From Agarophyton chilense (Eukaryota; Rhodophyta; Florideophyceae; Gracilariales; Gracilariaceae): 64,000 nt of DNA. Numbering within the stretch: the stretch's first letter is position 1; every line of letters starts with the position of its first letter. The position numbers were made by a program, and so were the translations under genes. The notes below the pieces were generated by a model. The model made no database searches. It was not told where the DNA came from and saw only the letters and a program-made list of their open reading frames with translations. The stretch lies in assembly GCA_030374765.1 (NCBI GenBank), contig JARGXX010000129.1:682001-746000 (forward strand), given 5' to 3'. Below are positions 1 to 64,000 of this stretch, piece by piece.

Positions 1-1
1 T

Positions 2-3000
2 CCCCAGGACACCCAAATCGCAAACGCCATATCCGCCTGGCTTTGCGCCATCAACTTGATCGACTCTGGTCTCTCGTTCGAGCAAGCCACGCGCCAGTGC
101 ATTTCGCTGTGCCGACTCTTCAGCCGTTTCGCCCCGCACCTTCTCTCAGAACGCGACTTTTTCCTCCCTTCTTCCAATGCCGAGGCCAACCTCTCTCGTC
201 ATCGCCGCTACAACACTCGCCGCTTGGCTCGCTGCCTTTTGCGCCACTTCCACCTCACGCCCCCAGACCCCAGCATCTCGCTTCCGGATGTCCAATCGCC
301 TCAACCTCTTGTGCAGCTTCGACAAAGTGCCAAACACACCATTCTCTCTCTCTCAGATGCGGCAACCTCAGAAGACGTAGATCCGCTGCCTGTCATGCTG
401 TCTCTGGCGGAGGTTGTGCTTTGTGCAGCTGTACACAGTGAGAAGAGAGATCCTTTTATTCAAGCAGTACTCACACTACCACCGCACCACCAAGATGCAC
501 TGGCTACTTCCATTTGCCGCACAACCGTCGAAAAGCCAAAGGAAACGCGCGTGCTAGGTCAGATCCCTGTCAACGACGAGAACCTCTACCTCACCACCCT
601 CTCACCTTCCACAAAACCAACCTTCACGGAAAAGTCACACAGTCCTCTTTCTGCCCCACGCGGCATTCCGCTGGCAGACTACAAGGCGCTCGCTGCAGAA
701 CGAGACAACCTCAGGAGAAAGCTTGCCGCCTGTGAATTCGAGAAGAACAAGGCAGTGGAGCTATCCCAGGGCTTGAAAATCAACCTGGAAGAGGCTTCCG
801 ACAAGATTCGCTTGATGGAGACAAAGCACGAAGAAAGTGCTACAGAATTGTTGAACAAGTCAAAGGCACTCAGTGAAGCCAAGACTGCACTGCGCGGAGC
901 TCACGTTGCTGCCGAAGAAGTCGACATTTTGCGCGCAAAGGCCGCTTCTGCCGAACAGTTGGAAGCAAGCCTCAAAAGAGCCAGCAAGAGGCTGGAAGAG
1001 GTCTCTGACATGCGGAGGGCGACTAAAGACCTCGAGGCACAACTATCTGCGTTTAGGGAGACAGAAGAAAGATTGTCCAAGCACACCGATTACCTGGAAT
1101 CGCAGCTTACGTACAGCAACACCCGCAGTACCCAATTTGCCAAGTTGGCTGAAAACCTCACAGCTGAGATGGAGAAGAAGGACGGTGAGATCAAAACGCT
1201 AAAGAGTGAAAACTCGTCGTTGAAGACAAGTATGGAGGCTGCCAATCAACAGCTGGCCGCATTCCTCATGCAGTCCGCGCAAACGGCATCGAGAGATACT
1301 GCAATCAATCGTGCTTCGGAGGACATGTCTGCGTCGGTAAGGACTCCAAAGTCCTTGGGCGTCGCCCAGACTACCACCGATCAGACCACTTCGACGACAG
1401 CTGTGCCGATGTCCGATGAGCTCGTCAAAGAACGTGCATGTGATATCTTGTTCAAAGATTCGCTTGTTCGCATGACATGGATTGATATTGTCGAATGCGT
1501 GAATGGGGTCATGGATGCTTGGTATGATATTAATGCCATGGAAGGCACGGAAGGTCCTTCTTTGGGAAGCAGCAGCGAGGCAGAGATCCACCGCCAGCCA
1601 TCCCTCTCGGCTTCTGAACAACCCGGTGTCCTCTCACGGCCCAGTCAACAGAGCGTCGACACAAACGCTAGCTACATCGGCAGCGATGCCGAAAGTAGAA
1701 TGAGCCTGCTACCGGAGTTTGCCGTGATGGACTACCAGGAAAGGATTGAAAAGGGCCATACTGGAGATGAGTTTGACTACGCCGCAAACCACACAAACGT
1801 GGAAGAGATTCCTCTGAATCGCATGCATCAAGCACAGGTGCCCCACGCGCAATGCGAGAAGAGCACGGCCCCTATCCCAGCAGAAGGTACTTCGTCGCTT
1901 AGCGCGACCGATGATGATGATGGTGACTCTGAACCGGCAGATGAGACGGTGAACGCTACCATTTCAAAGCCACCCAGCAACCCACGCATGTGCAACACCA
2001 ATCTCAGCAGTTGTGAACGGAAAAGCTCTGGAATCGCCTCGTTGAAGCGCTCTGCCACCCAGCCCCGTTCTCCTTTCATCGCGGAAAACATTATTCAAGG
2101 AAAGAAAACTATTCATCTGCAGTTCGGCTCGAGGCAGCTACACTCTGTCCGTCACTCCTCTCTAATCCATCTCAAGAGCATGAAACGGGCGTCTAGTCTT
2201 AAGATGAGCAAGAGAAGCGGAATGTCTGTGAGCGATTCAAGGTCTGACACGACCCGAACACTCGTTCTTCAAACTCACAATGATCTGCTGTCGTTACAGA
2301 ACACGTTGGATCTCATGCGCACTGAGAGGCAATCCTCAACGTCCGTTGGAAACCTTGTACATCAACTGGATATCACAAGGAAGCAGCTCAGTGACGCTCA
2401 AACAAAATTACTGGAATCAAACGCAGAATGCAGTAGCCTTCGGTACGAAATGGACCTCTTGCTCAAAGAGGTTGATGTACTTGCTTCAGAGAAGAAAAAG
2501 ACCGCCCAGGATGAAACAAAAGTTCTCGAGGAGAAGGAAAGGCTGATCAATCACTTGAAGGAAAATTTGCGATTGAGAGAGGAGGAGCTCTCTGTCATGA
2601 ATCAAGAACTCAAGAACGTTTCCGAACATATGGAAAATCTGGAGCGGTCCCGGAAATCTCTGGAAGAAAAAATGCGTACGTCAAAGGTTGTCGAGAGAGC
2701 TCAGGAGGTTGAGATTGCGCGACTAAATGCGAAACTTGAGACGAGTGGGTTAATGACTGCCAAGCTTGACGACGTTATGAAGCGAGCCGACGGGCTTCAG
2801 AAGGAAATATCGAAAGAGAGAGAAACCCATTTGCGGGGCATCGCCGAAGCGGTTAAACGAGAACAGCGCATCGCCGAGGAAGCTCGCAAAGAAGCCAGAC
2901 TGATGGCGAAGAATCATACGACCATGCTCGAAGATGTGCGCGCAAGTGCTTTGGCTGCTGCCCGTGGCAGCATGAGAGCGAATCAAGAGAGAATCCCGAG

Positions 3001-3148
3001 AAGAGGAGCTTGGTTCTCGGACTTTTGGAGAAGGTTGCTTCATCTAGAAAGGTTAAACAGTGACTTTTCCACGGCGCATACCGCCCGCACATCTTCTGCT
3101 GAGAAAGATGGAAACAGAGGAAGGAGCGTCCGATCGAGACGTCAGTGA
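2..3148 (+). CDS. HOOK-like coiled-coil protein, 5' partial
   Basis: The frame is open from base 2, so the gene starts left of the window; the first in-window start-like codon (TTG at 56) is not the true start. The first ~170 residues resemble the N-terminal HOOK domain: a short helix ending in WLCAINL, a block beginning YNTRRLARCLLRHF, and a segment with VVLCAAVHSEKRDPFIQ that matches the family's conserved ILGCAVNCEKK region. Two long heptad-rich, Glu/Lys/Leu-rich coiled coils follow (about residues 215-420 and 745-975). They are separated by a Ser/Thr/Asp-rich, probably disordered linker with an acidic DDDDGDSE stretch. The C-terminus is basic. HOOK-family proteins are microtubule-motor or membrane adaptors; that role here is inferred from family resemblance only. 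Alternatives are another large coiled-coil scaffold such as a golgin. The coding call is very secure, the family moderately so. Confidence 0.75.
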   Translation, partial: PQDTQIANAISAWLCAINLIDSGLSFEQATRQCISLCRLFSRFAPHLLSERDFFLPSSNAEANLSRHRRYNTRRLARCLLRHFHLTPPDPSISLPDVQSPQPLVQLRQSAKHTILSLSDAATSEDVDPLPVMLSLAEVVLCAAVHSEKRDPFIQAVLTLPPHHQDALATSICRTTVEKPKETRVLGQIPVNDENLYLTTLSPSTKPTFTEKSHSPLSAPRGIPLADYKALAAERDNLRRKLAACEFEKNKAVELSQGLKINLEEASDKIRLMETKHEESATELLNKSKALSEAKTALRGAHVAAEEVDILRAKAASAEQLEASLKRASKRLEEVSDMRRATKDLEAQLSAFRETEERLSKHTDYLESQLTYSNTRSTQFAKLAENLTAEMEKKDGEIKTLKSENSSLKTSMEAANQQLAAFLMQSAQTASRDTAINRASEDMSASVRTPKSLGVAQTTTDQTTSTTAVPMSDELVKERACDILFKDSLVRMTWIDIVECVNGVMDAWYDINAMEGTEGPSLGSSSEAEIHRQPSLSASEQPGVLSRPSQQSVDTNASYIGSDAESRMSLLPEFAVMDYQERIEKGHTGDEFDYAANHTNVEEIPLNRMHQAQVPHAQCEKSTAPIPAEGTSSLSATDDDDGDSEPADETVNATISKPPSNPRMCNTNLSSCERKSSGIASLKRSATQPRSPFIAENIIQGKKTIHLQFGSRQLHSVRHSSLIHLKSMKRASSLKMSKRSGMSVSDSRSDTTRTLVLQTHNDLLSLQNTLDLMRTERQSSTSVGNLVHQLDITRKQLSDAQTKLLESNAECSSLRYEMDLLLKEVDVLASEKKKTAQDETKVLEEKERLINHLKENLRLREEELSVMNQELKNVSEHMENLERSRKSLEEKMRTSKVVERAQEVEIARLNAKLETSGLMTAKLDDVMKRADGLQKEISKERETHLRGIAEAVKREQRIAEEARKEARLMAKNHTTMLEDVRASALAAARGSMRANQERIPRRGAWFSDFWRRLLHLERLNSDFSTAHTARTSSAEKDGNRGRSVRSRRQ

Positions 3149-5456
3149 TAGAAGAAGTTGTCTTTAACCAAAAACATCACTTTGATCCGTACTCTTCCTC
3201 GCTTATTACAATTTGCCCCGCCGAGTCGCATCAGGCTTCCACCGAGCTTTCGAGTAGAGGAGAGTATTCCAGAACTCTTTCTTACCAATCCTACCCGATG
3301 GTGCGCTATAACTTTCGCCCACGCTGTGCATAGGGATCATAGCTATGTTGCGTCGGTAATCCATTCACCACCCAACACGCCCTGCGTAATGATGATTTCC
3401 CCTCTGATCTCCTCCGGCGGAGAGCTGGTCCGCTTTCGAAGCCAAGCTTTCTTTAAAGTTAGTTTCTCCTCAGGCATAAACCGCTCTGTAACCTGGTTTA
3501 CTTACTCTACATGTTTCTTTCCGTCGTCCAGAATAAAGTATCCTCGTCATTCGTGATCTGCCTCCGTCTCGAAATGAAGCTCACTATGCCAACCCGCGAA
3601 CGACGGCACCCATCCCGTCATGATTGTCCCACGGCATTTTTGAGCAAATGCGGAGCCGAACTCGATCCATGCTGAATCAACGCAATATCATGCGCAGGTA
3701 GCACAATCGTTTTATTCTGTCGCGTCAAGACGAGCCACTGGCGACGAGAATCCCACATCCGCCACTGGTTTTTTCGAGACAGCCACCAGGGTTAGCCATT
3801 CTCCTTTTGTAATCGCCGGAGCTGCCATAAAACCCATGTCACTGCGATTGATGCATTTGTTTCTATCGGGAAGACGTCGGTTTCTCACGTTATCTTATCT
3901 GACAACTACTCATCAAAAACGTCGAAGATATTGACTTCGAACCGATTCTACACCCGGACTCCGAAGTTTATTGCGAATTTATAAGAGAGTTCGTGTGGGC
4001 ACTTCGAGCTTGAATTCGTTCGGTGCATGTGCGTGCTCAACTTTGTCGTACTTCGTCTCACTCTTTTTCTCACTAACTTTTCAGGCTTTGCAGAGGAAAG
4101 GTTGACGGGATGCATGATGACGTGAGCCGGAGCTCCTCTTCTTTCTTTCAAACATTCTTTTCGAGCGTTTTGAAGCCTGACGTTGGCGTTTTGGGCTATT
4201 ACCACGAAGAGCCAGCAGTAAACGGTAAGCCGAAGTTGAGGAAAAACTCAATCATCCTGTGCAATGATCATAATGAATGTGAGAGACGTTTAAAAAGGCT
4301 GATAAACACAGCACTGGACTAGAGCAATCAAGGACGAGGAAGTACAATGGGATAGTGCTAAGATGCGCAAAGCCGTTATTTATTTCATCACAGGAAAAAA
4401 GCCTGGCCATCGCATATCAAATGCAAGTTGTCCAACTCATTCATATTCTGGAGCCTAATTCGATCACGGCGAGCAAATGTCACTTCGCATTCGGGGGGCG
4501 CTTCTATTCTTCCCTGGTGACATTCCGAGAGATAAGGCGAAATGGGCACGTGGTCGAATCTACCTTGGAAACATCAAACACGGTCCTTATCATTTCTGTT
4601 GAATTCCTGAAGCAGCTGAGATTGAAAAGGAGCTTAACAAGAATTTCGCATATGTCGTAACCGCCCAGCGTAGTCATTTCCACCGCAACAGAGCAAATTG
4701 AAAATCGATGCGCTCTACACAAACACATTAATATAGGAGGATGAAACTGTGGGAAATGTCCAATTCATTGAATAGGGTTGCGCTTCTTTGTGTCGCTTTA
4801 TACCCGCCTTCTGTATCGCTATGGCAGACGACGCCTCTAGAGAGCGGTACTGTTCCATGGTACTGTTCTATGGTACTGTACTATGGTACTGTACAATGGT
4901 AAGCCCTGCCATCCTTCTTTGCTTCTTCTTCATCATTGCGAGTGTCGTGCGTTAATTCATCGAGCGCCATTAGGTTAGACAGTAACTATCCTAGTCAACA
5001 AAGGTCCATTGGACGCAACGCCGTCTATATTCTCCTTCCCGGTGGCGGCTAAACACCGTGACGCTCTCCTTTTGTTAAGAATTTGCGACATGACCTCACC
5101 AGCCGCTGTGGAAGGGTTCGAGATGGAAAGCGTTTGTCTTCCTGCCACTGAATCCGTTGAGCCTCAAAATCTGGAACTTCTGATCAAAACGTTTGCATAA
5201 TCGTTTTACAAACTTTTTTAAAGTTTTCAATTGTCGGCGTGCTGGACCGTGCAAGGTTAGAGCACATTTGTCTCATCCTGGCCATTGGTCAACTGCTCGG
5301 TGTTCAGATGTAGAGGTTTGTTCATCAGCATCTTCTTCCAATCGACCTGTTCAACTGCAACGACATCTTATAAAGAAGGGATTATCAAAGAATAAGCACC
5401 ACTACAACATAGACTCGAAGACTCACAACAGATCTTTGATTGCTTGACCTCTAAAT
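3149..5456. other. Intergenic, no gene recognised
   Basis: This 2.3-kb stretch contains only short ORFs without recognisable domains or mutual homology (largest 132 codons at 3158-3556, plus strand). It holds the 13-bp tandem repeat at 4846-4901. The last few hundred bases should contain the promoter of the malate dehydrogenase gene, but I see no motif I can name. Noncoding RNAs cannot be excluded. Confidence 0.5.
4846..4901. repeat. 13-bp tandem repeat, 4.3 copies
   Basis: Four consecutive 13-bp units begin at 4846, 4859, 4872 and 4885 and follow the pattern GGTACTGTNCNAT, with a trailing GGTA. Units differ only at two or three positions. It lies in intergenic DNA about 0.55 kb before the malate dehydrogenase start. 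Confidence 0.85.
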
Positions 5457-6560
5457 ATGCTGCGCACATCTATTCATTCCGTGCGACGCGCACTCAGCAC
5501 AAAGGCTGCCGAACTTCCGGTAAAGAAGGTTGCTATAACGGGCGCCGCGGGGTCGATCGGGTACGCATTGCTAATGCGGATCGCCTCCGGTCAAATGCTC
5601 GGTCCATCCCAGCCGGTTGAGCTGCAACTGATCGAAACCGAACCCGGAATGAAGCCTCTACAGGGTGTTGCAATGGAAATTATGGACGGAGCATTCCCTC
5701 TCGTACGAAAAGTTACGAAAACGTCAGATCCGAAGGAAGGATTTGGTGATGCCGAAATCGCGGTTCTTGTCGGGGGGAAGCCTCGCGGTCCTGGAATGGA
5801 AAGGGCTGATCTCATGAGCGCGAATGCTGCCATTTTTGCGGAACAAGGGAAAGCGATCAACGAATCTGCTAGTAGAAATGTGTCTGTGCTGCTTGTTGCA
5901 AACCCCGCGAACACTAATGCTCTCGTTGCATCTGCACACGCACCCGATATCGATCCGGAGAGATTTATGGCAATGACTAGGTTGGATCATAATCGTGCGA
6001 TTGGGCAAGTTGCTGGAAAGACAGGAGCTATGGCTGGTGATGTTGAGAAGGTTGTGATTTGGGGTAATCACTCTGCTACCCAATATCCAGACTTGTCCAA
6101 TGCTTTAGTAGAAGGAAAGCCCGCGTTAGAGGTAATCAATGACATGCCCTGGGTGCAGAAAGAGTTCATTCCTCGTGTGCAAAAGCGTGGCGCGGAGATT
6201 ATCGGGGCGAGCGGGAGGAGCTCGGCAAGTTCGGCAGCATCAGCCGCTATCGACCACGTGCGCGATCTATTCCTCGGATCTGGAAGCTCTTGGAAGAGCA
6301 TGGCTATTCCATCTGATGGTTCCTACGGCATCGATTCAGGCATCTGGTTTTCAGTACCGTGTCTATGCCCTGGAGAAAGCATATATCAACGCATCTTGGA
6401 CATTCCCGCACCGAACGAGTTTTCAGCTGCCATGATTGATGCCACGAGAAAGGAATTACTGGAGGAACGAGATACTGTTCGGCACCTGTTGCCGGGGGGC
6501 ACTACAACACAGACGACGACAAAGACGAGAAAGAGGCGGGCTAAGAAAGCAACGGCATAA
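5457..6560 (+). CDS. MDH: Malate dehydrogenase, organellar (type-2 MDH)
   Basis: This enzyme interconverts malate and oxaloacetate with NAD(P). The 367-residue product starts with an Arg/Ser-rich, acid-free presequence (MLRTSIHSVRRALSTKA) typical of mitochondrial import. The Rossmann motif GAAGSIG follows at residues 29-35. Substrate-binding arginines sit in the KPRGPGMERADL block (residues 108-119), the catalytic Asp in MTRLDHN (Asp177), and the catalytic His in WGNHSATQYPD (His205). SSAASAAIDHVRD contributes to the active site. The sequence style (GxKPRGPGMER, WGNHSATQ, PSDGSYGI) is that of the cytosolic/bacterial 'type 2' MDH group rather than the classical mitochondrial group. A Lys/Arg/Thr-rich tail of ~25 residues (TTQTTTKTRKRRAKKATA) is unusual. 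The ATG at 5457 is the first in frame and gives the presequence. Confidence 0.93.
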   Translation: MLRTSIHSVRRALSTKAAELPVKKVAITGAAGSIGYALLMRIASGQMLGPSQPVELQLIETEPGMKPLQGVAMEIMDGAFPLVRKVTKTSDPKEGFGDAEIAVLVGGKPRGPGMERADLMSANAAIFAEQGKAINESASRNVSVLLVANPANTNALVASAHAPDIDPERFMAMTRLDHNRAIGQVAGKTGAMAGDVEKVVIWGNHSATQYPDLSNALVEGKPALEVINDMPWVQKEFIPRVQKRGAEIIGASGRSSASSAASAAIDHVRDLFLGSGSSWKSMAIPSDGSYGIDSGIWFSVPCLCPGESIYQRILDIPAPNEFSAAMIDATRKELLEERDTVRHLLPGGTTTQTTTKTRKRRAKKATA

Positions 6561-6738
6561 AAGCTCGAGAAGATAAACTTGGGTTACCTTACAGATGATT
6601 AGTGTACTGCATTCACGTAAAGTCTTCGAGGTGCTTATGGACTTCGATTTTGGCTACATTCTAAGTATTGGCCTGTCTGGTGACACTCGCGGGAAGACGA
6701 GTGTATTGAATTCGCATTGTGGGAGAGATAATAGATTC

Positions 6739-8092
6739 TCAGGCGAAACGATTCATCACGCGCGTGTGGAAGAGAGGATTCGTTTTGGCCGCTTCTCGAG
6801 CGCGTTCCCATTGATCCTCCTGCTCATTTGATGATTCATCGGCATCAGTATACTTCGTTATCATAACTTTGCGCAGCTTCGGAGCTTCCGTGATCTTTGA
6901 TGAGTATGCATACGCATTGCAGCTGGTGTCGAACAAAAACGGGGCGAAAGTGGAGTCCCGAGCCTTGCGCTCAGTTAGTCGATGATCGTAGCCACGTCTT
7001 CTCTTCATTTCCTTTTCTGCTCGGATTTCGGCCGCCATTTTCTCCTTCTCTTGTTCACGCTGTTGCCTCCTCCATTTCGCGAACTTTCTGGCGGTCTTTC
7101 GCCGATACAATTCGTCTGGCTTTCCAACATATCTTCTGCTAACCTCTTCGCAGTCATCTCTGTGCGTTTCCAAAGTTGTCTTGTTAATCTGGACAAGATT
7201 TCTTTTCCCCTCTAAGAAGAGAGTTCGACATCTTGTTGTATGCACTGTATAAGCTTTATCGCTTATTATTAATGCTAGAATTTCAGTTGATACCTCGTCC
7301 GGCTGCAGGATTCCAAGCATAGGATATAACGGATTATCAGCCTCTTCGATGGAGCGCTGTACTAGATTTGACTTGTGTGCAATATATCGTTGATGTGCTG
7401 ACTTGCGTATATCTTCAGGAATCGTACAGATTACGACCGGCACAAAAGGCATCACGACGGGTGCTCGAATAAAATGTGCTCGTTTTGCGAGCGACGCAAG
7501 CCACCGTTCTCGTCGATGAGAAGCAAACAATGCCTGTACCGGTTCCCCAGTGCCTAACTTCTGAGGGGATAGTCTCTTGTTCAACATGACATGTTTGTGA
7601 TGTTTCCAATGCTCATAGGCCTTCGCTGCTTTTGAAAGATATTGGTCCAGAGCAGGAAACATGACCCTTTCAAAAGTTTGACCGTTGGCATCGGCGGGAT
7701 TTACATTTGAAGCCGACTTCGCGGCACAGGCCTTTGCCTGCTTCAATTGAAAAAAAGTTGCAGCAGCCTGGGCTTTGTATGCTGTCAATGAAGCTTGAAA
7801 CCAGGACTCCATTTGCCTCCGCTTCGCTAAGCAGCAGTTTGTCGTCGCGCGTGGCGGGCTCGGTTTGTACAATTGAAACAGAGATGCCGTCCTTGATGGA
7901 TTTCGGAGCGGGCCCTTTCGATGGGGTGCAATACTGACTTACGAAGGTTCGTAACTGCCAACGCCGCTGTGTGAAGAACTCCTTAAACCCGTAAAGCGCC
8001 TCCGTCCCCCGTCGCTTCGCTAAACATCTGACGCCCCCGCGAAGCACTTGGAAAAGCGCAGGGGTGTAATGGTGCTCTACAACGGGCGTCAA
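6739..8092 (-). CDS. Unknown basic protein, candidate two-exon gene
   Basis: The main minus-strand frame, 7872 down to 6739, is open for 377 codons and ends in a basic, coiled-coil-like segment rich in Arg/Lys/Glu (YRRKTARKFAKWRRQQREQE), then NPLFHTRVMNRFA. Upstream in another frame, 8092-7943 begins with ATG and encodes about 50 residues ending in RRWQLRTF. Directly after it is a consensus 5' splice site, GTAAGT (plus-strand ACTTAC, 7937-7942). Joining to an AG at 7822-7823 (GCGAAG|CGG) keeps frame and gives a 121-nt intron and a protein of about 411 residues. This splice model is inferred; without it the protein would start at 7872 or at the Met at about 7812. I recognise no domain. An organelle protein is possible given the basic N-terminus of the joined form. 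Confidence 0.5.
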
Positions 8093-9513
8093 GTCTCGTC
8101 GCAGTTCCCCTCGCCCTGCAAAAACACAAGAATGGGTGTCACGGATGCCACGTGGGCACGTGGATCATATCCATTGGATAAATAAGGACATCCAACGAAC
8201 CCTCAGCATCACAAGATCTTCAAATGGCGGCCTTCATTGGCCACTGTTATTTAAGGTATTGTGCTCCGAGTTCCCACGCCGTAGGTTATCCATCTGACTG
8301 TCTGGTGGCAATGTGCCATGCCTTAAACACTCACCTTTGTACTTTCGTATATGAAGCCGTACTTTCCGAGGAGTAGAATCACTTCAGGCGTTGAAGGATG
8401 CGAAGCGCAGCAATTGCTAGGGTTGCAAACCCTTTATATAGTATATAGAGATACTGGCCCAATAGGAGTAAATGCTGCTTATCCTCTCCGAGCTTGAGCA
8501 ATCATGCAAAGCCCTCACTAATTGCATTCGTTTTGGATGACACTGTTCTAGCTCTATCTCTTGTGTCTTCATCAGACAAACTTAACAAAGCGGTTTTCTT
8601 GGTTATTTCGATGTCTGCACAGTTGGGTGCAAAACAAATTTGCAACAATAAAGTCGGGATAGAATTGCCTATCTTACAACTTCGACACCCACTTCACTCC
8701 ATCACATTCTGCTTACAGATCTCCTTGTGGTATTCAAACCATGAAGGAACTACAGAAGGAAGAAAGAGATTAAGAATTCTGCGATACTTGACAGTACATG
8801 CCCTTCGATTGAGATGAACGATTATATCTTTCTTGCATTCAACAATTCATTGATTAAGAAAACCATATGTTCACTTATGGAGAGCACGTGTCCTATTGGT
8901 GAGGGATCATCTGTTCTCACAAGAAGCTCCAATATGCACATAACAACGCCTTTTGCTGTGTTGAAACGTTGTTCTGTTTTCTGTCCCGCACGGAAACTCG
9001 ATAACAAGCAATTTCTGACACCCCAGGTCAGAAACATACTGTGGCCCGCCGCCGGCAGTTTGCTCCAGCAGTCGTACTTTTATAATTGTTTGCCCATGCA
9101 ATCTATGGTCCAGAATGCCATGCCCACAACAAACCTTACCTCCCTACATCCAACAGAAGTATGCTGCTCATGTGTCTGCACACCCACTTGACCACCTCGA
9201 CGCCATGTAAATGTATGTCAAAACAGTGAGAGCGAGCAATGGATTTGCACCACATCTGGCCCAGGGGAAGAAGTGAAGCGAGGGACACAACACAATGGCT
9301 ATACCAGTACGCGTTTATGAATTTTCTCCACTCTCCTAACTTTTGTCGTCCTCTCGGCTGAGGTGTTCGGTTGGTCAGTGACTGCATTCAAGCTGAAGTC
9401 ATCCAACCCCGGCAGGCAGCCAGGGCGGAAACAGAACCTACCGGTGCCAGTAAGCTCTACCCTGAGGAAGGCTTTGAATAAGAACAAATTCAAACAAGAC
9501 CGAAAGTGAGAGG
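8093..9513. other. Intergenic, no gene recognised
   Basis: Only short ORFs without domain resemblance occur (107 codons at 8494-8817, 125 codons at 8814-9191). At 8419-8433 there is a small hairpin (AGGGTT-GCA-AACCCT) followed by an AT-rich TATATAGTATATAG stretch, possibly a promoter element. Promoters of the divergent neighbouring genes should lie here. Confidence 0.45.
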
Positions 9514-11055
9514 ATGTCTGCTGATGAAGGCGAATACAGAAGCAATGACAATCTCCCACAGGTGCTCAGGTTGCGCAGTCAAGGCACCTTTCTTGCGAGG
9601 AGCTCGGACTTTACGCGGGACGCTGCGATTCTCCACACAACCGAAATTGAAGTCGATATTCAAGGAATGCACGAAGGTCGTACGGCGGGGAGAGAGGGGT
9701 CCGCGGGAGTTGGGTTCGTTTCAGCAAAAACAAGGCTTGATCGGATATTTCAAAATGACTTTGTTACAAGGAAGTCGTCCTCAAAGCCGCCGCCGCCGCC
9801 ACCGCCGCCACCTCCTCAACCAGTGGTTCAATCGAAGGATAAAGATTCTTCAGCTTCGGGTTCTGAGCCTGATCAGGAGAAGAACAATGCTTCTTCCGAA
9901 GCAGACGAGTCTTCTGTTAGTCCGAAAACAAATGACAATAGTAGCAGTGACAGACTTCCATCAAATGTTGTGGCTCCGCCTCCTATCGAGGGTATGTACT
10001 TCCGTTCTCCGACAAGGCACATAAAACTTATCAAGACCAGGCTTTCAGACCTACCTGCAATTGTTCAGAATCAGGAACCCCAAATTCGCGGTGGAGTTGC
10101 GGTGTATAAGGTAATTGACGACGTACACCGAGCAAACTACGGTTCAATGGTCGAGATAAATGCAATCGACTATATAAACCGGCTCAAAGGTACTGTTCGT
10201 GACCTGGAACGTCAACTGAGCGTGGTGCAAGGAATTTTGGAACAAGAAAGAGAGAGCAGCCGCCATACGAACAGAAATTTGCGAAGTTCAATCCGCATGG
10301 GTACGTTTATGGGAAGAAGATCAAAAGACCCGGAACATAGATCCTCAGAAAAGTTTAAACGATCTCAAAAGGGCAAGAATGGTTCAAATGCAAGCGGAAC
10401 CACAAGCAATGCCTCTTCTGCGAAGGTTTCTCCAAGTTCAAGCCAATCAGAACACAAAACCCCGGGAGTACGGGCAAGACCTCCTGCGCCTCCCGTTAGC
10501 TTTCCGCGTGGATTTGGGTTTCATCAAGAAAGATTAAGGGATCCCAGACCACGGCGAGAAGAATATTTATCTTCTCCCACCAAACCAGATGAAGAAAGAC
10601 TAACCAGGGAAAATAGCGTAGAATCCAAAGGTGAAATGGTGTCGGACCTAGCTAAAGATGATACAAAAAATCCTAGTTCAGACCTACCAGAAGACGCGAG
10701 TCAAAGTTCAATTTCTGGTGATGTTGTCAATCAAATACAATCCCAACACCCCAACACATCTACTGATTATAAGAGAACTTATCATCCAAGAAAGCCAATT
10801 CAGCTAGATCGAAATGCTGCACCAATGCCCGGAGTTGAGGTACGGAGGGGTAGACGCGGAAGAGCCGGTCGGACGAAGAGTTTTTCGGGTGTCCCTACCG
10901 ATGAAGTCCGAAAGGTGTCCTCCTACGATTATCATCAAGAAAAGGCCTCAAGAGCGATGTCTATGCACCGTGAATCAAACGCTGAACCACCACAGCCACC
11001 ACCAACTACAAAGAAGAGTAGAGGGGTTCGTAAGCTTTTTGGGCTCAGATCCTGA
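9514..11055 (+). CDS. Unknown Pro/Ser-rich, mostly disordered protein
   Basis: This 513-residue protein starts at the ATG at 9514. It has a run of ten prolines around residues 90-99, followed by Ser/Asp/Glu-rich low complexity. A more ordered block follows (about 158-250: YFRSPTRHIKLIKTRLSDLP, GGVAVYKVIDDVHRANYGSM) leading into a short coiled coil (YINRLKGTVRDLERQLSVVQ). Thereafter it is again low complexity and rich in Arg, Ser and Pro. The extreme C-terminus, KKSRGVRKLFGLRS, is a basic amphipathic tail that could bind membrane or nucleic acid. I recognise no family. The polyproline could bind profilin, SH3-like or WW-like partners; that is speculation. Confidence 0.7.
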   Translation: MSADEGEYRSNDNLPQVLRLRSQGTFLARSSDFTRDAAILHTTEIEVDIQGMHEGRTAGREGSAGVGFVSAKTRLDRIFQNDFVTRKSSSKPPPPPPPPPPQPVVQSKDKDSSASGSEPDQEKNNASSEADESSVSPKTNDNSSSDRLPSNVVAPPPIEGMYFRSPTRHIKLIKTRLSDLPAIVQNQEPQIRGGVAVYKVIDDVHRANYGSMVEINAIDYINRLKGTVRDLERQLSVVQGILEQERESSRHTNRNLRSSIRMGTFMGRRSKDPEHRSSEKFKRSQKGKNGSNASGTTSNASSAKVSPSSSQSEHKTPGVRARPPAPPVSFPRGFGFHQERLRDPRPRREEYLSSPTKPDEERLTRENSVESKGEMVSDLAKDDTKNPSSDLPEDASQSSISGDVVNQIQSQHPNTSTDYKRTYHPRKPIQLDRNAAPMPGVEVRRGRRGRAGRTKSFSGVPTDEVRKVSSYDYHQEKASRAMSMHRESNAEPPQPPPTTKKSRGVRKLFGLRS

Positions 11056-11257
11056 ATCGTGTGCAGTAAACAGGAATATATCTTCGCCAAGAGGTTCTCG
11101 ACTGCGAGCTGTAATGAATATAGAAACCAAATAAGGTTGTGCAAATGAGGTGCGCACATTACTCGTCTTGTTGAGTGCTTAAAATCACAAAAGAGACACG
11201 AAATCGTAGAGAACTAGTACTAATAGATATCTTCGAAACGATATGCTAGTGAACCAA

Positions 11258-13468
11258 TCATACGGTCGACTTCTGGTCATCTTTGTTAGGAATCTCTGGC
11301 ACCAGCATTCGACGGAGATATGAGTTGGGGTTCCTCATGAGCGTTTCGTATGAGTCCAACTCAGCCACTCTACCGTCTACAAGTACTGCAACTCTGTCTG
11401 CACGACGCAAAGAACTGGTTCGATGTGCGATGGTTAATACTGCCATATTGAGTTCTGTTGCAGCGTTTGTTAGGGCCTCCCCGACTGCTCGCTCAGATTC
11501 CGCATCAAGAGCAGCGCTATGTTCGTCTAACACAAGCACTCGAGGTCGGCGCGCGAGGGCCCGAGAAAGAGCAGTTCGAGCACGCTGACCTCCCGACAAG
11601 GCTGATCCCCGCTCGCCAACTCTGGTATCGTACTGCTTCGGAAGACCCATGATCATGTCGTGACTGGCGGCAATCTTCGCCGCATCGTGCACTTGCTCCA
11701 TACTAATGTCTTCAGTTAAGGCGTAACCAATGTTTTCGGCAACAGTGCCGTCAAACAGTACTGGTTCCTGAGAGACAACTGCAATCTGGTTTCGAAGCCA
11801 TGCCGTGTCGAGATTTCCAATAGTTTTTCTCCCGAGTCGAACTTCTCCAGATGTGGGTTCGTACAGTCGGGAGAGAAGAGCGCCTAGAGTACTCTTCCCA
11901 GATCCGCTCCCTCCCGCAATCGCCAGTATTTCCCCAGGGCGGATTTCGAGATCAATCCCCCTAAGAACTGCAGTGTTGGGATGAGTTGGATAAGAAAAGT
12001 GAACATTATTGAAGCGGACAGTGGCATCATATCCTGGTTCTAACCCTCCCGAGTTTAGTACAGTTCTTTGTTTCGGCGGTTGTCCGTTAATGGCCTCAGG
12101 AACGTCCTGGTCGGCAATGGTCGAAGATTTCCCTTCAGGGGAACGGTCGAGGATTTCAAATATTCGGTAACCAGCACCTAGGGCCCTTAGCAGCTGGCCA
12201 TAGGAAGTGCCCATTGCTGAAACCGAAACCCCAAGGTTGACTGCGTACATGGCGAAAGAAGTTAGCGTTCCGATGGTCATCGGATCAAGAGGATTTACAA
12301 CCATTCGACCCCCAAACCATAAAACTCCTACGAGGGACATCTGCGCAGAGAGCTGGACTGAACCTGCGTAAAGCGCATCTGCCAAGGCAACCTTCTTTGC
12401 AAGGCCATAGGTTTCATCTACTTGCTTCGAATATCTGCTAGACTCAAATTCTTCAGCACCGAAAGTGCGGACGGTGCGTATGGCGCTTGTGCGTTCAGCA
12501 GCAACCTGTGTGGCTCCTGCAAGCGCATCGACAAGTTGTCGAGATATCTTTCGAGCAGTACGGCCAAAAAGAAAAGCGAAGCCCACAATTGGCGGGATTG
12601 AACAAATGGTGACGAGGGATAGCTTTGGCGATAAGTACAAAATGAAGGACAATGACGATGCCGTAGTCACCCCATTTCTTAGCATTTTCGCCAAGTTTTC
12701 TGTCAATGTTCTTGATACGAGTGGGACATCCGAAGAAAGGCGATTCACTAGTTCGCCTGACTGACGCGTGTCGAAGAAGGCAGTTTCTTGTCGCAATATC
12801 GAATGAAAGAGTGAGATACGGAGCTGTCGCGAAATTCTTGAGCCAGCGAGAGACATGGCGGCCACACGCGTTGCTGATGCAAGTGCAGAGACAGTGAACA
12901 CCCCCCCCATGGCAAGCACCAGAACGTCCAGATCAGTGGAGCCTGTGCCGGTGACGGCGTCCACAACTCGACCTAAAGCAAAAGGGAAGAGCATCATTGA
13001 TGACGCAGATATTAGTTGTGCCGATAAGGCAAAACCGATTAGCCCTTTCTCAGGGGTGGCGAGGCTAAGTAGGCGTGATATCTCCAAGCGTTGTTCTTGA
13101 TTATCTGAGGACGTTGGAGGTGCATTGAGACTGAGTGCGGCAGAGGATACTAGTCTCTGGAGGCGGGACAGTATTGGAAGTGGTTTGGTGGATGCTGTAG
13201 ACGACAAAAAGCGAGTGTGGTAGTTAGTAGTATGCCGTAGATTGGAGTACAAAACATTAGTTGAGGAGCGCTGGCATGCCTGGAGCACTAATGCCGTCCG
13301 AAACGAAGAGATGAATCGATGCATCTCAGGCTGGGTTTCGAGAACCAGGGAGGCGGAGGCCTGACGGGAAGAGAAGCTTAGGAGACATCGATCCAAGCAA
13401 ATCAGGTTGTTGGCGCAGCGTGTGTAATACTGAATGTTGTTTACCTTGCGGCGTTTGTGTGATGCCAA
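11258..13468 (-). CDS. ABC half-transporter, ABCB family, probably organellar
   Basis: The 736-residue protein has one membrane domain (about residues 140-430, six predicted helices) and one nucleotide-binding domain, the half-transporter layout. In order: Walker A GGSGSGKSTL (about 515-524), Q-loop VSQEPVLFDGTVAENIGYAL, signature LSGGQRAR (about 623-630), Walker B VLVLDEHSAALD, and switch histidine in TIAHR. Half-transporters dimerise and export peptides, cofactors or lipids; the best relatives by style are the mitochondrial ABCB10/MDL and TAP-like groups. The N-terminus is long. An internal Met beginning MHRFISSFRTALVLQ would give an Arg/Ser-rich, acid-poor mitochondrial-type presequence and may be the real start. 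Walker B continues DEHSAALD instead of the usual DEATSALD. The catalytic Glu is kept, so an active ATPase is expected. Confidence 0.9.
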   Translation of the reverse strand: MASHKRRKVNNIQYYTRCANNLICLDRCLLSFSSRQASASLVLETQPEMHRFISSFRTALVLQACQRSSTNVLYSNLRHTTNYHTRFLSSTASTKPLPILSRLQRLVSSAALSLNAPPTSSDNQEQRLEISRLLSLATPEKGLIGFALSAQLISASSMMLFPFALGRVVDAVTGTGSTDLDVLVLAMGGVFTVSALASATRVAAMSLAGSRISRQLRISLFHSILRQETAFFDTRQSGELVNRLSSDVPLVSRTLTENLAKMLRNGVTTASSLSFILYLSPKLSLVTICSIPPIVGFAFLFGRTARKISRQLVDALAGATQVAAERTSAIRTVRTFGAEEFESSRYSKQVDETYGLAKKVALADALYAGSVQLSAQMSLVGVLWFGGRMVVNPLDPMTIGTLTSFAMYAVNLGVSVSAMGTSYGQLLRALGAGYRIFEILDRSPEGKSSTIADQDVPEAINGQPPKQRTVLNSGGLEPGYDATVRFNNVHFSYPTHPNTAVLRGIDLEIRPGEILAIAGGSGSGKSTLGALLSRLYEPTSGEVRLGRKTIGNLDTAWLRNQIAVVSQEPVLFDGTVAENIGYALTEDISMEQVHDAAKIAASHDMIMGLPKQYDTRVGERGSALSGGQRARTALSRALARRPRVLVLDEHSAALDAESERAVGEALTNAATELNMAVLTIAHRTSSLRRADRVAVLVDGRVAELDSYETLMRNPNSYLRRMLVPEIPNKDDQKSTV

Positions 13469-13579
13469 AACTTTTCAACACGTGCGTGCCGCAAAACAAA
13501 AATATGAACCAATTCGCATAAAGAGGTCACAGTGAAACTATGGACCCAGTTCGTGTGCAGATATGAGTTGTTGTACCTA

Positions 13580-14701
13580 CTATCCATCGTCGCCTGTCTG
13601 TTTGGCACGTGCTTGAGCTTGCAAACGTCTTCCCCGCCGCTCCGCCGCCCTCCTTTGCGACGGTGTCAGTTCATTTCGTTCCTCATCAGGGAAGCCGTAG
13701 CTATCTATTACGCGCGCGTCATAGTCATGCGCTTCTTCCCTATCCTTCGCTGCCTTAGAGAAATCAAATGGCGTACCCCATGAGTCACGCTGATCCGGTT
13801 CGGTTCCAAAATGACCCTCAGCTACTCTCCTCTCCCGCGCTCTTTCCATCTCTTCAAAGCGTTCTTCCTCTAATGATCGAGATTCTGTTGCAGTCGTTGT
13901 TCTATGACTGATTGTCTGCTGCCGGTCAATTTGGCTCTCCTCCCTTGTTCTACGCGTGCCACCGGTCTGAGGCTGCATCTTCCGCCAATCCCTGGCACCT
14001 GACCTGGATCGAGCGGCCATTTCAGAGCGTTCTCCTCGCAGTACTGGTATCTGCGGATGTGGTGGCCTCTCTGCCAACAATCTTGGTTTCAATCGAAACT
14101 GGGGATGCAAATCATGCTGCTCATCGTCCATCGGAATAAAACTGAAATCAGTCGTGAAGTCGTGTTTACGGCATACCTGACGGAAGTACGGACCTTCCGG
14201 TCCCTCAAGTTCCGCCAGTATTATGCGCGCCTCGTTTCCGAGCGCACTGTCCATATTGGTCGTAATAATGTGTGCGAAGGTATCTTTAGAAACCGTTGCA
14301 GCACGACGCTGTACAAACCATGAGGTAGAAACCACCGATCCCATCGCATAGGTGAGCCTGATAGCTCTTGATTTGATTCGGCTTATAGCTTGCCTGTAGA
14401 GCGCCCACTGCGCAAAGACGAGAAACAGAGAATGTCCCAGCACTTTTTGCCTTTCCGCTACGCCGTACTCGAATGCCTTACGTTCTTCAGCTGTGATTTG
14501 TCCTTTTCGCATGTTACTTATCTGAGCGCGTCGAAGACGATCAAATAACTCCCTGAAGGCGGGCGCCACCACCGAGTCTGGCGGGTCGTATTTAGTTGGT
14601 TGATTCATGTGTGCAGAGTTGGTGCGGCGTCTCGCTCCACGCGAACCGTCTACTCGAGCGCGATCCCGATCTGCACGTAGGGTGCCACACGCTTTAAACA
14701 C
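13580..14701 (-). CDS. Unknown membrane-associated protein
   Basis: An open frame of 373 codons. The more likely start is an internal Met (MNQPTKYDPPDS, residue 32), since the preceding residues are Arg-rich low complexity. Residues ~90-145 contain two amphipathic or hydrophobic stretches (LGHSLFLVFAQWALYRQAIS and AIRLTYAMGSVVSTSWFVQR), preceded by an EERKAFEYG segment. This order, an acidic motif then two membrane-associated helices, recalls the OCIA domain of mitochondrial/endosomal proteins, but the match is weak. The C-terminal half is charged and probably disordered, ending in basic RRAAERRGRRLQAQARAK. The gene lies 111 bp beyond the ABC transporter start, on the same strand. Function unknown. 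Confidence 0.6.
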   Translation of the reverse strand: MFKACGTLRADRDRARVDGSRGARRRTNSAHMNQPTKYDPPDSVVAPAFRELFDRLRRAQISNMRKGQITAEERKAFEYGVAERQKVLGHSLFLVFAQWALYRQAISRIKSRAIRLTYAMGSVVSTSWFVQRRAATVSKDTFAHIITTNMDSALGNEARIILAELEGPEGPYFRQVCRKHDFTTDFSFIPMDDEQHDLHPQFRLKPRLLAERPPHPQIPVLRGERSEMAARSRSGARDWRKMQPQTGGTRRTREESQIDRQQTISHRTTTATESRSLEEERFEEMERARERRVAEGHFGTEPDQRDSWGTPFDFSKAAKDREEAHDYDARVIDSYGFPDEERNELTPSQRRAAERRGRRLQAQARAKQTGDDG

Positions 14702-15344
14702 AATTGTGATGCACCCACAGAGGCGTCAAAAGCATTGCGCCTACTGGACTGTGGGCTAACCTCAAAACCGATGGGCACGGCGATGAATTTGCATCACCAA
14801 TTTATGGCAAAGAGACCGAACATGATTGTATTTGACGTCAGTTTTGCAAATGTGTATCGACCGTAGAGCCCCGTGTTGCACCGATCGTCGTGGTTGTTTC
14901 TGATCTTGTTCTGCTGCCGCCTCCCGCGATGCATCTCGTGGGGGCATTAATCTCTTCCGCGTACCATCTATCGTCCGCATGGCGCACTGCTGGGTATCAT
15001 GCAGATGAACTCTTCGAATGTTGTCAACGCTATCATCGCTTTGTAGAATAGTAGGGGCTCTGTAGAGGCTTCAAACATTCCGTTGAATTCGCCGAGATCA
15101 AGGACAAGGCTTGCAATTTACTCCTCGTGGACATTCTAGTCCTAGCCGGGGGCTTGCGGAACAAGGGGCACGATTATTCAACTAGCACCATCGCTGGTTT
15201 GCATTCATATGCAACGCAGAAAATTTCGGGTCACGCCCCCTACCCTTGTACCGAATGCTACAGTTTCGCAGCGAAAATGACATACGTTGCCCCAAGCTGG
15301 GCACCGCATAGAAAGTTTCACCGCTTTCATGGCGGACAAACTCT
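14702..15344. other. Intergenic, no gene recognised
   Basis: No supported ORF. The stretch lies between the 5' end of one minus-strand gene and the 3' end of the next, so it holds the promoter of the former and the 3' end of fructose-bisphosphatase transcripts. Confidence 0.5.
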
Positions 15345-16598
15345 TTACAAATATTTGGCAGCCAGGGCCTCGAAGTCAGCTACATCATCAGCAGAGCCCA
15401 TGTACACTGGAACTCTCTGATGAATAGAAGAAGGTATGATATCTAGAATGGCTTGCTTTCCGGTGGTAGCCTTCCCTCCGGCTTGCTCCATCAAGAAAGC
15501 CATGGGCGCAGCCTCGTAAAGAAGACGGAGCTTGCCCGTAGGTGATTTCTTGTCTGCCGGGTAGATAAAGACGCCTCCATAGAAAAGCGTGCGATGTACG
15601 TCGGCAACCATTGAGCCGATGTATCGCAATGAGTAGCTAGACTTGCCCTCCTCCGGATACTTGAGACTTTGGATGTACTCCGAAGTGGCCTTGTCCCAGT
15701 TCTTTGCGTTTCCCTCATTGACGGAGTAAATCTTTCCACGCGTGGGAATCTTAATGTCTGGATGTGTGAGCACGAACTCACCTAACGACGGATCGAGCGT
15801 AAAGCCATGGACGCCGGTCCCGACGGAAATGACGAGGTTTGTGGCCGAGCCATACATAGCGTATCCAGCGGCGACCATCTCACGACCGGGTTGCATGATA
15901 CCTTGAGCAGCGCTCTCTGCATCTACAATGGAGTCTGGATTATGCAGCTTGAAGATGCTGAAAATGGTGCCAATAGACACATTGGCATCTATGTTAGAGC
16001 TTCCATCCAACGGATCGAAGGCGATGGCGTACTTGCCGGTGGAACCATCGATGCTGCTCTTCTGACAGACAATGGCAAGGTCGTCCTCCTCGGAGACCAT
16101 TACGCCACACTTTTCCGAGCTGTTGATGTTGACCTTGAAAGTGTCGTTGGCGATAACATCAAGCTTCTTCTGATCCTCACCCTGAACGTTGCCGGAGCCA
16201 GCCAGACCGTAGAGCTTTGCTATTCCGGCGCGACGCACACAGGTTTCGGTGACCTTGCATGCCAGCTGAACGGCGGCCAGCAGCAGCGTAAGGTCACCGG
16301 AAGCCTCATGGTGCTTTCGCTGCCCCTGTAACACGAAGCGCGTGAGCGTGACGGAGTCAAGCCCCTCCAGGCCGGACGGGGGCTTGAGCCCGGAGTTCAT
16401 CTGGTCATCAATGAGCTGCTGCATGACGGCGGAACGCGAGAAGGTAGGCGGCGGAGGGGTGGAAAGACGCGGACGCTGCGGGGGCGGAGAGCTAGCAGCG
16501 GGGGAAACCGACGAACGCTTGTTGGATGCGGACGTGCGGACACAAGTTACGGTGCAGAGTCTGCAGACGCAGGGCGCCACAGCACAGCGGCAGCGCAT
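15345..16598 (-). CDS. FBP: Fructose-1,6-bisphosphatase, class I
   Basis: The enzyme hydrolyses fructose 1,6-bisphosphate to fructose 6-phosphate in gluconeogenesis or the Calvin cycle. The 417-residue frame holds the metal/substrate motif DPLDGSSNID (about residues 194-203), an acidic metal-site block (MVSEEDD), a TLTRFV segment near the core N-terminus, AGYAMYGSATNLV, and the sugar-phosphate-binding region YSLRYIGSMVADVHRTLFYGG. The core starts near MQQLIDDQMNSG (residue 59). Before it is a 58-residue extension that is first Cys-rich (MRCRCAVAPCVCRLCTVTC), then Ser/Pro-rich. It could be a plastid-targeting sequence or untranslated leader if the inner Met is used. The segment between NPDSIVDAESAA and GREMVAAG lacks the Cys-containing insertion that makes plant plastid FBPase thioredoxin-sensitive, so this is a cytosolic-type or redox-insensitive enzyme. 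Confidence 0.95.
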   Translation of the reverse strand: MRCRCAVAPCVCRLCTVTCVRTSASNKRSSVSPAASSPPPQRPRLSTPPPPTFSRSAVMQQLIDDQMNSGLKPPSGLEGLDSVTLTRFVLQGQRKHHEASGDLTLLLAAVQLACKVTETCVRRAGIAKLYGLAGSGNVQGEDQKKLDVIANDTFKVNINSSEKCGVMVSEEDDLAIVCQKSSIDGSTGKYAIAFDPLDGSSNIDANVSIGTIFSIFKLHNPDSIVDAESAAQGIMQPGREMVAAGYAMYGSATNLVISVGTGVHGFTLDPSLGEFVLTHPDIKIPTRGKIYSVNEGNAKNWDKATSEYIQSLKYPEEGKSSYSLRYIGSMVADVHRTLFYGGVFIYPADKKSPTGKLRLLYEAAPMAFLMEQAGGKATTGKQAILDIIPSSIHQRVPVYMGSADDVADFEALAAKYL

Positions 16599-17190
16599 GG
16601 CTTGCGCTTCACAGTGCCAACGCGGATCTCAGCTGTCGTCCACTCGTTCCACCGCTGCGCACTCGCGACAAGTGTGCGCGCGCTAATGGCGACCGTCTGC
16701 GCGCCGTGCATTCTTCATCATGTCCATGTGCTCTCCTCTTTTCTTCGTCGCCTCCATGCCCTTCCGCCCCGCCCCGTTCCCATCCGGAGGTGTCAGCAGC
16801 GATGCAGACAAAACGTTTTGTTTTCTCAGGCCCGTTCCTACTGTTTGCTCGTCGCCTTTGACATCACGCTGTTGCTGTTGCTGCGGTCATATGGCGCTGC
16901 GCTGCACAGTTGACAACAAGCTTTTCACGTCGGGCACTTTCTGCAAGGGAGGAGCACACACTCTCGGAGGGTTGGTTACTTTATACCAAGTTCTATCGAA
17001 ACGATCGCTACAGCTCTGTGCAATTTCGCAGCCAACTCGCACACATTTCGTCCAAACGCACCTTAGTTTCTACACAATCAACCGTCCTTTACTCACAGAT
17101 GACCCAAACCACTATATAGAAAATAAACGAGTCCTCTTTTTGACACCGACCCCAAGTTCAATCCCACAACCACTTGACAGGGTAGCTAAG
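16599..17190. other. Intergenic, pyrimidine-rich upstream region
   Basis: This 0.6-kb gap between two minus-strand genes holds the 5' flank of fructose-bisphosphatase. Open frames here are overlapping short shadows rich in Ser/Pro/Arg from CT-rich sequence and show no domain. Confidence 0.45.
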
Positions 17191-18306
17191 CTACTCATTT
17201 GTGACTGCAAACCAAAGATCTATATTCTCGTCGGTTATATCCTTTTTGGCAAGAACCACCAAACCCGGGGCAGAGCCATCCTGTCCAGACCACCATTGCA
17301 AAACCTTCCCCTCCTCCATCGCCAGTAGTTGCTTCACCGAAACCTGGACAAAGCCGATAAGCTTGGGGTCGATGGCGCTTCTCTTTTGGTAGAACTCGAG
17401 CCTCATTGGCTTAGCGTCTTCGGCGCTAAACAAGTCAGCGTACGTTGTGGTAGCAGTCTTGAATTCGCGGTTCGGGCTCGCGTGGCTCTCTGATCGGTAC
17501 ACCGGCGTCCATCTGGCCTTTTTCAGCGAACGATTCAAAATGAAGAACGTCTTGGCGCGCGGTTTGGCTGACTTGTCGAACTTGACATTGACGTTGACAA
17601 TGCGGTCCGCGCCGCGTTGCCGTTTGGTATCGCCGGACAGAATGACCCATGTATCCTTCTTCTGGTTAATGGAGTCCATCTTCATGACCTTGCATTGGCC
17701 GGGTGCAACTACGATATCCCACACGGAGCACATGGCATGTCCCAAGGCGATGGCCTTCTTCATGGAGCCCTTTCCATACACCTTGACCAGCAGCTCCTTG
17801 TCCATATCCTGGTCGGGCAGCGCCGAGAAAGAAAACTTGGTGACAAAACGAGGAAAATGACAGTTGGTGAGCGCCTCAGTGCGACCAATCTGTCTCCATT
17901 TGTCATGTGGAGTATCGCGCATATGCACAACACAGAAGGGATCGGTGTTGGAGAAGAGGTCAATCTTGGGCAGGAACTGGCACTCAACAGACACTTCCAT
18001 GGGCTCCGAATAAAGGGCGTCAATGAAGTCGCGAGTGCTGTCCGTGCCTGAGGTGCCGCCGCCGAGAAACTCGACGATGAGCTGCACAGGTTTGGGAGTC
18101 TCCTCCTCCAGCACGGTACCGATTGGCGGGGGCTTGTGCTTTGGAAAGTCCTCCAGACGCGTGATGGTGCGCGTGACCGTGAGGTTCGACGCGGCGGTCA
18201 TGTCGGAATCCACGGACATATTGTCATCTTCCACGGAGGGCACCGACTCGAGCGTGTGCTGCGAGAAGGACTTGTGAATAATTTCTGAAACGGAAACGGA
18301 CGACAT
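17191..18306 (-). CDS. Tandem C2-domain protein, copine-like N-terminal part
   Basis: The 371-residue protein has a Ser/Thr/Asp-rich head of ~75 residues followed by two C2-like beta-sandwich domains (about 85-215 and 225-370). The first shows the copine-type signature: VECQFLPKIDLFSNTDPFCV (loop aspartates for Ca2+), then GRTEALTNCHFPRFVTKFSF and a LLVKVYGKGS strand. The second carries KTFFILNRSLKKARWTPVYR and MRLEFYQKRSAIDPKLIGFV. Copines bind phospholipid in a Ca2+-dependent way and normally end in a von Willebrand A domain of ~250 residues; none follows here because the frame stops at 17191. The likely role is Ca2+-regulated membrane binding, inferred. Start: first ATG (MSSVSVSEII). Confidence 0.8.
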   Translation of the reverse strand: MSSVSVSEIIHKSFSQHTLESVPSVEDDNMSVDSDMTAASNLTVTRTITRLEDFPKHKPPPIGTVLEEETPKPVQLIVEFLGGGTSGTDSTRDFIDALYSEPMEVSVECQFLPKIDLFSNTDPFCVVHMRDTPHDKWRQIGRTEALTNCHFPRFVTKFSFSALPDQDMDKELLVKVYGKGSMKKAIALGHAMCSVWDIVVAPGQCKVMKMDSINQKKDTWVILSGDTKRQRGADRIVNVNVKFDKSAKPRAKTFFILNRSLKKARWTPVYRSESHASPNREFKTATTTYADLFSAEDAKPMRLEFYQKRSAIDPKLIGFVQVSVKQLLAMEEGKVLQWWSGQDGSAPGLVVLAKKDITDENIDLWFAVTNE

Positions 18307-18960
18307 GGTGGACGAGGGACGGCGCTACCGATAGCAAAAGCGTTAGCGGTGAGGAAAGAGGTTTGTAAGGCGGTGAAAATGGAGCCAGAGACGCGAGGGA
18401 CGAAGAAGCGACGACAGCGAAGGGTGGGCGCAAGCGAGGAGGATGGGGAATCCGTCGAGGCTTATAAGCTGCGAATGCGAAAAGCACAGGCTGAGGGCGA
18501 CCGACAGAAAGGGGGGAGGGGGGGCACGGCGCAGAGCTTAAGAGCGGCTTGCAGCGCTGAAGTTGCACGCCAAGGCGGTTGGTAACGAGGATGGCAAGGA
18601 TGGTGATGCGCGAAGGTGGCCGATACACTGCCGCTGGGTAGAGGCGATGGCCGTTTCGGGAAGCGGCGGCCTCCCCGCTCAAGCGCACCGCCTGACAGAT
18701 AGCGCACGCGCTTCGCTCCCCATTCCCAAAGCGTCGTGGGCTGCCACTTGCAACCCGAGAGTGCCAGCGCGACCACGCATTCCAATATGTACACGTGTTC
18801 ATACAGAAGTTGGCTTGCTGACACGTACGTGTACGAACGGTATCTATCTATCTATCGACGATGGTACGAGCCGAAGCGAAACCGTTGGCGCTTCGATTGT
18901 CGGCGCCGCGGTCTTCAACGTCGCCATCTTCGTCGCTGCGCTCGCCGTTCGCGCGCCGCA
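18307..18960. other. Divergent promoter region
   Basis: The gap separates the minus-strand C2 gene from the plus-strand tRNA-guanine transglycosylase gene, so both promoters must lie here. It includes a short CTAT tetranucleotide run near 18841-18857. The upstream extension of the transglycosylase frame (from 18736) is Arg-rich and Cys-containing and unlikely to be protein. Confidence 0.5.
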
Positions 18961-20304
18961 ATGCCTGCGCAGCCGGCGCCGCCGCAGCCGGCCGCAGATC
19001 TTCCCCATCAGCGCTCACAATTAACACCCACGCCCGTTCCCGTTCCCGTTCCCGTTCCCGTGCCCGTACCCGCACCCACGCCCACGCCCGCGCCCGCGCC
19101 CGCGCCGTGCTACTATGGCGGTGAGCGGTCGCCCGCGCTCCGCCTGGAGCTGCATGCCGTCTGCAACAAGGCGCGCGCCGCCACGCTGCATCTGCCGCAC
19201 CACTCCGCACTCACGCCCATGTTCATGCCCGTGGGCACCCAGGCCTGCATCAAGGGGCTGGCCCCCTTTCAGCTGCTGGAGCCCTCCGTGGATGCGCAGC
19301 TCATCTTGGCAAACACTTATCACCTGGCGTTGCGCCCCGGTGGTCATATCGTGCGTCATCACGGCGGAGTGCATACTTTTATGAATTGGCCCCGCGCCGT
19401 GCTTACCGATTCGGGCGGATTTCAGATGGTGTCTTTGTTGCGCTTTTCCACTGTCACTGAGACCGGCGTCCACTTTCAGAGCCCTGTCGACGGCACGGAA
19501 ATGCTGCTTACCCCGGAGAAGAGCATTTCCATCCAGAACGATATCGGTGCTGATATAATCATGGCCTTGGATGATGTCGTCCCGGCTACCACCACTGGTC
19601 CGCGCGTTGAAGAGGCATGTCACAGGACGCTTCGCTGGATTGATCGCTGTCAAGCTGCTCACGCCCGAACAAACCAACAGAGTTTGTTTGGCATTGTCCA
19701 GGGCGGGCTGGATCCTCGTCTCAGGCAGCTTTGCTGCGAAGCCCTTGTGGAAAAGGATCTACCCGGCTATGCCATTGGCGGCCTCTCTGGTGGCGAAGCG
19801 AAGGACGTATTCTGGAAGATAGTCAACCAGTGCACCGACATCTTGCCAAAGAACAAGCCGCGCTACTGCATGGGCGTCGGCTATCCTGAGGATCTTGTCG
19901 TTTGCGTTGCGCTTGGTGCCGATATGTTTGATTGCGTATATCCTGCCCGCACCGCCCGCTTTGGTACCGCCATTGTTCCTTCGGGTTTCCTCAAGATTCG
20001 CCATGCATCTATGGCTACGGATAAACGCCCCATTCAGCACGATTGTCCGTGTCACACATGTCGCAACTACTGTCGCGCCTATTTGCACTTGCTCACCCCG
20101 AACGATGGAACAGTTGGAGCTCAATTGCTTACGCTGCACAACATTGCCTACCTCACCCAACTCATGAAGCGCACGAGGCAAGCCATTCTTGATGGCACTT
20201 TCGAACCTTTTGTGCAAAAATTCATGCTTGACCTCTATCCGCATAAAGAATACCCCAAGTGGTCTAGCGATGCTCTCTCTTCGGCAGGAATACGATTATT
20301 ATAA
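18961..20304 (+). CDS. QTRT1: Queuine tRNA-ribosyltransferase catalytic subunit (TGT)
   Basis: The enzyme swaps guanine-34 for queuine in tRNAs with GUN anticodons. From the ATG at 18961 the product has 447 residues; the frame is open further upstream, but that part does not look like protein. A ~50-residue Pro-rich head contains Pro-Val/Pro-Ala/Pro-Thr dipeptides. The TGT barrel then shows ANTYHLALRPG, the general Asp in TDSGGFQ (about Asp150), IVQGG, GLSGGE, and the nucleophile Asp324 in DMFDCVYPARTARFG. The zinc site is Cys362-x-Cys364-x2-Cys367 with His393. The usual PTRTARFG reads PARTARFG here. The eukaryotic enzyme works with a QTRT2 partner; none is in the window. Confidence 0.95.
   Translation: MPAQPAPPQPAADLPHQRSQLTPTPVPVPVPVPVPVPAPTPTPAPAPAPCYYGGERSPALRLELHAVCNKARAATLHLPHHSALTPMFMPVGTQACIKGLAPFQLLEPSVDAQLILANTYHLALRPGGHIVRHHGGVHTFMNWPRAVLTDSGGFQMVSLLRFSTVTETGVHFQSPVDGTEMLLTPEKSISIQNDIGADIIMALDDVVPATTTGPRVEEACHRTLRWIDRCQAAHARTNQQSLFGIVQGGLDPRLRQLCCEALVEKDLPGYAIGGLSGGEAKDVFWKIVNQCTDILPKNKPRYCMGVGYPEDLVVCVALGADMFDCVYPARTARFGTAIVPSGFLKIRHASMATDKRPIQHDCPCHTCRNYCRAYLHLLTPNDGTVGAQLLTLHNIAYLTQLMKRTRQAILDGTFEPFVQKFMLDLYPHKEYPKWSSDALSSAGIRLL
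19029..19108. repeat. Hexanucleotide-type microsatellite in coding DNA
   Basis: Iterated CCCGTT units drift into CCCGTA, CCCACG and CCCGCG units, encoding the Pro-x dipeptide run in the N-terminal head of the tRNA-guanine transglycosylase. Length variation between strains would be expected and tolerated, since it lies outside the catalytic barrel. Confidence 0.75.
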
Positions 20305-21162
20305 CGACTGATACGCCTGCGTTTAGAACCGAGCAAGGTTTTCTGACAGTTGCCGTGCCTTACGCACGGTCTCGAACTCAGTGCGTGTGTCGCCCAACAA
20401 GGACAAGGGTTTGCAGCATGTGATTTCGAAAGACAGTGACATAGGGCAAGCTCTTGTCCCAGCAGTCTCCCGCTCTGAGTGGTCCAGCAACTCTCACTGC
20501 GACGGCTGTGGTACTGGCGAGCTCAAGGGGCGTTCCAAATTGCGTGGACGTCCACAGCTAGCTCCGCATCACATCATGGACATAAACGGCCCCGCGTACG
20601 ATTCCCGCGACTTCGACGCGCTGTCACTCGCGACTCTGTATGCTTCACTCTGGGCAGCGAGTGTGTGCGCGTGAGGTGGCTGAAAAAGGCGCGTGCCTTC
20701 TTCTGCCCATCTTCACTCGCGCGCCCCTTCTCTCGCTTGCTTCTTCGCATCCTCGAATCTCCATCCCAAACATCAACCGGCACTCATGTCCCGTGCCCCC
20801 CTTCAACCCCCTTTATGCGTGGTGAGAGGTGCTCTTGCAAATATTGCACAGCATGCCATTGCCCCACACCACTGCATCCTCGCACATGTAACTCCCTTGC
20901 GCTTGCTCTCAGCCTCCGCCAATTCTCATCTCCATTTCATGTGCTGAGGGCGTCATTAGACCTCCGCGCTTGCTCTCACGCCCCTTCTTTCCTCCCCTCC
21001 GATCATTTTCTTTTTGCTCCGCTTCTTGTCTTCCCCGTCGGCATCGGCTCCCTTCGGCCGGCGAGATAGGGTGGCCCTGCTTCCCTTTCTTTAGTTGGTT
21101 CGCGCGTGTCTTGTTTTGTTGCATGTGTCACTGCGCACCGCACATCGTTTCCAATCCCTAAA
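20305..21162. other. Intergenic, CT-rich leader of the MYB gene
   Basis: No supported gene. From about 20,690 to 21,110 the plus strand is strongly pyrimidine-rich (CTTCTCTC-type tracts), which opens several spurious Ser/Pro/Leu-rich frames. It likely serves as promoter or 5' UTR of the MYB gene. Confidence 0.45.
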
Positions 21163-22686
21163 ATGGGTCGCTCTGAGAACGATACCTACGCTAGAGGTCC
21201 GTGGACAAAGGATGAGGACTCAATGCTCATCTCCCTCGTAAATGCTAACGGACCGCGAAACTGGACGAATCTAGCTTCGCGAATGCCTAGTAGGTCAGGA
21301 AAGCAATGTCGTGAACGCTGGCTTAACCATTTAAACCCTAATATCAAGAAGGGGGCGTGGACGTCGGATGAAGACGAAAAGCTGGTTTCCTTGCATAAGA
21401 CTATCGGCAATCGTTGGTCAGAGATTGCAAAGCATCTCCCAGGCCGAACGGATAATGCTATTAAGAATCATTGGAATTCTACTATAAAGCGCAAGATTCG
21501 CCCGGACGGGTCCGGTTTGATATCCACACCAAGTTCTAGCAGTCGCCGTATCTCTGTACCCGCTGCCTCGCCTACGTCCGCCACTACCCCTCCCGCTTCC
21601 GCCGCTGCCCCTGCTTCCGCCGCTGCCGCCGCTTCCTTGTCCGCTTCCGTCTCTGCCACTGCTTCTGAAAGAACATCGACCTCGTCCCAATCTCAGTCAT
21701 CTCGTTCAATGCAGAGAACCCCACGGGAGAAGAAGAGAAACGGGTTAAATCTGTGGAAGTCAAGTCTTCGTCACAAAAGCGACAACGCTAATGTCCGCAG
21801 AAGCAGAATTGGACAATCGAAACCTGACTGTAATCGCTCCCCACGTTCGACTATTCACAGGATTTCAACTCCCTTGCGCAAACGTGGTCATAAATCAGCA
21901 GAAAAATACATCAAACCCGAAGCTCAACCCCATTCCGCCGCCGTTTGTCGAACCCCAATCCAAAAAGCACGGTTCCCCGCCATTGTACTCGGTTCTTCCC
22001 TTAAAATACTCTCGCCCCAATCACTCACGCTCCATCAAAAGCAAACTTCGCTCCCTGGTATCGAGAGTCATTCATCTGTAACAGATCCGCTATCTCCATC
22101 CCGTCCCCAGTCAGCTCAGTTGTATTCGCACTTGGAAGAGTCTGTGAACCTATCCCCTACAGATACAGCTCTTAAACCCAATTGTTCTTGGACGCCGACG
22201 ACTTCGAATGACCCCTCTTATCACCTAGATGTGCTGCACGATTCCACGACGAACACTCCGACCAGTGCTCATCGCCGGCTTATGGCTGACGTAGATGAGA
22301 AAGGTGATGGCCGCCCTTCTCAGAAGCGACAAAAGAGCGATACTGTGTGCTCATTAGAAGACGACTTGATTCCTCCCTTCCTCTTCGGAAGCACGGTGGG
22401 CGACTATGGTCTCGACACAGCGCAACTGGCAGATCTTGGCTTCGCTTTTTCACCTACTGATAGTATTCCTATATCTGTGAACCATTCTAGCTTTCATTCA
22501 ATCAACATCGATGAAGACGTTCCGATTAAGGAAGTGGGGCTAGGATCTTTCGACGATTTGTCTGATGAAATTTCTGACCATGTCAACAGTGAAGAATTTT
22601 CAAGCATCTACGACAGCACGAATTTGAACTACCCTTCTCTAATAGCGTCAATCAACCCGATAGCTCATCCAGACTATGGATTTTAG
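21163..22686 (+). CDS. R2R3-MYB transcription factor
   Basis: From the ATG at 21163 ([14 protein letters not shown]) the product has 507 residues. R2 spans about residues 11-60 ([20 protein letters not shown] ... [13 protein letters not shown]). R3 spans 62-112 ([20 protein letters not shown] ... [15 protein letters not shown]). Both carry the regularly spaced tryptophans and the recognition-helix motifs KQCRERW and NAIKNHW that contact YAACNG-type DNA sites. An Ala/Ser/Thr/Pro-rich linker follows, then a basic Ser-rich region and an acidic C-terminus ([18 protein letters not shown]) that looks like an activation domain. Frame extension upstream of 21163 has no conserved residues. Target genes cannot be deduced. 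Confidence 0.95.
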
Positions 22687-23436
22687 ATCGCCAATCTCTG
22701 CTTCAACCATTTTTAGAAAGCCACTGTGCCGTTTACTTCTTAACTATTCCATTCCCCTTTCCCACAACCATCCTTTCAACATCACACTTTGTCTTCATGC
22801 AGACATCTATCAAAGGCATTCGAAGTTAAGTGGGTCACAAGATGAGATATCCTGGATACATGGATATCGCACTACTTCAACCCATGTGTACAGACGTTAT
22901 CCTTGCTTGGAGCAAATCAGCTGTGCTGCAGCTGTTCCTTTGACAAGATAGTTTTGCCGCAATCTCATTTCGCGATCGTTCGGCGCGCGATTCTATCCTC
23001 TGTTGTGGCCTTCTCAGTTTTCGCAGGGTCTCAACAATCCTCACATAAACAAAAAAACATATATAATTACCAATGAAGCCCATTATAGCAAGTGTCCCCT
23101 CTTAGTTTTGTTCGAGTCTCTCAAGAATGAGAGCGAAGATACCCGAGAGGGAGTCTTTACTTTTAGACTTAGCACTCACGCCTGCCATCAATCTGGCTGT
23201 GCATGGTAGTTCACTCGCCCCAGTAGATACAGACGGGCGCCAATTACTTGCTAAAAACTATTGCTCCGGGTGGGAACTCGCTACGATTCGCTCCTCTCAA
23301 AAAAAGCTGCGAAGGAGCTGAGCCCATGACCTAACACAACTGAGCTAAAGGGATGTGCCCCGGCCAGGACACTGGAGGGGCGGAGGCCACTGTACTTGTA
23401 GCGAGTTCCCACACTGCGCTTGAAGTCCCAAGAGTC
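22687..23436. other. Intergenic between convergent genes
   Basis: The MYB gene (plus) and PPR gene (minus) converge here, so both 3' ends lie in this gap. No ORF is supported. The right part contains the hairpin/tRNA-like segment at 23270-23412. Confidence 0.5.
23270..23412 (-). other. Inverted repeat enclosing a tRNA-like (A-box) sequence
   Basis: A perfect 15-bp inverted repeat (GTGGGAACTCGCTAC at 23270-23284 and its complement at 23398-23412) flanks a 113-bp loop. On the minus strand the loop holds TAGCTCAGTTGTGTTAGG (from about 23352), which matches a tRNA D-arm or pol III A-box. About 50 nt later comes GAGCGAATC, a degenerate B-box. I could not fold a convincing acceptor stem or anticodon arm, so this is more likely a tRNA-derived SINE, pseudogene or permuted fragment than a working tRNA. 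Confidence 0.3.
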
Positions 23437-26148
23437 CTATTCGCTGCCCATTTCAATGTCTTCCACCATTTCCGCGCAAATTCTCTTAGCCAGTGAACGG
23501 GCATGAACTCCCCCACAATCTTTGGCCATAGACTGAAACGTCGCCCTCAGTAGCCCGGTACGTTGCGAGGCATCTTGAATCTTATCAATTGCTCGAATTA
23601 GCGCTTCATATAAATCCCTCCACTTGTGGGAACGAAGTTGAGGATCACCATCCTTCATATAAGAGCGAAGTAGTCGAAACAAAGCACGTGCACGACGGAT
23701 GTGAGCGGGGCTTTTGCTTAGCATGCAGGCATGTATTAACGTGCGATAAGTTTGGAGATTCGGCGGATATCCCAATCGCTGCATGTCTGGTAAAACTCCA
23801 AACGCAGAGTCGACATCAGCCTCTTCAGCAAATGCTTTGACAATTGTCTCTAGTGCTACACGCTGTGGTCGAACATCCAGAGCTTCCATCGCAGACAGCA
23901 TGCTTCGCAATTCTGATCCACTTCGTTCTCTATCTCCAACGTTTCTAATCATCTTATTTAACACAAGTGGTACAGAGTATCCAGCGGCGTTCATTTCTTT
24001 GGCCATTTTCAAGGCCATCTCCTTGCGGTCGCTGCCAATTGCTGCGACAATCGCTGCAGTGTAGAGCTCTTCGTCGGGTTGACCCCACATTTTCCGGGAT
24101 TCGTCAAGGGTTTTCAAGGCCAAATCAACTTTCCCGGCTCGTCCATACCCCGATATGATCGAAGTGAATGTGAGCTTGTTCGGTCGAAGTCCACTGTCTT
24201 GCATTTGCTTTAGAAAGCCCGTTGCCGCATCGATATGTCCCTTGGTTGCGTAAGCTGTTATTAGAGTTGAGTACGTCACAACGTTTGGCAGCAGTCCTCT
24301 CACTTGCATAGTGTCCTGTGCGACCTTCATTCTCTCAAAGTTATCAGCTTTGAAACAAGCGTGGATAAGAGCGTTGTACACAGGAACGTTAGGTTTGATG
24401 GATGGGAACTCTCGTGGCAGCTGTTCAATTACGTCGAAGGCCCTATTGATATCGCCACTACGACCACATGCATCGACAAGAGAGCATAATGTAACAATAT
24501 CTGGAACAATCCTATCCTTCCGTATAGAATTCAGGACGTTAAAAGCCAAATCGGATCGCCTAGCCCGCGCACATGCATGAATAAGCGAGTTGTATGTGAC
24601 TAAGTTTGGTTCCAGCCCATTACGCTTCATTTCTGCGAACAACTCGAACGCTTGATCAACGGCGACCGCCCCGCCCCCCTTGGCACAGGCATCGACTGCA
24701 ATTGAGTAGGTTACAATCGTAGGGGCTACTCCAGCGGCACGCATGGAGTGAAACAGGCGCAACGCGGCATCAAGTTCACCCCATCTACCACAACCTTGAA
24801 TCAAAGTGTCATAAGTATGAGAATTTGGATGTATGCCCTCCTTTTGAATCATGTTCTTCACTATGGCGAACGCCCGCTCCAGACGTCCAGCTTTGCAGCA
24901 AGCCTGCAGCACGTTGTTGTACGTCACGACATTGAGTCGAATACCCTCGCTTTGCATTGTGCGGGCCACTTCAAAGGCACGATCGACATCTCCCGCTCGT
25001 GCGCACGCATTTACAACCCAGTTGAAGCTGACAGCATTCGGTTTCAAGTTCTTCCGACGCATTGAGTTGAGCGTGCTCAAGGCTTTGATCGGTTGAGCTG
25101 CTCTTGCAAAGGAGCTCAATATCGCGTTAAAAGTGTCGATATTAGGTTCAATCGATGACTCCTTGAGCGAGTTGTACACTTTCATGGCATCCCTGAATTT
25201 TCCTGCTCTTGCAGAACTTCGAATGAGAGCATTGTAAGTCGTGATCCTCTGTGCAGAGAAACCATCGGATCGCATTTGTGAAAGAATGGCAAGGCTGTCA
25301 TCGACTCTCCTAGAAGTACCAGAGGCACTTAACAAACAATCATAAATCGATTGGGTGCGTGGAACAGAAGTTTGTACCATGCGATTCAGCAATGACTGAG
25401 CCTTCGTAAATGCATTACATCTGATGCAGGCATCAATGAGCTTTTCGTAAACAACAGTTTGTTTCGTTTCGGAAAGGCTGACAAAACTATGATCGTTTAA
25501 AATGCCAAGAGCCTTTCTGAGATTTCCCGCACGACCACAAGCGTCCACGAAACACGCAAAAGCGAGGGCGGTCGGGGCCAGCCCATACCTCGGAAAGAGA
25601 ACATGGAGAACATGATCAGCGTTTGATGCGTGGGCCGATCTCGATGCGGTCTTCAAAAGGGATTCTAAAGTGTTCGGTTCGAGTCTTTCGGACGGCGAAG
25701 ACTCGAGTAAGCCAAAGCACTCACGCAGTCTTCCGCTTCGGGCAAGTCGAATAACACGGGATTGAAATTCTGAAGGTTCAGATATGGACTCTGTTCCATT
25801 TTGATCCACTGCAAGAAGATCCATTACGGTGCTCGAGGCAGCTATATGACAGGAGATATGTTTGACATGTTCGTGCTGTCCCCGTAGACGAAGCTTAGCG
25901 GCAAGATCATAGGCGAGATAATCGGGAAGGCGCAAGACTGGATTTTGTTTGAGAATGGATAGAGCGACTCCGAATTGCTCATTGGTGACGGCATCGTGGA
26001 TGCGCTGGAGAAGCCTTTGACCGTTAGGACGACGGGGCGACGTGGAAGTGCTCTTGGTTGTGGTGTGCCTGGGGGGTTGGACCGACATGTGCCATCTGAG
26101 AGGGGCGAAGAGAGGGAGCCCGAAGACGCCGAAGACGCCTGGCGTCAT
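23437..26148 (-). CDS. P-class pentatricopeptide repeat (PPR) protein
   Basis: A 903-residue helical-repeat protein. About 17 PPR motifs are visible from residue ~190 to ~830. Eleven are consecutive and near-canonical 35-residue units with the TYN(A/S)LI-ACxRAG-xxxAF core and P-x-x-V/T ends. No E or DYW extensions are present, so it is P-class: such proteins bind specific organellar RNAs and stabilise, process or activate translation of plastid or mitochondrial transcripts. The first ~45 residues (MTPGVFGVFGLPLFAPLRWH, then a Thr/Ser/Arg/Pro-rich stretch) lack acidic residues and could be a transit peptide; the MSVQPPRHTT Met is an alternative start. A non-PPR C-terminal ~75 residues follow the last motif. 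Its RNA target could be predicted from residues 5 and 35 of each motif. Confidence 0.93.
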   Translation of the reverse strand: MTPGVFGVFGLPLFAPLRWHMSVQPPRHTTTKSTSTSPRRPNGQRLLQRIHDAVTNEQFGVALSILKQNPVLRLPDYLAYDLAAKLRLRGQHEHVKHISCHIAASSTVMDLLAVDQNGTESISEPSEFQSRVIRLARSGRLRECFGLLESSPSERLEPNTLESLLKTASRSAHASNADHVLHVLFPRYGLAPTALAFACFVDACGRAGNLRKALGILNDHSFVSLSETKQTVVYEKLIDACIRCNAFTKAQSLLNRMVQTSVPRTQSIYDCLLSASGTSRRVDDSLAILSQMRSDGFSAQRITTYNALIRSSARAGKFRDAMKVYNSLKESSIEPNIDTFNAILSSFARAAQPIKALSTLNSMRRKNLKPNAVSFNWVVNACARAGDVDRAFEVARTMQSEGIRLNVVTYNNVLQACCKAGRLERAFAIVKNMIQKEGIHPNSHTYDTLIQGCGRWGELDAALRLFHSMRAAGVAPTIVTYSIAVDACAKGGGAVAVDQAFELFAEMKRNGLEPNLVTYNSLIHACARARRSDLAFNVLNSIRKDRIVPDIVTLCSLVDACGRSGDINRAFDVIEQLPREFPSIKPNVPVYNALIHACFKADNFERMKVAQDTMQVRGLLPNVVTYSTLITAYATKGHIDAATGFLKQMQDSGLRPNKLTFTSIISGYGRAGKVDLALKTLDESRKMWGQPDEELYTAAIVAAIGSDRKEMALKMAKEMNAAGYSVPLVLNKMIRNVGDRERSGSELRSMLSAMEALDVRPQRVALETIVKAFAEEADVDSAFGVLPDMQRLGYPPNLQTYRTLIHACMLSKSPAHIRRARALFRLLRSYMKDGDPQLRSHKWRDLYEALIRAIDKIQDASQRTGLLRATFQSMAKDCGGVHARSLAKRICAEMVEDIEMGSE

Positions 26149-27975
26149 TGCGAAACAGTTATTTTGAGGAGCACACTGAGAGTCAGTTCGCGGTGAACCG
26201 TGAGTCGCTGCAAGCTCTCACACGCTTTGACACACTGGATCGAATGTCTGTTCGGAACGGACCAAGTGCGAACGCAACTCGGGGGCGGGCACGTTGTACG
26301 ATGGGAGACTAAAAGAGATTAACATTCGCCTCCCCATCAAGAAAGGGTTGCGTTGCAATTGTGCTAGGAGCTTAAGAGCGCCACGTTGGGAACGGCAGAT
26401 GATCAAGTTACATATCAAATCACATTGACGTGTTGTGATTTCCTGCCCCCGGCCGGATCACGTCTCCGATGAGCACTGGCGCACGGAGCTTGCAGTGTAA
26501 ACGCGCGCTTCAGAAAAGTTCAACGCTCTTTTTTTTGAGACGTTTTCGTCTCTTTTTGTCCAACCAAAGTAAAGTACGAAAGGTCTAGCTCTAGTAGCTA
26601 GAGCTAGCTAGCAATTGCTACCTTCGTATCTACAGTAGATACAAGTGTACTACCAAATTGGTACGAAGGTACCGTTGTAGTACCGCTCTAATCCTTGGTA
26701 GGTAGCTCTTCACCAAGTTGTAGTAGCAATTGCTAGCCCTACCAATGTGTTTTCTCTACAACCTTGCCGCACTTGGATCAAAGGCAGCCTCTTCTGGGGT
26801 AAAGTTCAGACCCTGCCATCCGCTCTTATTGCCACACGACATACCGAGCCTGTGTGACCGTAGAGCGGTTGTGATCACGCTTCATGCAGATTCTCCTGCA
26901 CAAACGTGCCACTGAGCATGGCAGCCTTTCTAACACTTGTGATCTGTGCTTGGAGGATAAACCTTATATTTCCACTGAGAACTAAATGACCTTCCTTCCG
27001 GTACAGTAGGTCGTTGTTCAACATGACATATTCTCCCATCCACTAAATAAAATGCAACCCATGAAGGCTGAGCAATGGCCGCAGCAATCTGCCAGTGAAT
27101 CTGGCCGCCATACACAACAATCCTGCAGACATTGTTGTGAAGGCATCGGCATCCATTCATCATCCCTGATGCTCCACCATTCATTCGTGTACTTCAACAT
27201 CTCATTCGAACAGTGTACGGTCCAGGCTCCATGAAAATGGCCCAGTCTCTGTCACCATCAATTTCGTGCGGAGGCTCCTCGCTGCACAGATGTGACGATG
27301 GACCTCTTGCTACAATCTTCCACAGAGCAGACATGTCTATCGTGTCTCCGGTGCTGATGACAACAAGCTCTCGTGGCACCATGACCTCCACATGATTTTG
27401 CATCATATATTGCGCAGGCGACCCCATGCTTCAAAAACTCAAGCTGTACATTTTGCCCGCCTCCATCCCCTTAGAGACAAGTTATTCTATGAGTCACGAG
27501 ATGACTACACTATCCCCCAGCAATTTGTTCTCTACCAACCACTTAAAAGTAGGTCCTTTCGTATGCAAAGGCCAAGTGTTTTCACGCCGCACTTCTAGAA
27601 TGTCTTCGTGACACATCGCCCTCCACCTTTTTGCTCACACTTGATCGCATTTGCAATATTGCTCGACGCCTGAGGGCCTTTCATCTCCTTCACACCCAAG
27701 TTCAGTGGCATAGCACACGCTGGTCATGCTCGAATGTTCACGCTGCTTCCAACACTGGCAATATCTGCAAAAGTTCGCTGTTCATCAACCCCGCCTCTCT
27801 TCCGTTTCGCGAATTCTTTGCTTATGACCGTCCACACTTCGCAGAGTGTAAACTTTCCAGTTGTACCACCTGCAATACGAAACCTGAGACATATACGGCT
27901 CTGTCGCACTTTGAATCATCGCCCCAGCACAAATCTTCGTTCATTCAAAACAATTCGGTCACATGTGGGAAAACA
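26149..27975. other. Intergenic, with palindrome cluster; possible decayed transposon
   Basis: No intact gene. 26587-26735 is a dense cluster of short palindromes. Further right the minus strand has broken frames. One (27184-26930) contains WVAFYLVDGRICHVEQRP and a later KYKV, faintly like the DGTxxxVxRP block of HARBI1/DDE_4-type transposases, but no further catalytic block follows. I treat this as a weak hint only. The PPR promoter should lie at the left end. Confidence 0.35.
26587..26735. repeat. Cluster of short palindromes
   Basis: Within 150 bp there are AGCTCTAG-TAG-CTAGAGCT (26587-26605), TAGCAATTGCTA twice (26609-26620 and 26724-26735), GTATCTAC-A-GTAGATAC (26626-26642), TACCAAATTGGTA (26651-26663) and CTTGGT...ACCAAG (26694-26717). 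Nothing comparable occurs in the flanking sequence. Confidence 0.8.
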
Positions 27976-29166
27976 TTATCCCAACATCTTCTCCATCAAA
28001 TACCACATTTTTTCTTTCTCGCGCATTTCGAGTTGTTGTACGCGAAATTCCAACTCTCGTTTAGCTAATAATGTTTTCAAATATTCTAAACGGAGCTTGC
28101 AATGTTGAGGGTCATCTTTCGAGGAAGGACGACCTTTCTCGTTCTCCATTCCTTTGGCGCAGAGCAGCGTTTCTTCCATATTTAACATTCGTTCGTCCAT
28201 TCTTGATTTTCTCTTATCTTTCCGGTCCAGCATGTTTAGAATAAAGTGCAAACAGTGCGATTTCTCTTCTTTGGGCCTACCCACTTCCAGGTTTGGCAGA
28301 ATATTTTCTTTCTTGACTCCGTGTCTAGCACCAGCCAATTCATTGGCGTTCAGAATTGGAGAATCCCCGTCTGAGGGTGATGCTTCTTCAGAATGTAGGT
28401 CACTCGGGTCTTTTTGGTTGATTCGTTCATTTATGATGTCAACCTGTCTAGCATCAACCGCATTATTGGTAATCAGTTTTGGACAATCTTTCTCTGAAGG
28501 TGATGCTTCTTCAGAATGTGGGTCACTCGGGTCTTTTTGGTAGATTCGTTCATTTATGATGTCAACCTGTCTACCATCAACCGCATTATCGGTAATCAAT
28601 TTTGGACAACCTTTCTCTGAAGGTGATGCTTCTTCTGAATGTGGGTCCCTCGGGTCTACTTTATAGATCTGCTCGTCCGAGATATCGCCAATACCGAAAC
28701 AAGCATCTATTCTTTTTTGCGTACTTCCAGCATAACGATGTATCATTTCTTTTTCGCGTTTCTCTATCTCCAACTGCTTATCACGTCGACGCTGTTTTTC
28801 ATTGTACTTTTCTCGATCATTCAGAATTCTGCTCAGCAAGCGATTGCGAAGTATGAGCTCTTCATCGGATCCTGTCTCGGCATATGATCCCACTCCATAC
28901 AAACGCATTATTTTTTGAAACCGACGGCTCAAGCCCCTTTTCGACCTTCTTGGAAACTTGAAGCCTTTTCTCCGCCTAATGTCTTTATATTTAGAGACAA
29001 CCTCATCCATGAATAGTTTCGAAAGTCCTCTTTCTATTGGGTTCATTTCCTGTTCCGTTTTCAGCTTTACATGCGCTTCGCAACCTAGAACAGCCTGAAG
29101 AAGAGTTACATCTTCTTTGACCGAATATGTCTTGCTCATTATTGTTAGCGGCAGCCCAGCTTCCAC
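27976..29166 (-). CDS. Myb/SANT-like protein with 41-residue tandem repeats
   Basis: An open frame of 396 codons; the Met at residue 10 (MSKTYSVKEDVTLL, 29139) is the likelier start because the SANT-like helix bundle begins right there. Residues ~13-90 resemble the Myb/SANT-like DNA-binding domains of plant and oomycete transposon-associated or regulatory proteins (YSVKEDVTLLQAVLGCEAHV ... KYKDIRRRKGFKF, then RRFQKIMRLYG). A highly charged coiled coil follows (about 101-145). Residues 165-287 are three 41-residue repeats built on KDPSDPHSEEASPSEKDCPK. The C-terminus is a second coiled coil (KTLLAKRELEFRVQQLEMRE). Such proteins accompany PIF/Harbinger transposases, and broken frames downstream could be remnants of one, but a cellular gene is equally possible. 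Confidence 0.65.
   Translation of the reverse strand: MEAGLPLTIMSKTYSVKEDVTLLQAVLGCEAHVKLKTEQEMNPIERGLSKLFMDEVVSKYKDIRRRKGFKFPRRSKRGLSRRFQKIMRLYGVGSYAETGSDEELILRNRLLSRILNDREKYNEKQRRRDKQLEIEKREKEMIHRYAGSTQKRIDACFGIGDISDEQIYKVDPRDPHSEEASPSEKGCPKLITDNAVDGRQVDIINERIYQKDPSDPHSEEASPSEKDCPKLITNNAVDARQVDIINERINQKDPSDLHSEEASPSDGDSPILNANELAGARHGVKKENILPNLEVGRPKEEKSHCLHFILNMLDRKDKRKSRMDERMLNMEETLLCAKGMENEKGRPSSKDDPQHCKLRLEYLKTLLAKRELEFRVQQLEMREKEKMWYLMEKMLG
28306..28674 (-). repeat. Three 123-bp coding tandem repeats
   Basis: Three in-frame 123-bp units encode the 41-residue repeats of the Myb/SANT-like protein. The first two are nearly identical at DNA level (both hold the complement of TTCTCTGAAGGTGATGCTTC). 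The third, nearest the 3' end of the gene, has diverged. This implies recent duplication of the first two. Confidence 0.85.
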
Positions 29167-30390
29167 AAGTGATTCTGCGATGACAAACGTGGATCAACGT
29201 CAACCTATTCCTCATCGGTAGGGTGGCTCGTCTACCGTCAGGAACGCAATGGCGACTGGAGAGTCGATTGACCACAAACAAGCGAACACAAGATTGAGGA
29301 TACCTCCGTCCCTCCATAGGAATCGCAGCCATCAGCCAAGGGTACTAGAAGATGTTTAGGATACCAACCCAAGTCAAGAGACAAGTGCAATTATGAGTCC
29401 ATTGAGCCAACGGAGCTTTGTAGTTGGAGGAGGCTATTAAAAAATCATCCATGGCACGATGCCCTTTTGAAGTCCATGCCATGGGATTCAGGAGGGCAAC
29501 CGAAGACGGTGGCATCTTACAAGACAATGTTTTGGAAGACGCCACCTTCTTCGGCTTCGCTTCGTGAACTCAAGTTCGTGTGAATTCAATCGGCTCGATT
29601 GCTGCTCCGTCTGAAGACTTCATTTTCCAGAGCATTGAGCAACGCGGTCACCGCAGTTATGAAAATCCCAATCTAGGCCTGCAGATGTATCCTTCGTATC
29701 ACAGAGCATGTCGTGCCTGAGGAAGGGTTATCAACCCAGGTGGATTTGGTCGGGACTTTTAAAACCCATTTTTCATTTCATAATCCACACCGTCAAACAT
29801 AATGCAAGCCATAGTGTTCAAAAAAAGCGGTTTGAACTTCAAACTTCAAAGCCGTTCCATTGGAGATTATCGATAAGCTTCGAAGCGTTCTTTGGGATTT
29901 ACAGTGATGATGCACATATAAAGTTCTTGACTTCCTCTCACCACTCACTGTCACGCGTCTGTACATCATTTTCGGCATTTCGCGGGCACTAACTTCTTCT
30001 TTATGAAGCGCCCTTTGGAACTGCAACCGAAGATTATGACATGGCTCCATGGAACACAAAATGCTAACAACCTCCACAATCAATGCTGTCTGTGGCCGAG
30101 TAATGTGCAGCGAGGTATGTCTGTCTTCCACTGAGAAAGGACGCAGAAAAAGCATGCGTGAAGCCAGAAGGCCGAAATTGACCCAAGAACTCCTCCGCGA
30201 CAGCGTCGACACCTTTTTTTAGGTTCCATTTCTCGCCCAACCTAAACCGGGGAAGACTCACTCTTCGAATTCATATCCACACTGTGGACATTCCGACCTG
30301 TATTTAGGTCAGACCAAGCACACTCGCAATGGAGTTTGGGACACAGTTATCTCTCGCGCGGGATATTCGCTTGCACCTTTCTCCTTCATC
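29167..30390. other. Intergenic, no gene recognised
   Basis: Several overlapping short ORFs (up to 139 codons, minus strand 29793-30212) lack domain resemblance. The gap lies between divergent genes, so both promoters are expected here. Confidence 0.45.
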
Positions 30391-31059
30391 ATGACGACTC
30401 ACTGCGATATGTTCCACTCATTTGCGTTTATGAATTGTCATTCTTCAACAGAAGAGTCTTTCCCACCGGAATATGATACTGGACACACAAGGACCTTGTT
30501 CGAAAGCGATGAGTTTTCGTTGCTCAACCCATTAACAACATATACAACTGTCATCTTCGCATCATGCGTACTACTGTTATCGAGCTTATTTTTCATAGGC
30601 AGTATCGCTTACCTCACGAAAAAGGCCATTTATAATATGGCGGGTTTTCTTGCATTAAGTGTTGATGATGAGACGGACTTCCAATATCTGGGTACTCCGC
30701 ATTCTGCTCTTCCATATGTGCTTATACATCAGCTTATAGACGAGACCTGCCCTGTGACCAGCCACACCCCATCCGAACTGCCATGCAACTTGGAAACTGC
30801 AAAGCGTCAATTTCTACCAGCAAAGCTTCGATCCCCATGTGCCCTTTGCGATGCCGGAATATCTATGGGACAGCTGTGTCGAACGTTGCCGTGTGGGCAT
30901 ACATTTCACGCCCGATGTGTCGACAAATCCTGTCTCACAGTTTCTCAAGACGACACATGCCTGAATCAATGTTTCAGTTGTCCAACCTGTCACTTTGTTG
31001 TCTACCCAACTCCAGAGCTCATCAGAGATACGTTCATATTCGTTCAATTAGACGACTAG
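30391..31059 (+). CDS. Membrane-anchored RING-H2 protein, putative E3 ubiquitin ligase
   Basis: The 222-residue protein has one hydrophobic segment (about residues 53-75, TVIFASCVLLLSSLFFIGSI) and a C-terminal RING-H2 finger. Zinc ligands are Cys150, Cys153, Cys168, His170, His173, Cys176, Cys197 and Cys200, in C3H2C3 order. The gap between Cys176 and Cys197 is longer than usual. The layout of one membrane helix plus a RING-H2 resembles the plant ATL family of ubiquitin ligases, which ubiquitinate membrane or nearby substrates. Canonical ATL proteins also have a GLD motif between helix and RING; I do not see it. Start is the ATG at 30391; an upstream hydrophobic signal is absent. Confidence 0.85.
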   Translation: MTTHCDMFHSFAFMNCHSSTEESFPPEYDTGHTRTLFESDEFSLLNPLTTYTTVIFASCVLLLSSLFFIGSIAYLTKKAIYNMAGFLALSVDDETDFQYLGTPHSALPYVLIHQLIDETCPVTSHTPSELPCNLETAKRQFLPAKLRSPCALCDAGISMGQLCRTLPCGHTFHARCVDKSCLTVSQDDTCLNQCFSCPTCHFVVYPTPELIRDTFIFVQLDD

Positions 31060-31486
31060 CTAGATTTGGAAACTTTTGATGAGCATTCTGGACCCATTTT
31101 GCGGAGTAACATAAGAACGAGGAAGTAATCATGCTCTCGAGCAGGTTGCCTGGGTATCGCAATCATCCAGAGGATTTGGAAACCCCAAAATTTGGGGCGC
31201 AACACGAAGTGGCCTTGCTAGACCGCAGCTCCCTACGTGAATTGTGGTCAGAATAATTGACGTCCGGACCGCTTCGTTATCAAAAGTATGCTACAATCTA
31301 CTTGCACAAGACCGCAATAAACAGCGTCTCATAATCTTGAGCACCAAAGTGTATCTTGAAAAGATAAACGGCTTTTCTCACGACTTTTGAAGTGTCTGCC
31401 CTTCTACTAGCAATATTCAAAAGCTTTGTAGTTTCTTGTTCAACACTTGTGCTTCGCAGTCCAGTACAAACAGCTTTGCGGATGAC
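31060..31486. other. Intergenic, no gene recognised
   Basis: A short gap between two plus-strand genes. No ORF or named motif; it should contain the polyadenylation region of the RING gene and the promoter of the next. Confidence 0.5.
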
Positions 31487-32455
31487 ATGCTTCGGCCCGT
31501 TGTGCGTCCAAAGACTTCGCGGTTGCTATGGCTCGCTCTGATCTTAATCGTGGGTTGCTCGAGATTGAGACAGTGGTCTCTATCAGCCAGATCAGACAGT
31601 ATGTCATCGTTTGAACATGACATTTATGAGTTTGAGGCAGCACTGAAGCAGGACGGCAATGCAGGCACTCAAAGTGGTGCTTCAGTCTATCGTGTATGCC
31701 CTCAGAGCTGCGCGGCGACAAAAAGCACCCCACTACATGTTTCAAAATCGACAAGAGAACTCGCCAACATCGACAAAGTTCTGGATGCCGACGTGCTCGA
31801 TGATTCCTCACTCGACTTATTCGACCCGCCAATCCCCATCATTGGAACGGATAAAGAGCACGCGCGCAACATTTACGCAAGTGATGTTGCGATATTTCAG
31901 GCACACGTCAACATCTGGCGCGATCTCTTTCACGGCAACAGCAACTGGACATTTGTAGTGAATTGCAGAGTGACAAGCGTGGAACAAATCCTAAGGCAGC
32001 TCCTGGAGAACAAACTATGGGACCAAATGACCAGCGCACCGAACAGCGATGGCTTCGCGTGGGAAATGCTCGCGTTTGCCGTTGCCCAACCACAAGAGGC
32101 AGGAAGCAATGTTCAGCTTGAAACGGTCCACATTGCGCAACAAATTCATATCGATGACATTCATGCATACGCTCTCAGCAAGCGAGGTTCCGAGATACTG
32201 CTGTCACACACCAGGGCATTCACGCTGCCACTGCATGAGTTTCTGAGTGCGGTGCTGGCGCAAGTCACGGCACCGCGAGTAGGAAGAACACACACGACTT
32301 CAATCACACTTTCAAAGCAATGTGAAAAACGTACGAGATTTGTCGCAAGCGATTTACTGCCTTTCTATCCCCCGTTACACTGGACGTACACCATGTCGAG
32401 TTTTGCGTCACCGCGGACAGCGCCTGCTCCAGCGATGGAAAGGCATATTCCCTAG
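31487..32455 (+). CDS. Putative type II membrane protein, glycosyltransferase-25-like
   Basis: The first ATG in frame is at 31487, giving 322 residues. A short basic N-terminus precedes one hydrophobic helix (SRLLWLALILIVGC, residues ~11-24), the signal-anchor layout of Golgi glycosyltransferases. The lumenal part contains a segment resembling the GT25 family order: HVNIWRDLFHGNSNWTFVVN (compare the family's SHxxLWRxLxxxxxxxxLVLEDD), then DDIHAYALSKRGSEILL, where the family has a conserved H-x-YAxSRxGAxKLL block. The acidic EDD expected after the first block reads VNCR here, so catalysis is doubtful. A GT25 relationship is inferred; the membrane-anchored secretory character is clearer. Confidence 0.6.
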   Translation: MLRPVVRPKTSRLLWLALILIVGCSRLRQWSLSARSDSMSSFEHDIYEFEAALKQDGNAGTQSGASVYRVCPQSCAATKSTPLHVSKSTRELANIDKVLDADVLDDSSLDLFDPPIPIIGTDKEHARNIYASDVAIFQAHVNIWRDLFHGNSNWTFVVNCRVTSVEQILRQLLENKLWDQMTSAPNSDGFAWEMLAFAVAQPQEAGSNVQLETVHIAQQIHIDDIHAYALSKRGSEILLSHTRAFTLPLHEFLSAVLAQVTAPRVGRTHTTSITLSKQCEKRTRFVASDLLPFYPPLHWTYTMSSFASPRTAPAPAMERHIP

Positions 32456-32781
32456 AGAATTCCCGGACGCTACAGGCACGCCAAGCACTGAGGTCGCGGA
32501 GCAGGCAACGCAAGATGGACAACGCATTGCGAATGACAAGACATGACGTTTACTAGAATGAAAATGACTGAGTTGCTTTCATCTGGGAACTGAAAGCAAG
32601 ACTTTTAGCAAAAACAAGGGAGTAATCCCTTCTGTTCCGCAAAACGACAAACATGACAAGCGAGTTTGAACTCGAACGGGCCTATTCAAACCGACTGCAG
32701 CCCAGAACAACGAGTGCATACTCGGCTTGCCATGAACAGTCACAAATAAATACCAACTGACTCTACGCCCAGTGCGGAGGT
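32456..32781. other. Convergent 3' region
   Basis: The GT25-like gene (plus) and S-adenosylmethionine synthetase (minus) converge here. No gene seen; both polyadenylation sites are expected within these 326 bases. Confidence 0.5.
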
Positions 32782-33939
32782 TTAGAATTCAAGCTTCTTC
32801 GGCTTCTCCCAGGTGAAGTCATCATCGTCACGACCAAAGTGACCGTAGGCGGCCGTCTTAGAATAGATGGGACGGAGCAGGTCAAGGTCACGGATGATGC
32901 GGCCCGGGCGAAGGTCGAAGTTCTTCTTGACGATATCGGTAATTTCAGCGTCTGTCTTCTTGCCAGTGCCAAAGGTGTCAACAAAGATAGACAGGGGTTC
33001 GGCGATACCAATACCGTACGAAACCTGAACCAGGCAGCGGTCAGCCAAATCGGCAGCGACCACAGACTTGGCCACCCAGCGCCCAGCATAGGCAGCTGAA
33101 CGGTCGACCTTGGTGGGGTCCTTGCCGGAGAAGGCACCACCACCATGGGCTCCCCAACCACCATAGGTGTCAATGATGATTTTACGGCCAGTGAGGCCGG
33201 CATCACCTTCGGGACCACCAATGACGAAACGACCAGAAGGGTTGAGATGGTAAATGGTGTCGTCATCCAAGTACTTGTCCGGAATGACCTCCTTGATAAC
33301 CTTTTCCATAAGATCAGCGCGGATCTTTTCGTTGGACACACCTTCATCATGCTGAGTGGAAATGAGAATGGTGTGGACGCGCACCGGGGTGAGCTTACCT
33401 TCGGGCGACTTGCTGTACTCCATGGTGACCTGTGTCTTGCCGTCTGGGCGGACCCAAGGGCAGACGCCGGACTTGCGCACCTCAGTGAGGCGGAAGCCTA
33501 GCTTGTTGGCAAAGGAGGACGTGAGCGGCATGTAATCCGGTGACTCGTTGGTGGCATAGCCGAACATGATGCCCTGGTCACCGGCGCCGACGTCCTCGGC
33601 GGTACGGCCCTCGTGGACGCCCTGTGCGATGTCGGGGCTCTGGGCGTGGAGTTCGACGAGAACGCGGCAGGTCTTGTAGTCCAGACCCTTTTCCTCGGCG
33701 TCGAAGCCAATCTTCTGGATGGCGTCACGGATGACCTGCTCGTAATTGATCTTTGCCTTGGTGGTAATCTCACCAAAGCACATTACCATGCCGGTCTTCG
33801 AGGCGGTCTCACAGGCAACCTTGGACCAGGGGTCCTGCTCGAGGCAGACGTCCAAAACGGCGTCGGAGACCTGGTCACAGAGCTTATCGGGGTGACCCTC
33901 ATTGACAGACTCACTCGTGAACAAAAACGAATTGGCCAT
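32782..33939 (-). CDS. SAMS: S-adenosylmethionine synthetase (methionine adenosyltransferase)
   Basis: This enzyme makes S-adenosylmethionine from methionine and ATP in the cytosol. The 385-residue protein is full length for the family and highly conserved. Visible motifs are [20 protein letters not shown] at the N-terminus (ATP/Mg site with the GHPDK His), the hexapeptide GAGDQG (about residues 114-119), and the P-loop-like [16 protein letters not shown] (about 266-281) with the preceding GGWGAHG. It ends [20 protein letters not shown]. No targeting sequence. The gene has strong codon bias toward C/G-ending codons compared with its neighbours, as expected for a highly expressed gene. Confidence 0.98.
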
Positions 33940-35162
33940 TGTGGAATATTAGCGGCGACGACGACGACGAAAAGACCCGGAAACAGCAAAGAAAGGCGGC
34001 CGAGAGGTGAAGCTGCGAAGCGGAGGTGGGGGAGAAGTGTAGGAGGAAACGGGCGCGCTATGGGGAGCGCAGCGCACTATTTGTACGAGTGCAGCCGCTC
34101 ACACCAGAGAGCGTCTGCAAGCTCGGCGGCCGTGCACGGTGACGGCGGCGTGACCGCGAAGCGCGCGCTCCATTGGCGCAAAGCGCGCCAAGTGTCGCGC
34201 CACAGCGCCACGCCACCGTCCATTGGCGCGCCGCGCATCCGAACCGACACACATGTGGCGGCGCTGACAGCAAGCGTGACGCGGTCGCGCGCCTTGACGC
34301 TGACACTGCGCGAGCGCCGCACACGCGCGCCGTACGTCGCCATAGCCACGCACCTTACGGAAGCAGAGTGTGGCCCGCGGCTTGGTCGCGTCGGCGGACC
34401 GATGTGGCCGTCTGCGTGCGAGTGTGCGCGCTCAATTCGGCGCGGGTGACGCCGGTCGTGGTGCTGGTTGTCTCGCGTGTGCGCCACGCATGCGTTGCTT
34501 TGGACCGTTTGCTGAAGCCTTTGTTTGGTGTGGCGGTGGCGGCTTCGTCCCAAGGCGCGTCGTGTCTTGCGCCTTGCGCCAACTGTCTCGCCCCGACGGT
34601 CTTGGCGTGGGCTTTGTCCGCGGGTCCTTGTCGTCGTGACGATGGCATTCCCATCAGCCGTGTCTGAGCTTTCGCTCTGTAATCTCTCGCCGCTGTTGGG
34701 TGCGCAGCATGCCCCCGCCCATCCGCCACCCGCCACCCGCCACCCGCCTCTGTCAAGCCGTGCGCCCTCCCCTTTCTGAGTGCTTCCTCCTACGCCCTAC
34801 AAGAAAGAATTCTATTTTTGTTGAGTGTGGCTGGAATGCTTTGGGCTGCAGTGGGGTTTGATGGAGGCTATTTAGAACTACATTTCAATGCACTGCAGAG
34901 AGACTGAGGCCCGTCCGGTGTACAAACTGTGCTCAAGTTCCAGAACATGAGCTGTCGAACGTTGCATCTTCCAGCTTATATCAAGTTTTGGAATACAAAC
35001 TTGGACTGTACAACTTAAAAAGTTTTCGGAAACCCAATCTAAAATATGGGCAGCAGTCGTACGCAGAGCGGGAGGGCTGGCCGAAATTAGAAAGCACACC
35101 CCCGTTTATTTCTATTTTCTCGGTCCATTTATGACTTTGGCCAGTCAAACAATGCCATAAGC
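33940..35162. other. GC-rich promoter region passing into AT-rich DNA
   Basis: The first ~800 bases are GC-rich and open in several frames by composition only. They probably hold the promoter of the S-adenosylmethionine synthetase gene. CCGCCAC heptamers repeat at about 34,723-34,748. From ~34,800 the DNA turns AT-rich and merges into the decayed Tc1-type transposon. The 73-codon minus-strand frame at 34878-35099 has no recognised domain. Confidence 0.5.
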
Positions 35163-35856
35163 TACAGTACTATGGCCTAAATAAACGGTCACAAAATGAA
35201 AACAAAATGACTTGTTCTTTACAGAAATTAATACAAAATGGTTACCAAAACCACAAAATTAGAATAGAACAGAAGATTTTAATGACCGTTGTAATCAAAA
35301 GTTCTATGATTAAACCGACTAGAAACATTATAAAAGCTTAGTCAACTTCTTCCTTTTCCTACCAAACTTCTCATTCAGCAGCAATGGGAAGGAAATCGTT
35401 CCTGACTCCCGAAGAAAAGGGAGCAATTAACGCTTTTTTTTAAAGAAAACAATTCTTTCAACCAAAAAGCCCAAAAGACTTTTCAAAGTCATAAATTTGT
35501 ATCAATCTATCTTCAAAAGAAAGCGGATTAAAAAAAGAAGTTTAAAACCAAAAATAATCGTAAGTTATCCCAAATATAAAGCGAATGGTCTCCTCCTTTG
35601 CGAAACAGCAAAATGACAGCATTCTGCATCTCAACTAAAATACAATCTTAATTTACATGTGACTCCACGTCAGGTGTAGCAGATAATATCATCTTCCCCT
35701 AACATTAAGTATATGAAGATCAAAAAAGCACCAAAATTAACGCTCAACATCGTAAAAGCAAGGCTAAAATGGGCTCGTAAATATCATGCTTTATCTTTAG
35801 CACAATGATCTAAAGTCATATTTTCTGATAAGAAAAATTTTTAACTTGAAGGTTCT
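35163..35856 (+). mobile_element. Tc1-type transposon remnant, left part
   Basis: A TACAGTACTATGGCC sequence at 35163 looks like a Tc1 terminal end next to a TA target. At 35384 an ATG opens MGRKSFLTPEEKGAINAF, the N-terminal helix-turn-helix start of Tc1-like transposases, then breaks by frameshift. Near 35,720-35,850, in shifted frames, one reads YMKIKKAPKLT, KARLKWARKYHALSLAQ and VIFSDKKNFNL. The last contains the first catalytic Asp of the DDE triad (family pattern VLFSDESKFNL). The element is interrupted at 35856/35857 by the Ty3/gypsy insertion; the rest resumes at 47249. Many frameshifts and stops make it a fossil. Confidence 0.8.
35852..35856. other. 5-bp target-site duplication, left copy
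   Basis: GTTCT directly precedes the TGAAGAGC start of the left LTR; the same five bases follow the right LTR at 47244-47248. A 5-bp duplication is normal for Ty3/gypsy integrases. Confidence 0.92.
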
Positions 35857-36720
35857 TGAAGAGCAACGTCCTCCAGGGAGGTTCTTGGGAACTTAAGTTT
35901 TTTCCGGAGCCTCCGGCGTGCAACCTCGTTATGAGTAGGAGTAATCCGTTTCACGGCGATGGCCAGAACGCCGGTAATGCACCGGCGGGACCGGGTGCCA
36001 TACACGTGGCCGCAGCGCCCGCGCGACACGTGGCCGCCAGATTGGCCCCTTTTGTTAGACGGACATTTAGCTATTTAGGATAGACTTTATTTATTCTATT
36101 CTACGGTGACTACAGTACTTAGGCCGCCGGCCTCGCGGCCGCCGGTCCAGTAAAGTCTCCCCAACAAGGGTGATCTTGGTCTGCCAGATCTTGGCTCTGG
36201 GTCGAACCGCCTGCGCGGATATACAACTCCTTACGGAGGGATTTCCCGTGGTGCACGGCTTCGCAACCCCCTTGGACATTCAAGCAGCCTTCGTGTGTTG
36301 GGTATCTATTCCCACTTTCGTGGTTCCGCCCGTTTATACGGTTTGCTACACCCGGCAGTGCCGGCTATTCCCGAGTCTCCTCTTGCGACTCGTGGTCAAC
36401 CTCGCCCTCTTGTCTCCGTTCCCATTTTCCTTCCCTTTTCCTCCCCTTCATTGGGCAATTCCCGCTCTTGCGGCTCGCACTAACACCTGTCGTGCTCGCC
36501 ACTCTCGTGGGTTTTGCCTCCTCAGAGGATACGCGAGCACCGCTTCGGCGGATATTCATGGCTTCTTTCAGCCTCCCTGCGCCCGTCGCGACGGTTTGGC
36601 TCCGGCTTACACCCGGCATTGCGCGCCGATCCCTGGGAGGGCTCTACCGCGCCGGTTACCTCGTGAGAGGAAGATCCGGACGTCTTCGTAGGTTTTCCCC
36701 CTTGGGGGCATTGTCCTACA
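35857..36720 (+). repeat. Element 1 left (5') LTR, 864 bp
   Basis: Starts TGAAGAGCAACGTCC and ends TTGTCCTACA. It contains an inverted GC-rich motif (GGCCGCCGG...CGGCCGCCGG at ~36,121-36,148) after an AT-rich TTTATTTATTCTATTCTA block that may be the promoter core. An open frame of 173 codons on the plus strand is present in both LTRs but looks like composition only. Confidence 0.95.
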
Positions 36721-36723
36721 AAT

Positions 36724-36741
36724 TGGTCTCCCGACTTAGAA
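36724..36741 (+). other. Primer binding site, element 1
   Basis: TGGTCTCCCGACTTAGAA, three bases after the LTR end. Its complement ends in CCA and reads as a tRNA 3' end: T-stem with the invariant C61, acceptor strand TCGGGAG, discriminator A, CCA. The acceptor resembles eukaryotic tRNA-Tyr (for example yeast ...CGGGAGACCA). Confidence 0.75.
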
Positions 36742-36843
36742 GTCAAGACCGCTTGTGTCCTCTCTGAGGTTGTTTTCCGTTTAACTGGTTTTCTCCGGTC
36801 TCACTGGTTTGCTTTCTATTCTTCCGTCGAGACGGTGTGGCCA

Positions 36844-38955
36844 ATGCCAAGGAAACCGCCTAGCATGGAGCCTCCTGCAACACGCAGCTGTTCCCGCCAA
36901 AGCGGTGATGCCAGGGGCACTGATGTTCCACAGGCCCTGGCTCCAACACCCCATTCCCGGGAGATACCGGTCACCGGCACTGAAGACCCGCAGCCCGATT
37001 CCGGGTTAACGACCGTCGCAACGGTGGTTTCTCCGCCTCCGCGGTTGGTCGACCAAGCGCGGATTGTACGCTTGGAAGAGCAGCTCCGCTCCCTGCGAGC
37101 TGCTCACAATACCCTCTCGAGAGAATTCACCTCTTTACGAGGAAGCCTCGCTAACCCCCCTACGAGTGAGTTAGCCGAGGATATCCGCGTATTGCGGTCG
37201 GACGTCAATACACTACTCGAGTGTTTTGGCGCTCCGTCTTCCTTCGCAGAAGGTATGGAGAATCGCTTCGAGCGTCTCCGAAGCCGACTTGAGTCGGTCG
37301 AGAGGACGTTAACCTCGCCCGCGAACGCGGCTAGACCGGTTGTCTCTCATCGAGAGACCCAGTCGCGGAACCGGAAGAGCCGGAAGAACCGGGATTCTAA
37401 CCGTAAGCACGGACCCCCGTCCGACTCATCATCTGAGTCGGACGGTAAACCGAGTGACTCGGAGAGTTCCGATTCGTCGGTGAGGGATGACCCACAGGAT
37501 CGTTATGGGCGCTCTTCCCGCTCAAAGCGGTCCTCTGCCACCTACGGGGCCATCTGGTCGCGCCCCAAGGGTCGGCGACATCCGGGCCTCAAACCCTTGA
37601 AGCCCACCAACCCTCTGTACAGGACACTCCTGTCCTACCGGTATTACCGGCTAGAAGATTCCTCTTTAAGTCGGACACCGCGTGACACGGGTAAAGTGAA
37701 AGACTGCATCAAGCGGATGCAGCTTTCACTTCGTAACCAGTCGTTTACTGGGGATGATCCAATTCTGGTCTTGGATTTCCTACACCGCTTTGTAGCGGAA
37801 GCCGATATACTCGGAATGAACGAAGGACAAGCCTACGTGGCGCTACCCTACTTTCTACGGGGTGTCGCTGAAGATCAGTTTTTGTCGGTTCGGGGCTCGT
37901 CGCGAGCCTCCGAAGGAGGTGTGACCTGCTGGTCCGAGGCCGTGCAGTACCTCGTGCGTTCCTACGCAACCAACTCCGCGATACAAGCGGCAATACTCGC
38001 TTTGCGAGACACTCGACAACGCTCCGGCGAGCTCGAGACCGATTACTCGGTACGCCTGAATAAGGCTTTCCACCGTTGTGGTAATGTATACCCCGCTGGG
38101 GAACGCTGTACGATGTTCATCGATGGCTTGGATCCAGCCATCAAGACTCTTGTCGCCCGTTACAGGGAACAAGAGCCGAAGGTGACCTACCTTGAACTCG
38201 TACAGTTTGCCCGCGCAGAAGGAGATGCACTACGTGCACGCAATCCGGGAACCCGGTCAAAGGCCGCTAAAGCATTGCTGCTTGAGTCAGATTCTTCTTC
38301 ACCGTCATTTGCGACGGATGGCATCCCCAAACAGGGTTATGACAATATGAATGTCATCCATCACGATGGTTTATCTATTCCGACAACGGAATTACCGTCT
38401 ACGACGGATGGCTCGGTTGACTCAACCGCAAGGGACACGGAGAACGGGCAGGTCTTCTATCTAAATGACCGCCGCACTCCGGCCCCCCGTATGCCGTACT
38501 CAAACGGAATGACACGAAGTCAGCGCTCTGGATGGGTTGGAAACCGGGAACCCGGAAGATACACCGATGCTCGGAATGCCGTACCGCGAAACGCCGGAGT
38601 GACGTTGGTGTGCCACTTGTGCTACGAGCGCGGGCACACCTCCCCGCAATGCCTTTTATCGCTACGTGATATGGCGCGAGTGGTGGATAATTACGAAGCC
38701 CTCTCCCCGCAGGAGAAGGGCTCCGTGCCACTCACGTCATATCTCCGCGCGAAGACGGACTTCCCCAACGCATTGGCTCACACTCCGAATTCTCGGTACA
38801 AACCGGCTCAGCCGGCACGCGCCGCACCTGCGCCAAACCACGCTGGTGGATCTCAACCTGCTCCTGCGGTAGCTACCGTGCAACGGAATCATGCACTCGT
38901 TGCCGAGGAAGTCGGGCCTTCGCCCGACCAGGACCCTGTACAGGGAAAAGAATAG
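36844..38955 (+). CDS. gag: Gag polyprotein, element 1
   Basis: From the ATG at 36844 the frame is open for about 703 residues. It has a Pro-rich head, a coiled coil (about residues 75-165), a basic Arg/Lys/Ser region (NRKSRKNRDSNRK), and a retrotransposon-gag capsid domain (about 280-470). The capsid includes PILVLDFLHRFVAEADILGM, GGVTCWSEAVQYLVRSYATN and YSVRLNKAFHRCGNVY. A single CCHC zinc knuckle, CHLCYERGHTSPQC, lies near residue 590. Gag forms the virus-like particle and packages RNA. It is colinear with the gag of element 2 (capsid and knuckle both conserved), which helps fix the start. Unlike pol it has no internal stop. Confidence 0.9.
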   Translation: MPRKPPSMEPPATRSCSRQSGDARGTDVPQALAPTPHSREIPVTGTEDPQPDSGLTTVATVVSPPPRLVDQARIVRLEEQLRSLRAAHNTLSREFTSLRGSLANPPTSELAEDIRVLRSDVNTLLECFGAPSSFAEGMENRFERLRSRLESVERTLTSPANAARPVVSHRETQSRNRKSRKNRDSNRKHGPPSDSSSESDGKPSDSESSDSSVRDDPQDRYGRSSRSKRSSATYGAIWSRPKGRRHPGLKPLKPTNPLYRTLLSYRYYRLEDSSLSRTPRDTGKVKDCIKRMQLSLRNQSFTGDDPILVLDFLHRFVAEADILGMNEGQAYVALPYFLRGVAEDQFLSVRGSSRASEGGVTCWSEAVQYLVRSYATNSAIQAAILALRDTRQRSGELETDYSVRLNKAFHRCGNVYPAGERCTMFIDGLDPAIKTLVARYREQEPKVTYLELVQFARAEGDALRARNPGTRSKAAKALLLESDSSSPSFATDGIPKQGYDNMNVIHHDGLSIPTTELPSTTDGSVDSTARDTENGQVFYLNDRRTPAPRMPYSNGMTRSQRSGWVGNREPGRYTDARNAVPRNAGVTLVCHLCYERGHTSPQCLLSLRDMARVVDNYEALSPQEKGSVPLTSYLRAKTDFPNALAHTPNSRYKPAQPARAAPAPNHAGGSQPAPAVATVQRNHALVAEEVGPSPDQDPVQGKE

Positions 38956-39017
38956 AGGGAGTCTCTCCTTCGGGAGAAGCGTCCTCAGAGTTGAGGCTGA
39001 CGACGCCCGAGGCGCCG

Positions 39018-42000
39018 ATGCCTCGCTCCCCGGTGAAAATCCTGACAAGGAAGGACACCGCAGACGCGGACTCTGAACACTTCGGTGTGTTGCGTCGACC
39101 GTAGATACGGATTAGAAATAACCGGATCCCGGATAGAGTCTTGGTAATGACCAAGCGTAACTACAAGGTTTACGCTGACCTTGGTCTGCACACGCAGTTT
39201 ATGGTGATACATCTCACTGTCCTGGATACTGGTGCTGGGCCGAACTTTATTGTGGAATCGGTTTTACCCCCGCCATTGCGGTCCCTCATCCGTTCTGAAA
39301 CGGTACCCGACGTGTCGGACGCCAATAACAACCCGTTGAAAACGGCTGGTGTGATCGACCTGGTCGTCAGGCTAGGGCGGATGGTGGTTAAACTAACTTT
39401 TATTGTGTGCCGCTCGCTGGCCGCGCCAGTTATACTGGGATGTGACTACTGCGACAGGTTTGTCGACGCCATCCGCCCACGCCTTAAGCAGGTGGAACTT
39501 GAGGACGGATCGACCGTCCCCATTGTTCGTCAACCGCTGAAGCGGGAATCGAGGAAGCACGTTCCTCTACCTGCTGCGCAGGAACCCACACCGGCGAACT
39601 GGGATTCTACGAAGCTACGCGTTGCCTCGTCAGTAACCATACCCCCGGAGAGCCAGGTTATGGTTTCAGTCAATTCCCGTCAACACGGTCTTCGGGTTGT
39701 TCAGCCCTTGCCCTCGTTGTACGAGAAATTTCAGTTAACCGTTGCGAACGGAATCGTGCAAGTCACGCCGAATTCCCCTTTCAGGGTGTTGGTTGCCAAT
39801 CTGGGAAAGGCTCCCCAGACGCTGGCAAAGAACGAATTCATTGGGTCTGTGACGCCGCACCCGCTCGCGATGCTCCCTACAAAGGTGACGGCTGCCGAAG
39901 TACTCGGAATAACTCCCTCTACCGAGGATGGTCTTCTGGTATCCGGTGCAGAAACCTCCGGGGAGGCACAGCAGTTGGCGCTCGATAAAACCGTCAAGAC
40001 GGATGCATTTCCGACCTCGTCGGTTCCCACACCTGACACCAGGGCATAGCCTACGAGCTACGATAAGATAGACCCGATCAAGGTCCTCGAGGACCTGGAC
40101 CTGAGTCATGTACCGGTCTAACACCGGGACCGCTTACGCGGAATGCTACGCGAGTTTACCACAATTTGGGACGGCTCACTGGGTGAGATCAATACAACCG
40201 AACATCGGATAGACTTGCTACCGGACGCACGTCCGGTTGCACAACCCCCTTACAGGGCGGGACCGAAAGCTCGGGAGGAGGAAGAATTTCAGGTGGATAA
40301 GATGCTCCGTGCTGGAGTCATCGAGCCCGCCCAATCTCCTTGGGCTTCACCGGAGGTGCTGGCCGTCAAGGCTGACGGCACGTGGCGGTTTTGTGTGGAC
40401 TACCGCCGCCTCAATGCCGTCACCGTGAGGGACACCTACCCGATTCCGCGCATGGACGAGTGTATAGACTCGCTCGGGGACGCTACCGTGTTTACGGCTC
40501 TGGATGCTAACTGGGGCTACTGGCAAGTCCCAGTCCGGGAAGAGGACCGAGACAAAACCGCGTTTGTTTGCCACTCGGGTTCCTACCGCTTCAAGCGGAT
40601 GCCGTTTGGTTTAACCAATGCACTGGCCACCTTTCAAAGGGCAATAGACATACTGATGTCGCGTTTCAAGTGGCGCACGTGCCTTGTCTACTTGGACGAC
40701 ATCATTGTCTTTTCCAGAAACCTGGACGATCACCTGACCCACGTGCGGGACGTGATGACCGTACTGCGAGACGCAGGAATAACCCTCAAGTTGAGGAAGT
40801 GCGAGTTCTTCACCGACACGGTAAAGTATCTCGGGCACGTCATCCGTCCAGGACGGTTAATGATCGAACAAGTTCGTATCAAGTCCCTCTGCGAGGCGAA
40901 GGAGCCCCGTACTCAAACGGAGCTCCGATCCTTTTTAGGTCTGTTCAAAGTCTATCGACGGTTTATACAGAGTTTCTCGGATATCGCCGCTCCGCTAAAC
41001 GCGTTACTGCGGAAGGGCCACGCAGCAAAGCTTGCGCCATTTACCACCGATCAGTCGGAATCTTTTCGCTCCTTGATTAAGGCAGTTACGACAGCTCCTT
41101 GCCCAAACCTGGGCTTCCCTACTCCATCGACACCGACGCCAGCGACCACCAGGTGGGCGGCGCACTGTTCCAAACCACCCCCGAGGGGGTACGCAAACCA
41201 ATTGGCTATTGGTCCCGCACGCTGAACGTCCACGAGCGCAACTACTCGGTCTCCGAGAAGGAGTGCCTCGCAGTGGTCTGGGCGCTATCCACTCTGCGCC
41301 CATACCTCATGGGCGTTCATTTCACCGTATACACGGACCATGCCTCGTTGAGGTGGCTGCTGAACATCGGAGATCCTTCTGGCCGCTTAATGCGGTGGCG
41401 CCTCCGCTTAGCGGAATTCGACTTCGAGGTCGTCTACAAGAAGGGTGTCCAGAACACACAAGCAGACGCCCTCTCTCGATTACCTACGACAGGTGAAGCA
41501 CTTGCCGACCCGGAGGTCGACGAGATCCCGTGCTTTACCTTGGAAGGGGAAACACCGACGGAGTCGGATTGGCCCGAAACCGGGGAAGACACCATGGAAA
41601 TGGATGAGCTACTCGCAGCGCGCGAGAATGAAACACCCGTACCCGGGACCTTTGTACCCATCTCCACCGAGGAGATGATCCGAGAACAGTTCGGCGACCC
41701 GTTCTGCACGCGCATACGGGCCCGCCTAAATGGTGGAGAGGACCTCCCGTTCGAGGTAAACGACATCGGTTACCTCGTCCGGACGGTGGACCACCGATCC
41801 CAGATCGTGGTCCCCCACACCCTGCAAACCAGGGTGCTCCACCTCTCACACTACCCGACCCTCGGGGGACACTCCGGTGGGAGAAAACTTTATCTAACCC
41901 TGCGAAGGGACTTTTATTGGCCCGCTATGGCGGTTGATTGCTACGCTACGGTGCAGTTCTGCACCCAATGCGCAAAGAACCGGGTGAAACTCCGGAAGCA

Positions 42001-44224
42001 CTCCAAACGGATGAAGCTTTTCCCCGCAAGGGCGCCCCTCGAGTTTGTCGCAATCGACATTCTCGGGCCTCTACTCAAGACGCGCAAGGGAAACAAGTTC
42101 CTCTTGGTTATCACTGACCGCTTTTCGAAGCTGGTGCGCACCGTACCTTTACGGAAGATCACCGCTTTCACGGTTGCGAACGCCTTCGTTACGCACTGGG
42201 CGTTCGTCTATGGCCCTCCGATAGAGGTTCTATCCGATAACGGTAAGCAGTTCGCCTCTAAGTTCTTTCAGGACGTCTGCCGCATCCTCGACGTCAAGAA
42301 CCTGTTTACTACCACCTACCACCCGCAAACAAACGGGCAGGTGGAACGCTTCAACCGCACCCTACCCGCGTCGCTACGCTCCTACGTATCCGATCACCCA
42401 ATGACGTGGGACATTTATTCTGATGCTATCACCTACGCCTACAACACGCAGGTTCACCAGACAAGCGGTCTGACTCCCTTCGAGCTTGTGCTCTCCAGGA
42501 CACCCCCGCCAGTGGCGGTCGAACCCCAACACAGGGTCAACTCTTTCCCATCCGTGGGTCAATACCGCCTCAAGTGGAAGAACTGGATTACCAAGCTCGT
42601 ACCGGTCGCCCGGAAGTCCATGGAACGTTCCCAGGCCGCCTACAAGCGGGATTTTGATAACCGCTTACGCGGACCACTACCGGCACCCCCCAAGCCGGGA
42701 ACCTACGTGTTCGTTCGCCGGGAGTACTACAACCCCCGGACCGACAAGCGTCACAAGCTCTCGCCTGTCGCTGAAGGTCCGTTCCGGGTCGTGTCCTCCC
42801 TCTCCGGCATCGTTGTGGTGGACAAGAACGGCGACCACGAACGTCTTTCAGAAGACCGCATCGTAGCCGCCCCACCGCTGCAGGCGGAAAACGCATCAGC
42901 CCCCGTCGAAACGGCCTCGAATACTACGAGTACAACGGTGGCACCACGCCCCGCCGTGGTACCGCACCCCTCACGGGGTCTCTCCGATATACCGACTTTA
43001 TCGGAACCACCGGCAATGCCGGAAACACCTGGCCCTCGCGGCCAGCTACCCTTACGAGCGCCGCGCAGCGGTATCTATACCCGCCATGCGGTTAGCCCAC
43101 CATCACCCGTCGCTCCGTCTAAGGAGGGGGAGGGGACCCGCTCAATCGCGGAAGCATCGCCGTCGCAACGGAAGTTTAACCGGACACCCCGGGCAAGGCC
43201 CCCGAGCGGGCATCCGGCATCGTCGCCGGACGTTACTCCGCTCCCGCGGGACGCGGCGGTCAATCCGACCGCCACGCAACCCCGAAAGGGGAACCGAGGT
43301 GCTCGAAGACCCGAAGCCGGGAAGCGAGACCCTACGGACGCTCCGCATCGCGTGGAAGCAACTAAGGGCTCCCCGCACATTCGCGGTCGCACACCGAGCG
43401 TTTCGGTCGATACCGGTACTCCGGCGGGCGCTGCGCAAGCAGGTCTAGCGAGCCACTCCGTTGGGAACGGTACGAACCCCATGGGGGAAAAGGGGCGCAA
43501 CGACAAGTCGAAAACCGCCTCCCTTGCCGAACAATCGAAGCCAACCGTCTGCGACGGCCCGACCACCCGTCCTCAAGGTCACGTGACCCGGGCGGGAGAT
43601 CGGACCAATGGGCACCTGGCATCCCGGTCATTGGCTGACAGTCACCCCGCGGAGGCGGACCGCCGGGACGGTGAACCACTCACCGCCCGCGGCGCACTGC
43701 ACGGCTGAAACTGCCCACCAATGGGAACGCCGCATGCTGCAAATCAAGCGGAGGCCTCCGGCGAACCGTCACCAAGACGGAAGGACCCCTGCCAACTCGC
43801 AGTAAGAGCGGACTTCAGGGAAGCCCCTACCGCCCAGCGGGAACACCACCCGGCCGCGCCGGCAACTTCCGCGAAGCGGTACGGCAGCCCCGGCAACCCG
43901 GCAACAACCGCAGAGCGGAATGACAAATCGGGTGACCTGGAACAGGCGACGACGAGCCCAGCACCACGCAGCGCTGAGGCTCGGGTCACCACCACCCGGC
44001 AAGGCCGGCAAGTTTACGTGCAGGAGTACGTCCTCGACCGAATCGTCGGACATAGCTACGATGGGCACGGGGTGCTCCAGTACCGGACCCGCTGGTACGG
44101 ATACGGGCCGGAGTGGGACACCCCGGAGCCCATCGAGCACCTCCCGCGCTCTGCGGTAATGCGATACCACTGCCTTGCGGGGACCGCACTCCCAGCCACG
44201 CTGGTAAACACCCAAGAGGGATAA
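39018..44224 (+). pseudogene. pol: Pol polyprotein, element 1 (disrupted)
   Basis: Reading in domain order: aspartic protease with DTGAGPN and ILGCDYCDRF (39,141-39,540); reverse transcriptase with the LYLDD-type box VYLDDIIVF (near 40,690); RNase H (VYTDHASLRWLL, near 41,330); zinc-binding HHCC integrase head (HYPTLGGHSG ... CTQCAKNRVK); integrase core (VAIDILGPLL, VLSDNGKQF, HPQTNGQVERFN); and a chromodomain (YVLDRIVGHSYDGHGVLQYR, then TRWYGYGPEWDTPEP). Disruptions are TAG at 39102, TAG at 40047, TAA at 40119, a frameshift near 41,100 between RT and RNase H, and TGA at 43706 before the chromodomain. The homologous positions in element 2 are read through, so these are lesions rather than obvious recoding sites. 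Gag lies in another frame upstream. Confidence 0.92.
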
Positions 44225-44556
44225 ACCGTGAACACGGAATGGAATGGCTGATGGCGCCACGCGCCATCTCCGTCCATGCCCCAACGCGGGGAAGGAAGCA
44301 ACCGCTCACGCTGTCCCAACCTCGTTGGTGGTCGTGCCAGTTACCTGGTCCGCGCGCGAAGCGCCCACCGTTAAACACGGGACTCCCAGCTAGGCTGGTT
44401 CCCTGCAACGCCGGAACCCCGGTTGAAGGCCGGTATCCCGGAAAAAAAGAAGTGGACTTGGGAAAGGGCGTCGGAAAGGCGACCCTCTTCTTTTATTTCT
44501 CACTACTGGCAAGGGCTCCCTACTGGCGCCGCCCTACATTCTACCGGAAGCTCCGG
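44225..44556. other. Spacer between sense pol and antisense gene, element 1
   Basis: About 330 bases between the ends of two convergent frames (pol from the left, antisense gene from the right). It should contain the antisense gene's 3' end. No ORF supported. Confidence 0.5.
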
Positions 44557-46332
44557 TCATTCCTCCGCACGAGGTGGACCCCCGCCCAGGCGGTTGGCTA
44601 AGGCACCCCGCATGGCGGCCACATCACCCGAGATCTCGGAAGGGCGAAGCCCCACCTCCCGAAGGAAGCGCGCGATGACCTCGCCCCGCTCCGCGCCAGC
44701 GACGGTTGCGGGCGGGCCCGCCACCGATGGAGTCGGATAGGAATCCGTTCGCACGGCATCAGCAGCCCCGGATGGAGCCGCACAACCGTATTCAACGGAC
44801 TCCTCACCGGCCTCGCCGGACCCGTCATCCTCCATCGGAGCGTAACCCGGATTCTCCGGTTCGTTGTCGACCATCGGGTCAGCATCCGCATATTCGCGGT
44901 AATAGTCGCTCGAGTCGACATACTCTCGCGGGTGGTCGGCCGGGACTTCACGCGGCGCATGCCGGTTGGCTTCCGCTTCCTCGCGGCTGATCTCGTGGTA
45001 CTCCCAGGGGTCGAAGTAGACGAAATCCCCCGCTAGGGCGGTATTCCTCCCGAGTCCGGGGCCAGACCCGCGACGCGGTTGAATGCGTTGGGAGTTCTCC
45101 AGCGGGACCTCATCCCACTGGACCCCCTCCACAAAGTCGAGGAGGCCCAGCATCTCTTCTTCGTTCTCCTCGCTCCCGAGGGGGATGCGCATGTCCAAAC
45201 GACGGATCGCAGCCCGCACACGCGGTGGAACGTACCACAATCGGTATTGGTCGTACGCCTCAGCGAGGATAAAAGCCGCAGTGCGGACGGCCCATTCGCT
45301 TACCACAACGGACCACCACCCCGACTGGGGATCGTTCAAGAACGACGACCCTACATAGGTGAATACTGGGGGCAGCTCAACGAAGCAACCCCAGCACGCC
45401 TCCAAGGAGGACCACCAGTCTGGAAGACTGACGTACCGACCACGTCGGTGAGCAGGCGCGATGCGCTCAATCTCCGTGTTCTGGTACGGTACGAAATACC
45501 CGGTCCGGGCCCGCCAACGCCGCTCATCGCGGATGAAGTTCTGAAGGAAGTTCGAGCGCGACTGCCGCGGTTGGTAGCGGAACTCTGCCCGAAGAATCGG
45601 TCGAGCCCAGCAAAGGGCTTCTTGCCGAGCGATCGGTGTGCCCCTCCAAGCGAGGGTTTCCAATCCGTTAAGACGGTCACAGTACGACATTTCCCCGCGA
45701 GTGCAGTAAAGGTGGACGTCGAATTCGACCTCTGGTGGTATCGGGAACTCGAAAGGCGCCCGATGGTGCCTGAGATAAGCGATCCGCACAAGCGCGGCTT
45801 GAGCCTCCGCAGAGGATTCACCGCGTCGGCGGAGTATGTGGTGTACCTGGATGGCGATACGATTACGCCAATCCCAGGACAGGGTCACCACGCCAGGCAG
45901 GTCGCCCGGGAGCGTCTCCGAATTATCGGTGTAGGATTGGATCAAATCCTCGTCGCGGACAGCCAATGGGTGAAACCAAGGCGCATACCGCAACCTCGCG
46001 GAGCCATGCCGAGTTCTCGGATTTGCACCCACAAGGGCGTCGTAGGTCGGCCACTGCGGTGGGTCCGCCTGTCCGCGAAAGCGGGCGCCAATACGGCGGT
46101 CTTCGTACGCGAGGTTGGTAACATCCCCAGGGTGGGGCGCGGACCAGAAGTCGGTGGAACCGCCAAGGGCGGGAGTCACGGATGTGTTATGACGGTCGGG
46201 GTTGGACATGGTGCGTGTTGGTGTGCTGTGGTTGGAATCGGATGCGGAGAGCGTGCGTGGGATCCTTGGTGAAGGTGTGTTGGTTTCCGGAGACCCGGTG
46301 TAGGACGCGCTCTTATCATGACGAGCTGCCAT
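44557..46332 (-). CDS. Antisense accessory gene of element 1, conserved, unknown function
   Basis: An open minus-strand frame between pol and the 3' LTR. It is open from 46446, inside the LTR; the first Met in internal sequence (MAARHDKSASYTG, 46332) gives 591 codons with the stop. The protein has a Ser/Thr/Pro-rich head, a central aromatic-rich region (APWFHPLAVRDEDLIQSY; GYFVPYQNTEIERI; GCFVELPPVFTYVGSSFLND), AGDFVYFDPW near residue 435, an acidic Glu/Asp/Tyr-rich region, and a short helical end (IARFLREVGLRPSEISGDVA). The same blocks in the same order occur in the matching position of element 2. No membrane segment, nuclease or zinc motif is evident. Antisense extra genes are known from some plant LTR retrotransposons, but I recognise no family. 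Expression would need a promoter in or near the 3' LTR. Confidence 0.8.
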   Translation of the reverse strand: MAARHDKSASYTGSPETNTPSPRIPRTLSASDSNHSTPTRTMSNPDRHNTSVTPALGGSTDFWSAPHPGDVTNLAYEDRRIGARFRGQADPPQWPTYDALVGANPRTRHGSARLRYAPWFHPLAVRDEDLIQSYTDNSETLPGDLPGVVTLSWDWRNRIAIQVHHILRRRGESSAEAQAALVRIAYLRHHRAPFEFPIPPEVEFDVHLYCTRGEMSYCDRLNGLETLAWRGTPIARQEALCWARPILRAEFRYQPRQSRSNFLQNFIRDERRWRARTGYFVPYQNTEIERIAPAHRRGRYVSLPDWWSSLEACWGCFVELPPVFTYVGSSFLNDPQSGWWSVVVSEWAVRTAAFILAEAYDQYRLWYVPPRVRAAIRRLDMRIPLGSEENEEEMLGLLDFVEGVQWDEVPLENSQRIQPRRGSGPGLGRNTALAGDFVYFDPWEYHEISREEAEANRHAPREVPADHPREYVDSSDYYREYADADPMVDNEPENPGYAPMEDDGSGEAGEESVEYGCAAPSGAADAVRTDSYPTPSVAGPPATVAGAERGEVIARFLREVGLRPSEISGDVAAMRGALANRLGGGPPRAEE

Positions 46333-46366
46333 GCTGACTTCCTCTTCGAGGTGTTCGCCCTGTCTT

Positions 46367-46379
46367 AAGGGGGGGGATA
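46367..46379 (+). other. Polypurine tract, element 1
   Basis: AAGGGGGGGGATA abuts the 3' LTR start. It is the expected plus-strand primer for reverse transcription. Confidence 0.75.
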
Positions 46380-47243
46380 TGAAGAGCAACGTCCTCCAGG
46401 GAGGTTTTTGGGGACTTAAGTTTTTTCCAGAGCCTCCGGCGTGCAACCTCGTTATGAGTAGGAGTAATCCGTTTCACGGCGATGGCCGGAACGCTGGTGA
46501 TGCACCGGCGAAACCGGGTGCCATACACGTGGCCGCAGCGCCCGCGCGACACGCGGCCGCCAGATTGGCCCCTTTTGTTAGACGGACATTTAGCTATTTA
46601 GGATAGACTTTATTTATTCTATTCTACGGTGACTACAGTACTTAGGCCGCCGGCCTCGCGGCCGCCGGTCCAGTAAAGTCTCCCCAACAAGGGTGATCTT
46701 GGTCTGCCAGATCTTGGCTCTGGGTCGAACCGCCTGCGCGGATATACAACTCCTTACGGAGGGATTTCCCGTAGTGCACGGCTTCCCAACCCCCTTGGAC
46801 ATTCAAGCAGCCTTCGTGTGTTGGGTATCTATTCCCACTTTCGTGGTTCCGCCCGTTTATACGGTTTGCTACACCCGGCAGTGCCGGCTATTCCCGAGTC
46901 TCCTCTTGCGACTCGTGGTCAACCTCGCCCTCTTGTCTCCGTTCCCATTTTCCTTCCCTTTTCCTCCCCTTCATTGGGCAATTCCCGCTCTTGCGGCTCG
47001 CACTAACACCTGTCGTGCTCGCCACTCTCGTGGGTTTTGCCTCCTCAGAGGATACGCGAGCACCGCTTCGGCGGATATTCATGGCTTCTTTCAGCCTCCC
47101 TGCGCCCGTCGCGACGGTTTGGCTCCGGCTTACACCCGGCATTGCGCGCCGATCCCTGGGAGGGCTCTACCGCGCCGGTTACCTCGTGAGAGGAAGATCC
47201 GGACGTCTTCGTAGGTTTTCCCCCTTGGGGGCATTTTCCTACA
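46380..47243 (+). repeat. Element 1 right (3') LTR, 864 bp
   Basis: Same length and ends as the left LTR (TGAAGAGC...TTTCCTACA). About 12 differences: nine lie in the first ~175 bases and all nine are transitions; the remaining ~690 bases differ at only three sites. Confidence 0.95.
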
Positions 47244-47248
47244 GTTCT
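47244..47248. other. 5-bp target-site duplication, right copy
   Basis: GTTCT, identical to 35852-35856. Removing element 1 plus one copy restores an open transposase frame across the junction. Confidence 0.92.
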
Positions 47249-47870
47249 AGACGGCTTCCATTACTATTGGCACGATTTATGCAAAGAAAAAAAATATTTG
47301 GCTATAAGACAAGCTGGTAGAGGAGGGATGATGGTTTGGGGAGCTTTTGTGTGAAGACAGGTACAGTACTATAGCTCTTTTAGTTGGAAATCAATTTTTG
47401 AAGTGCTGCAGTACTTTAGAGAACTATTTTCTACCAATATCTTCAAAGATGTACACTGATATTTGGGTATTACACCAGGACTATGCCGCTATTCACCGTT
47501 CTAATCATACGAAAGAGTGGATTGGTTCTAAAAATATTGAGGTAATGGAGTGGCTTGCACTTAATCCTGATTCGAACCATATTGAGAATGTACGGGGTTT
47601 TTTATCTCGTACCTTCTACGCCAATGCAAGGAAGATTTTTGATTTAAAAAGCCTTTAAAACGCAATTGTTGAAGAGTGGGGGTAATTGGGTCGAACTTTG
47701 ATGTATTATTTACTGAAAAGAATGTAGAGGTATTGATCACAATTGCTAGAAAGTGGTGGAAAGAAGACGAGCTATTATGGTTGTGTTTTAGTATGCTACA
47801 AATGAATTATTATTACTTGTTATGTTCTAGTTTCGCACTCTACAGTAGCCGTTTCATGTTTTCTTGAGAA
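47249..47870 (+). mobile_element. Tc1-type transposon remnant, right part
   Basis: Continues the transposase after the retrotransposon: LDGFHYYWHDLCKEKKYL, then GRGGMMVWGAF (the conserved GGxVMVWG block), a broken stretch, and a frame at 47347-47658. That frame contains HQDYAAIHRSNHTKEW (second catalytic Asp; family QQDNAPIHTS) and LNPDSNHIEN (third catalytic residue). Exactly 34 residues separate Asp and Glu, which is the DD34E spacing of the Tc1 group. Frameshifts and stops interrupt it. The right terminal inverted repeat is not clear, so the end coordinate is approximate. Confidence 0.8.
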
Positions 47871-49800
47871 TAAAGTAACGCTGAAAGAAGATGGCACAAC
47901 TTTTGATACTTGTTTTATTGGTTGTAAACGTCGACCGCCTCTCAATTGAAACTCTCCCCGGGAAGTCGAGAGACATAAAAAATGTGGGAGTGCTCTTTTC
48001 TAATTTTGGTAACTGTATGCGTTCGCGAGGCGCGTCGTCGAATCCGGGAAAGTCTAGTGGGCACAAGGTGTAACCCCTTGTCCTCTCCGTCTCCAGTGTC
48101 TCGGAACAGAGCTAGGGGTGAGGTTCAGTATGCAGCGCCGGCGGCATTTCGCCAGGTGGCAATCGTGTAATGCACAACCCCCGCCTCAGCGTGATACAAT
48201 AAAATTTTTTTTTTGGAGTGCGGCCAAATGCTCACCTACTCGCTTTCTGACCCTAAGCGCGATAATTTTTTCGCACGTCATCCTCCCGGCCCGTGCGTAC
48301 CCTCGGCGATTTGCGATCACCTCTTTTTTTCTTTTCCCTGGCGTCGGGCACGCGCCAAAACGCCAAATTTGCGACTTCACTGCTTCCACTAACCTAGGGG
48401 AAACCTTTGACGTAGAAGTCGACGTGTCACCTCTCCTCGGACAGCGTGGACGATTTCTGCTCAGGAGAAACCTTCAATGGCTCGTGATAAGCAGAGAACT
48501 CGCAAATCTGTTGGCGAATAAACCCCAAGGCGCCAACTCGCGGGAAAAGCGTCGAAAACTACGAGCGAAATTATGTTGACAGTTTTTGGGCAAAAATGTC
48601 GTTAAACTTCTTTGTTCCAAACCACAGCTCGGCATGCGTAAAATCTACGCAATCACATTCATAGGCAGTTTGGGCGCAAAATAACGCATTTCATTCGGCA
48701 GTTTCTTGGCACTCAGTTTGGAGAGTTGATTTTATTCCTATTAAGCTTAACGGCGGCCTTGAATGAAGAACAATAACCGGATATGAGAAATGAGTACAAG
48801 AATTGGATGATCGAGAAGATGTGGTTGTCGCGAGGAGGTCGCGATGAGATCCAGGACCAACTTTATGCTCTGGAGCATGGCCCTAGCGTAGTGTGCTGCA
48901 TAGATATGCACATCTTCCGAATCGAGTACAGTCAGGCAGTCGGAGGTGGTGCAACGAGAAGTAGGGTGACGTATGGTGGCGAAAACGCCGAAGGAACTCT
49001 TCATTGGGAAGGCAAGGATCGGTATGAAGCGATCGAGAGCATCCGAGCGACTTGCAGCGCAAAGCCAGTTCAAAGGCTCACCATGCTCCAACTCGAAGCG
49101 CGCACGCGATCGTCCCGCATCCGAAGTTTCCATCTCCGTCATGCGCCTGTGCAGTTTTGTGACGAGATGTTCCATGCCTCGAAGTTTCGTTGAGTAATGC
49201 ATTAGCTATCACCATTTAATCCGAGAAGGCTGCTGAATGTCGGTCGTATTTTGCAGATCGCGTGAGGGAGAACGCGAACGATAACTAGATGTACTTGAAC
49301 GCCGTTGCAGGTCTCGGGTTTAGTGAAGGCAATGAGCTTTAACATTGGAACAGGAAGGCGCGAAGGAAGGTCCGAAGAAAGTTCCGGGACCTCAAAGATA
49401 TGCAGGGGTTTTTGCAGGAAAGGATCCGTGTTGTTAGACTCGATTACCTTCTTGATGGGACTGGGCAACGAGAAGAAAACTTTGATTTGGATGACTTTCT
49501 CTGAAGCCGAAAATTCTTCCTTGCAGGTCTTCAGGCGATTGACGGATACCTGCATGTAATTTGCATAGATGGGTAGCGCTACATGATAATTGATCCATTG
49601 GAGAAATACCACATGGATCTCACGCAGGTTGCTCTCGAATTCTGTGTTGGATCAGATTGTTCTTTCAGTCACATTGCCAACTGTCGCGTAATGCACTTGC
49701 TTCCGGGGAAAAACGATGGGAAACGCGCTCGCCGCTGGAAGAAACGTCGTCACCAAGAAGGTTCCTCGAACAGAGTTTGAAATCTTTGCCATATTAGATC
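47871..49800. other. Unassigned DNA between mobile elements
   Basis: ORFs on both strands (153 codons at 48118-48579 plus; 151 at 48747-49202 minus; 136 at 49202-49612 minus; 136 at 48783-49193 plus) show no recognisable domain. The two minus-strand frames directly follow the copia-type pol in its own direction and could be its decayed 3' part, but I cannot support that from the sequence. Confidence 0.4.
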
Positions 49801-52779
49801 CTAAGGCTTAGGGTTCCATGCCCCAAGATGGTGGCCCATAGTAGATATGATACCTTTTCTGAGAACGCCTTGAACCATAGCTTGGTTCAACTGCGTAAAT
49901 GAGTGATGATTGCCTTTTATCAATGCGTTGGCTAGGTTCAGACTTCCTGCTACCCAACGCATGGAAGATATGTCTCCAGCTTCGAAAGAGTCCCGGAGGC
50001 GCAACACGGTGGGGCGCCATAGGTATTCTCGGCATTCGTGAAAGGTAGTTATCGTTGAGTACAAACCAAATAAGTCCACGTAAAGGACGATTGATTCGAA
50101 ATCCGATGCAATAACTTCAATGAATTCCCTAAGCAGTATGGATCTGTCTGCGGATTCTGCTGCCGCAAGAATTTCGGCACCAATTGAACTAAAGGATTTT
50201 CGTCCTTGCTTCGCGCTATGTCAGCCTAATGTTGGGTACGAAACGTCCTGACTTCGGGAGAACGCGATGTCACTGATGTGTAACCAGTTTGGCCGTAGGA
50301 TGACATTTCAGTGCTGGCGTCAGAGAACGTCACTATGTGGCAAGCGTTCATGTTATCCGATACCATCGGGGATCTCGGAGCCATGTACTTCACGACCAGA
50401 CCGAGCTTTGGGAGGAGGTTGAGGTTCTGATTTGCCTGCAAGTGATGCCTAACGCCCATCTCTTGGACCAACTGCTGTATGAATCTAACGGCGTACGCGG
50501 TTTGAGGCAGCACACCATGGCCGAGGTAGGTGAGTTTCCCAGTAAGAGACTGGGTTTCTCGGACTTCTTGTTGGATTGAAGGATCCTCAGACTGCTTCCT
50601 ACTATCTCTCGAGATCGGAATGGGGTAGAGCTTTTCCATAAACTCTGCCATGGAGATCTTGATCGACAAGTCTTCCTATTGCCAAATCCAAAGGCGGCTG
50701 AAGATAATCTTGTTCTTGAAGAGTGCTCTGCCAACCTTGAAGCTAGCTGAGAGAGCCTTGGAGAAGGTGTGCATCTCACTTTTTGATCCGGCAAGGAGAA
50801 GATCGTCCACCAATTTGGCCAGGAGTACAGATATACGTCCGTAGTTGTCCGACAATATGAACCTCTGTGGCATACCAGAGACAGTACGGAATCCGTATTC
50901 GCACAACCATCCCTCGATGCAAAGCTGCCAGAGACGACCAGACTCTACGAGGCCGTACGCACGCTTGAGTAGCTTCCATACTTCGTATACGACTTGTGTC
51001 CATCTCTTTGAAGGCCGCATGTATATATCTCGATTGAGGTTGCCTGATTGCAAATAGGCTATAGAGATGTCAATTATTTCAAGGGTAGAGTGTAGTTAAG
51101 TTGCAAGGGAAAGCAGAAGTCTGATGCAGGTGAATTGAGCTTTAGAGCAGTCAGATCGAATGCTATACTTTTGTGAATCCAAATTCCCATGGGGTACCAG
51201 TCGGAACTTGAACTTAAGCTTACCACTCTTTCTATCGAACTTCGTCACGAAGAAGTGATGGGAGGAGATAGTATTTGCATTTCGCGGGAGTCCTTTGATA
51301 GAGATCGGCTTGTATGCCTCGGCTTCAGAGTAGTTTCTCTTCTCTGCTTCGATGGCCTCGTCGATCTGCTCCAGAGTCTTTTGCTCTGAAGACAATAGAT
51401 TTTCGCCTGTGGTAGGGAACCTAAGCGAGGTGTCACAAACATCTCTGCAAAGTTGAGGATTCGCGACATCCATTGAGGGTGCGTTCACATACGTTTTGTC
51501 TTCCTTTGACTCAAAGCAGGATGAAGAGAAAAGATGCAGAGACCACAAGTTTGGTTCGTCCGATATGTTTGGGTCGAAACTCAAAGGATTTTGTATGTTC
51601 TGCACAGGAATGTCTGATTTCTGTGACTTCTTCATCTAAGAGAGGCGGAAGAGAAGAACATTCGGCATCATTCCTTTCTTCCGGGACTGGGATCGGTTCT
51701 TCTTGGGCGTTAGTGTCCGGGAAGGACGAGTATCCGAGCCCCTGTTTGTCCAGTTCTTGTAGAAGGGATGAACGCGGTACTAACCTTATGTTCTCGTAGG
51801 CGATTTGATGCTTCGTTCCCTAGAGATTTTTGCTCGGAGAGACCGACACTATGTGTTCAGTCGTACGGACCACAAATGCCTTGTACCAGGCTCCATGTAT
51901 TTTTCAACCCTCCTGAAAACGTATATCGGAGTGGTTGGTGTCAGGAGGTGTTGTGATAAAGGATACAACGGCTTGGTATGAAGTAAGGTGTGTAAGGCAC
52001 GCCTGTAGATTTGCCCGTGGTAGGAAGCGAGGAGCTTCGCCGGTAGCATCTGCTTTGGTAACCCATAAACAGAAGGAATGTAGCCGTGAAAAAACTCAAT
52101 GCTGCTGACTAACTTGTTACCATACAGCACATTCTTCACTAATGTGGCTTTTGAGAGGATCTCAAAATCCGTGTGATAAACTTGTCGAGTTTCCCTCGGA
52201 TGGGGTTCGTCGAGAAGGAGCGTTTGGAAAAATGTTCGGATTGTCTCGTTGCTCGATTCGAGGCTTCCAATTTTGTTGTGGCGTCGAGCAGGGTGCGGTT
52301 CGAGTGATATATGATTCTCGGCACACAATCGCTGAATGTAGTCGTTCTTGAACTCTGGGTCTCCTGATATCTTTGATGGGGGCCCAAGGACATCAAACCA
52401 ATGAACGACCATCATGCGCGCGGTATCAGTCATATACCTTGAAGTCATCAAAGCAGTGACCGAGAGACCGGTGGATACATCCTTCATATGCAGAGTGGGG
52501 AGAACTCCAAACTCGCGAATGAATAGGAAATCGACTTGACGGTGCTCTTTGAACTCACCCAGTATCCTCTTGAGTGATATCTTTCGAGAATGTAATGGGC
52601 GGCCAGACCTTTTGCATGGAGTGCAAGAATTGTAGGCCTCTTCGAGCTCACCAGCAAGTATTCGATTTATTATCCCGCATCGACTGCAAAGTTTTTTATG
52701 TCCTTGATTTAGAGATGGGACTAACAGTGAATCTTTGTGTCAAAGTGGCGGGCATGGGTTGGATCTATATCGTCCTTGC
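49801..52779 (-). mobile_element. Ty1/copia retrotransposon pol, decayed
   Basis: On the minus strand, from right to left: integrase zinc region (CTPCKRSG near 52,615), integrase core (VDFLFI near 52,530, then GDPEFKNDYIQRLCAENHIS and PARRHNKIGSLESSNETIRT); a linker; reverse transcriptase (ISSHHFFVTKFDRKSGKLKF with FRLVPHG near 51,200; KLLKRAYGLVESGRLW near 50,960; KLVDDLLLAGSK near 50,810, holding the DD); RNase H (VTFSDASTEMSSYGQTGY near 50,310; MRWVAGSLNLANALIKG near 49,930). The integrase-before-RT order defines Ty1/copia. Several frames and stops are involved, so it is dead. No LTR or gag was identified. Its right end is cut by the LTR fragment at 52780. Confidence 0.85.
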
Positions 52780-53179
52780 TGTAGTATCCGCTCTAACAGA
52801 GAGGGCAGACACCTGCGACAGCGTTCGGACTGCCGATGGGTCGCTTGCGGCGAAGGAAAAGGGGTGGTAGAGCTACAACACCAGCGAGCTGGAAGTGGGG
52901 TGTAAGGCCACTACTCGCCAGCGAGGGTGAACAGTGCAACTGTAAAACGTTGATGGGACGTAGGTACGAGACGGCTTGTGAAGTGGTTGGGGGCTGACTA
53001 TCTATTATAGCTCGTCCGGATCTCCGGTTAAGGAACCCTAAGCGAGGAACAGAATATTCATGATGCCCATGTTTTCTCCTTTACTTGGAGTCGGCGCTCA
53101 CCTCTGGTACACTATATACTGTGTGCCAAAGTGCGTGCCCAATTAATACGTAAATAATACCCAGTGGTCAGCCACATAG
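52780..53179 (-). repeat. Inverted LTR fragment of the element 2 family (LTR-C)
   Basis: Reverse complement of the last ~400 bp of the element 2 LTR, starting TGTAGTATCCGCTC (complement of the GCGGATACTACA end). The flank left of 52780 is not a primer site, so this is a solo or 3' LTR in minus orientation. Homology runs to CAGCCACATAG at 53179, where LTR-A of element 2 begins; the missing ~260 bp should lie beyond the nested insertion. Confidence 0.88.
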
Positions 53180-53843
53180 TGTAGTATTATACTACTTCGG
53201 CGTTCCGATGGTTTCTTTGTCGCAAAGTCGCGTTTGGAACTCATTACTGAGTGGCCTGGTCAGTGCTAGGATACGAAGCGACACACCACGTAGGATGCCA
53301 GGAGGCAGGGTACATTGTTGGAACACGTGGTATCACGAGTGGAGTGGCTTGCAACGGCGCATGTATTGGCGATCCACGTGGCTGGTTTATCTACCCTTTG
53401 TAGATGTAAGTCCATTAGGGACCATACCCATACGTGGTTTGGCTAAGTGGCTGACCACTGGGTATTATTTATATATTTATTTGGGCACTCACCCTGGTAC
53501 ACAGTATATAGTGTACCAGAGGTGAGCGCCGACTCCAAGTAAAGGAGACAACATGGGCATCATGACTATTCTGTTCCTCGCTTAGGATTCCTTAACCGGA
53601 GATCCGGACGAGCTATAATAGATAGTCAGCCCCCAACCACTTCACGAGCCGTCTCGTACTTACGTCCCATCAACGTTTTACAGTTGCACTGTTCACCCTT
53701 GCTGGCGAGTAGTGGCCTTACACCCCACTTCCATCTCGCTGGTGTTGTAGCTCTACCACCCCTTTTACTTCGCCGCAAGCGACGCATCGGCAGTCCGAAC
53801 GCTGTAGCAGGTGTCTGCTCTCTCCGTTAGAGCGGATACTACA
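53180..53843 (+). repeat. Element 2 left LTR (LTR-A), 664 bp
   Basis: Begins TGTAGTAT and ends ATACTACA, an 8-bp perfect inverted terminus. From ~53,351 to its end it is nearly identical to LTR-B; the first ~170 bp are strongly diverged from LTR-B. Confidence 0.93.
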
Positions 53844-53845
53844 AG

Positions 53846-53863
53846 TGGTCTCCAGACTTAGAA
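53846..53863 (+). other. Primer binding site, element 2
   Basis: TGGTCTCCAGACTTAGAA, two bases after LTR-A. One base differs from the 18-mer found in element 1 and after LTR-B. Confidence 0.72.
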
Positions 53864-54058
53864 CCACTGTGGTCAGCTGCACTGAACAATTCGTTCCTGG
53901 AACGTGGAATCGATATCGATACTTGGAAGAAGTGGAATCACTACAGTTATTGTTTCTCGAACCACCTCCGGCAATTGCGGAATTCATCGTGGTTGAACAC
54001 GTGGTCGAGAAGTCGAAGACACCATTTGGTTCGCATCTGGACTCAGATTTGGTCTAGG

Positions 54059-56212
54059 ATGCCGAAGACCCGAAGCCAGTCGAGTACTGATCGCCCCGGT
54101 TCTACGGGACCACCCCCGAAACCGAGGCTCGCCTCATCTGTTGAAGCTGGAGAGCGGCTGTATCGTCAAGCAATGTCGCGCTCATGCTCGGTGAATGATG
54201 AACGAGATCTCTCGTATGTACCTGCCCCTGTGGCAGCGGCAGTCACGCCCACCACAGAAGCCGTAGTTGACCCCGAGGTCGTCGCACCTCAAGAAGGGGA
54301 TGATTTGCGCAGGGAAGTGCGTCGTCTCAAGTCTGAGTCAAGCGCTTCGCGTGTGAGCATGGTTGCGTTGGATTCGCAGATCGCTGCTCTTATCGCTGAT
54401 GTCGAACAATTACGCAGTGGGCATCAATCACTCGTTCGTCAAGACGATGGGAAGCAGGTCTCTGCATCAGTGAAAACACTACGTGAGGATTTGAACCATC
54501 TACTGGGGAGGTACGGGAATACGCCCGATGCGCTACCCGGCTTAACTGTGGATGTAGAGGAAGTCCTCACTCGAGTTAACCCTCGTTTAGAATGCCTGGA
54601 GGCGGCAGTTCATGCGCAGACTGCTGCTAAACCAGTCGTGCTGGAAGAGGAAGCAGCTTCTTTGAAGGAAGCTCGTTCGAAGAAGTCGTAGTCACGACGT
54701 AAGAAGCGGAAGTCCGCACGTGATTCGAGTGATGAATCGTCAAGTACGGAGGGCTTCAGTTCCAGTACTGATGATTCTGATGATTCAGATACGTCAGATG
54801 ACGACGACAGTGATAATGGTCATCGAAGGGCCCGATCTCGGAAGAAGAACACGTCTTCGTGGTTAATGAGAAAAAGAGGCTCACCTTACAGAGGATTGAA
54901 GGTGCTCCCATGCACGAATCCTCTTTTTCGGAAGGTCCTGAATTACAGGTACTACTGTCTGAAGGTGAAGAGCAAGAAGCGCTCAGGACGCGAAACCGCG
55001 AAGGTGAAGGATCACATCAAACGATTGAAGATCGGCCTTAATGATTTAACATTTGATGGGAAAACCCCCATTCTCGATATCGAGTTTCGCACTCGATTCG
55101 TTTCCGAAGCAGACACTTTAGAGATGAGTGAACCACAGGCAATTGTGTCTTTACCACACCTCCTGAAGGGTTTTGCTTTAGAGCAATATCGTTCCGTATG
55201 CGGATCATTGACAGCCGGTGAAGGCGGCGTTACGTCATGGCCAGAGGCGGTGCAGTTTCTGCTGCGCAGTTACGCGACTTCAAACGCGATACGTCAGGCA
55301 ATCCTGGACCTAAGGGATGTGACCCAAAAGCCTGAGGAGGGCGAAGCTGATTACAGCTCAAGGCTTAACCAAGCTTCAGTTCGCTGTGGAAACGTCCACT
55401 CTACGGAGGACAAGATTACCTTTTACATCGACGGGCTGGACCCGATCATCAAGTCGTTGGTAGCTCGATATCGAGAGAAGCATGGAAGAGTCTCCTTTTT
55501 GGAGTTAGTTCAGTTTGCGAAAGCTGAAGGAGACGCGGCCAGAGCGCGTGGTAGCCCCCGTCGTTCGGTGGCCTTTGGAACCTCAATGGGTAAGGAGAAG
55601 ATCTCCGCCAGAGTTAATCAGCGCAGCAAACTGCTACATCTGAAATCTCCAGTGCACTCACGAGATTCGTCGTTGGCCCCCAAAGGGAGTGACTTGCATG
55701 AGGAGGGGGTCCATTTAATGGAATATACGGACTCTTTTGTACCTACGGTGGATCTTCCGCACTCGGAGTCTCAGGACGAAGAAACCCTAATGGCTATGGA
55801 GGGCCGTCGCCCTATGTACCGTCCCTAAACGATGCCTCCACAAGGAGGTCTTAAGATCGGGAAACCTGGATGGGTGGATACTCGCACGGCATATCGTTCA
55901 CAACCTATGTTGACCAACTGTGGTGACGGTTTGATCTGTTATTCATGTTATGGAAAACACCATTTGAGTGCAGAATGCACGCTTCCTGCAAAGGATCTGA
56001 GTCGTATCATGAAGAATTATGAAGCACTGTCAGAAGAGGAAAGGAGCCGCATACCGGCGGGCATGTATTGGAAAGCCAAAAGTTGGTTTTCTCAGACACC
56101 AATGCGCCGGACGGACAAGTCGGTTGCTCAGAATGCTGAAGTGGTACAACCCGGAACCCCTGTAGGAAGAGACGCCTTTGAGGCGAATAAGCCGGTGCAA
56201 CCGGAAAACTAA
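54059..56212 (+). pseudogene. gag: Gag polyprotein, element 2 (two nonsense codons)
   Basis: Begins at ATG 54059 (MPKTRSQSSTDRPG, compare MPRKPPSMEPP in element 1). Order: coiled coil, acidic Ser/Asp-rich stretch, capsid domain (GGVTSWPEAVQFLLRSYATS; RCGNVHSTEDKITFYIDGLD), and CCHC knuckle CYSCYGKHHLSAEC near 55,940. The three open pieces are all in one frame, separated only by TAG at 54689 and TAA at 55826. Confidence 0.88.
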
Positions 56213-56253
56213 GTGAGGGAGCCCCTAGAGGGTCGGAACTAGTCGATCCCGTA

Positions 56254-59200
56254 GTGCTGAGCAGGGAGAGCTCGCCTCCCTGCTCCCGCGCTTGGAAGCC
56301 CAAGATTCTCTTGAGGCCTCCCAAATTTCCGCCGTACGGAATCAATCCGCCGGACGGAAAGCGAGTACAGTTTGACTGTGAGTTACATCGTCCTTGGAGA
56401 CGTTATACTTGTCCGTCAAAACGGGAAAGTTACCTCATGGTAGTGTCTAAAAGAATCTATAAGGTCTATGCCGACATCGGCTCTGACAAGAATCTGTTAT
56501 CTCGTCGATTGACTATACTGGACACAGGTGCTGGTCCGAACTTTATACGGGAATCGGAGCTCGCTCCTGATGACTTAGAACGTATTTGATACGGTCCTTT
56601 ACCGGACATCCGGGATGCCAACAAAAATGCTGTGAAGACACTGGGAACAGTTCGACTCGTGGTGCGTTTGGGACGCTTTGTAGTCCTAGTCGACTTCATC
56701 GTCTGTATGACGTTAGCGGCACCAGTGGTACTGGGATGTGATTATTGCGACAGGTTTGTCGAAGCCATTCGCCCGCGAAGAAAACCAGTGAAACTAGATG
56801 ATGGATCAATTGTACCAATTGTTCGCAAGCCAATGCGTCGTTGCTCTGAAGCACCTCCACTTCCACCATCTATGAAATACGGTAAATCCCGAGGACGTGT
56901 CTCGCCGAGGATTCGAGTAGCGAAGAGTGCCATGCTGAAGGCGCAAACCCAAACTTGGGTTCAAGTAAGAACAGAACGACACGGACTCGTGGTAATTCAA
57001 CCGAATACTCGGATGTACGAATCCCGTGGATTGGTAGTTGCTAACGGCATTGTTCAGGTTGATCCTGGTAGCCCTTTTTGAATACTAGTGAGTAACTTCA
57101 CCGATAACGATTATCAGATACCGAAGAATCAGGTTGTTGCAACAGCTTTGCCTCATCCCATAGTGGTGGTCTCTACTCATATTTTCACTGCAGAAGTATT
57201 GGGATTAACCCATGTCGGGGACACAGACGAAGAACTGCAAACTCCGTCTGGAGATCAATTGCGAACGGCAAAGGATCCAGAGAGACTGGTCGATGAGCTA
57301 GACTTGGCACATGTGCCGGAACACTACAGAACGAAGATCAGGTCTATTGTGAAGAAGAATACATCCATGTGGAGTGGAAAACTAGGAGAGATCCCCGCTA
57401 CGGAACACCACATTGATTTGGTCCCACGGTCACGACCCATCTCCCAACCACCCTACGGAGCGGGACCGCGAACTCGCCAAATCGAGGAGGAGAATGTCAG
57501 CAAAATGCTGGAAGAAGGAGTAATCGATGCAGCTCAATCTGCTTGGGCATTACCAGTGGTGCTGGTTCCAAAACCTGATGGTTCTTTACGATTCTGTACC
57601 GATTATCGAAAACTGAACGCAGTTACAGTTCGAGATACATACCCGTTGTCTCGAATGGGCGAATGTATTGAAAGCTTAGGAGAAGAGAACGTGTTCACCA
57701 CGTTGGAGGCCAACTCTTGCTATTGGCAGGTGCCTGTAGCGGAAGAAGACCAAGATAAAACCGCATTTGCGTGTCACGCCGGTCTCTACCGTTCCAAAAG
57801 GATGCCCTTTGGCCTAACGAATGCACCGGCTACTTTCCAGCGTACTCTGGACATCTTTCTCTCAAGATACAAGTGGAAGACTTGTTTAGTCTATTTGGAC
57901 GATGTGATCATCTTTTCCCAGGATGTGGAAAGCCATTTACGGCATGTCGAGGAGATTCTCAAAGCACCACAGAGCGCAGGTATCACCTTGAAGTTCAAGA
58001 AATGCGAATGGTTCGCTGGCACCGTCCGGTACTTAGGACATGTGATAAAGCCGGGACCGCTTGCCATTCAAGAGGCCCAACCGGCGGCTCTCCGCGAAGT
58101 ACAACCTCCGTCGACACAGAAGGAATTGCGTTCTTTCCTTGTGCAACGTCTACCGACGATTTGTGCCGAGATACTCGCATATAGCGGCACCGCTCAACGC
58201 AAAGCTGCGTAAAGAACAACCAGTACAGCTGGAACAATTCAAACAAGCTGAAGTGGAAGCGTTCGACACGCTGAAGACAAAGATTATTACAGCCCCAGTC
58301 TTGGCGCTGCCCATCCCCAACCTGCCATACTCAGTGGATACCGAGTCTAGCGAGTACCAAGTAGGGTGTGCCCTTTTTCAAACACACCCTGATGGTGAAC
58401 GCAAAACCATTGGTTACTGGTCAAGATCGCTGAACGCAGCTGAGAAGAATTATTCAGTTTCAGAAAAGGAATGCCTTGCAGTCGTTTGGGCTCTAACCAC
58501 ATTGCGACCGTATCTCTAAGGAGAACGTTTTACCGTCAACACGGACCATTCGTCTCTACGATGGTTACTGTCCATTACAGACCCGTCTGGTCGTCTCACA
58601 CGATGGCGCTTACGCCTTTCTGAATTCGATTTCGAAGTGAAGTATAAGAAGGGATTGGCCAATGTCCAAGCTGACGCGCTATCGCGATTCAAAACACTGG
58701 GCGAAACCCAAGGCGAAATCGATGAAGAGATACCTTGCTTCTACATGGAGACCCATTCACCATCTTTTGAAGACGAGGAACAAGAGACCCTTGAAGATTA
58801 TTCGGATGCAGAGCCGTTCCTTGCATTAGCAGACACTGACCCTTCATTTCAACTCGAGCGAATCTCGTGCACTGAGCTCCTCAATGAGCAACACGCCGAT
58901 ACGTTTTGTGCGTCGATACGCTCTCGTCTTAACGGGGGGGAGGAGCTCCCCTTTTCACCCGATTTACGAGGAATACTGTTAAGACATGTCGAAAAGCATG
59001 ATTAAATCGTGATTCCACACGTCTTGAAAAGTGGAGTACTCCGTCTGGCACACTACAGCAGGCTGTCTGGTCATCCAGGAGGAACGAAGTTGTTCATGAC
59101 TCTAAGAAGAGATTTTTACTGGCCTACTTTGGCAATGGACTGCCATGCTACAGTGAGGTTGTGCACAACATGTGCGAAGAATCGCGTGAAGCTTTACAGG

Positions 59201-60997
59201 AAGCGGAAACCGATGAAGTTATTCCAGGCAAAAGCGCCTTTACAATACGTCAGTATCGACATCCTAGGCGAATTGATTCGCTCAAGGCGAGGTTATCGCT
59301 ACCTATTGGTAATCACTGACCGCTTTTCGAAGCTAGTGCGGACTGTGCCGCTGAAGCGGATAACCGCAGCCGTAATCGCACAGGCGTTTATCAAACACTG
59401 GGTATTTATATACGGACCACCAGAACTTCTGTTATCAGATAATGGGAAGAAATTCGTTGCGAAGTTCTTTCAGAATGTTTGCCGCATTGTGGGCATTCGA
59501 AACGTGTTTAACACGACCTATCATCCGCAATGCAACGGTCAGGTGGAGCGTTTCAATCGAATGCTGATAGCAGCACTACGACACTACATCGCGGACCACC
59601 CGAAAGAATGGGACATGTTTACAGATACTCTGTGCTACGCGTACAATACGCATGTGCATACCTCTACAAAGACGGCACCGTTCGACCTCGTGTTCTCATG
59701 TAACCCTCTGGCTTTACCGGTTGCGCTCGACGACGAGACAGAATTGCACGCGCCGAACCCGGCTAAGTACCATCTGAAATGAAGGAATGACCTGAAGGCC
59801 AGAGCGGAAGAAGCCGCTAAAGAGTTATCGACAACGCAAGCTCGCTATAAGCGAAACTATGACGCCAGAAGGCGAAGAGGAAATCCGGCAATCCGAGTAG
59901 GAGGTCACGGCTTCGTGCGGGTTGAAAGACCGGACAAACAGGAAGAATCTCGTCATAAGTTGTTACCGATAGCGGCTGGACCCTTCAAAGTGGTGGACCT
60001 TGATGAAGACACAGTGGTCATCAAGACAGGTGAGGACGTTGAACGTGTATCGCGCGATAGCGTTGAAGTCGCGCCTGACCCGCAAGTGGAAGTCCAGGTA
60101 TTTGGTAGAACTAAGGAGGCCAGTGCGACGGAACGTCAACGCAAAAGCCCAAGTGACTCTGGGGAGAGTGAACCGCCACCAATGGCTCGAGCAGAGGAGA
60201 AAGCTCCTGATCTCCCACCGCCGGCGGTTGCGTACGCCAATCACGGACAGCTTCCGAAATATCGGGATATTCCCCGTGGCACGCGCACACCCGTAAGTAC
60301 AGAAATGGAACCTTAAAGCAGGAAAGATGTTTTGGAAATTGGCCCCAAGGACTTGAAAACGAGTGAACGCGAACACGCGCCGTTGCCGCTTCAGGCTGAA
60401 CCGTCAGGTGAAGTGCCACTCTCTATTCCGCCGATATCGGCTCCCATACCTCGTGGGCGGGATGAAGAAGAGGTATCGCCTCCTGTCGTGGTACAAGCAC
60501 CATCGTTCACCGAACAGCCGTCTGAATTGGATAAACCGAAGGAAGTTCATCCACGAATGGAATTGAGAAGAAGCAACAAGTACGCTTCTATAGAACCTGG
60601 AAAACAGGATAGCTCGTTATCTGAGAAAGGTTCTCAAGGAATGAGTACACTGCCCCTGCGCGCAGAACGGCAGTTAGTCGACGAGCGAACGCTTAGCAAC
60701 GCGGAGACTGCTAACACAGAGACGCTTGGGTCAGACCTAAGGCATTCCAAACCTGTTAACAGGAGTCTCGCGCCAACAGCGAAAGCATTGGGAAACGCCC
60801 AGAAATATGTTATAAATCGCATATGTGAACATGGCGAGCATGAAGATACTAGAGAATTACTGTATCGAGTCCGTTGGTATGGTTTTCCTCCGGAAGCGGA
60901 TACTTGGGAACCTATAGCTCATATCCCCGTTGGCAACTCGTGCGATATCATCGACGCATGCGATTACCACTCCCCAGGGAGATCGACTCCTCGATAG
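56254..60997 (+). pseudogene. pol: Pol polyprotein, element 2 (disrupted)
   Basis: Protease (LDTGAGPNFI, VLGCDYCDRF), RT (VYLDDVIIF near 57,895), RNase H (VNTDHSSLRWLL), integrase head (CTTCAKNRVK), integrase core (SIDILGEL, LLSDNGKKF, HPQCNGQVERFN) and a C-terminal chromodomain (KYVINRICEHGEHEDTREL, then YRVRWYGFPPEADTWEP, near 60,800-60,940). Lesions: TGA at 56587, TGA at 57079, a frameshift near 58,130, TAA at 58517, TAA at 59003, TGA at 59780, TAA at 60314. After the frameshift the rest stays in one frame. The DTGAGPN protease and chromodomain match element 1 closely. Confidence 0.92.
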
Positions 60998-61269
60998 TCG
61001 GGCTCATGGGCACATCGCAATTCTAAGTATGGGCTACAAAGGTAGTAAAAACTCGAAAGGCGAGAAGAAAACAAGAAATCATGAAGAAGAAACGTGAAGA
61101 AAAGCAAGCAAAAGACATTTACTGATTATCACCTATGACAAACTCGAGAAGCGAGAAGAGATGAAGACTAGAAGATAAGAAGTGAACGTGAAGACATGAA
61201 ATCACCGGAGTTTTATTGGTATCAAGATACCACCGCAAGGGTGTTGACTAGGAGTATTTTCTAGGATCA
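60998..61269. other. Spacer between sense pol and antisense gene, element 2
   Basis: About 270 bases, A/G-rich (AAGAAG, GAAGAAG-type) and without an ORF, in the same position as the 44225-44556 spacer of element 1. Confidence 0.5.
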
Positions 61270-62952
61270 TCAAAGAGACGTGCGAGCACGCAGGTTTGCA
61301 AGAAGCTGTGCGTGATCACCCTCAACTTGGTCCACGGGAAAGCCCGCATCTAAGAGGAACTGCCTCAGCGGATCCAAGCCTGGATCTTCGACAGGCAGTG
61401 CACTCGGTTGTTGGCTAAACCCATGAAAGTTCTCTTGACCAACTCCCGCCGCTGCGGATTGATCGACGGAAGTCGCTACTCCTGCCAGCTCTGGCTCGTC
61501 CTCTTAACCGACTTCAGCCTCCGCTCCCGGCGCTTCCTCATACGGTTCCTCTCCGTTCTCGGATGGAGTAGCATCGTACACGTATCCAGTAAGCTGGTTC
61601 GGTGGCATGTCACGCGTGTTCTCCCGAAGAAAGAGAGCCTGCTCGGAAGTGATCAACTGGCGCGTCCAAGGGTCGTACCAAACGAAATCTCCAGCACTTG
61701 CTGTTCGTCCAGGAGAATGGTCGTGGTGTCTTGCACGGGTTCCGCAAGCGGATTGATCAGCTGGCACTCCAGACCAATCGACACTGTCGATCAAATCCAC
61801 AAGATGGAGGAACTCGGCATGGTTCGCACGGGATCCCAGGACAAGGGAAAGATTGAGTTCTCTCGCATACTTTCGCGCTGTGGGCGACATGTATCAAACT
61901 CTAAAGGTATCATAAGCATCCCACAGGAGAAAGACGGCTATCTTGGCGAAATACTCGGTATAAACCACCGTCCAATATCCCGTGAACGGGTCGTTAACCA
62001 ACGCGGACCAGATGTAGGAGACCGCCGGTGGGAGCTCCACAGGGAAACCACGAGGACTCTCGATCGCCGCCCAATGCTCCGGAATACCGATGTAGCGCCC
62101 GAAGCGCGCGTTCCGCCGGATGCGGTCAATCTCGATCATTTGATACGGCACCAAATAGCCCAAACGTGATCGAGTACGACGTTCCCAACGGGGATAATCC
62201 CAATAGAGAATGTCACACTTTCGAAGGATGCGGAACTCCGCATGGAGAATAGGTTGTTGAAAGCAGAGAGCTGCATCAAGCACAACGCACACAGCGCGCC
62301 AACCGCTAACATCGACTTCAACGAGTGTCTCGATATACGAGTAACCTTCACCGTTGGTACGGGCTTTCCAGGTATCTAGTTCCCAGTCCTGCGGGATGAG
62401 AACCGTACTGATGAATCGGCGAAGATGCTGGTAAATCAGCTTGGTGAACCGCGTACGGGCTTCGGACAAGGTTTCTGTTGAATATCGCGCAATCGCGTTG
62501 TCTGGCTAAGAAATATGGCTCGCCCAGTCGTCGCTATAATTCGCGTGTTCCGTAATACCGTCAGGGAAGTACCCACCGTGTACATACTGTTGTATCAACG
62601 CGTCATCGCGGATAGCAACTGGATCAAACCAGGGCGCTTGCGCGAAAAGTTCAACGTTGTCGAGAGGATCTCGCCCATAGCAATCCGCAGGGTGCGGGTA
62701 GCTCCGCTGAGCACGGCGAGAAGGAGCTCGAATCACACCCGCAGAGGCGACGTAAGCCCCGTTCGGCATCGGAGCCACGGTTGTCTGAGGTAACGGTACC
62801 GACCAGAATCCGGTGTACGGTGTGGGGAACGAACGGTATGGACCGAGTTGAGCAGTAGGCTGCGACGCATAACCAGCAGTGTTGGACGGAGCCCCATAAG
62901 GCACGCCCTCATAGGAGGGCTGGAACGGGTTGGAACCGGCGTTCGGATCCAT
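61270..62952 (-). pseudogene. Antisense accessory gene of element 2 (three nonsense codons)
   Basis: On the minus strand, starting at Met 62952 (MDPNAGSNPFQPSYEG) and ending with TGA at 61270, about 560 codons stay in a single frame with stops only at 62506 (TAG), 61894 (TGA, where element 1 has Trp) and 61504 (TAA). Blocks match element 1 in order: APWFDPVAIRDDALIQQY, GYLVPYQMIEIDRI, GFPVELPPAVSYIWSALVND, AGDFVWYDPW, and a helical end (DPLRQFLLDAGFPVDQVEGD). The head is Tyr/Pro/Gly/Ser-rich instead of Ser/Thr-rich. Keeping one frame over 1.7 kb while sense pol decays shows it was a real gene. Confidence 0.8.
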
Positions 62953-63110
62953 CGCGAGAGATCGAGCTTAAGAGCGCTGAGGAACGGAATGCTGTTGAGA
63001 ACTGTAAGAGTTGGTCGGGCGGCGAGGAATTCGTGATCACGATGAGTACCCGGAACACCGGTCCGACTGCGCATAAACGCTTCTTGCGTCCCCAATGGTT
63101 CGCGCCTAAC

Positions 63111-63120
63111 GAGGGGGGTG
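63111..63120 (+). other. Polypurine tract, element 2
   Basis: GAGGGGGGTG directly before LTR-B, matching the expected plus-strand primer. Confidence 0.7.
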
Positions 63121-63836
63121 TGTAGTATTCTACTATGTCGGGGAATCCGATAGGGTGGTTTTTCGCGAATTCGCGGTTGGAACTCATGAGTGAGTGTTAT
63201 CATTAGCATTGTGATATGAATCGGCATCCCGCATAGGATGCCTAGAGGCAAAATGTCTTAGTGGAACACCTGGCTTCATGGGTCAAGTGGCTTACCACAG
63301 CGCGCGCATAGTTGCGACCCTTCCTAGGGGAATGCCATATTGGCAACGGCGCATGTAGTGGCGATCCATGTGGCTGGTTTTACTACCGTTTGTAGAAGTA
63401 AGTTCATTAGGGACCATACTTATATAGTGGTTTGGCTAAGTGGCTGACCACTGGGTATTATTTATATATTTATTTGGGCACTCACCCTAGTACACAGTAT
63501 ATAGTGTACCAGAGGTGAGCGCCGACTCCAAGTAAAGGAGACAACATGGGCATCATGACTATTCTGTTCCTCGCTTAGGATTCCTTAACCGGAGATCCGG
63601 ACGAGCTATAATAGATAGTCAGCCCCCAACCACTTCACGAGCCGTCTCGTACTTACGTCCCATCAACGTTTTACAGTTGCACTGTTCACCCTCGCTGGCG
63701 ACTAGTGGCCTTACACCCCACTTCCAGCTCGCTGGTTTTGTAGCTCTACCACCCCTTTTACTTCGCCGCAAGCGACCCATCGGCAGTCCGAACGCTGTCG
63801 CAGGTGTCTGCTCTCTCCGTTAGAGCGGATACTACA
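63121..63836 (+). repeat. Element 2 right LTR (LTR-B), 716 bp
   Basis: Begins TGTAGTAT, ends ATACTACA. Its first ~220 bp differ strongly from LTR-A, including about 50 extra bases; its last ~490 bp are nearly identical to LTR-A. Confidence 0.92.
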
Positions 63837-64000
63837 AGTGGTCTCCCGACTTAGAACCACTGTGGTCAGCTGCACTGAACAATTCGTTCCTGGAACATGG
63901 AATCGATATCGATACTTGGAAGAAGTGGAATCACTACAGTTATTGTTTATCAAACCACCTCCGACAATTGCGGAATTCATCGTGGTTGAACACGTGGTCG
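63837..64000 (+). mobile_element. Start of a further element 2 internal region, cut by window end
   Basis: After LTR-B comes AG, the primer site TGGTCTCCCGACTTAGAA (63839-63856), then leader sequence nearly identical to that following LTR-A (53,844-54,007). The copy continues beyond the window. Confidence 0.9.

Follow-up and report, generated by a model that had tools for sequence, protein, structure and literature searches.

Why does a long open reading frame lie on the opposite strand of a Ty3/Gypsy retrotransposon, in the interval between the chromodomain and the 3' LTR, and does it encode a protein of use to the element? The question is raised by a locus in the genome of the red alga Agarophyton chilense, within a stretch of 64,000 nucleotides that was analyzed as a whole and that we call the window. 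The original prediction for this stretch proposed that two divergent chromodomain elements carry a homologous antisense gene at the same place, retained as an accessory gene with its own promoter near the 3' LTR and belonging to no described family.

Two elements with an antisense frame between chromodomain and 3' LTR

Positions 1-34000 of the window presumably hold mostly host-like genes, among them those for malate dehydrogenase, an ABC transporter, fructose-bisphosphatase, tRNA-guanine transglycosylase, a MYB factor, a PPR protein, and S-adenosylmethionine synthetase; the features of the two elements are listed in Table 1. In element 1 (family A), the frame of 591 codons that had been predicted between the chromodomain and the 3' LTR was found exactly at 44557-46332 of the minus strand, where it runs uninterrupted from the ATG to the stop, and 47 nt (46333-46379) separate its start codon from the 3' LTR. 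We take the VLDTGA motif of the open reading frame at 39147..40049 to be a protease motif. The chromodomain of element 1 scores 23.1 bits with PF00385, just below the cut-off of 25.1 bits, and it lies in the frame of the integrase ORF but after an in-frame TGA at 43706-43708, which may mean either that this copy is decaying or that the stop is regulated.

Element 2 (family B) has the homologous antisense frame at the predicted place, and the three sequence blocks that had been quoted as matching between the two elements are present and correct. The gene of element 2 is not intact, however, as it contains three in-frame stops (62506-62508, 61894-61896, and 61504-61506). Other family B copies in the genome (L037 and L038) are open over 608 codons.

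Table 1. Features of elements 1 and 2 in the window, with positions counted from its first nucleotide.
Feature	Position	Strand	Remarks
5' LTR, element 1	35857..36720	+	LTR pair match, 864 bp
gag-like ORF, element 1	36844..38955	+	703 aa; named by position; no Pfam match over cut-off
Protease-region ORF, element 1	39147..40049	+	300 aa; named by position and VLDTGA motif; no Pfam match
Reverse transcriptase ORF, element 1	40143..41225	+	RVT_1, E 6.6e-35
RNase H / integrase ORF, element 1	41309..43708	+	RT_RNaseH, Integrase_H2C2, and rve matches
Chromodomain region, element 1	43709..44221	+	chromo match at residues 107-148, PF00385 E 6.9e-5
AATAAA poly(A)-type signal	44492..44497	-	60 nt past the stop of the antisense gene
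Antisense accessory gene, element 1 (family A)	44557..46332	-	ATG 46330-46332, TGA stop 44557-44559, 591 aa
Polypurine tract, element 1 (AAGGGGGGGGA)	46367..46377	+	between antisense ATG and 3' LTR
3' LTR, element 1	46380..47243	+	864 bp; 98.6% identical to 5' LTR; likely seat of the antisense promoter, judged from anatomy
CACGTG palindrome in 3' LTR, element 1	46526..46531	.	147 nt from LTR edge
5' LTR, element 2	53179..54007	+	edges approximate; two matching pieces
Reverse transcriptase fragment, element 2	57367..58212	+	PF00078 E 4.9e-33
Homologous antisense gene, element 2 (family B)	61270..62967	-	broken by 3 in-frame stops
Polypurine-tract-like stretch, element 2	63109..63119	+
3' LTR mate, element 2	63120-64000		runs to the end of the window

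The antisense gene has many copies and at least five families

A search of the genome (79.8 Mb in 135 contigs) returned the accessory gene at no fewer than 316 distinct places, chosen from 499 rows after repeat-looking rows had been left out; this count is a lower bound because only the best candidates are scored, although equal scores in some of the rows may point to recent duplications or to duplicates created in assembly. Family A accounts for at least 74 places at 92-100% identity, 49 of which were without a stop when counted by eye. At least 68 places were found with query P0007 (family B) and at least 75 with query P0005 (family C), and queries P0004, P0008, and P0006 gave further places, including those of families D and E. 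In 34 of 65 loci, a frame containing the RAEF motif was open over 400 codons or more, and these frames form five clusters, families A to E, with lengths of 591, 608, 618, 637, and 622 amino acids, respectively, and protein identities between families of 31-51%. Two more divergent antisense copies, L072 and L071, showed 54% identity to family A and 45% to family D over the matched part.

The position of the antisense gene, in the interval from the chromodomain to the 3' LTR, is shared by no fewer than five families within this genome. Among the 150 chromodomain matches listed, 23 lay no more than 2.5 kb from a listed accessory place, and in all 23 cases the two were arranged tail-to-tail on opposite strands; for the other 127, no accessory place was among those listed within this distance. 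Six further chromodomain loci were fetched, and the antisense gene was found in three of them (L071, L072, and L075), while no accessory gene was seen within 4 kb around the chromodomain match of L070, L073, and L074. Judging by its sequence, L073 is presumably not an element but a host gene. L070 has, next to its chromodomain match and on the other strand, gag- and protease-like sequences of an element resembling family C, probably as a result of a nested or neighboring insertion.

Two further arrangements were seen among these loci. In L067, some 0.9 kb of inserted sequence interrupts the 5' LTR of a family D element (952-1071 and 1987-2665), and at G000:C68:3138181-3158347 three family A accessory genes with equal scores are spaced exactly 9,197 bases apart, which suggests a tandem array of elements.

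Constraint acts on the minus-strand protein

When one open copy of each of the five families was compared, leaving out the broken copy of element 2, the minus-strand gene frame reached the top score in all ten family pairs (231-549 bits). The claim that the plus-strand frames do not align proved too strong in general, as opposite-strand frames of the five representatives showed similarities of up to 300 bits, which are explained by the shadow matches that homologous DNA gives. These frames contain 3-30 stops each and stay below the gene frame in every pair, and a plus-strand frame was therefore rejected as the conserved one. In addition, divergence at third codon positions of the minus frame exceeded that at each of the other two positions by a factor of 1.3-1.9 in all ten family pairs.

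Between families, dN/dS was 0.24 (A-D), 0.18 (A-E), 0.25 (D-E), 0.32 (C-D), and 0.27 (C-E), values that are rough because dS in these five pairs (1.78-2.77) is near saturation; in the other five pairs, dS was infinite and dN 0.68-0.78. Copies of the same family gave a different picture. For 18 copies of family A, dN/dS was 0.63 for shared changes and 0.64 for single-copy changes, as compared with 0.64-1.27 in five control frames, one of which also gave 0.64 for single-copy changes. Within families B, C, D, and E, 29 of 34 pairs gave 0.53-0.90 and the remaining five 0.91-1.86. The within-family copies were the best-scoring rows, and 10 of the 18 family A copies had been picked for their lack of stops, so these ratios are weak evidence and biased downwards. 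The proposed dN/dS test on copies of the same genome thus had a divided outcome: recent copies within families are near neutral and say little, whereas the comparison between families clearly shows constraint. Our data show that the accessory gene is kept by purifying selection between families, and 44557-46332 is a real protein-coding gene that lies antisense in Ty3/Gypsy elements.

The gene descends with the element

Identities between families were 0.52-0.73 for pol and 0.31-0.51 for the accessory protein, and the two sets of values correlate with r = 0.82, which was reached by 3 of 120 label permutations in a Mantel test. Family B has the longest branch in the five-row trees of both pol and the accessory protein; the pol tree is without a supported inner branch, and in the accessory tree A, D, and E form a group at 100/99. 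As the similarity of the accessory proteins follows that of pol, and as the gene is found at the same place in five families, it is shown to descend with the element. The accessory protein diverges faster than pol, with dN of 0.45-0.78 versus 0.20-0.44 and a ratio of 1.7-2.7 pair by pair.

The protein and its relatives

Three protein searches, in each of which about 8,000 candidates were scored, listed 18 different proteins as matches; these lists are incomplete, as one of them omitted P0007 although it belonged to the query itself. Eleven of these carry an organism name, from Gracilariopsis chorda (3), Gracilaria domingensis (1), and Agarophyton chilense (7), and all eleven named homologues among the matches listed thus belong to the Gracilariaceae (Rhodophyta). 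One of these searches, run against 5.8 billion proteins, gave eight homologues with E values from 4.4e-50 to 4.5e-200, a similarity far above what chance would yield. The results also suggest that annotated "hypothetical proteins" of Gracilariaceae, such as BWQ96_03215, may be retrotransposon genes. No match to the antisense protein was found in Pfam, NCBIfam, PDB, or the fold libraries, and BFVD gave no fold match at E 0.001; viral_contigs (one pattern match) and the prokaryotic search (20 pattern matches) yielded no relative. Together with its presence in five families, this supports the view of a retained accessory gene of chromodomain elements that belongs to no described family.

Pfam scans of the antisense protein found neither a DNA-binding domain nor a match to bZIP families. 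TRP28 (PF04195) was without a match in 15 family members at E up to 1, and a relationship to TRP28 was rejected on this ground; a PF04195 search of the genome gave no match either, but as its controls were equally without a match, it is uninformative by itself. The possibility that the protein is the gag-like, protease-region, or integrase ORF turned round was likewise rejected, with hhalign probabilities of 0.05-1.06%.

The first full-length structure model had a pLDDT of 56.4, and a PDB search with it was unproductive; the best model of the core reached a pLDDT of 73.6 and a pTM of 0.71. The predicted layout comprises a disordered start rich in serine, threonine, and proline, an arginine-rich and mostly helical core, and an acidic tail, at whose C-terminal end a short conserved helical part is predicted. 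The core contains 29-42 arginines and 0-5 lysines, and the tail has a net charge of -10 to -22. No clustered basic stretch was found in the five families except for one RRRR in family E. The usual Kyte-Doolittle threshold for transmembrane segments is 1.6, and the highest 19-residue mean was 0.93-1.33 across the five families, whose proteins thus contain no membrane segment by this measure.

Candidate signals for antisense expression

LTR edges were obtained by matching the 5' and 3' LTRs of one element each of families A, C, D, and E, and are approximate for family B. The antisense ATG lies 47 nt (A), about 23 nt (B, L037), 79 nt (C), 59 nt (D), and 37 nt (E) from the LTR, and in other family D copies it is placed 24 nt further out; in one copy per family, a polypurine tract was found between the ATG and the LTR. 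As this leaves almost no room outside the LTR, transcription most likely starts inside it, and we consider an antisense promoter in the 3' LTR most likely. The proposal of a promoter near the 3' LTR is therefore strongly suggested by the anatomy of five families, with start codons some 20-80 nt from the LTR. The palindrome CACGTG was present in the LTR of all five families (one copy each) at a distance of 139-257 nt from the edge, as compared with 16 of 169 internal windows of 400 nt, and is a candidate for an orientation-free promoter element.

Downstream of the gene, AATAAA is found 52-84 nt past the stop in six of seven family A copies, in five of five family B copies, and in the one family D copy with enough flank, the two other D loci having only 64-65 nt of flank past the stop; the background was 195 of 6682 windows of 150 nt. 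The seventh family A copy has ATTAAA instead. In families C (0 of 2) and E (0 of 3), neither AATAAA nor ATTAAA occurs in the 129-150 nt seen past the stop. Copies of these two families (L039, L040, L044, and L059) share AATAGTAAA at a similar distance past the accessory stop, perhaps as a variant poly(A) signal.

Possible role of the antisense protein

We propose that the gene is an accessory gene of Gracilariaceae chromoviruses that is transcribed from a 3'-LTR promoter and encodes a nuclear, element-encoded regulator, and we give this view as a whole a probability of about 0.5. As judged from the anatomy, an inward-reading promoter in the 3' LTR would give rise to an antisense mRNA that runs through the polypurine tract and then the protein-coding frame. 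In families A, B, and D at least, a poly(A) signal would terminate this mRNA before it reaches the chromodomain. The protein would then bind nucleic acid or host factors in the nucleus and thereby tune the expression or replication of its own element. A nuclear regulator of this kind, as the function of the protein, is a tentative assignment that we hold at somewhat less than even odds, and the fold searches gave nothing that points to a regulator.

The faster divergence of the accessory protein than of pol could also indicate that the protein does not control the element itself but counters host silencing or defense directed against it. Fast divergence is common in host-facing proteins, and the confinement of the named homologues among the matches listed to one algal family fits such a function as well. 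Nevertheless, rapid change would equally be anticipated for an accessory protein of any kind whose ends are disordered, and we regard a counter-defense function as unlikely, if worth keeping in mind.

The interval between pol and the 3' LTR is also the place of env-like genes, as described in the part of the literature available to us (PMC7264820), and the protein could be structural, acting in the particle or between cells much as an env-like product would, albeit encoded on the opposite strand. This seems rather improbable, as there is no membrane segment in the five families and no similarity to the gag-like, protease-region, or integrase ORFs of the element, and as the antisense orientation implies that there is no translation from the genomic RNA. 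An env-like protein in the strict sense was rejected, given that the gene is not in sense orientation and has no transmembrane segment.

One may further ask whether a host gene has been captured and is carried as cargo without use to the element. A transduction origin of extra ORFs has reportedly been raised in the abstract of PMC7264820. Transduction as a source of extra ORFs is discussed in the available text of PMC11963269. Against this, the three protein searches listed no host homologue among their matches (about 8,000 candidates scored in each), and one place and one orientation have been kept in divergent families, with dN/dS of 0.18-0.32 where it is finite, which makes passive cargo quite improbable. 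The antisense RNA itself might be the functional product, as a silencing or self-limiting RNA to which the protein would be secondary, and non-coding antisense RNAs are known from micropia and TART according to the accessible portion of one source (PMC7264820); however, the protein constraint between families requires a working protein, and an RNA function is accordingly very improbable. That the open frame is just the shadow cast by a conserved gene on the plus strand, or by base composition, for which the weaker opposite-frame similarity and the GC-richness of the gene region (0.625) might speak, is a negligible option in view of the stops and lower scores of the opposite-strand frames and the variability of the minus-frame third positions.

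Returning to the nuclear regulator, a more far-reaching version would be a red-algal chromovirus clade with a bidirectional LTR and a dedicated antisense regulator of unseen fold. This regulator would be an independent counterpart of HBZ and the principal gene controlling, in trans, the elements that abound in Gracilariaceae genomes. We consider this extension possible but doubtful. If it were true, every element and every solo LTR would send antisense transcripts into the neighboring host DNA, since the LTRs are near-identical. Gracilaria-type algae are farmed, and RNA data exist for them. They have also been sequenced, as the accessible part of one genome paper documents (PMC5970526), and being both farmed and sequenced, they make transcription testable soon.

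Comparison with known systems

The carriers of the antisense gene resemble chromoviruses in the order of reverse transcriptase, RNase H, and integrase, in the chromodomain after the integrase, and in their LTRs and polypurine tract; they differ from them in the extra antisense gene. The three pol domains lie on one strand in families A, C, and D (B was scanned for reverse transcriptase only and E for the integrase frame only), the 23 chromodomain matches beside accessory genes all exceed the cut-off that element 1 misses, and paired LTRs and a polypurine tract are present. The genome of Gracilariopsis lemaneiformis contains 17.04% LTR retrotransposons, including Gypsy elements, and the portion of the genome paper at hand mentions no extra gene (PMC5970526). 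The open-licence literature searched yielded no account of an antisense gene in elements of red algae, and the available parts of that literature contain no mention of one in algal chromoviruses.

LTR retrotransposons of plants and some retroviruses are known to have antisense genes, whose function is called an open question in the text available to us (PMC7264820). For HTLV, the same excerpts describe an antisense gene located close to the 3' LTR and driven by a promoter within that LTR (PMC7264820). The gene studied here is like HBZ of the deltaretrovirus HTLV-1 in its antisense position near the 3' LTR and would, as its anatomy suggests, also be like it in the LTR promoter. HBZ-type deltaretroviral antisense proteins are basic leucine zippers, and in contrast to them, the red-algal protein has no bZIP match in Pfam scans. 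It is also different in being encoded by a separate frame of 591-645 amino acids downstream of the chromodomain, with the start codon a few tens of nucleotides inside the LTR edge.

The closest parallel is provided by the antisense aORF-3R of plant elements, for which the available passages name Grande gene23, RIRE2, Retand ORF4, and PvRetro13 (PMC7264820; PMC11963269); some of the products are nuclear or contain TRP28, and their function is open (PMC7264820, as far as accessible). So far as these passages allow a comparison, the red-algal gene shares with the plant genes the orientation antisense to gag-pol, the interval between pol and 3' LTR, and the many copies (PMC7264820; PMC11963269). 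It differs from them, by domain content and description, in lacking TRP28 (PF04195) or another Pfam domain and in its red-algal host. Retand is described, in the parts seen, as a non-chromovirus, whereas the carrier here is a chromovirus. The accessory gene family is thus undescribed so far as our literature and library searches go, and the arrangement itself is already known. An antisense protein without known domains that is kept in at least five element families of one red-algal genome would be a separate case of this same arrangement.
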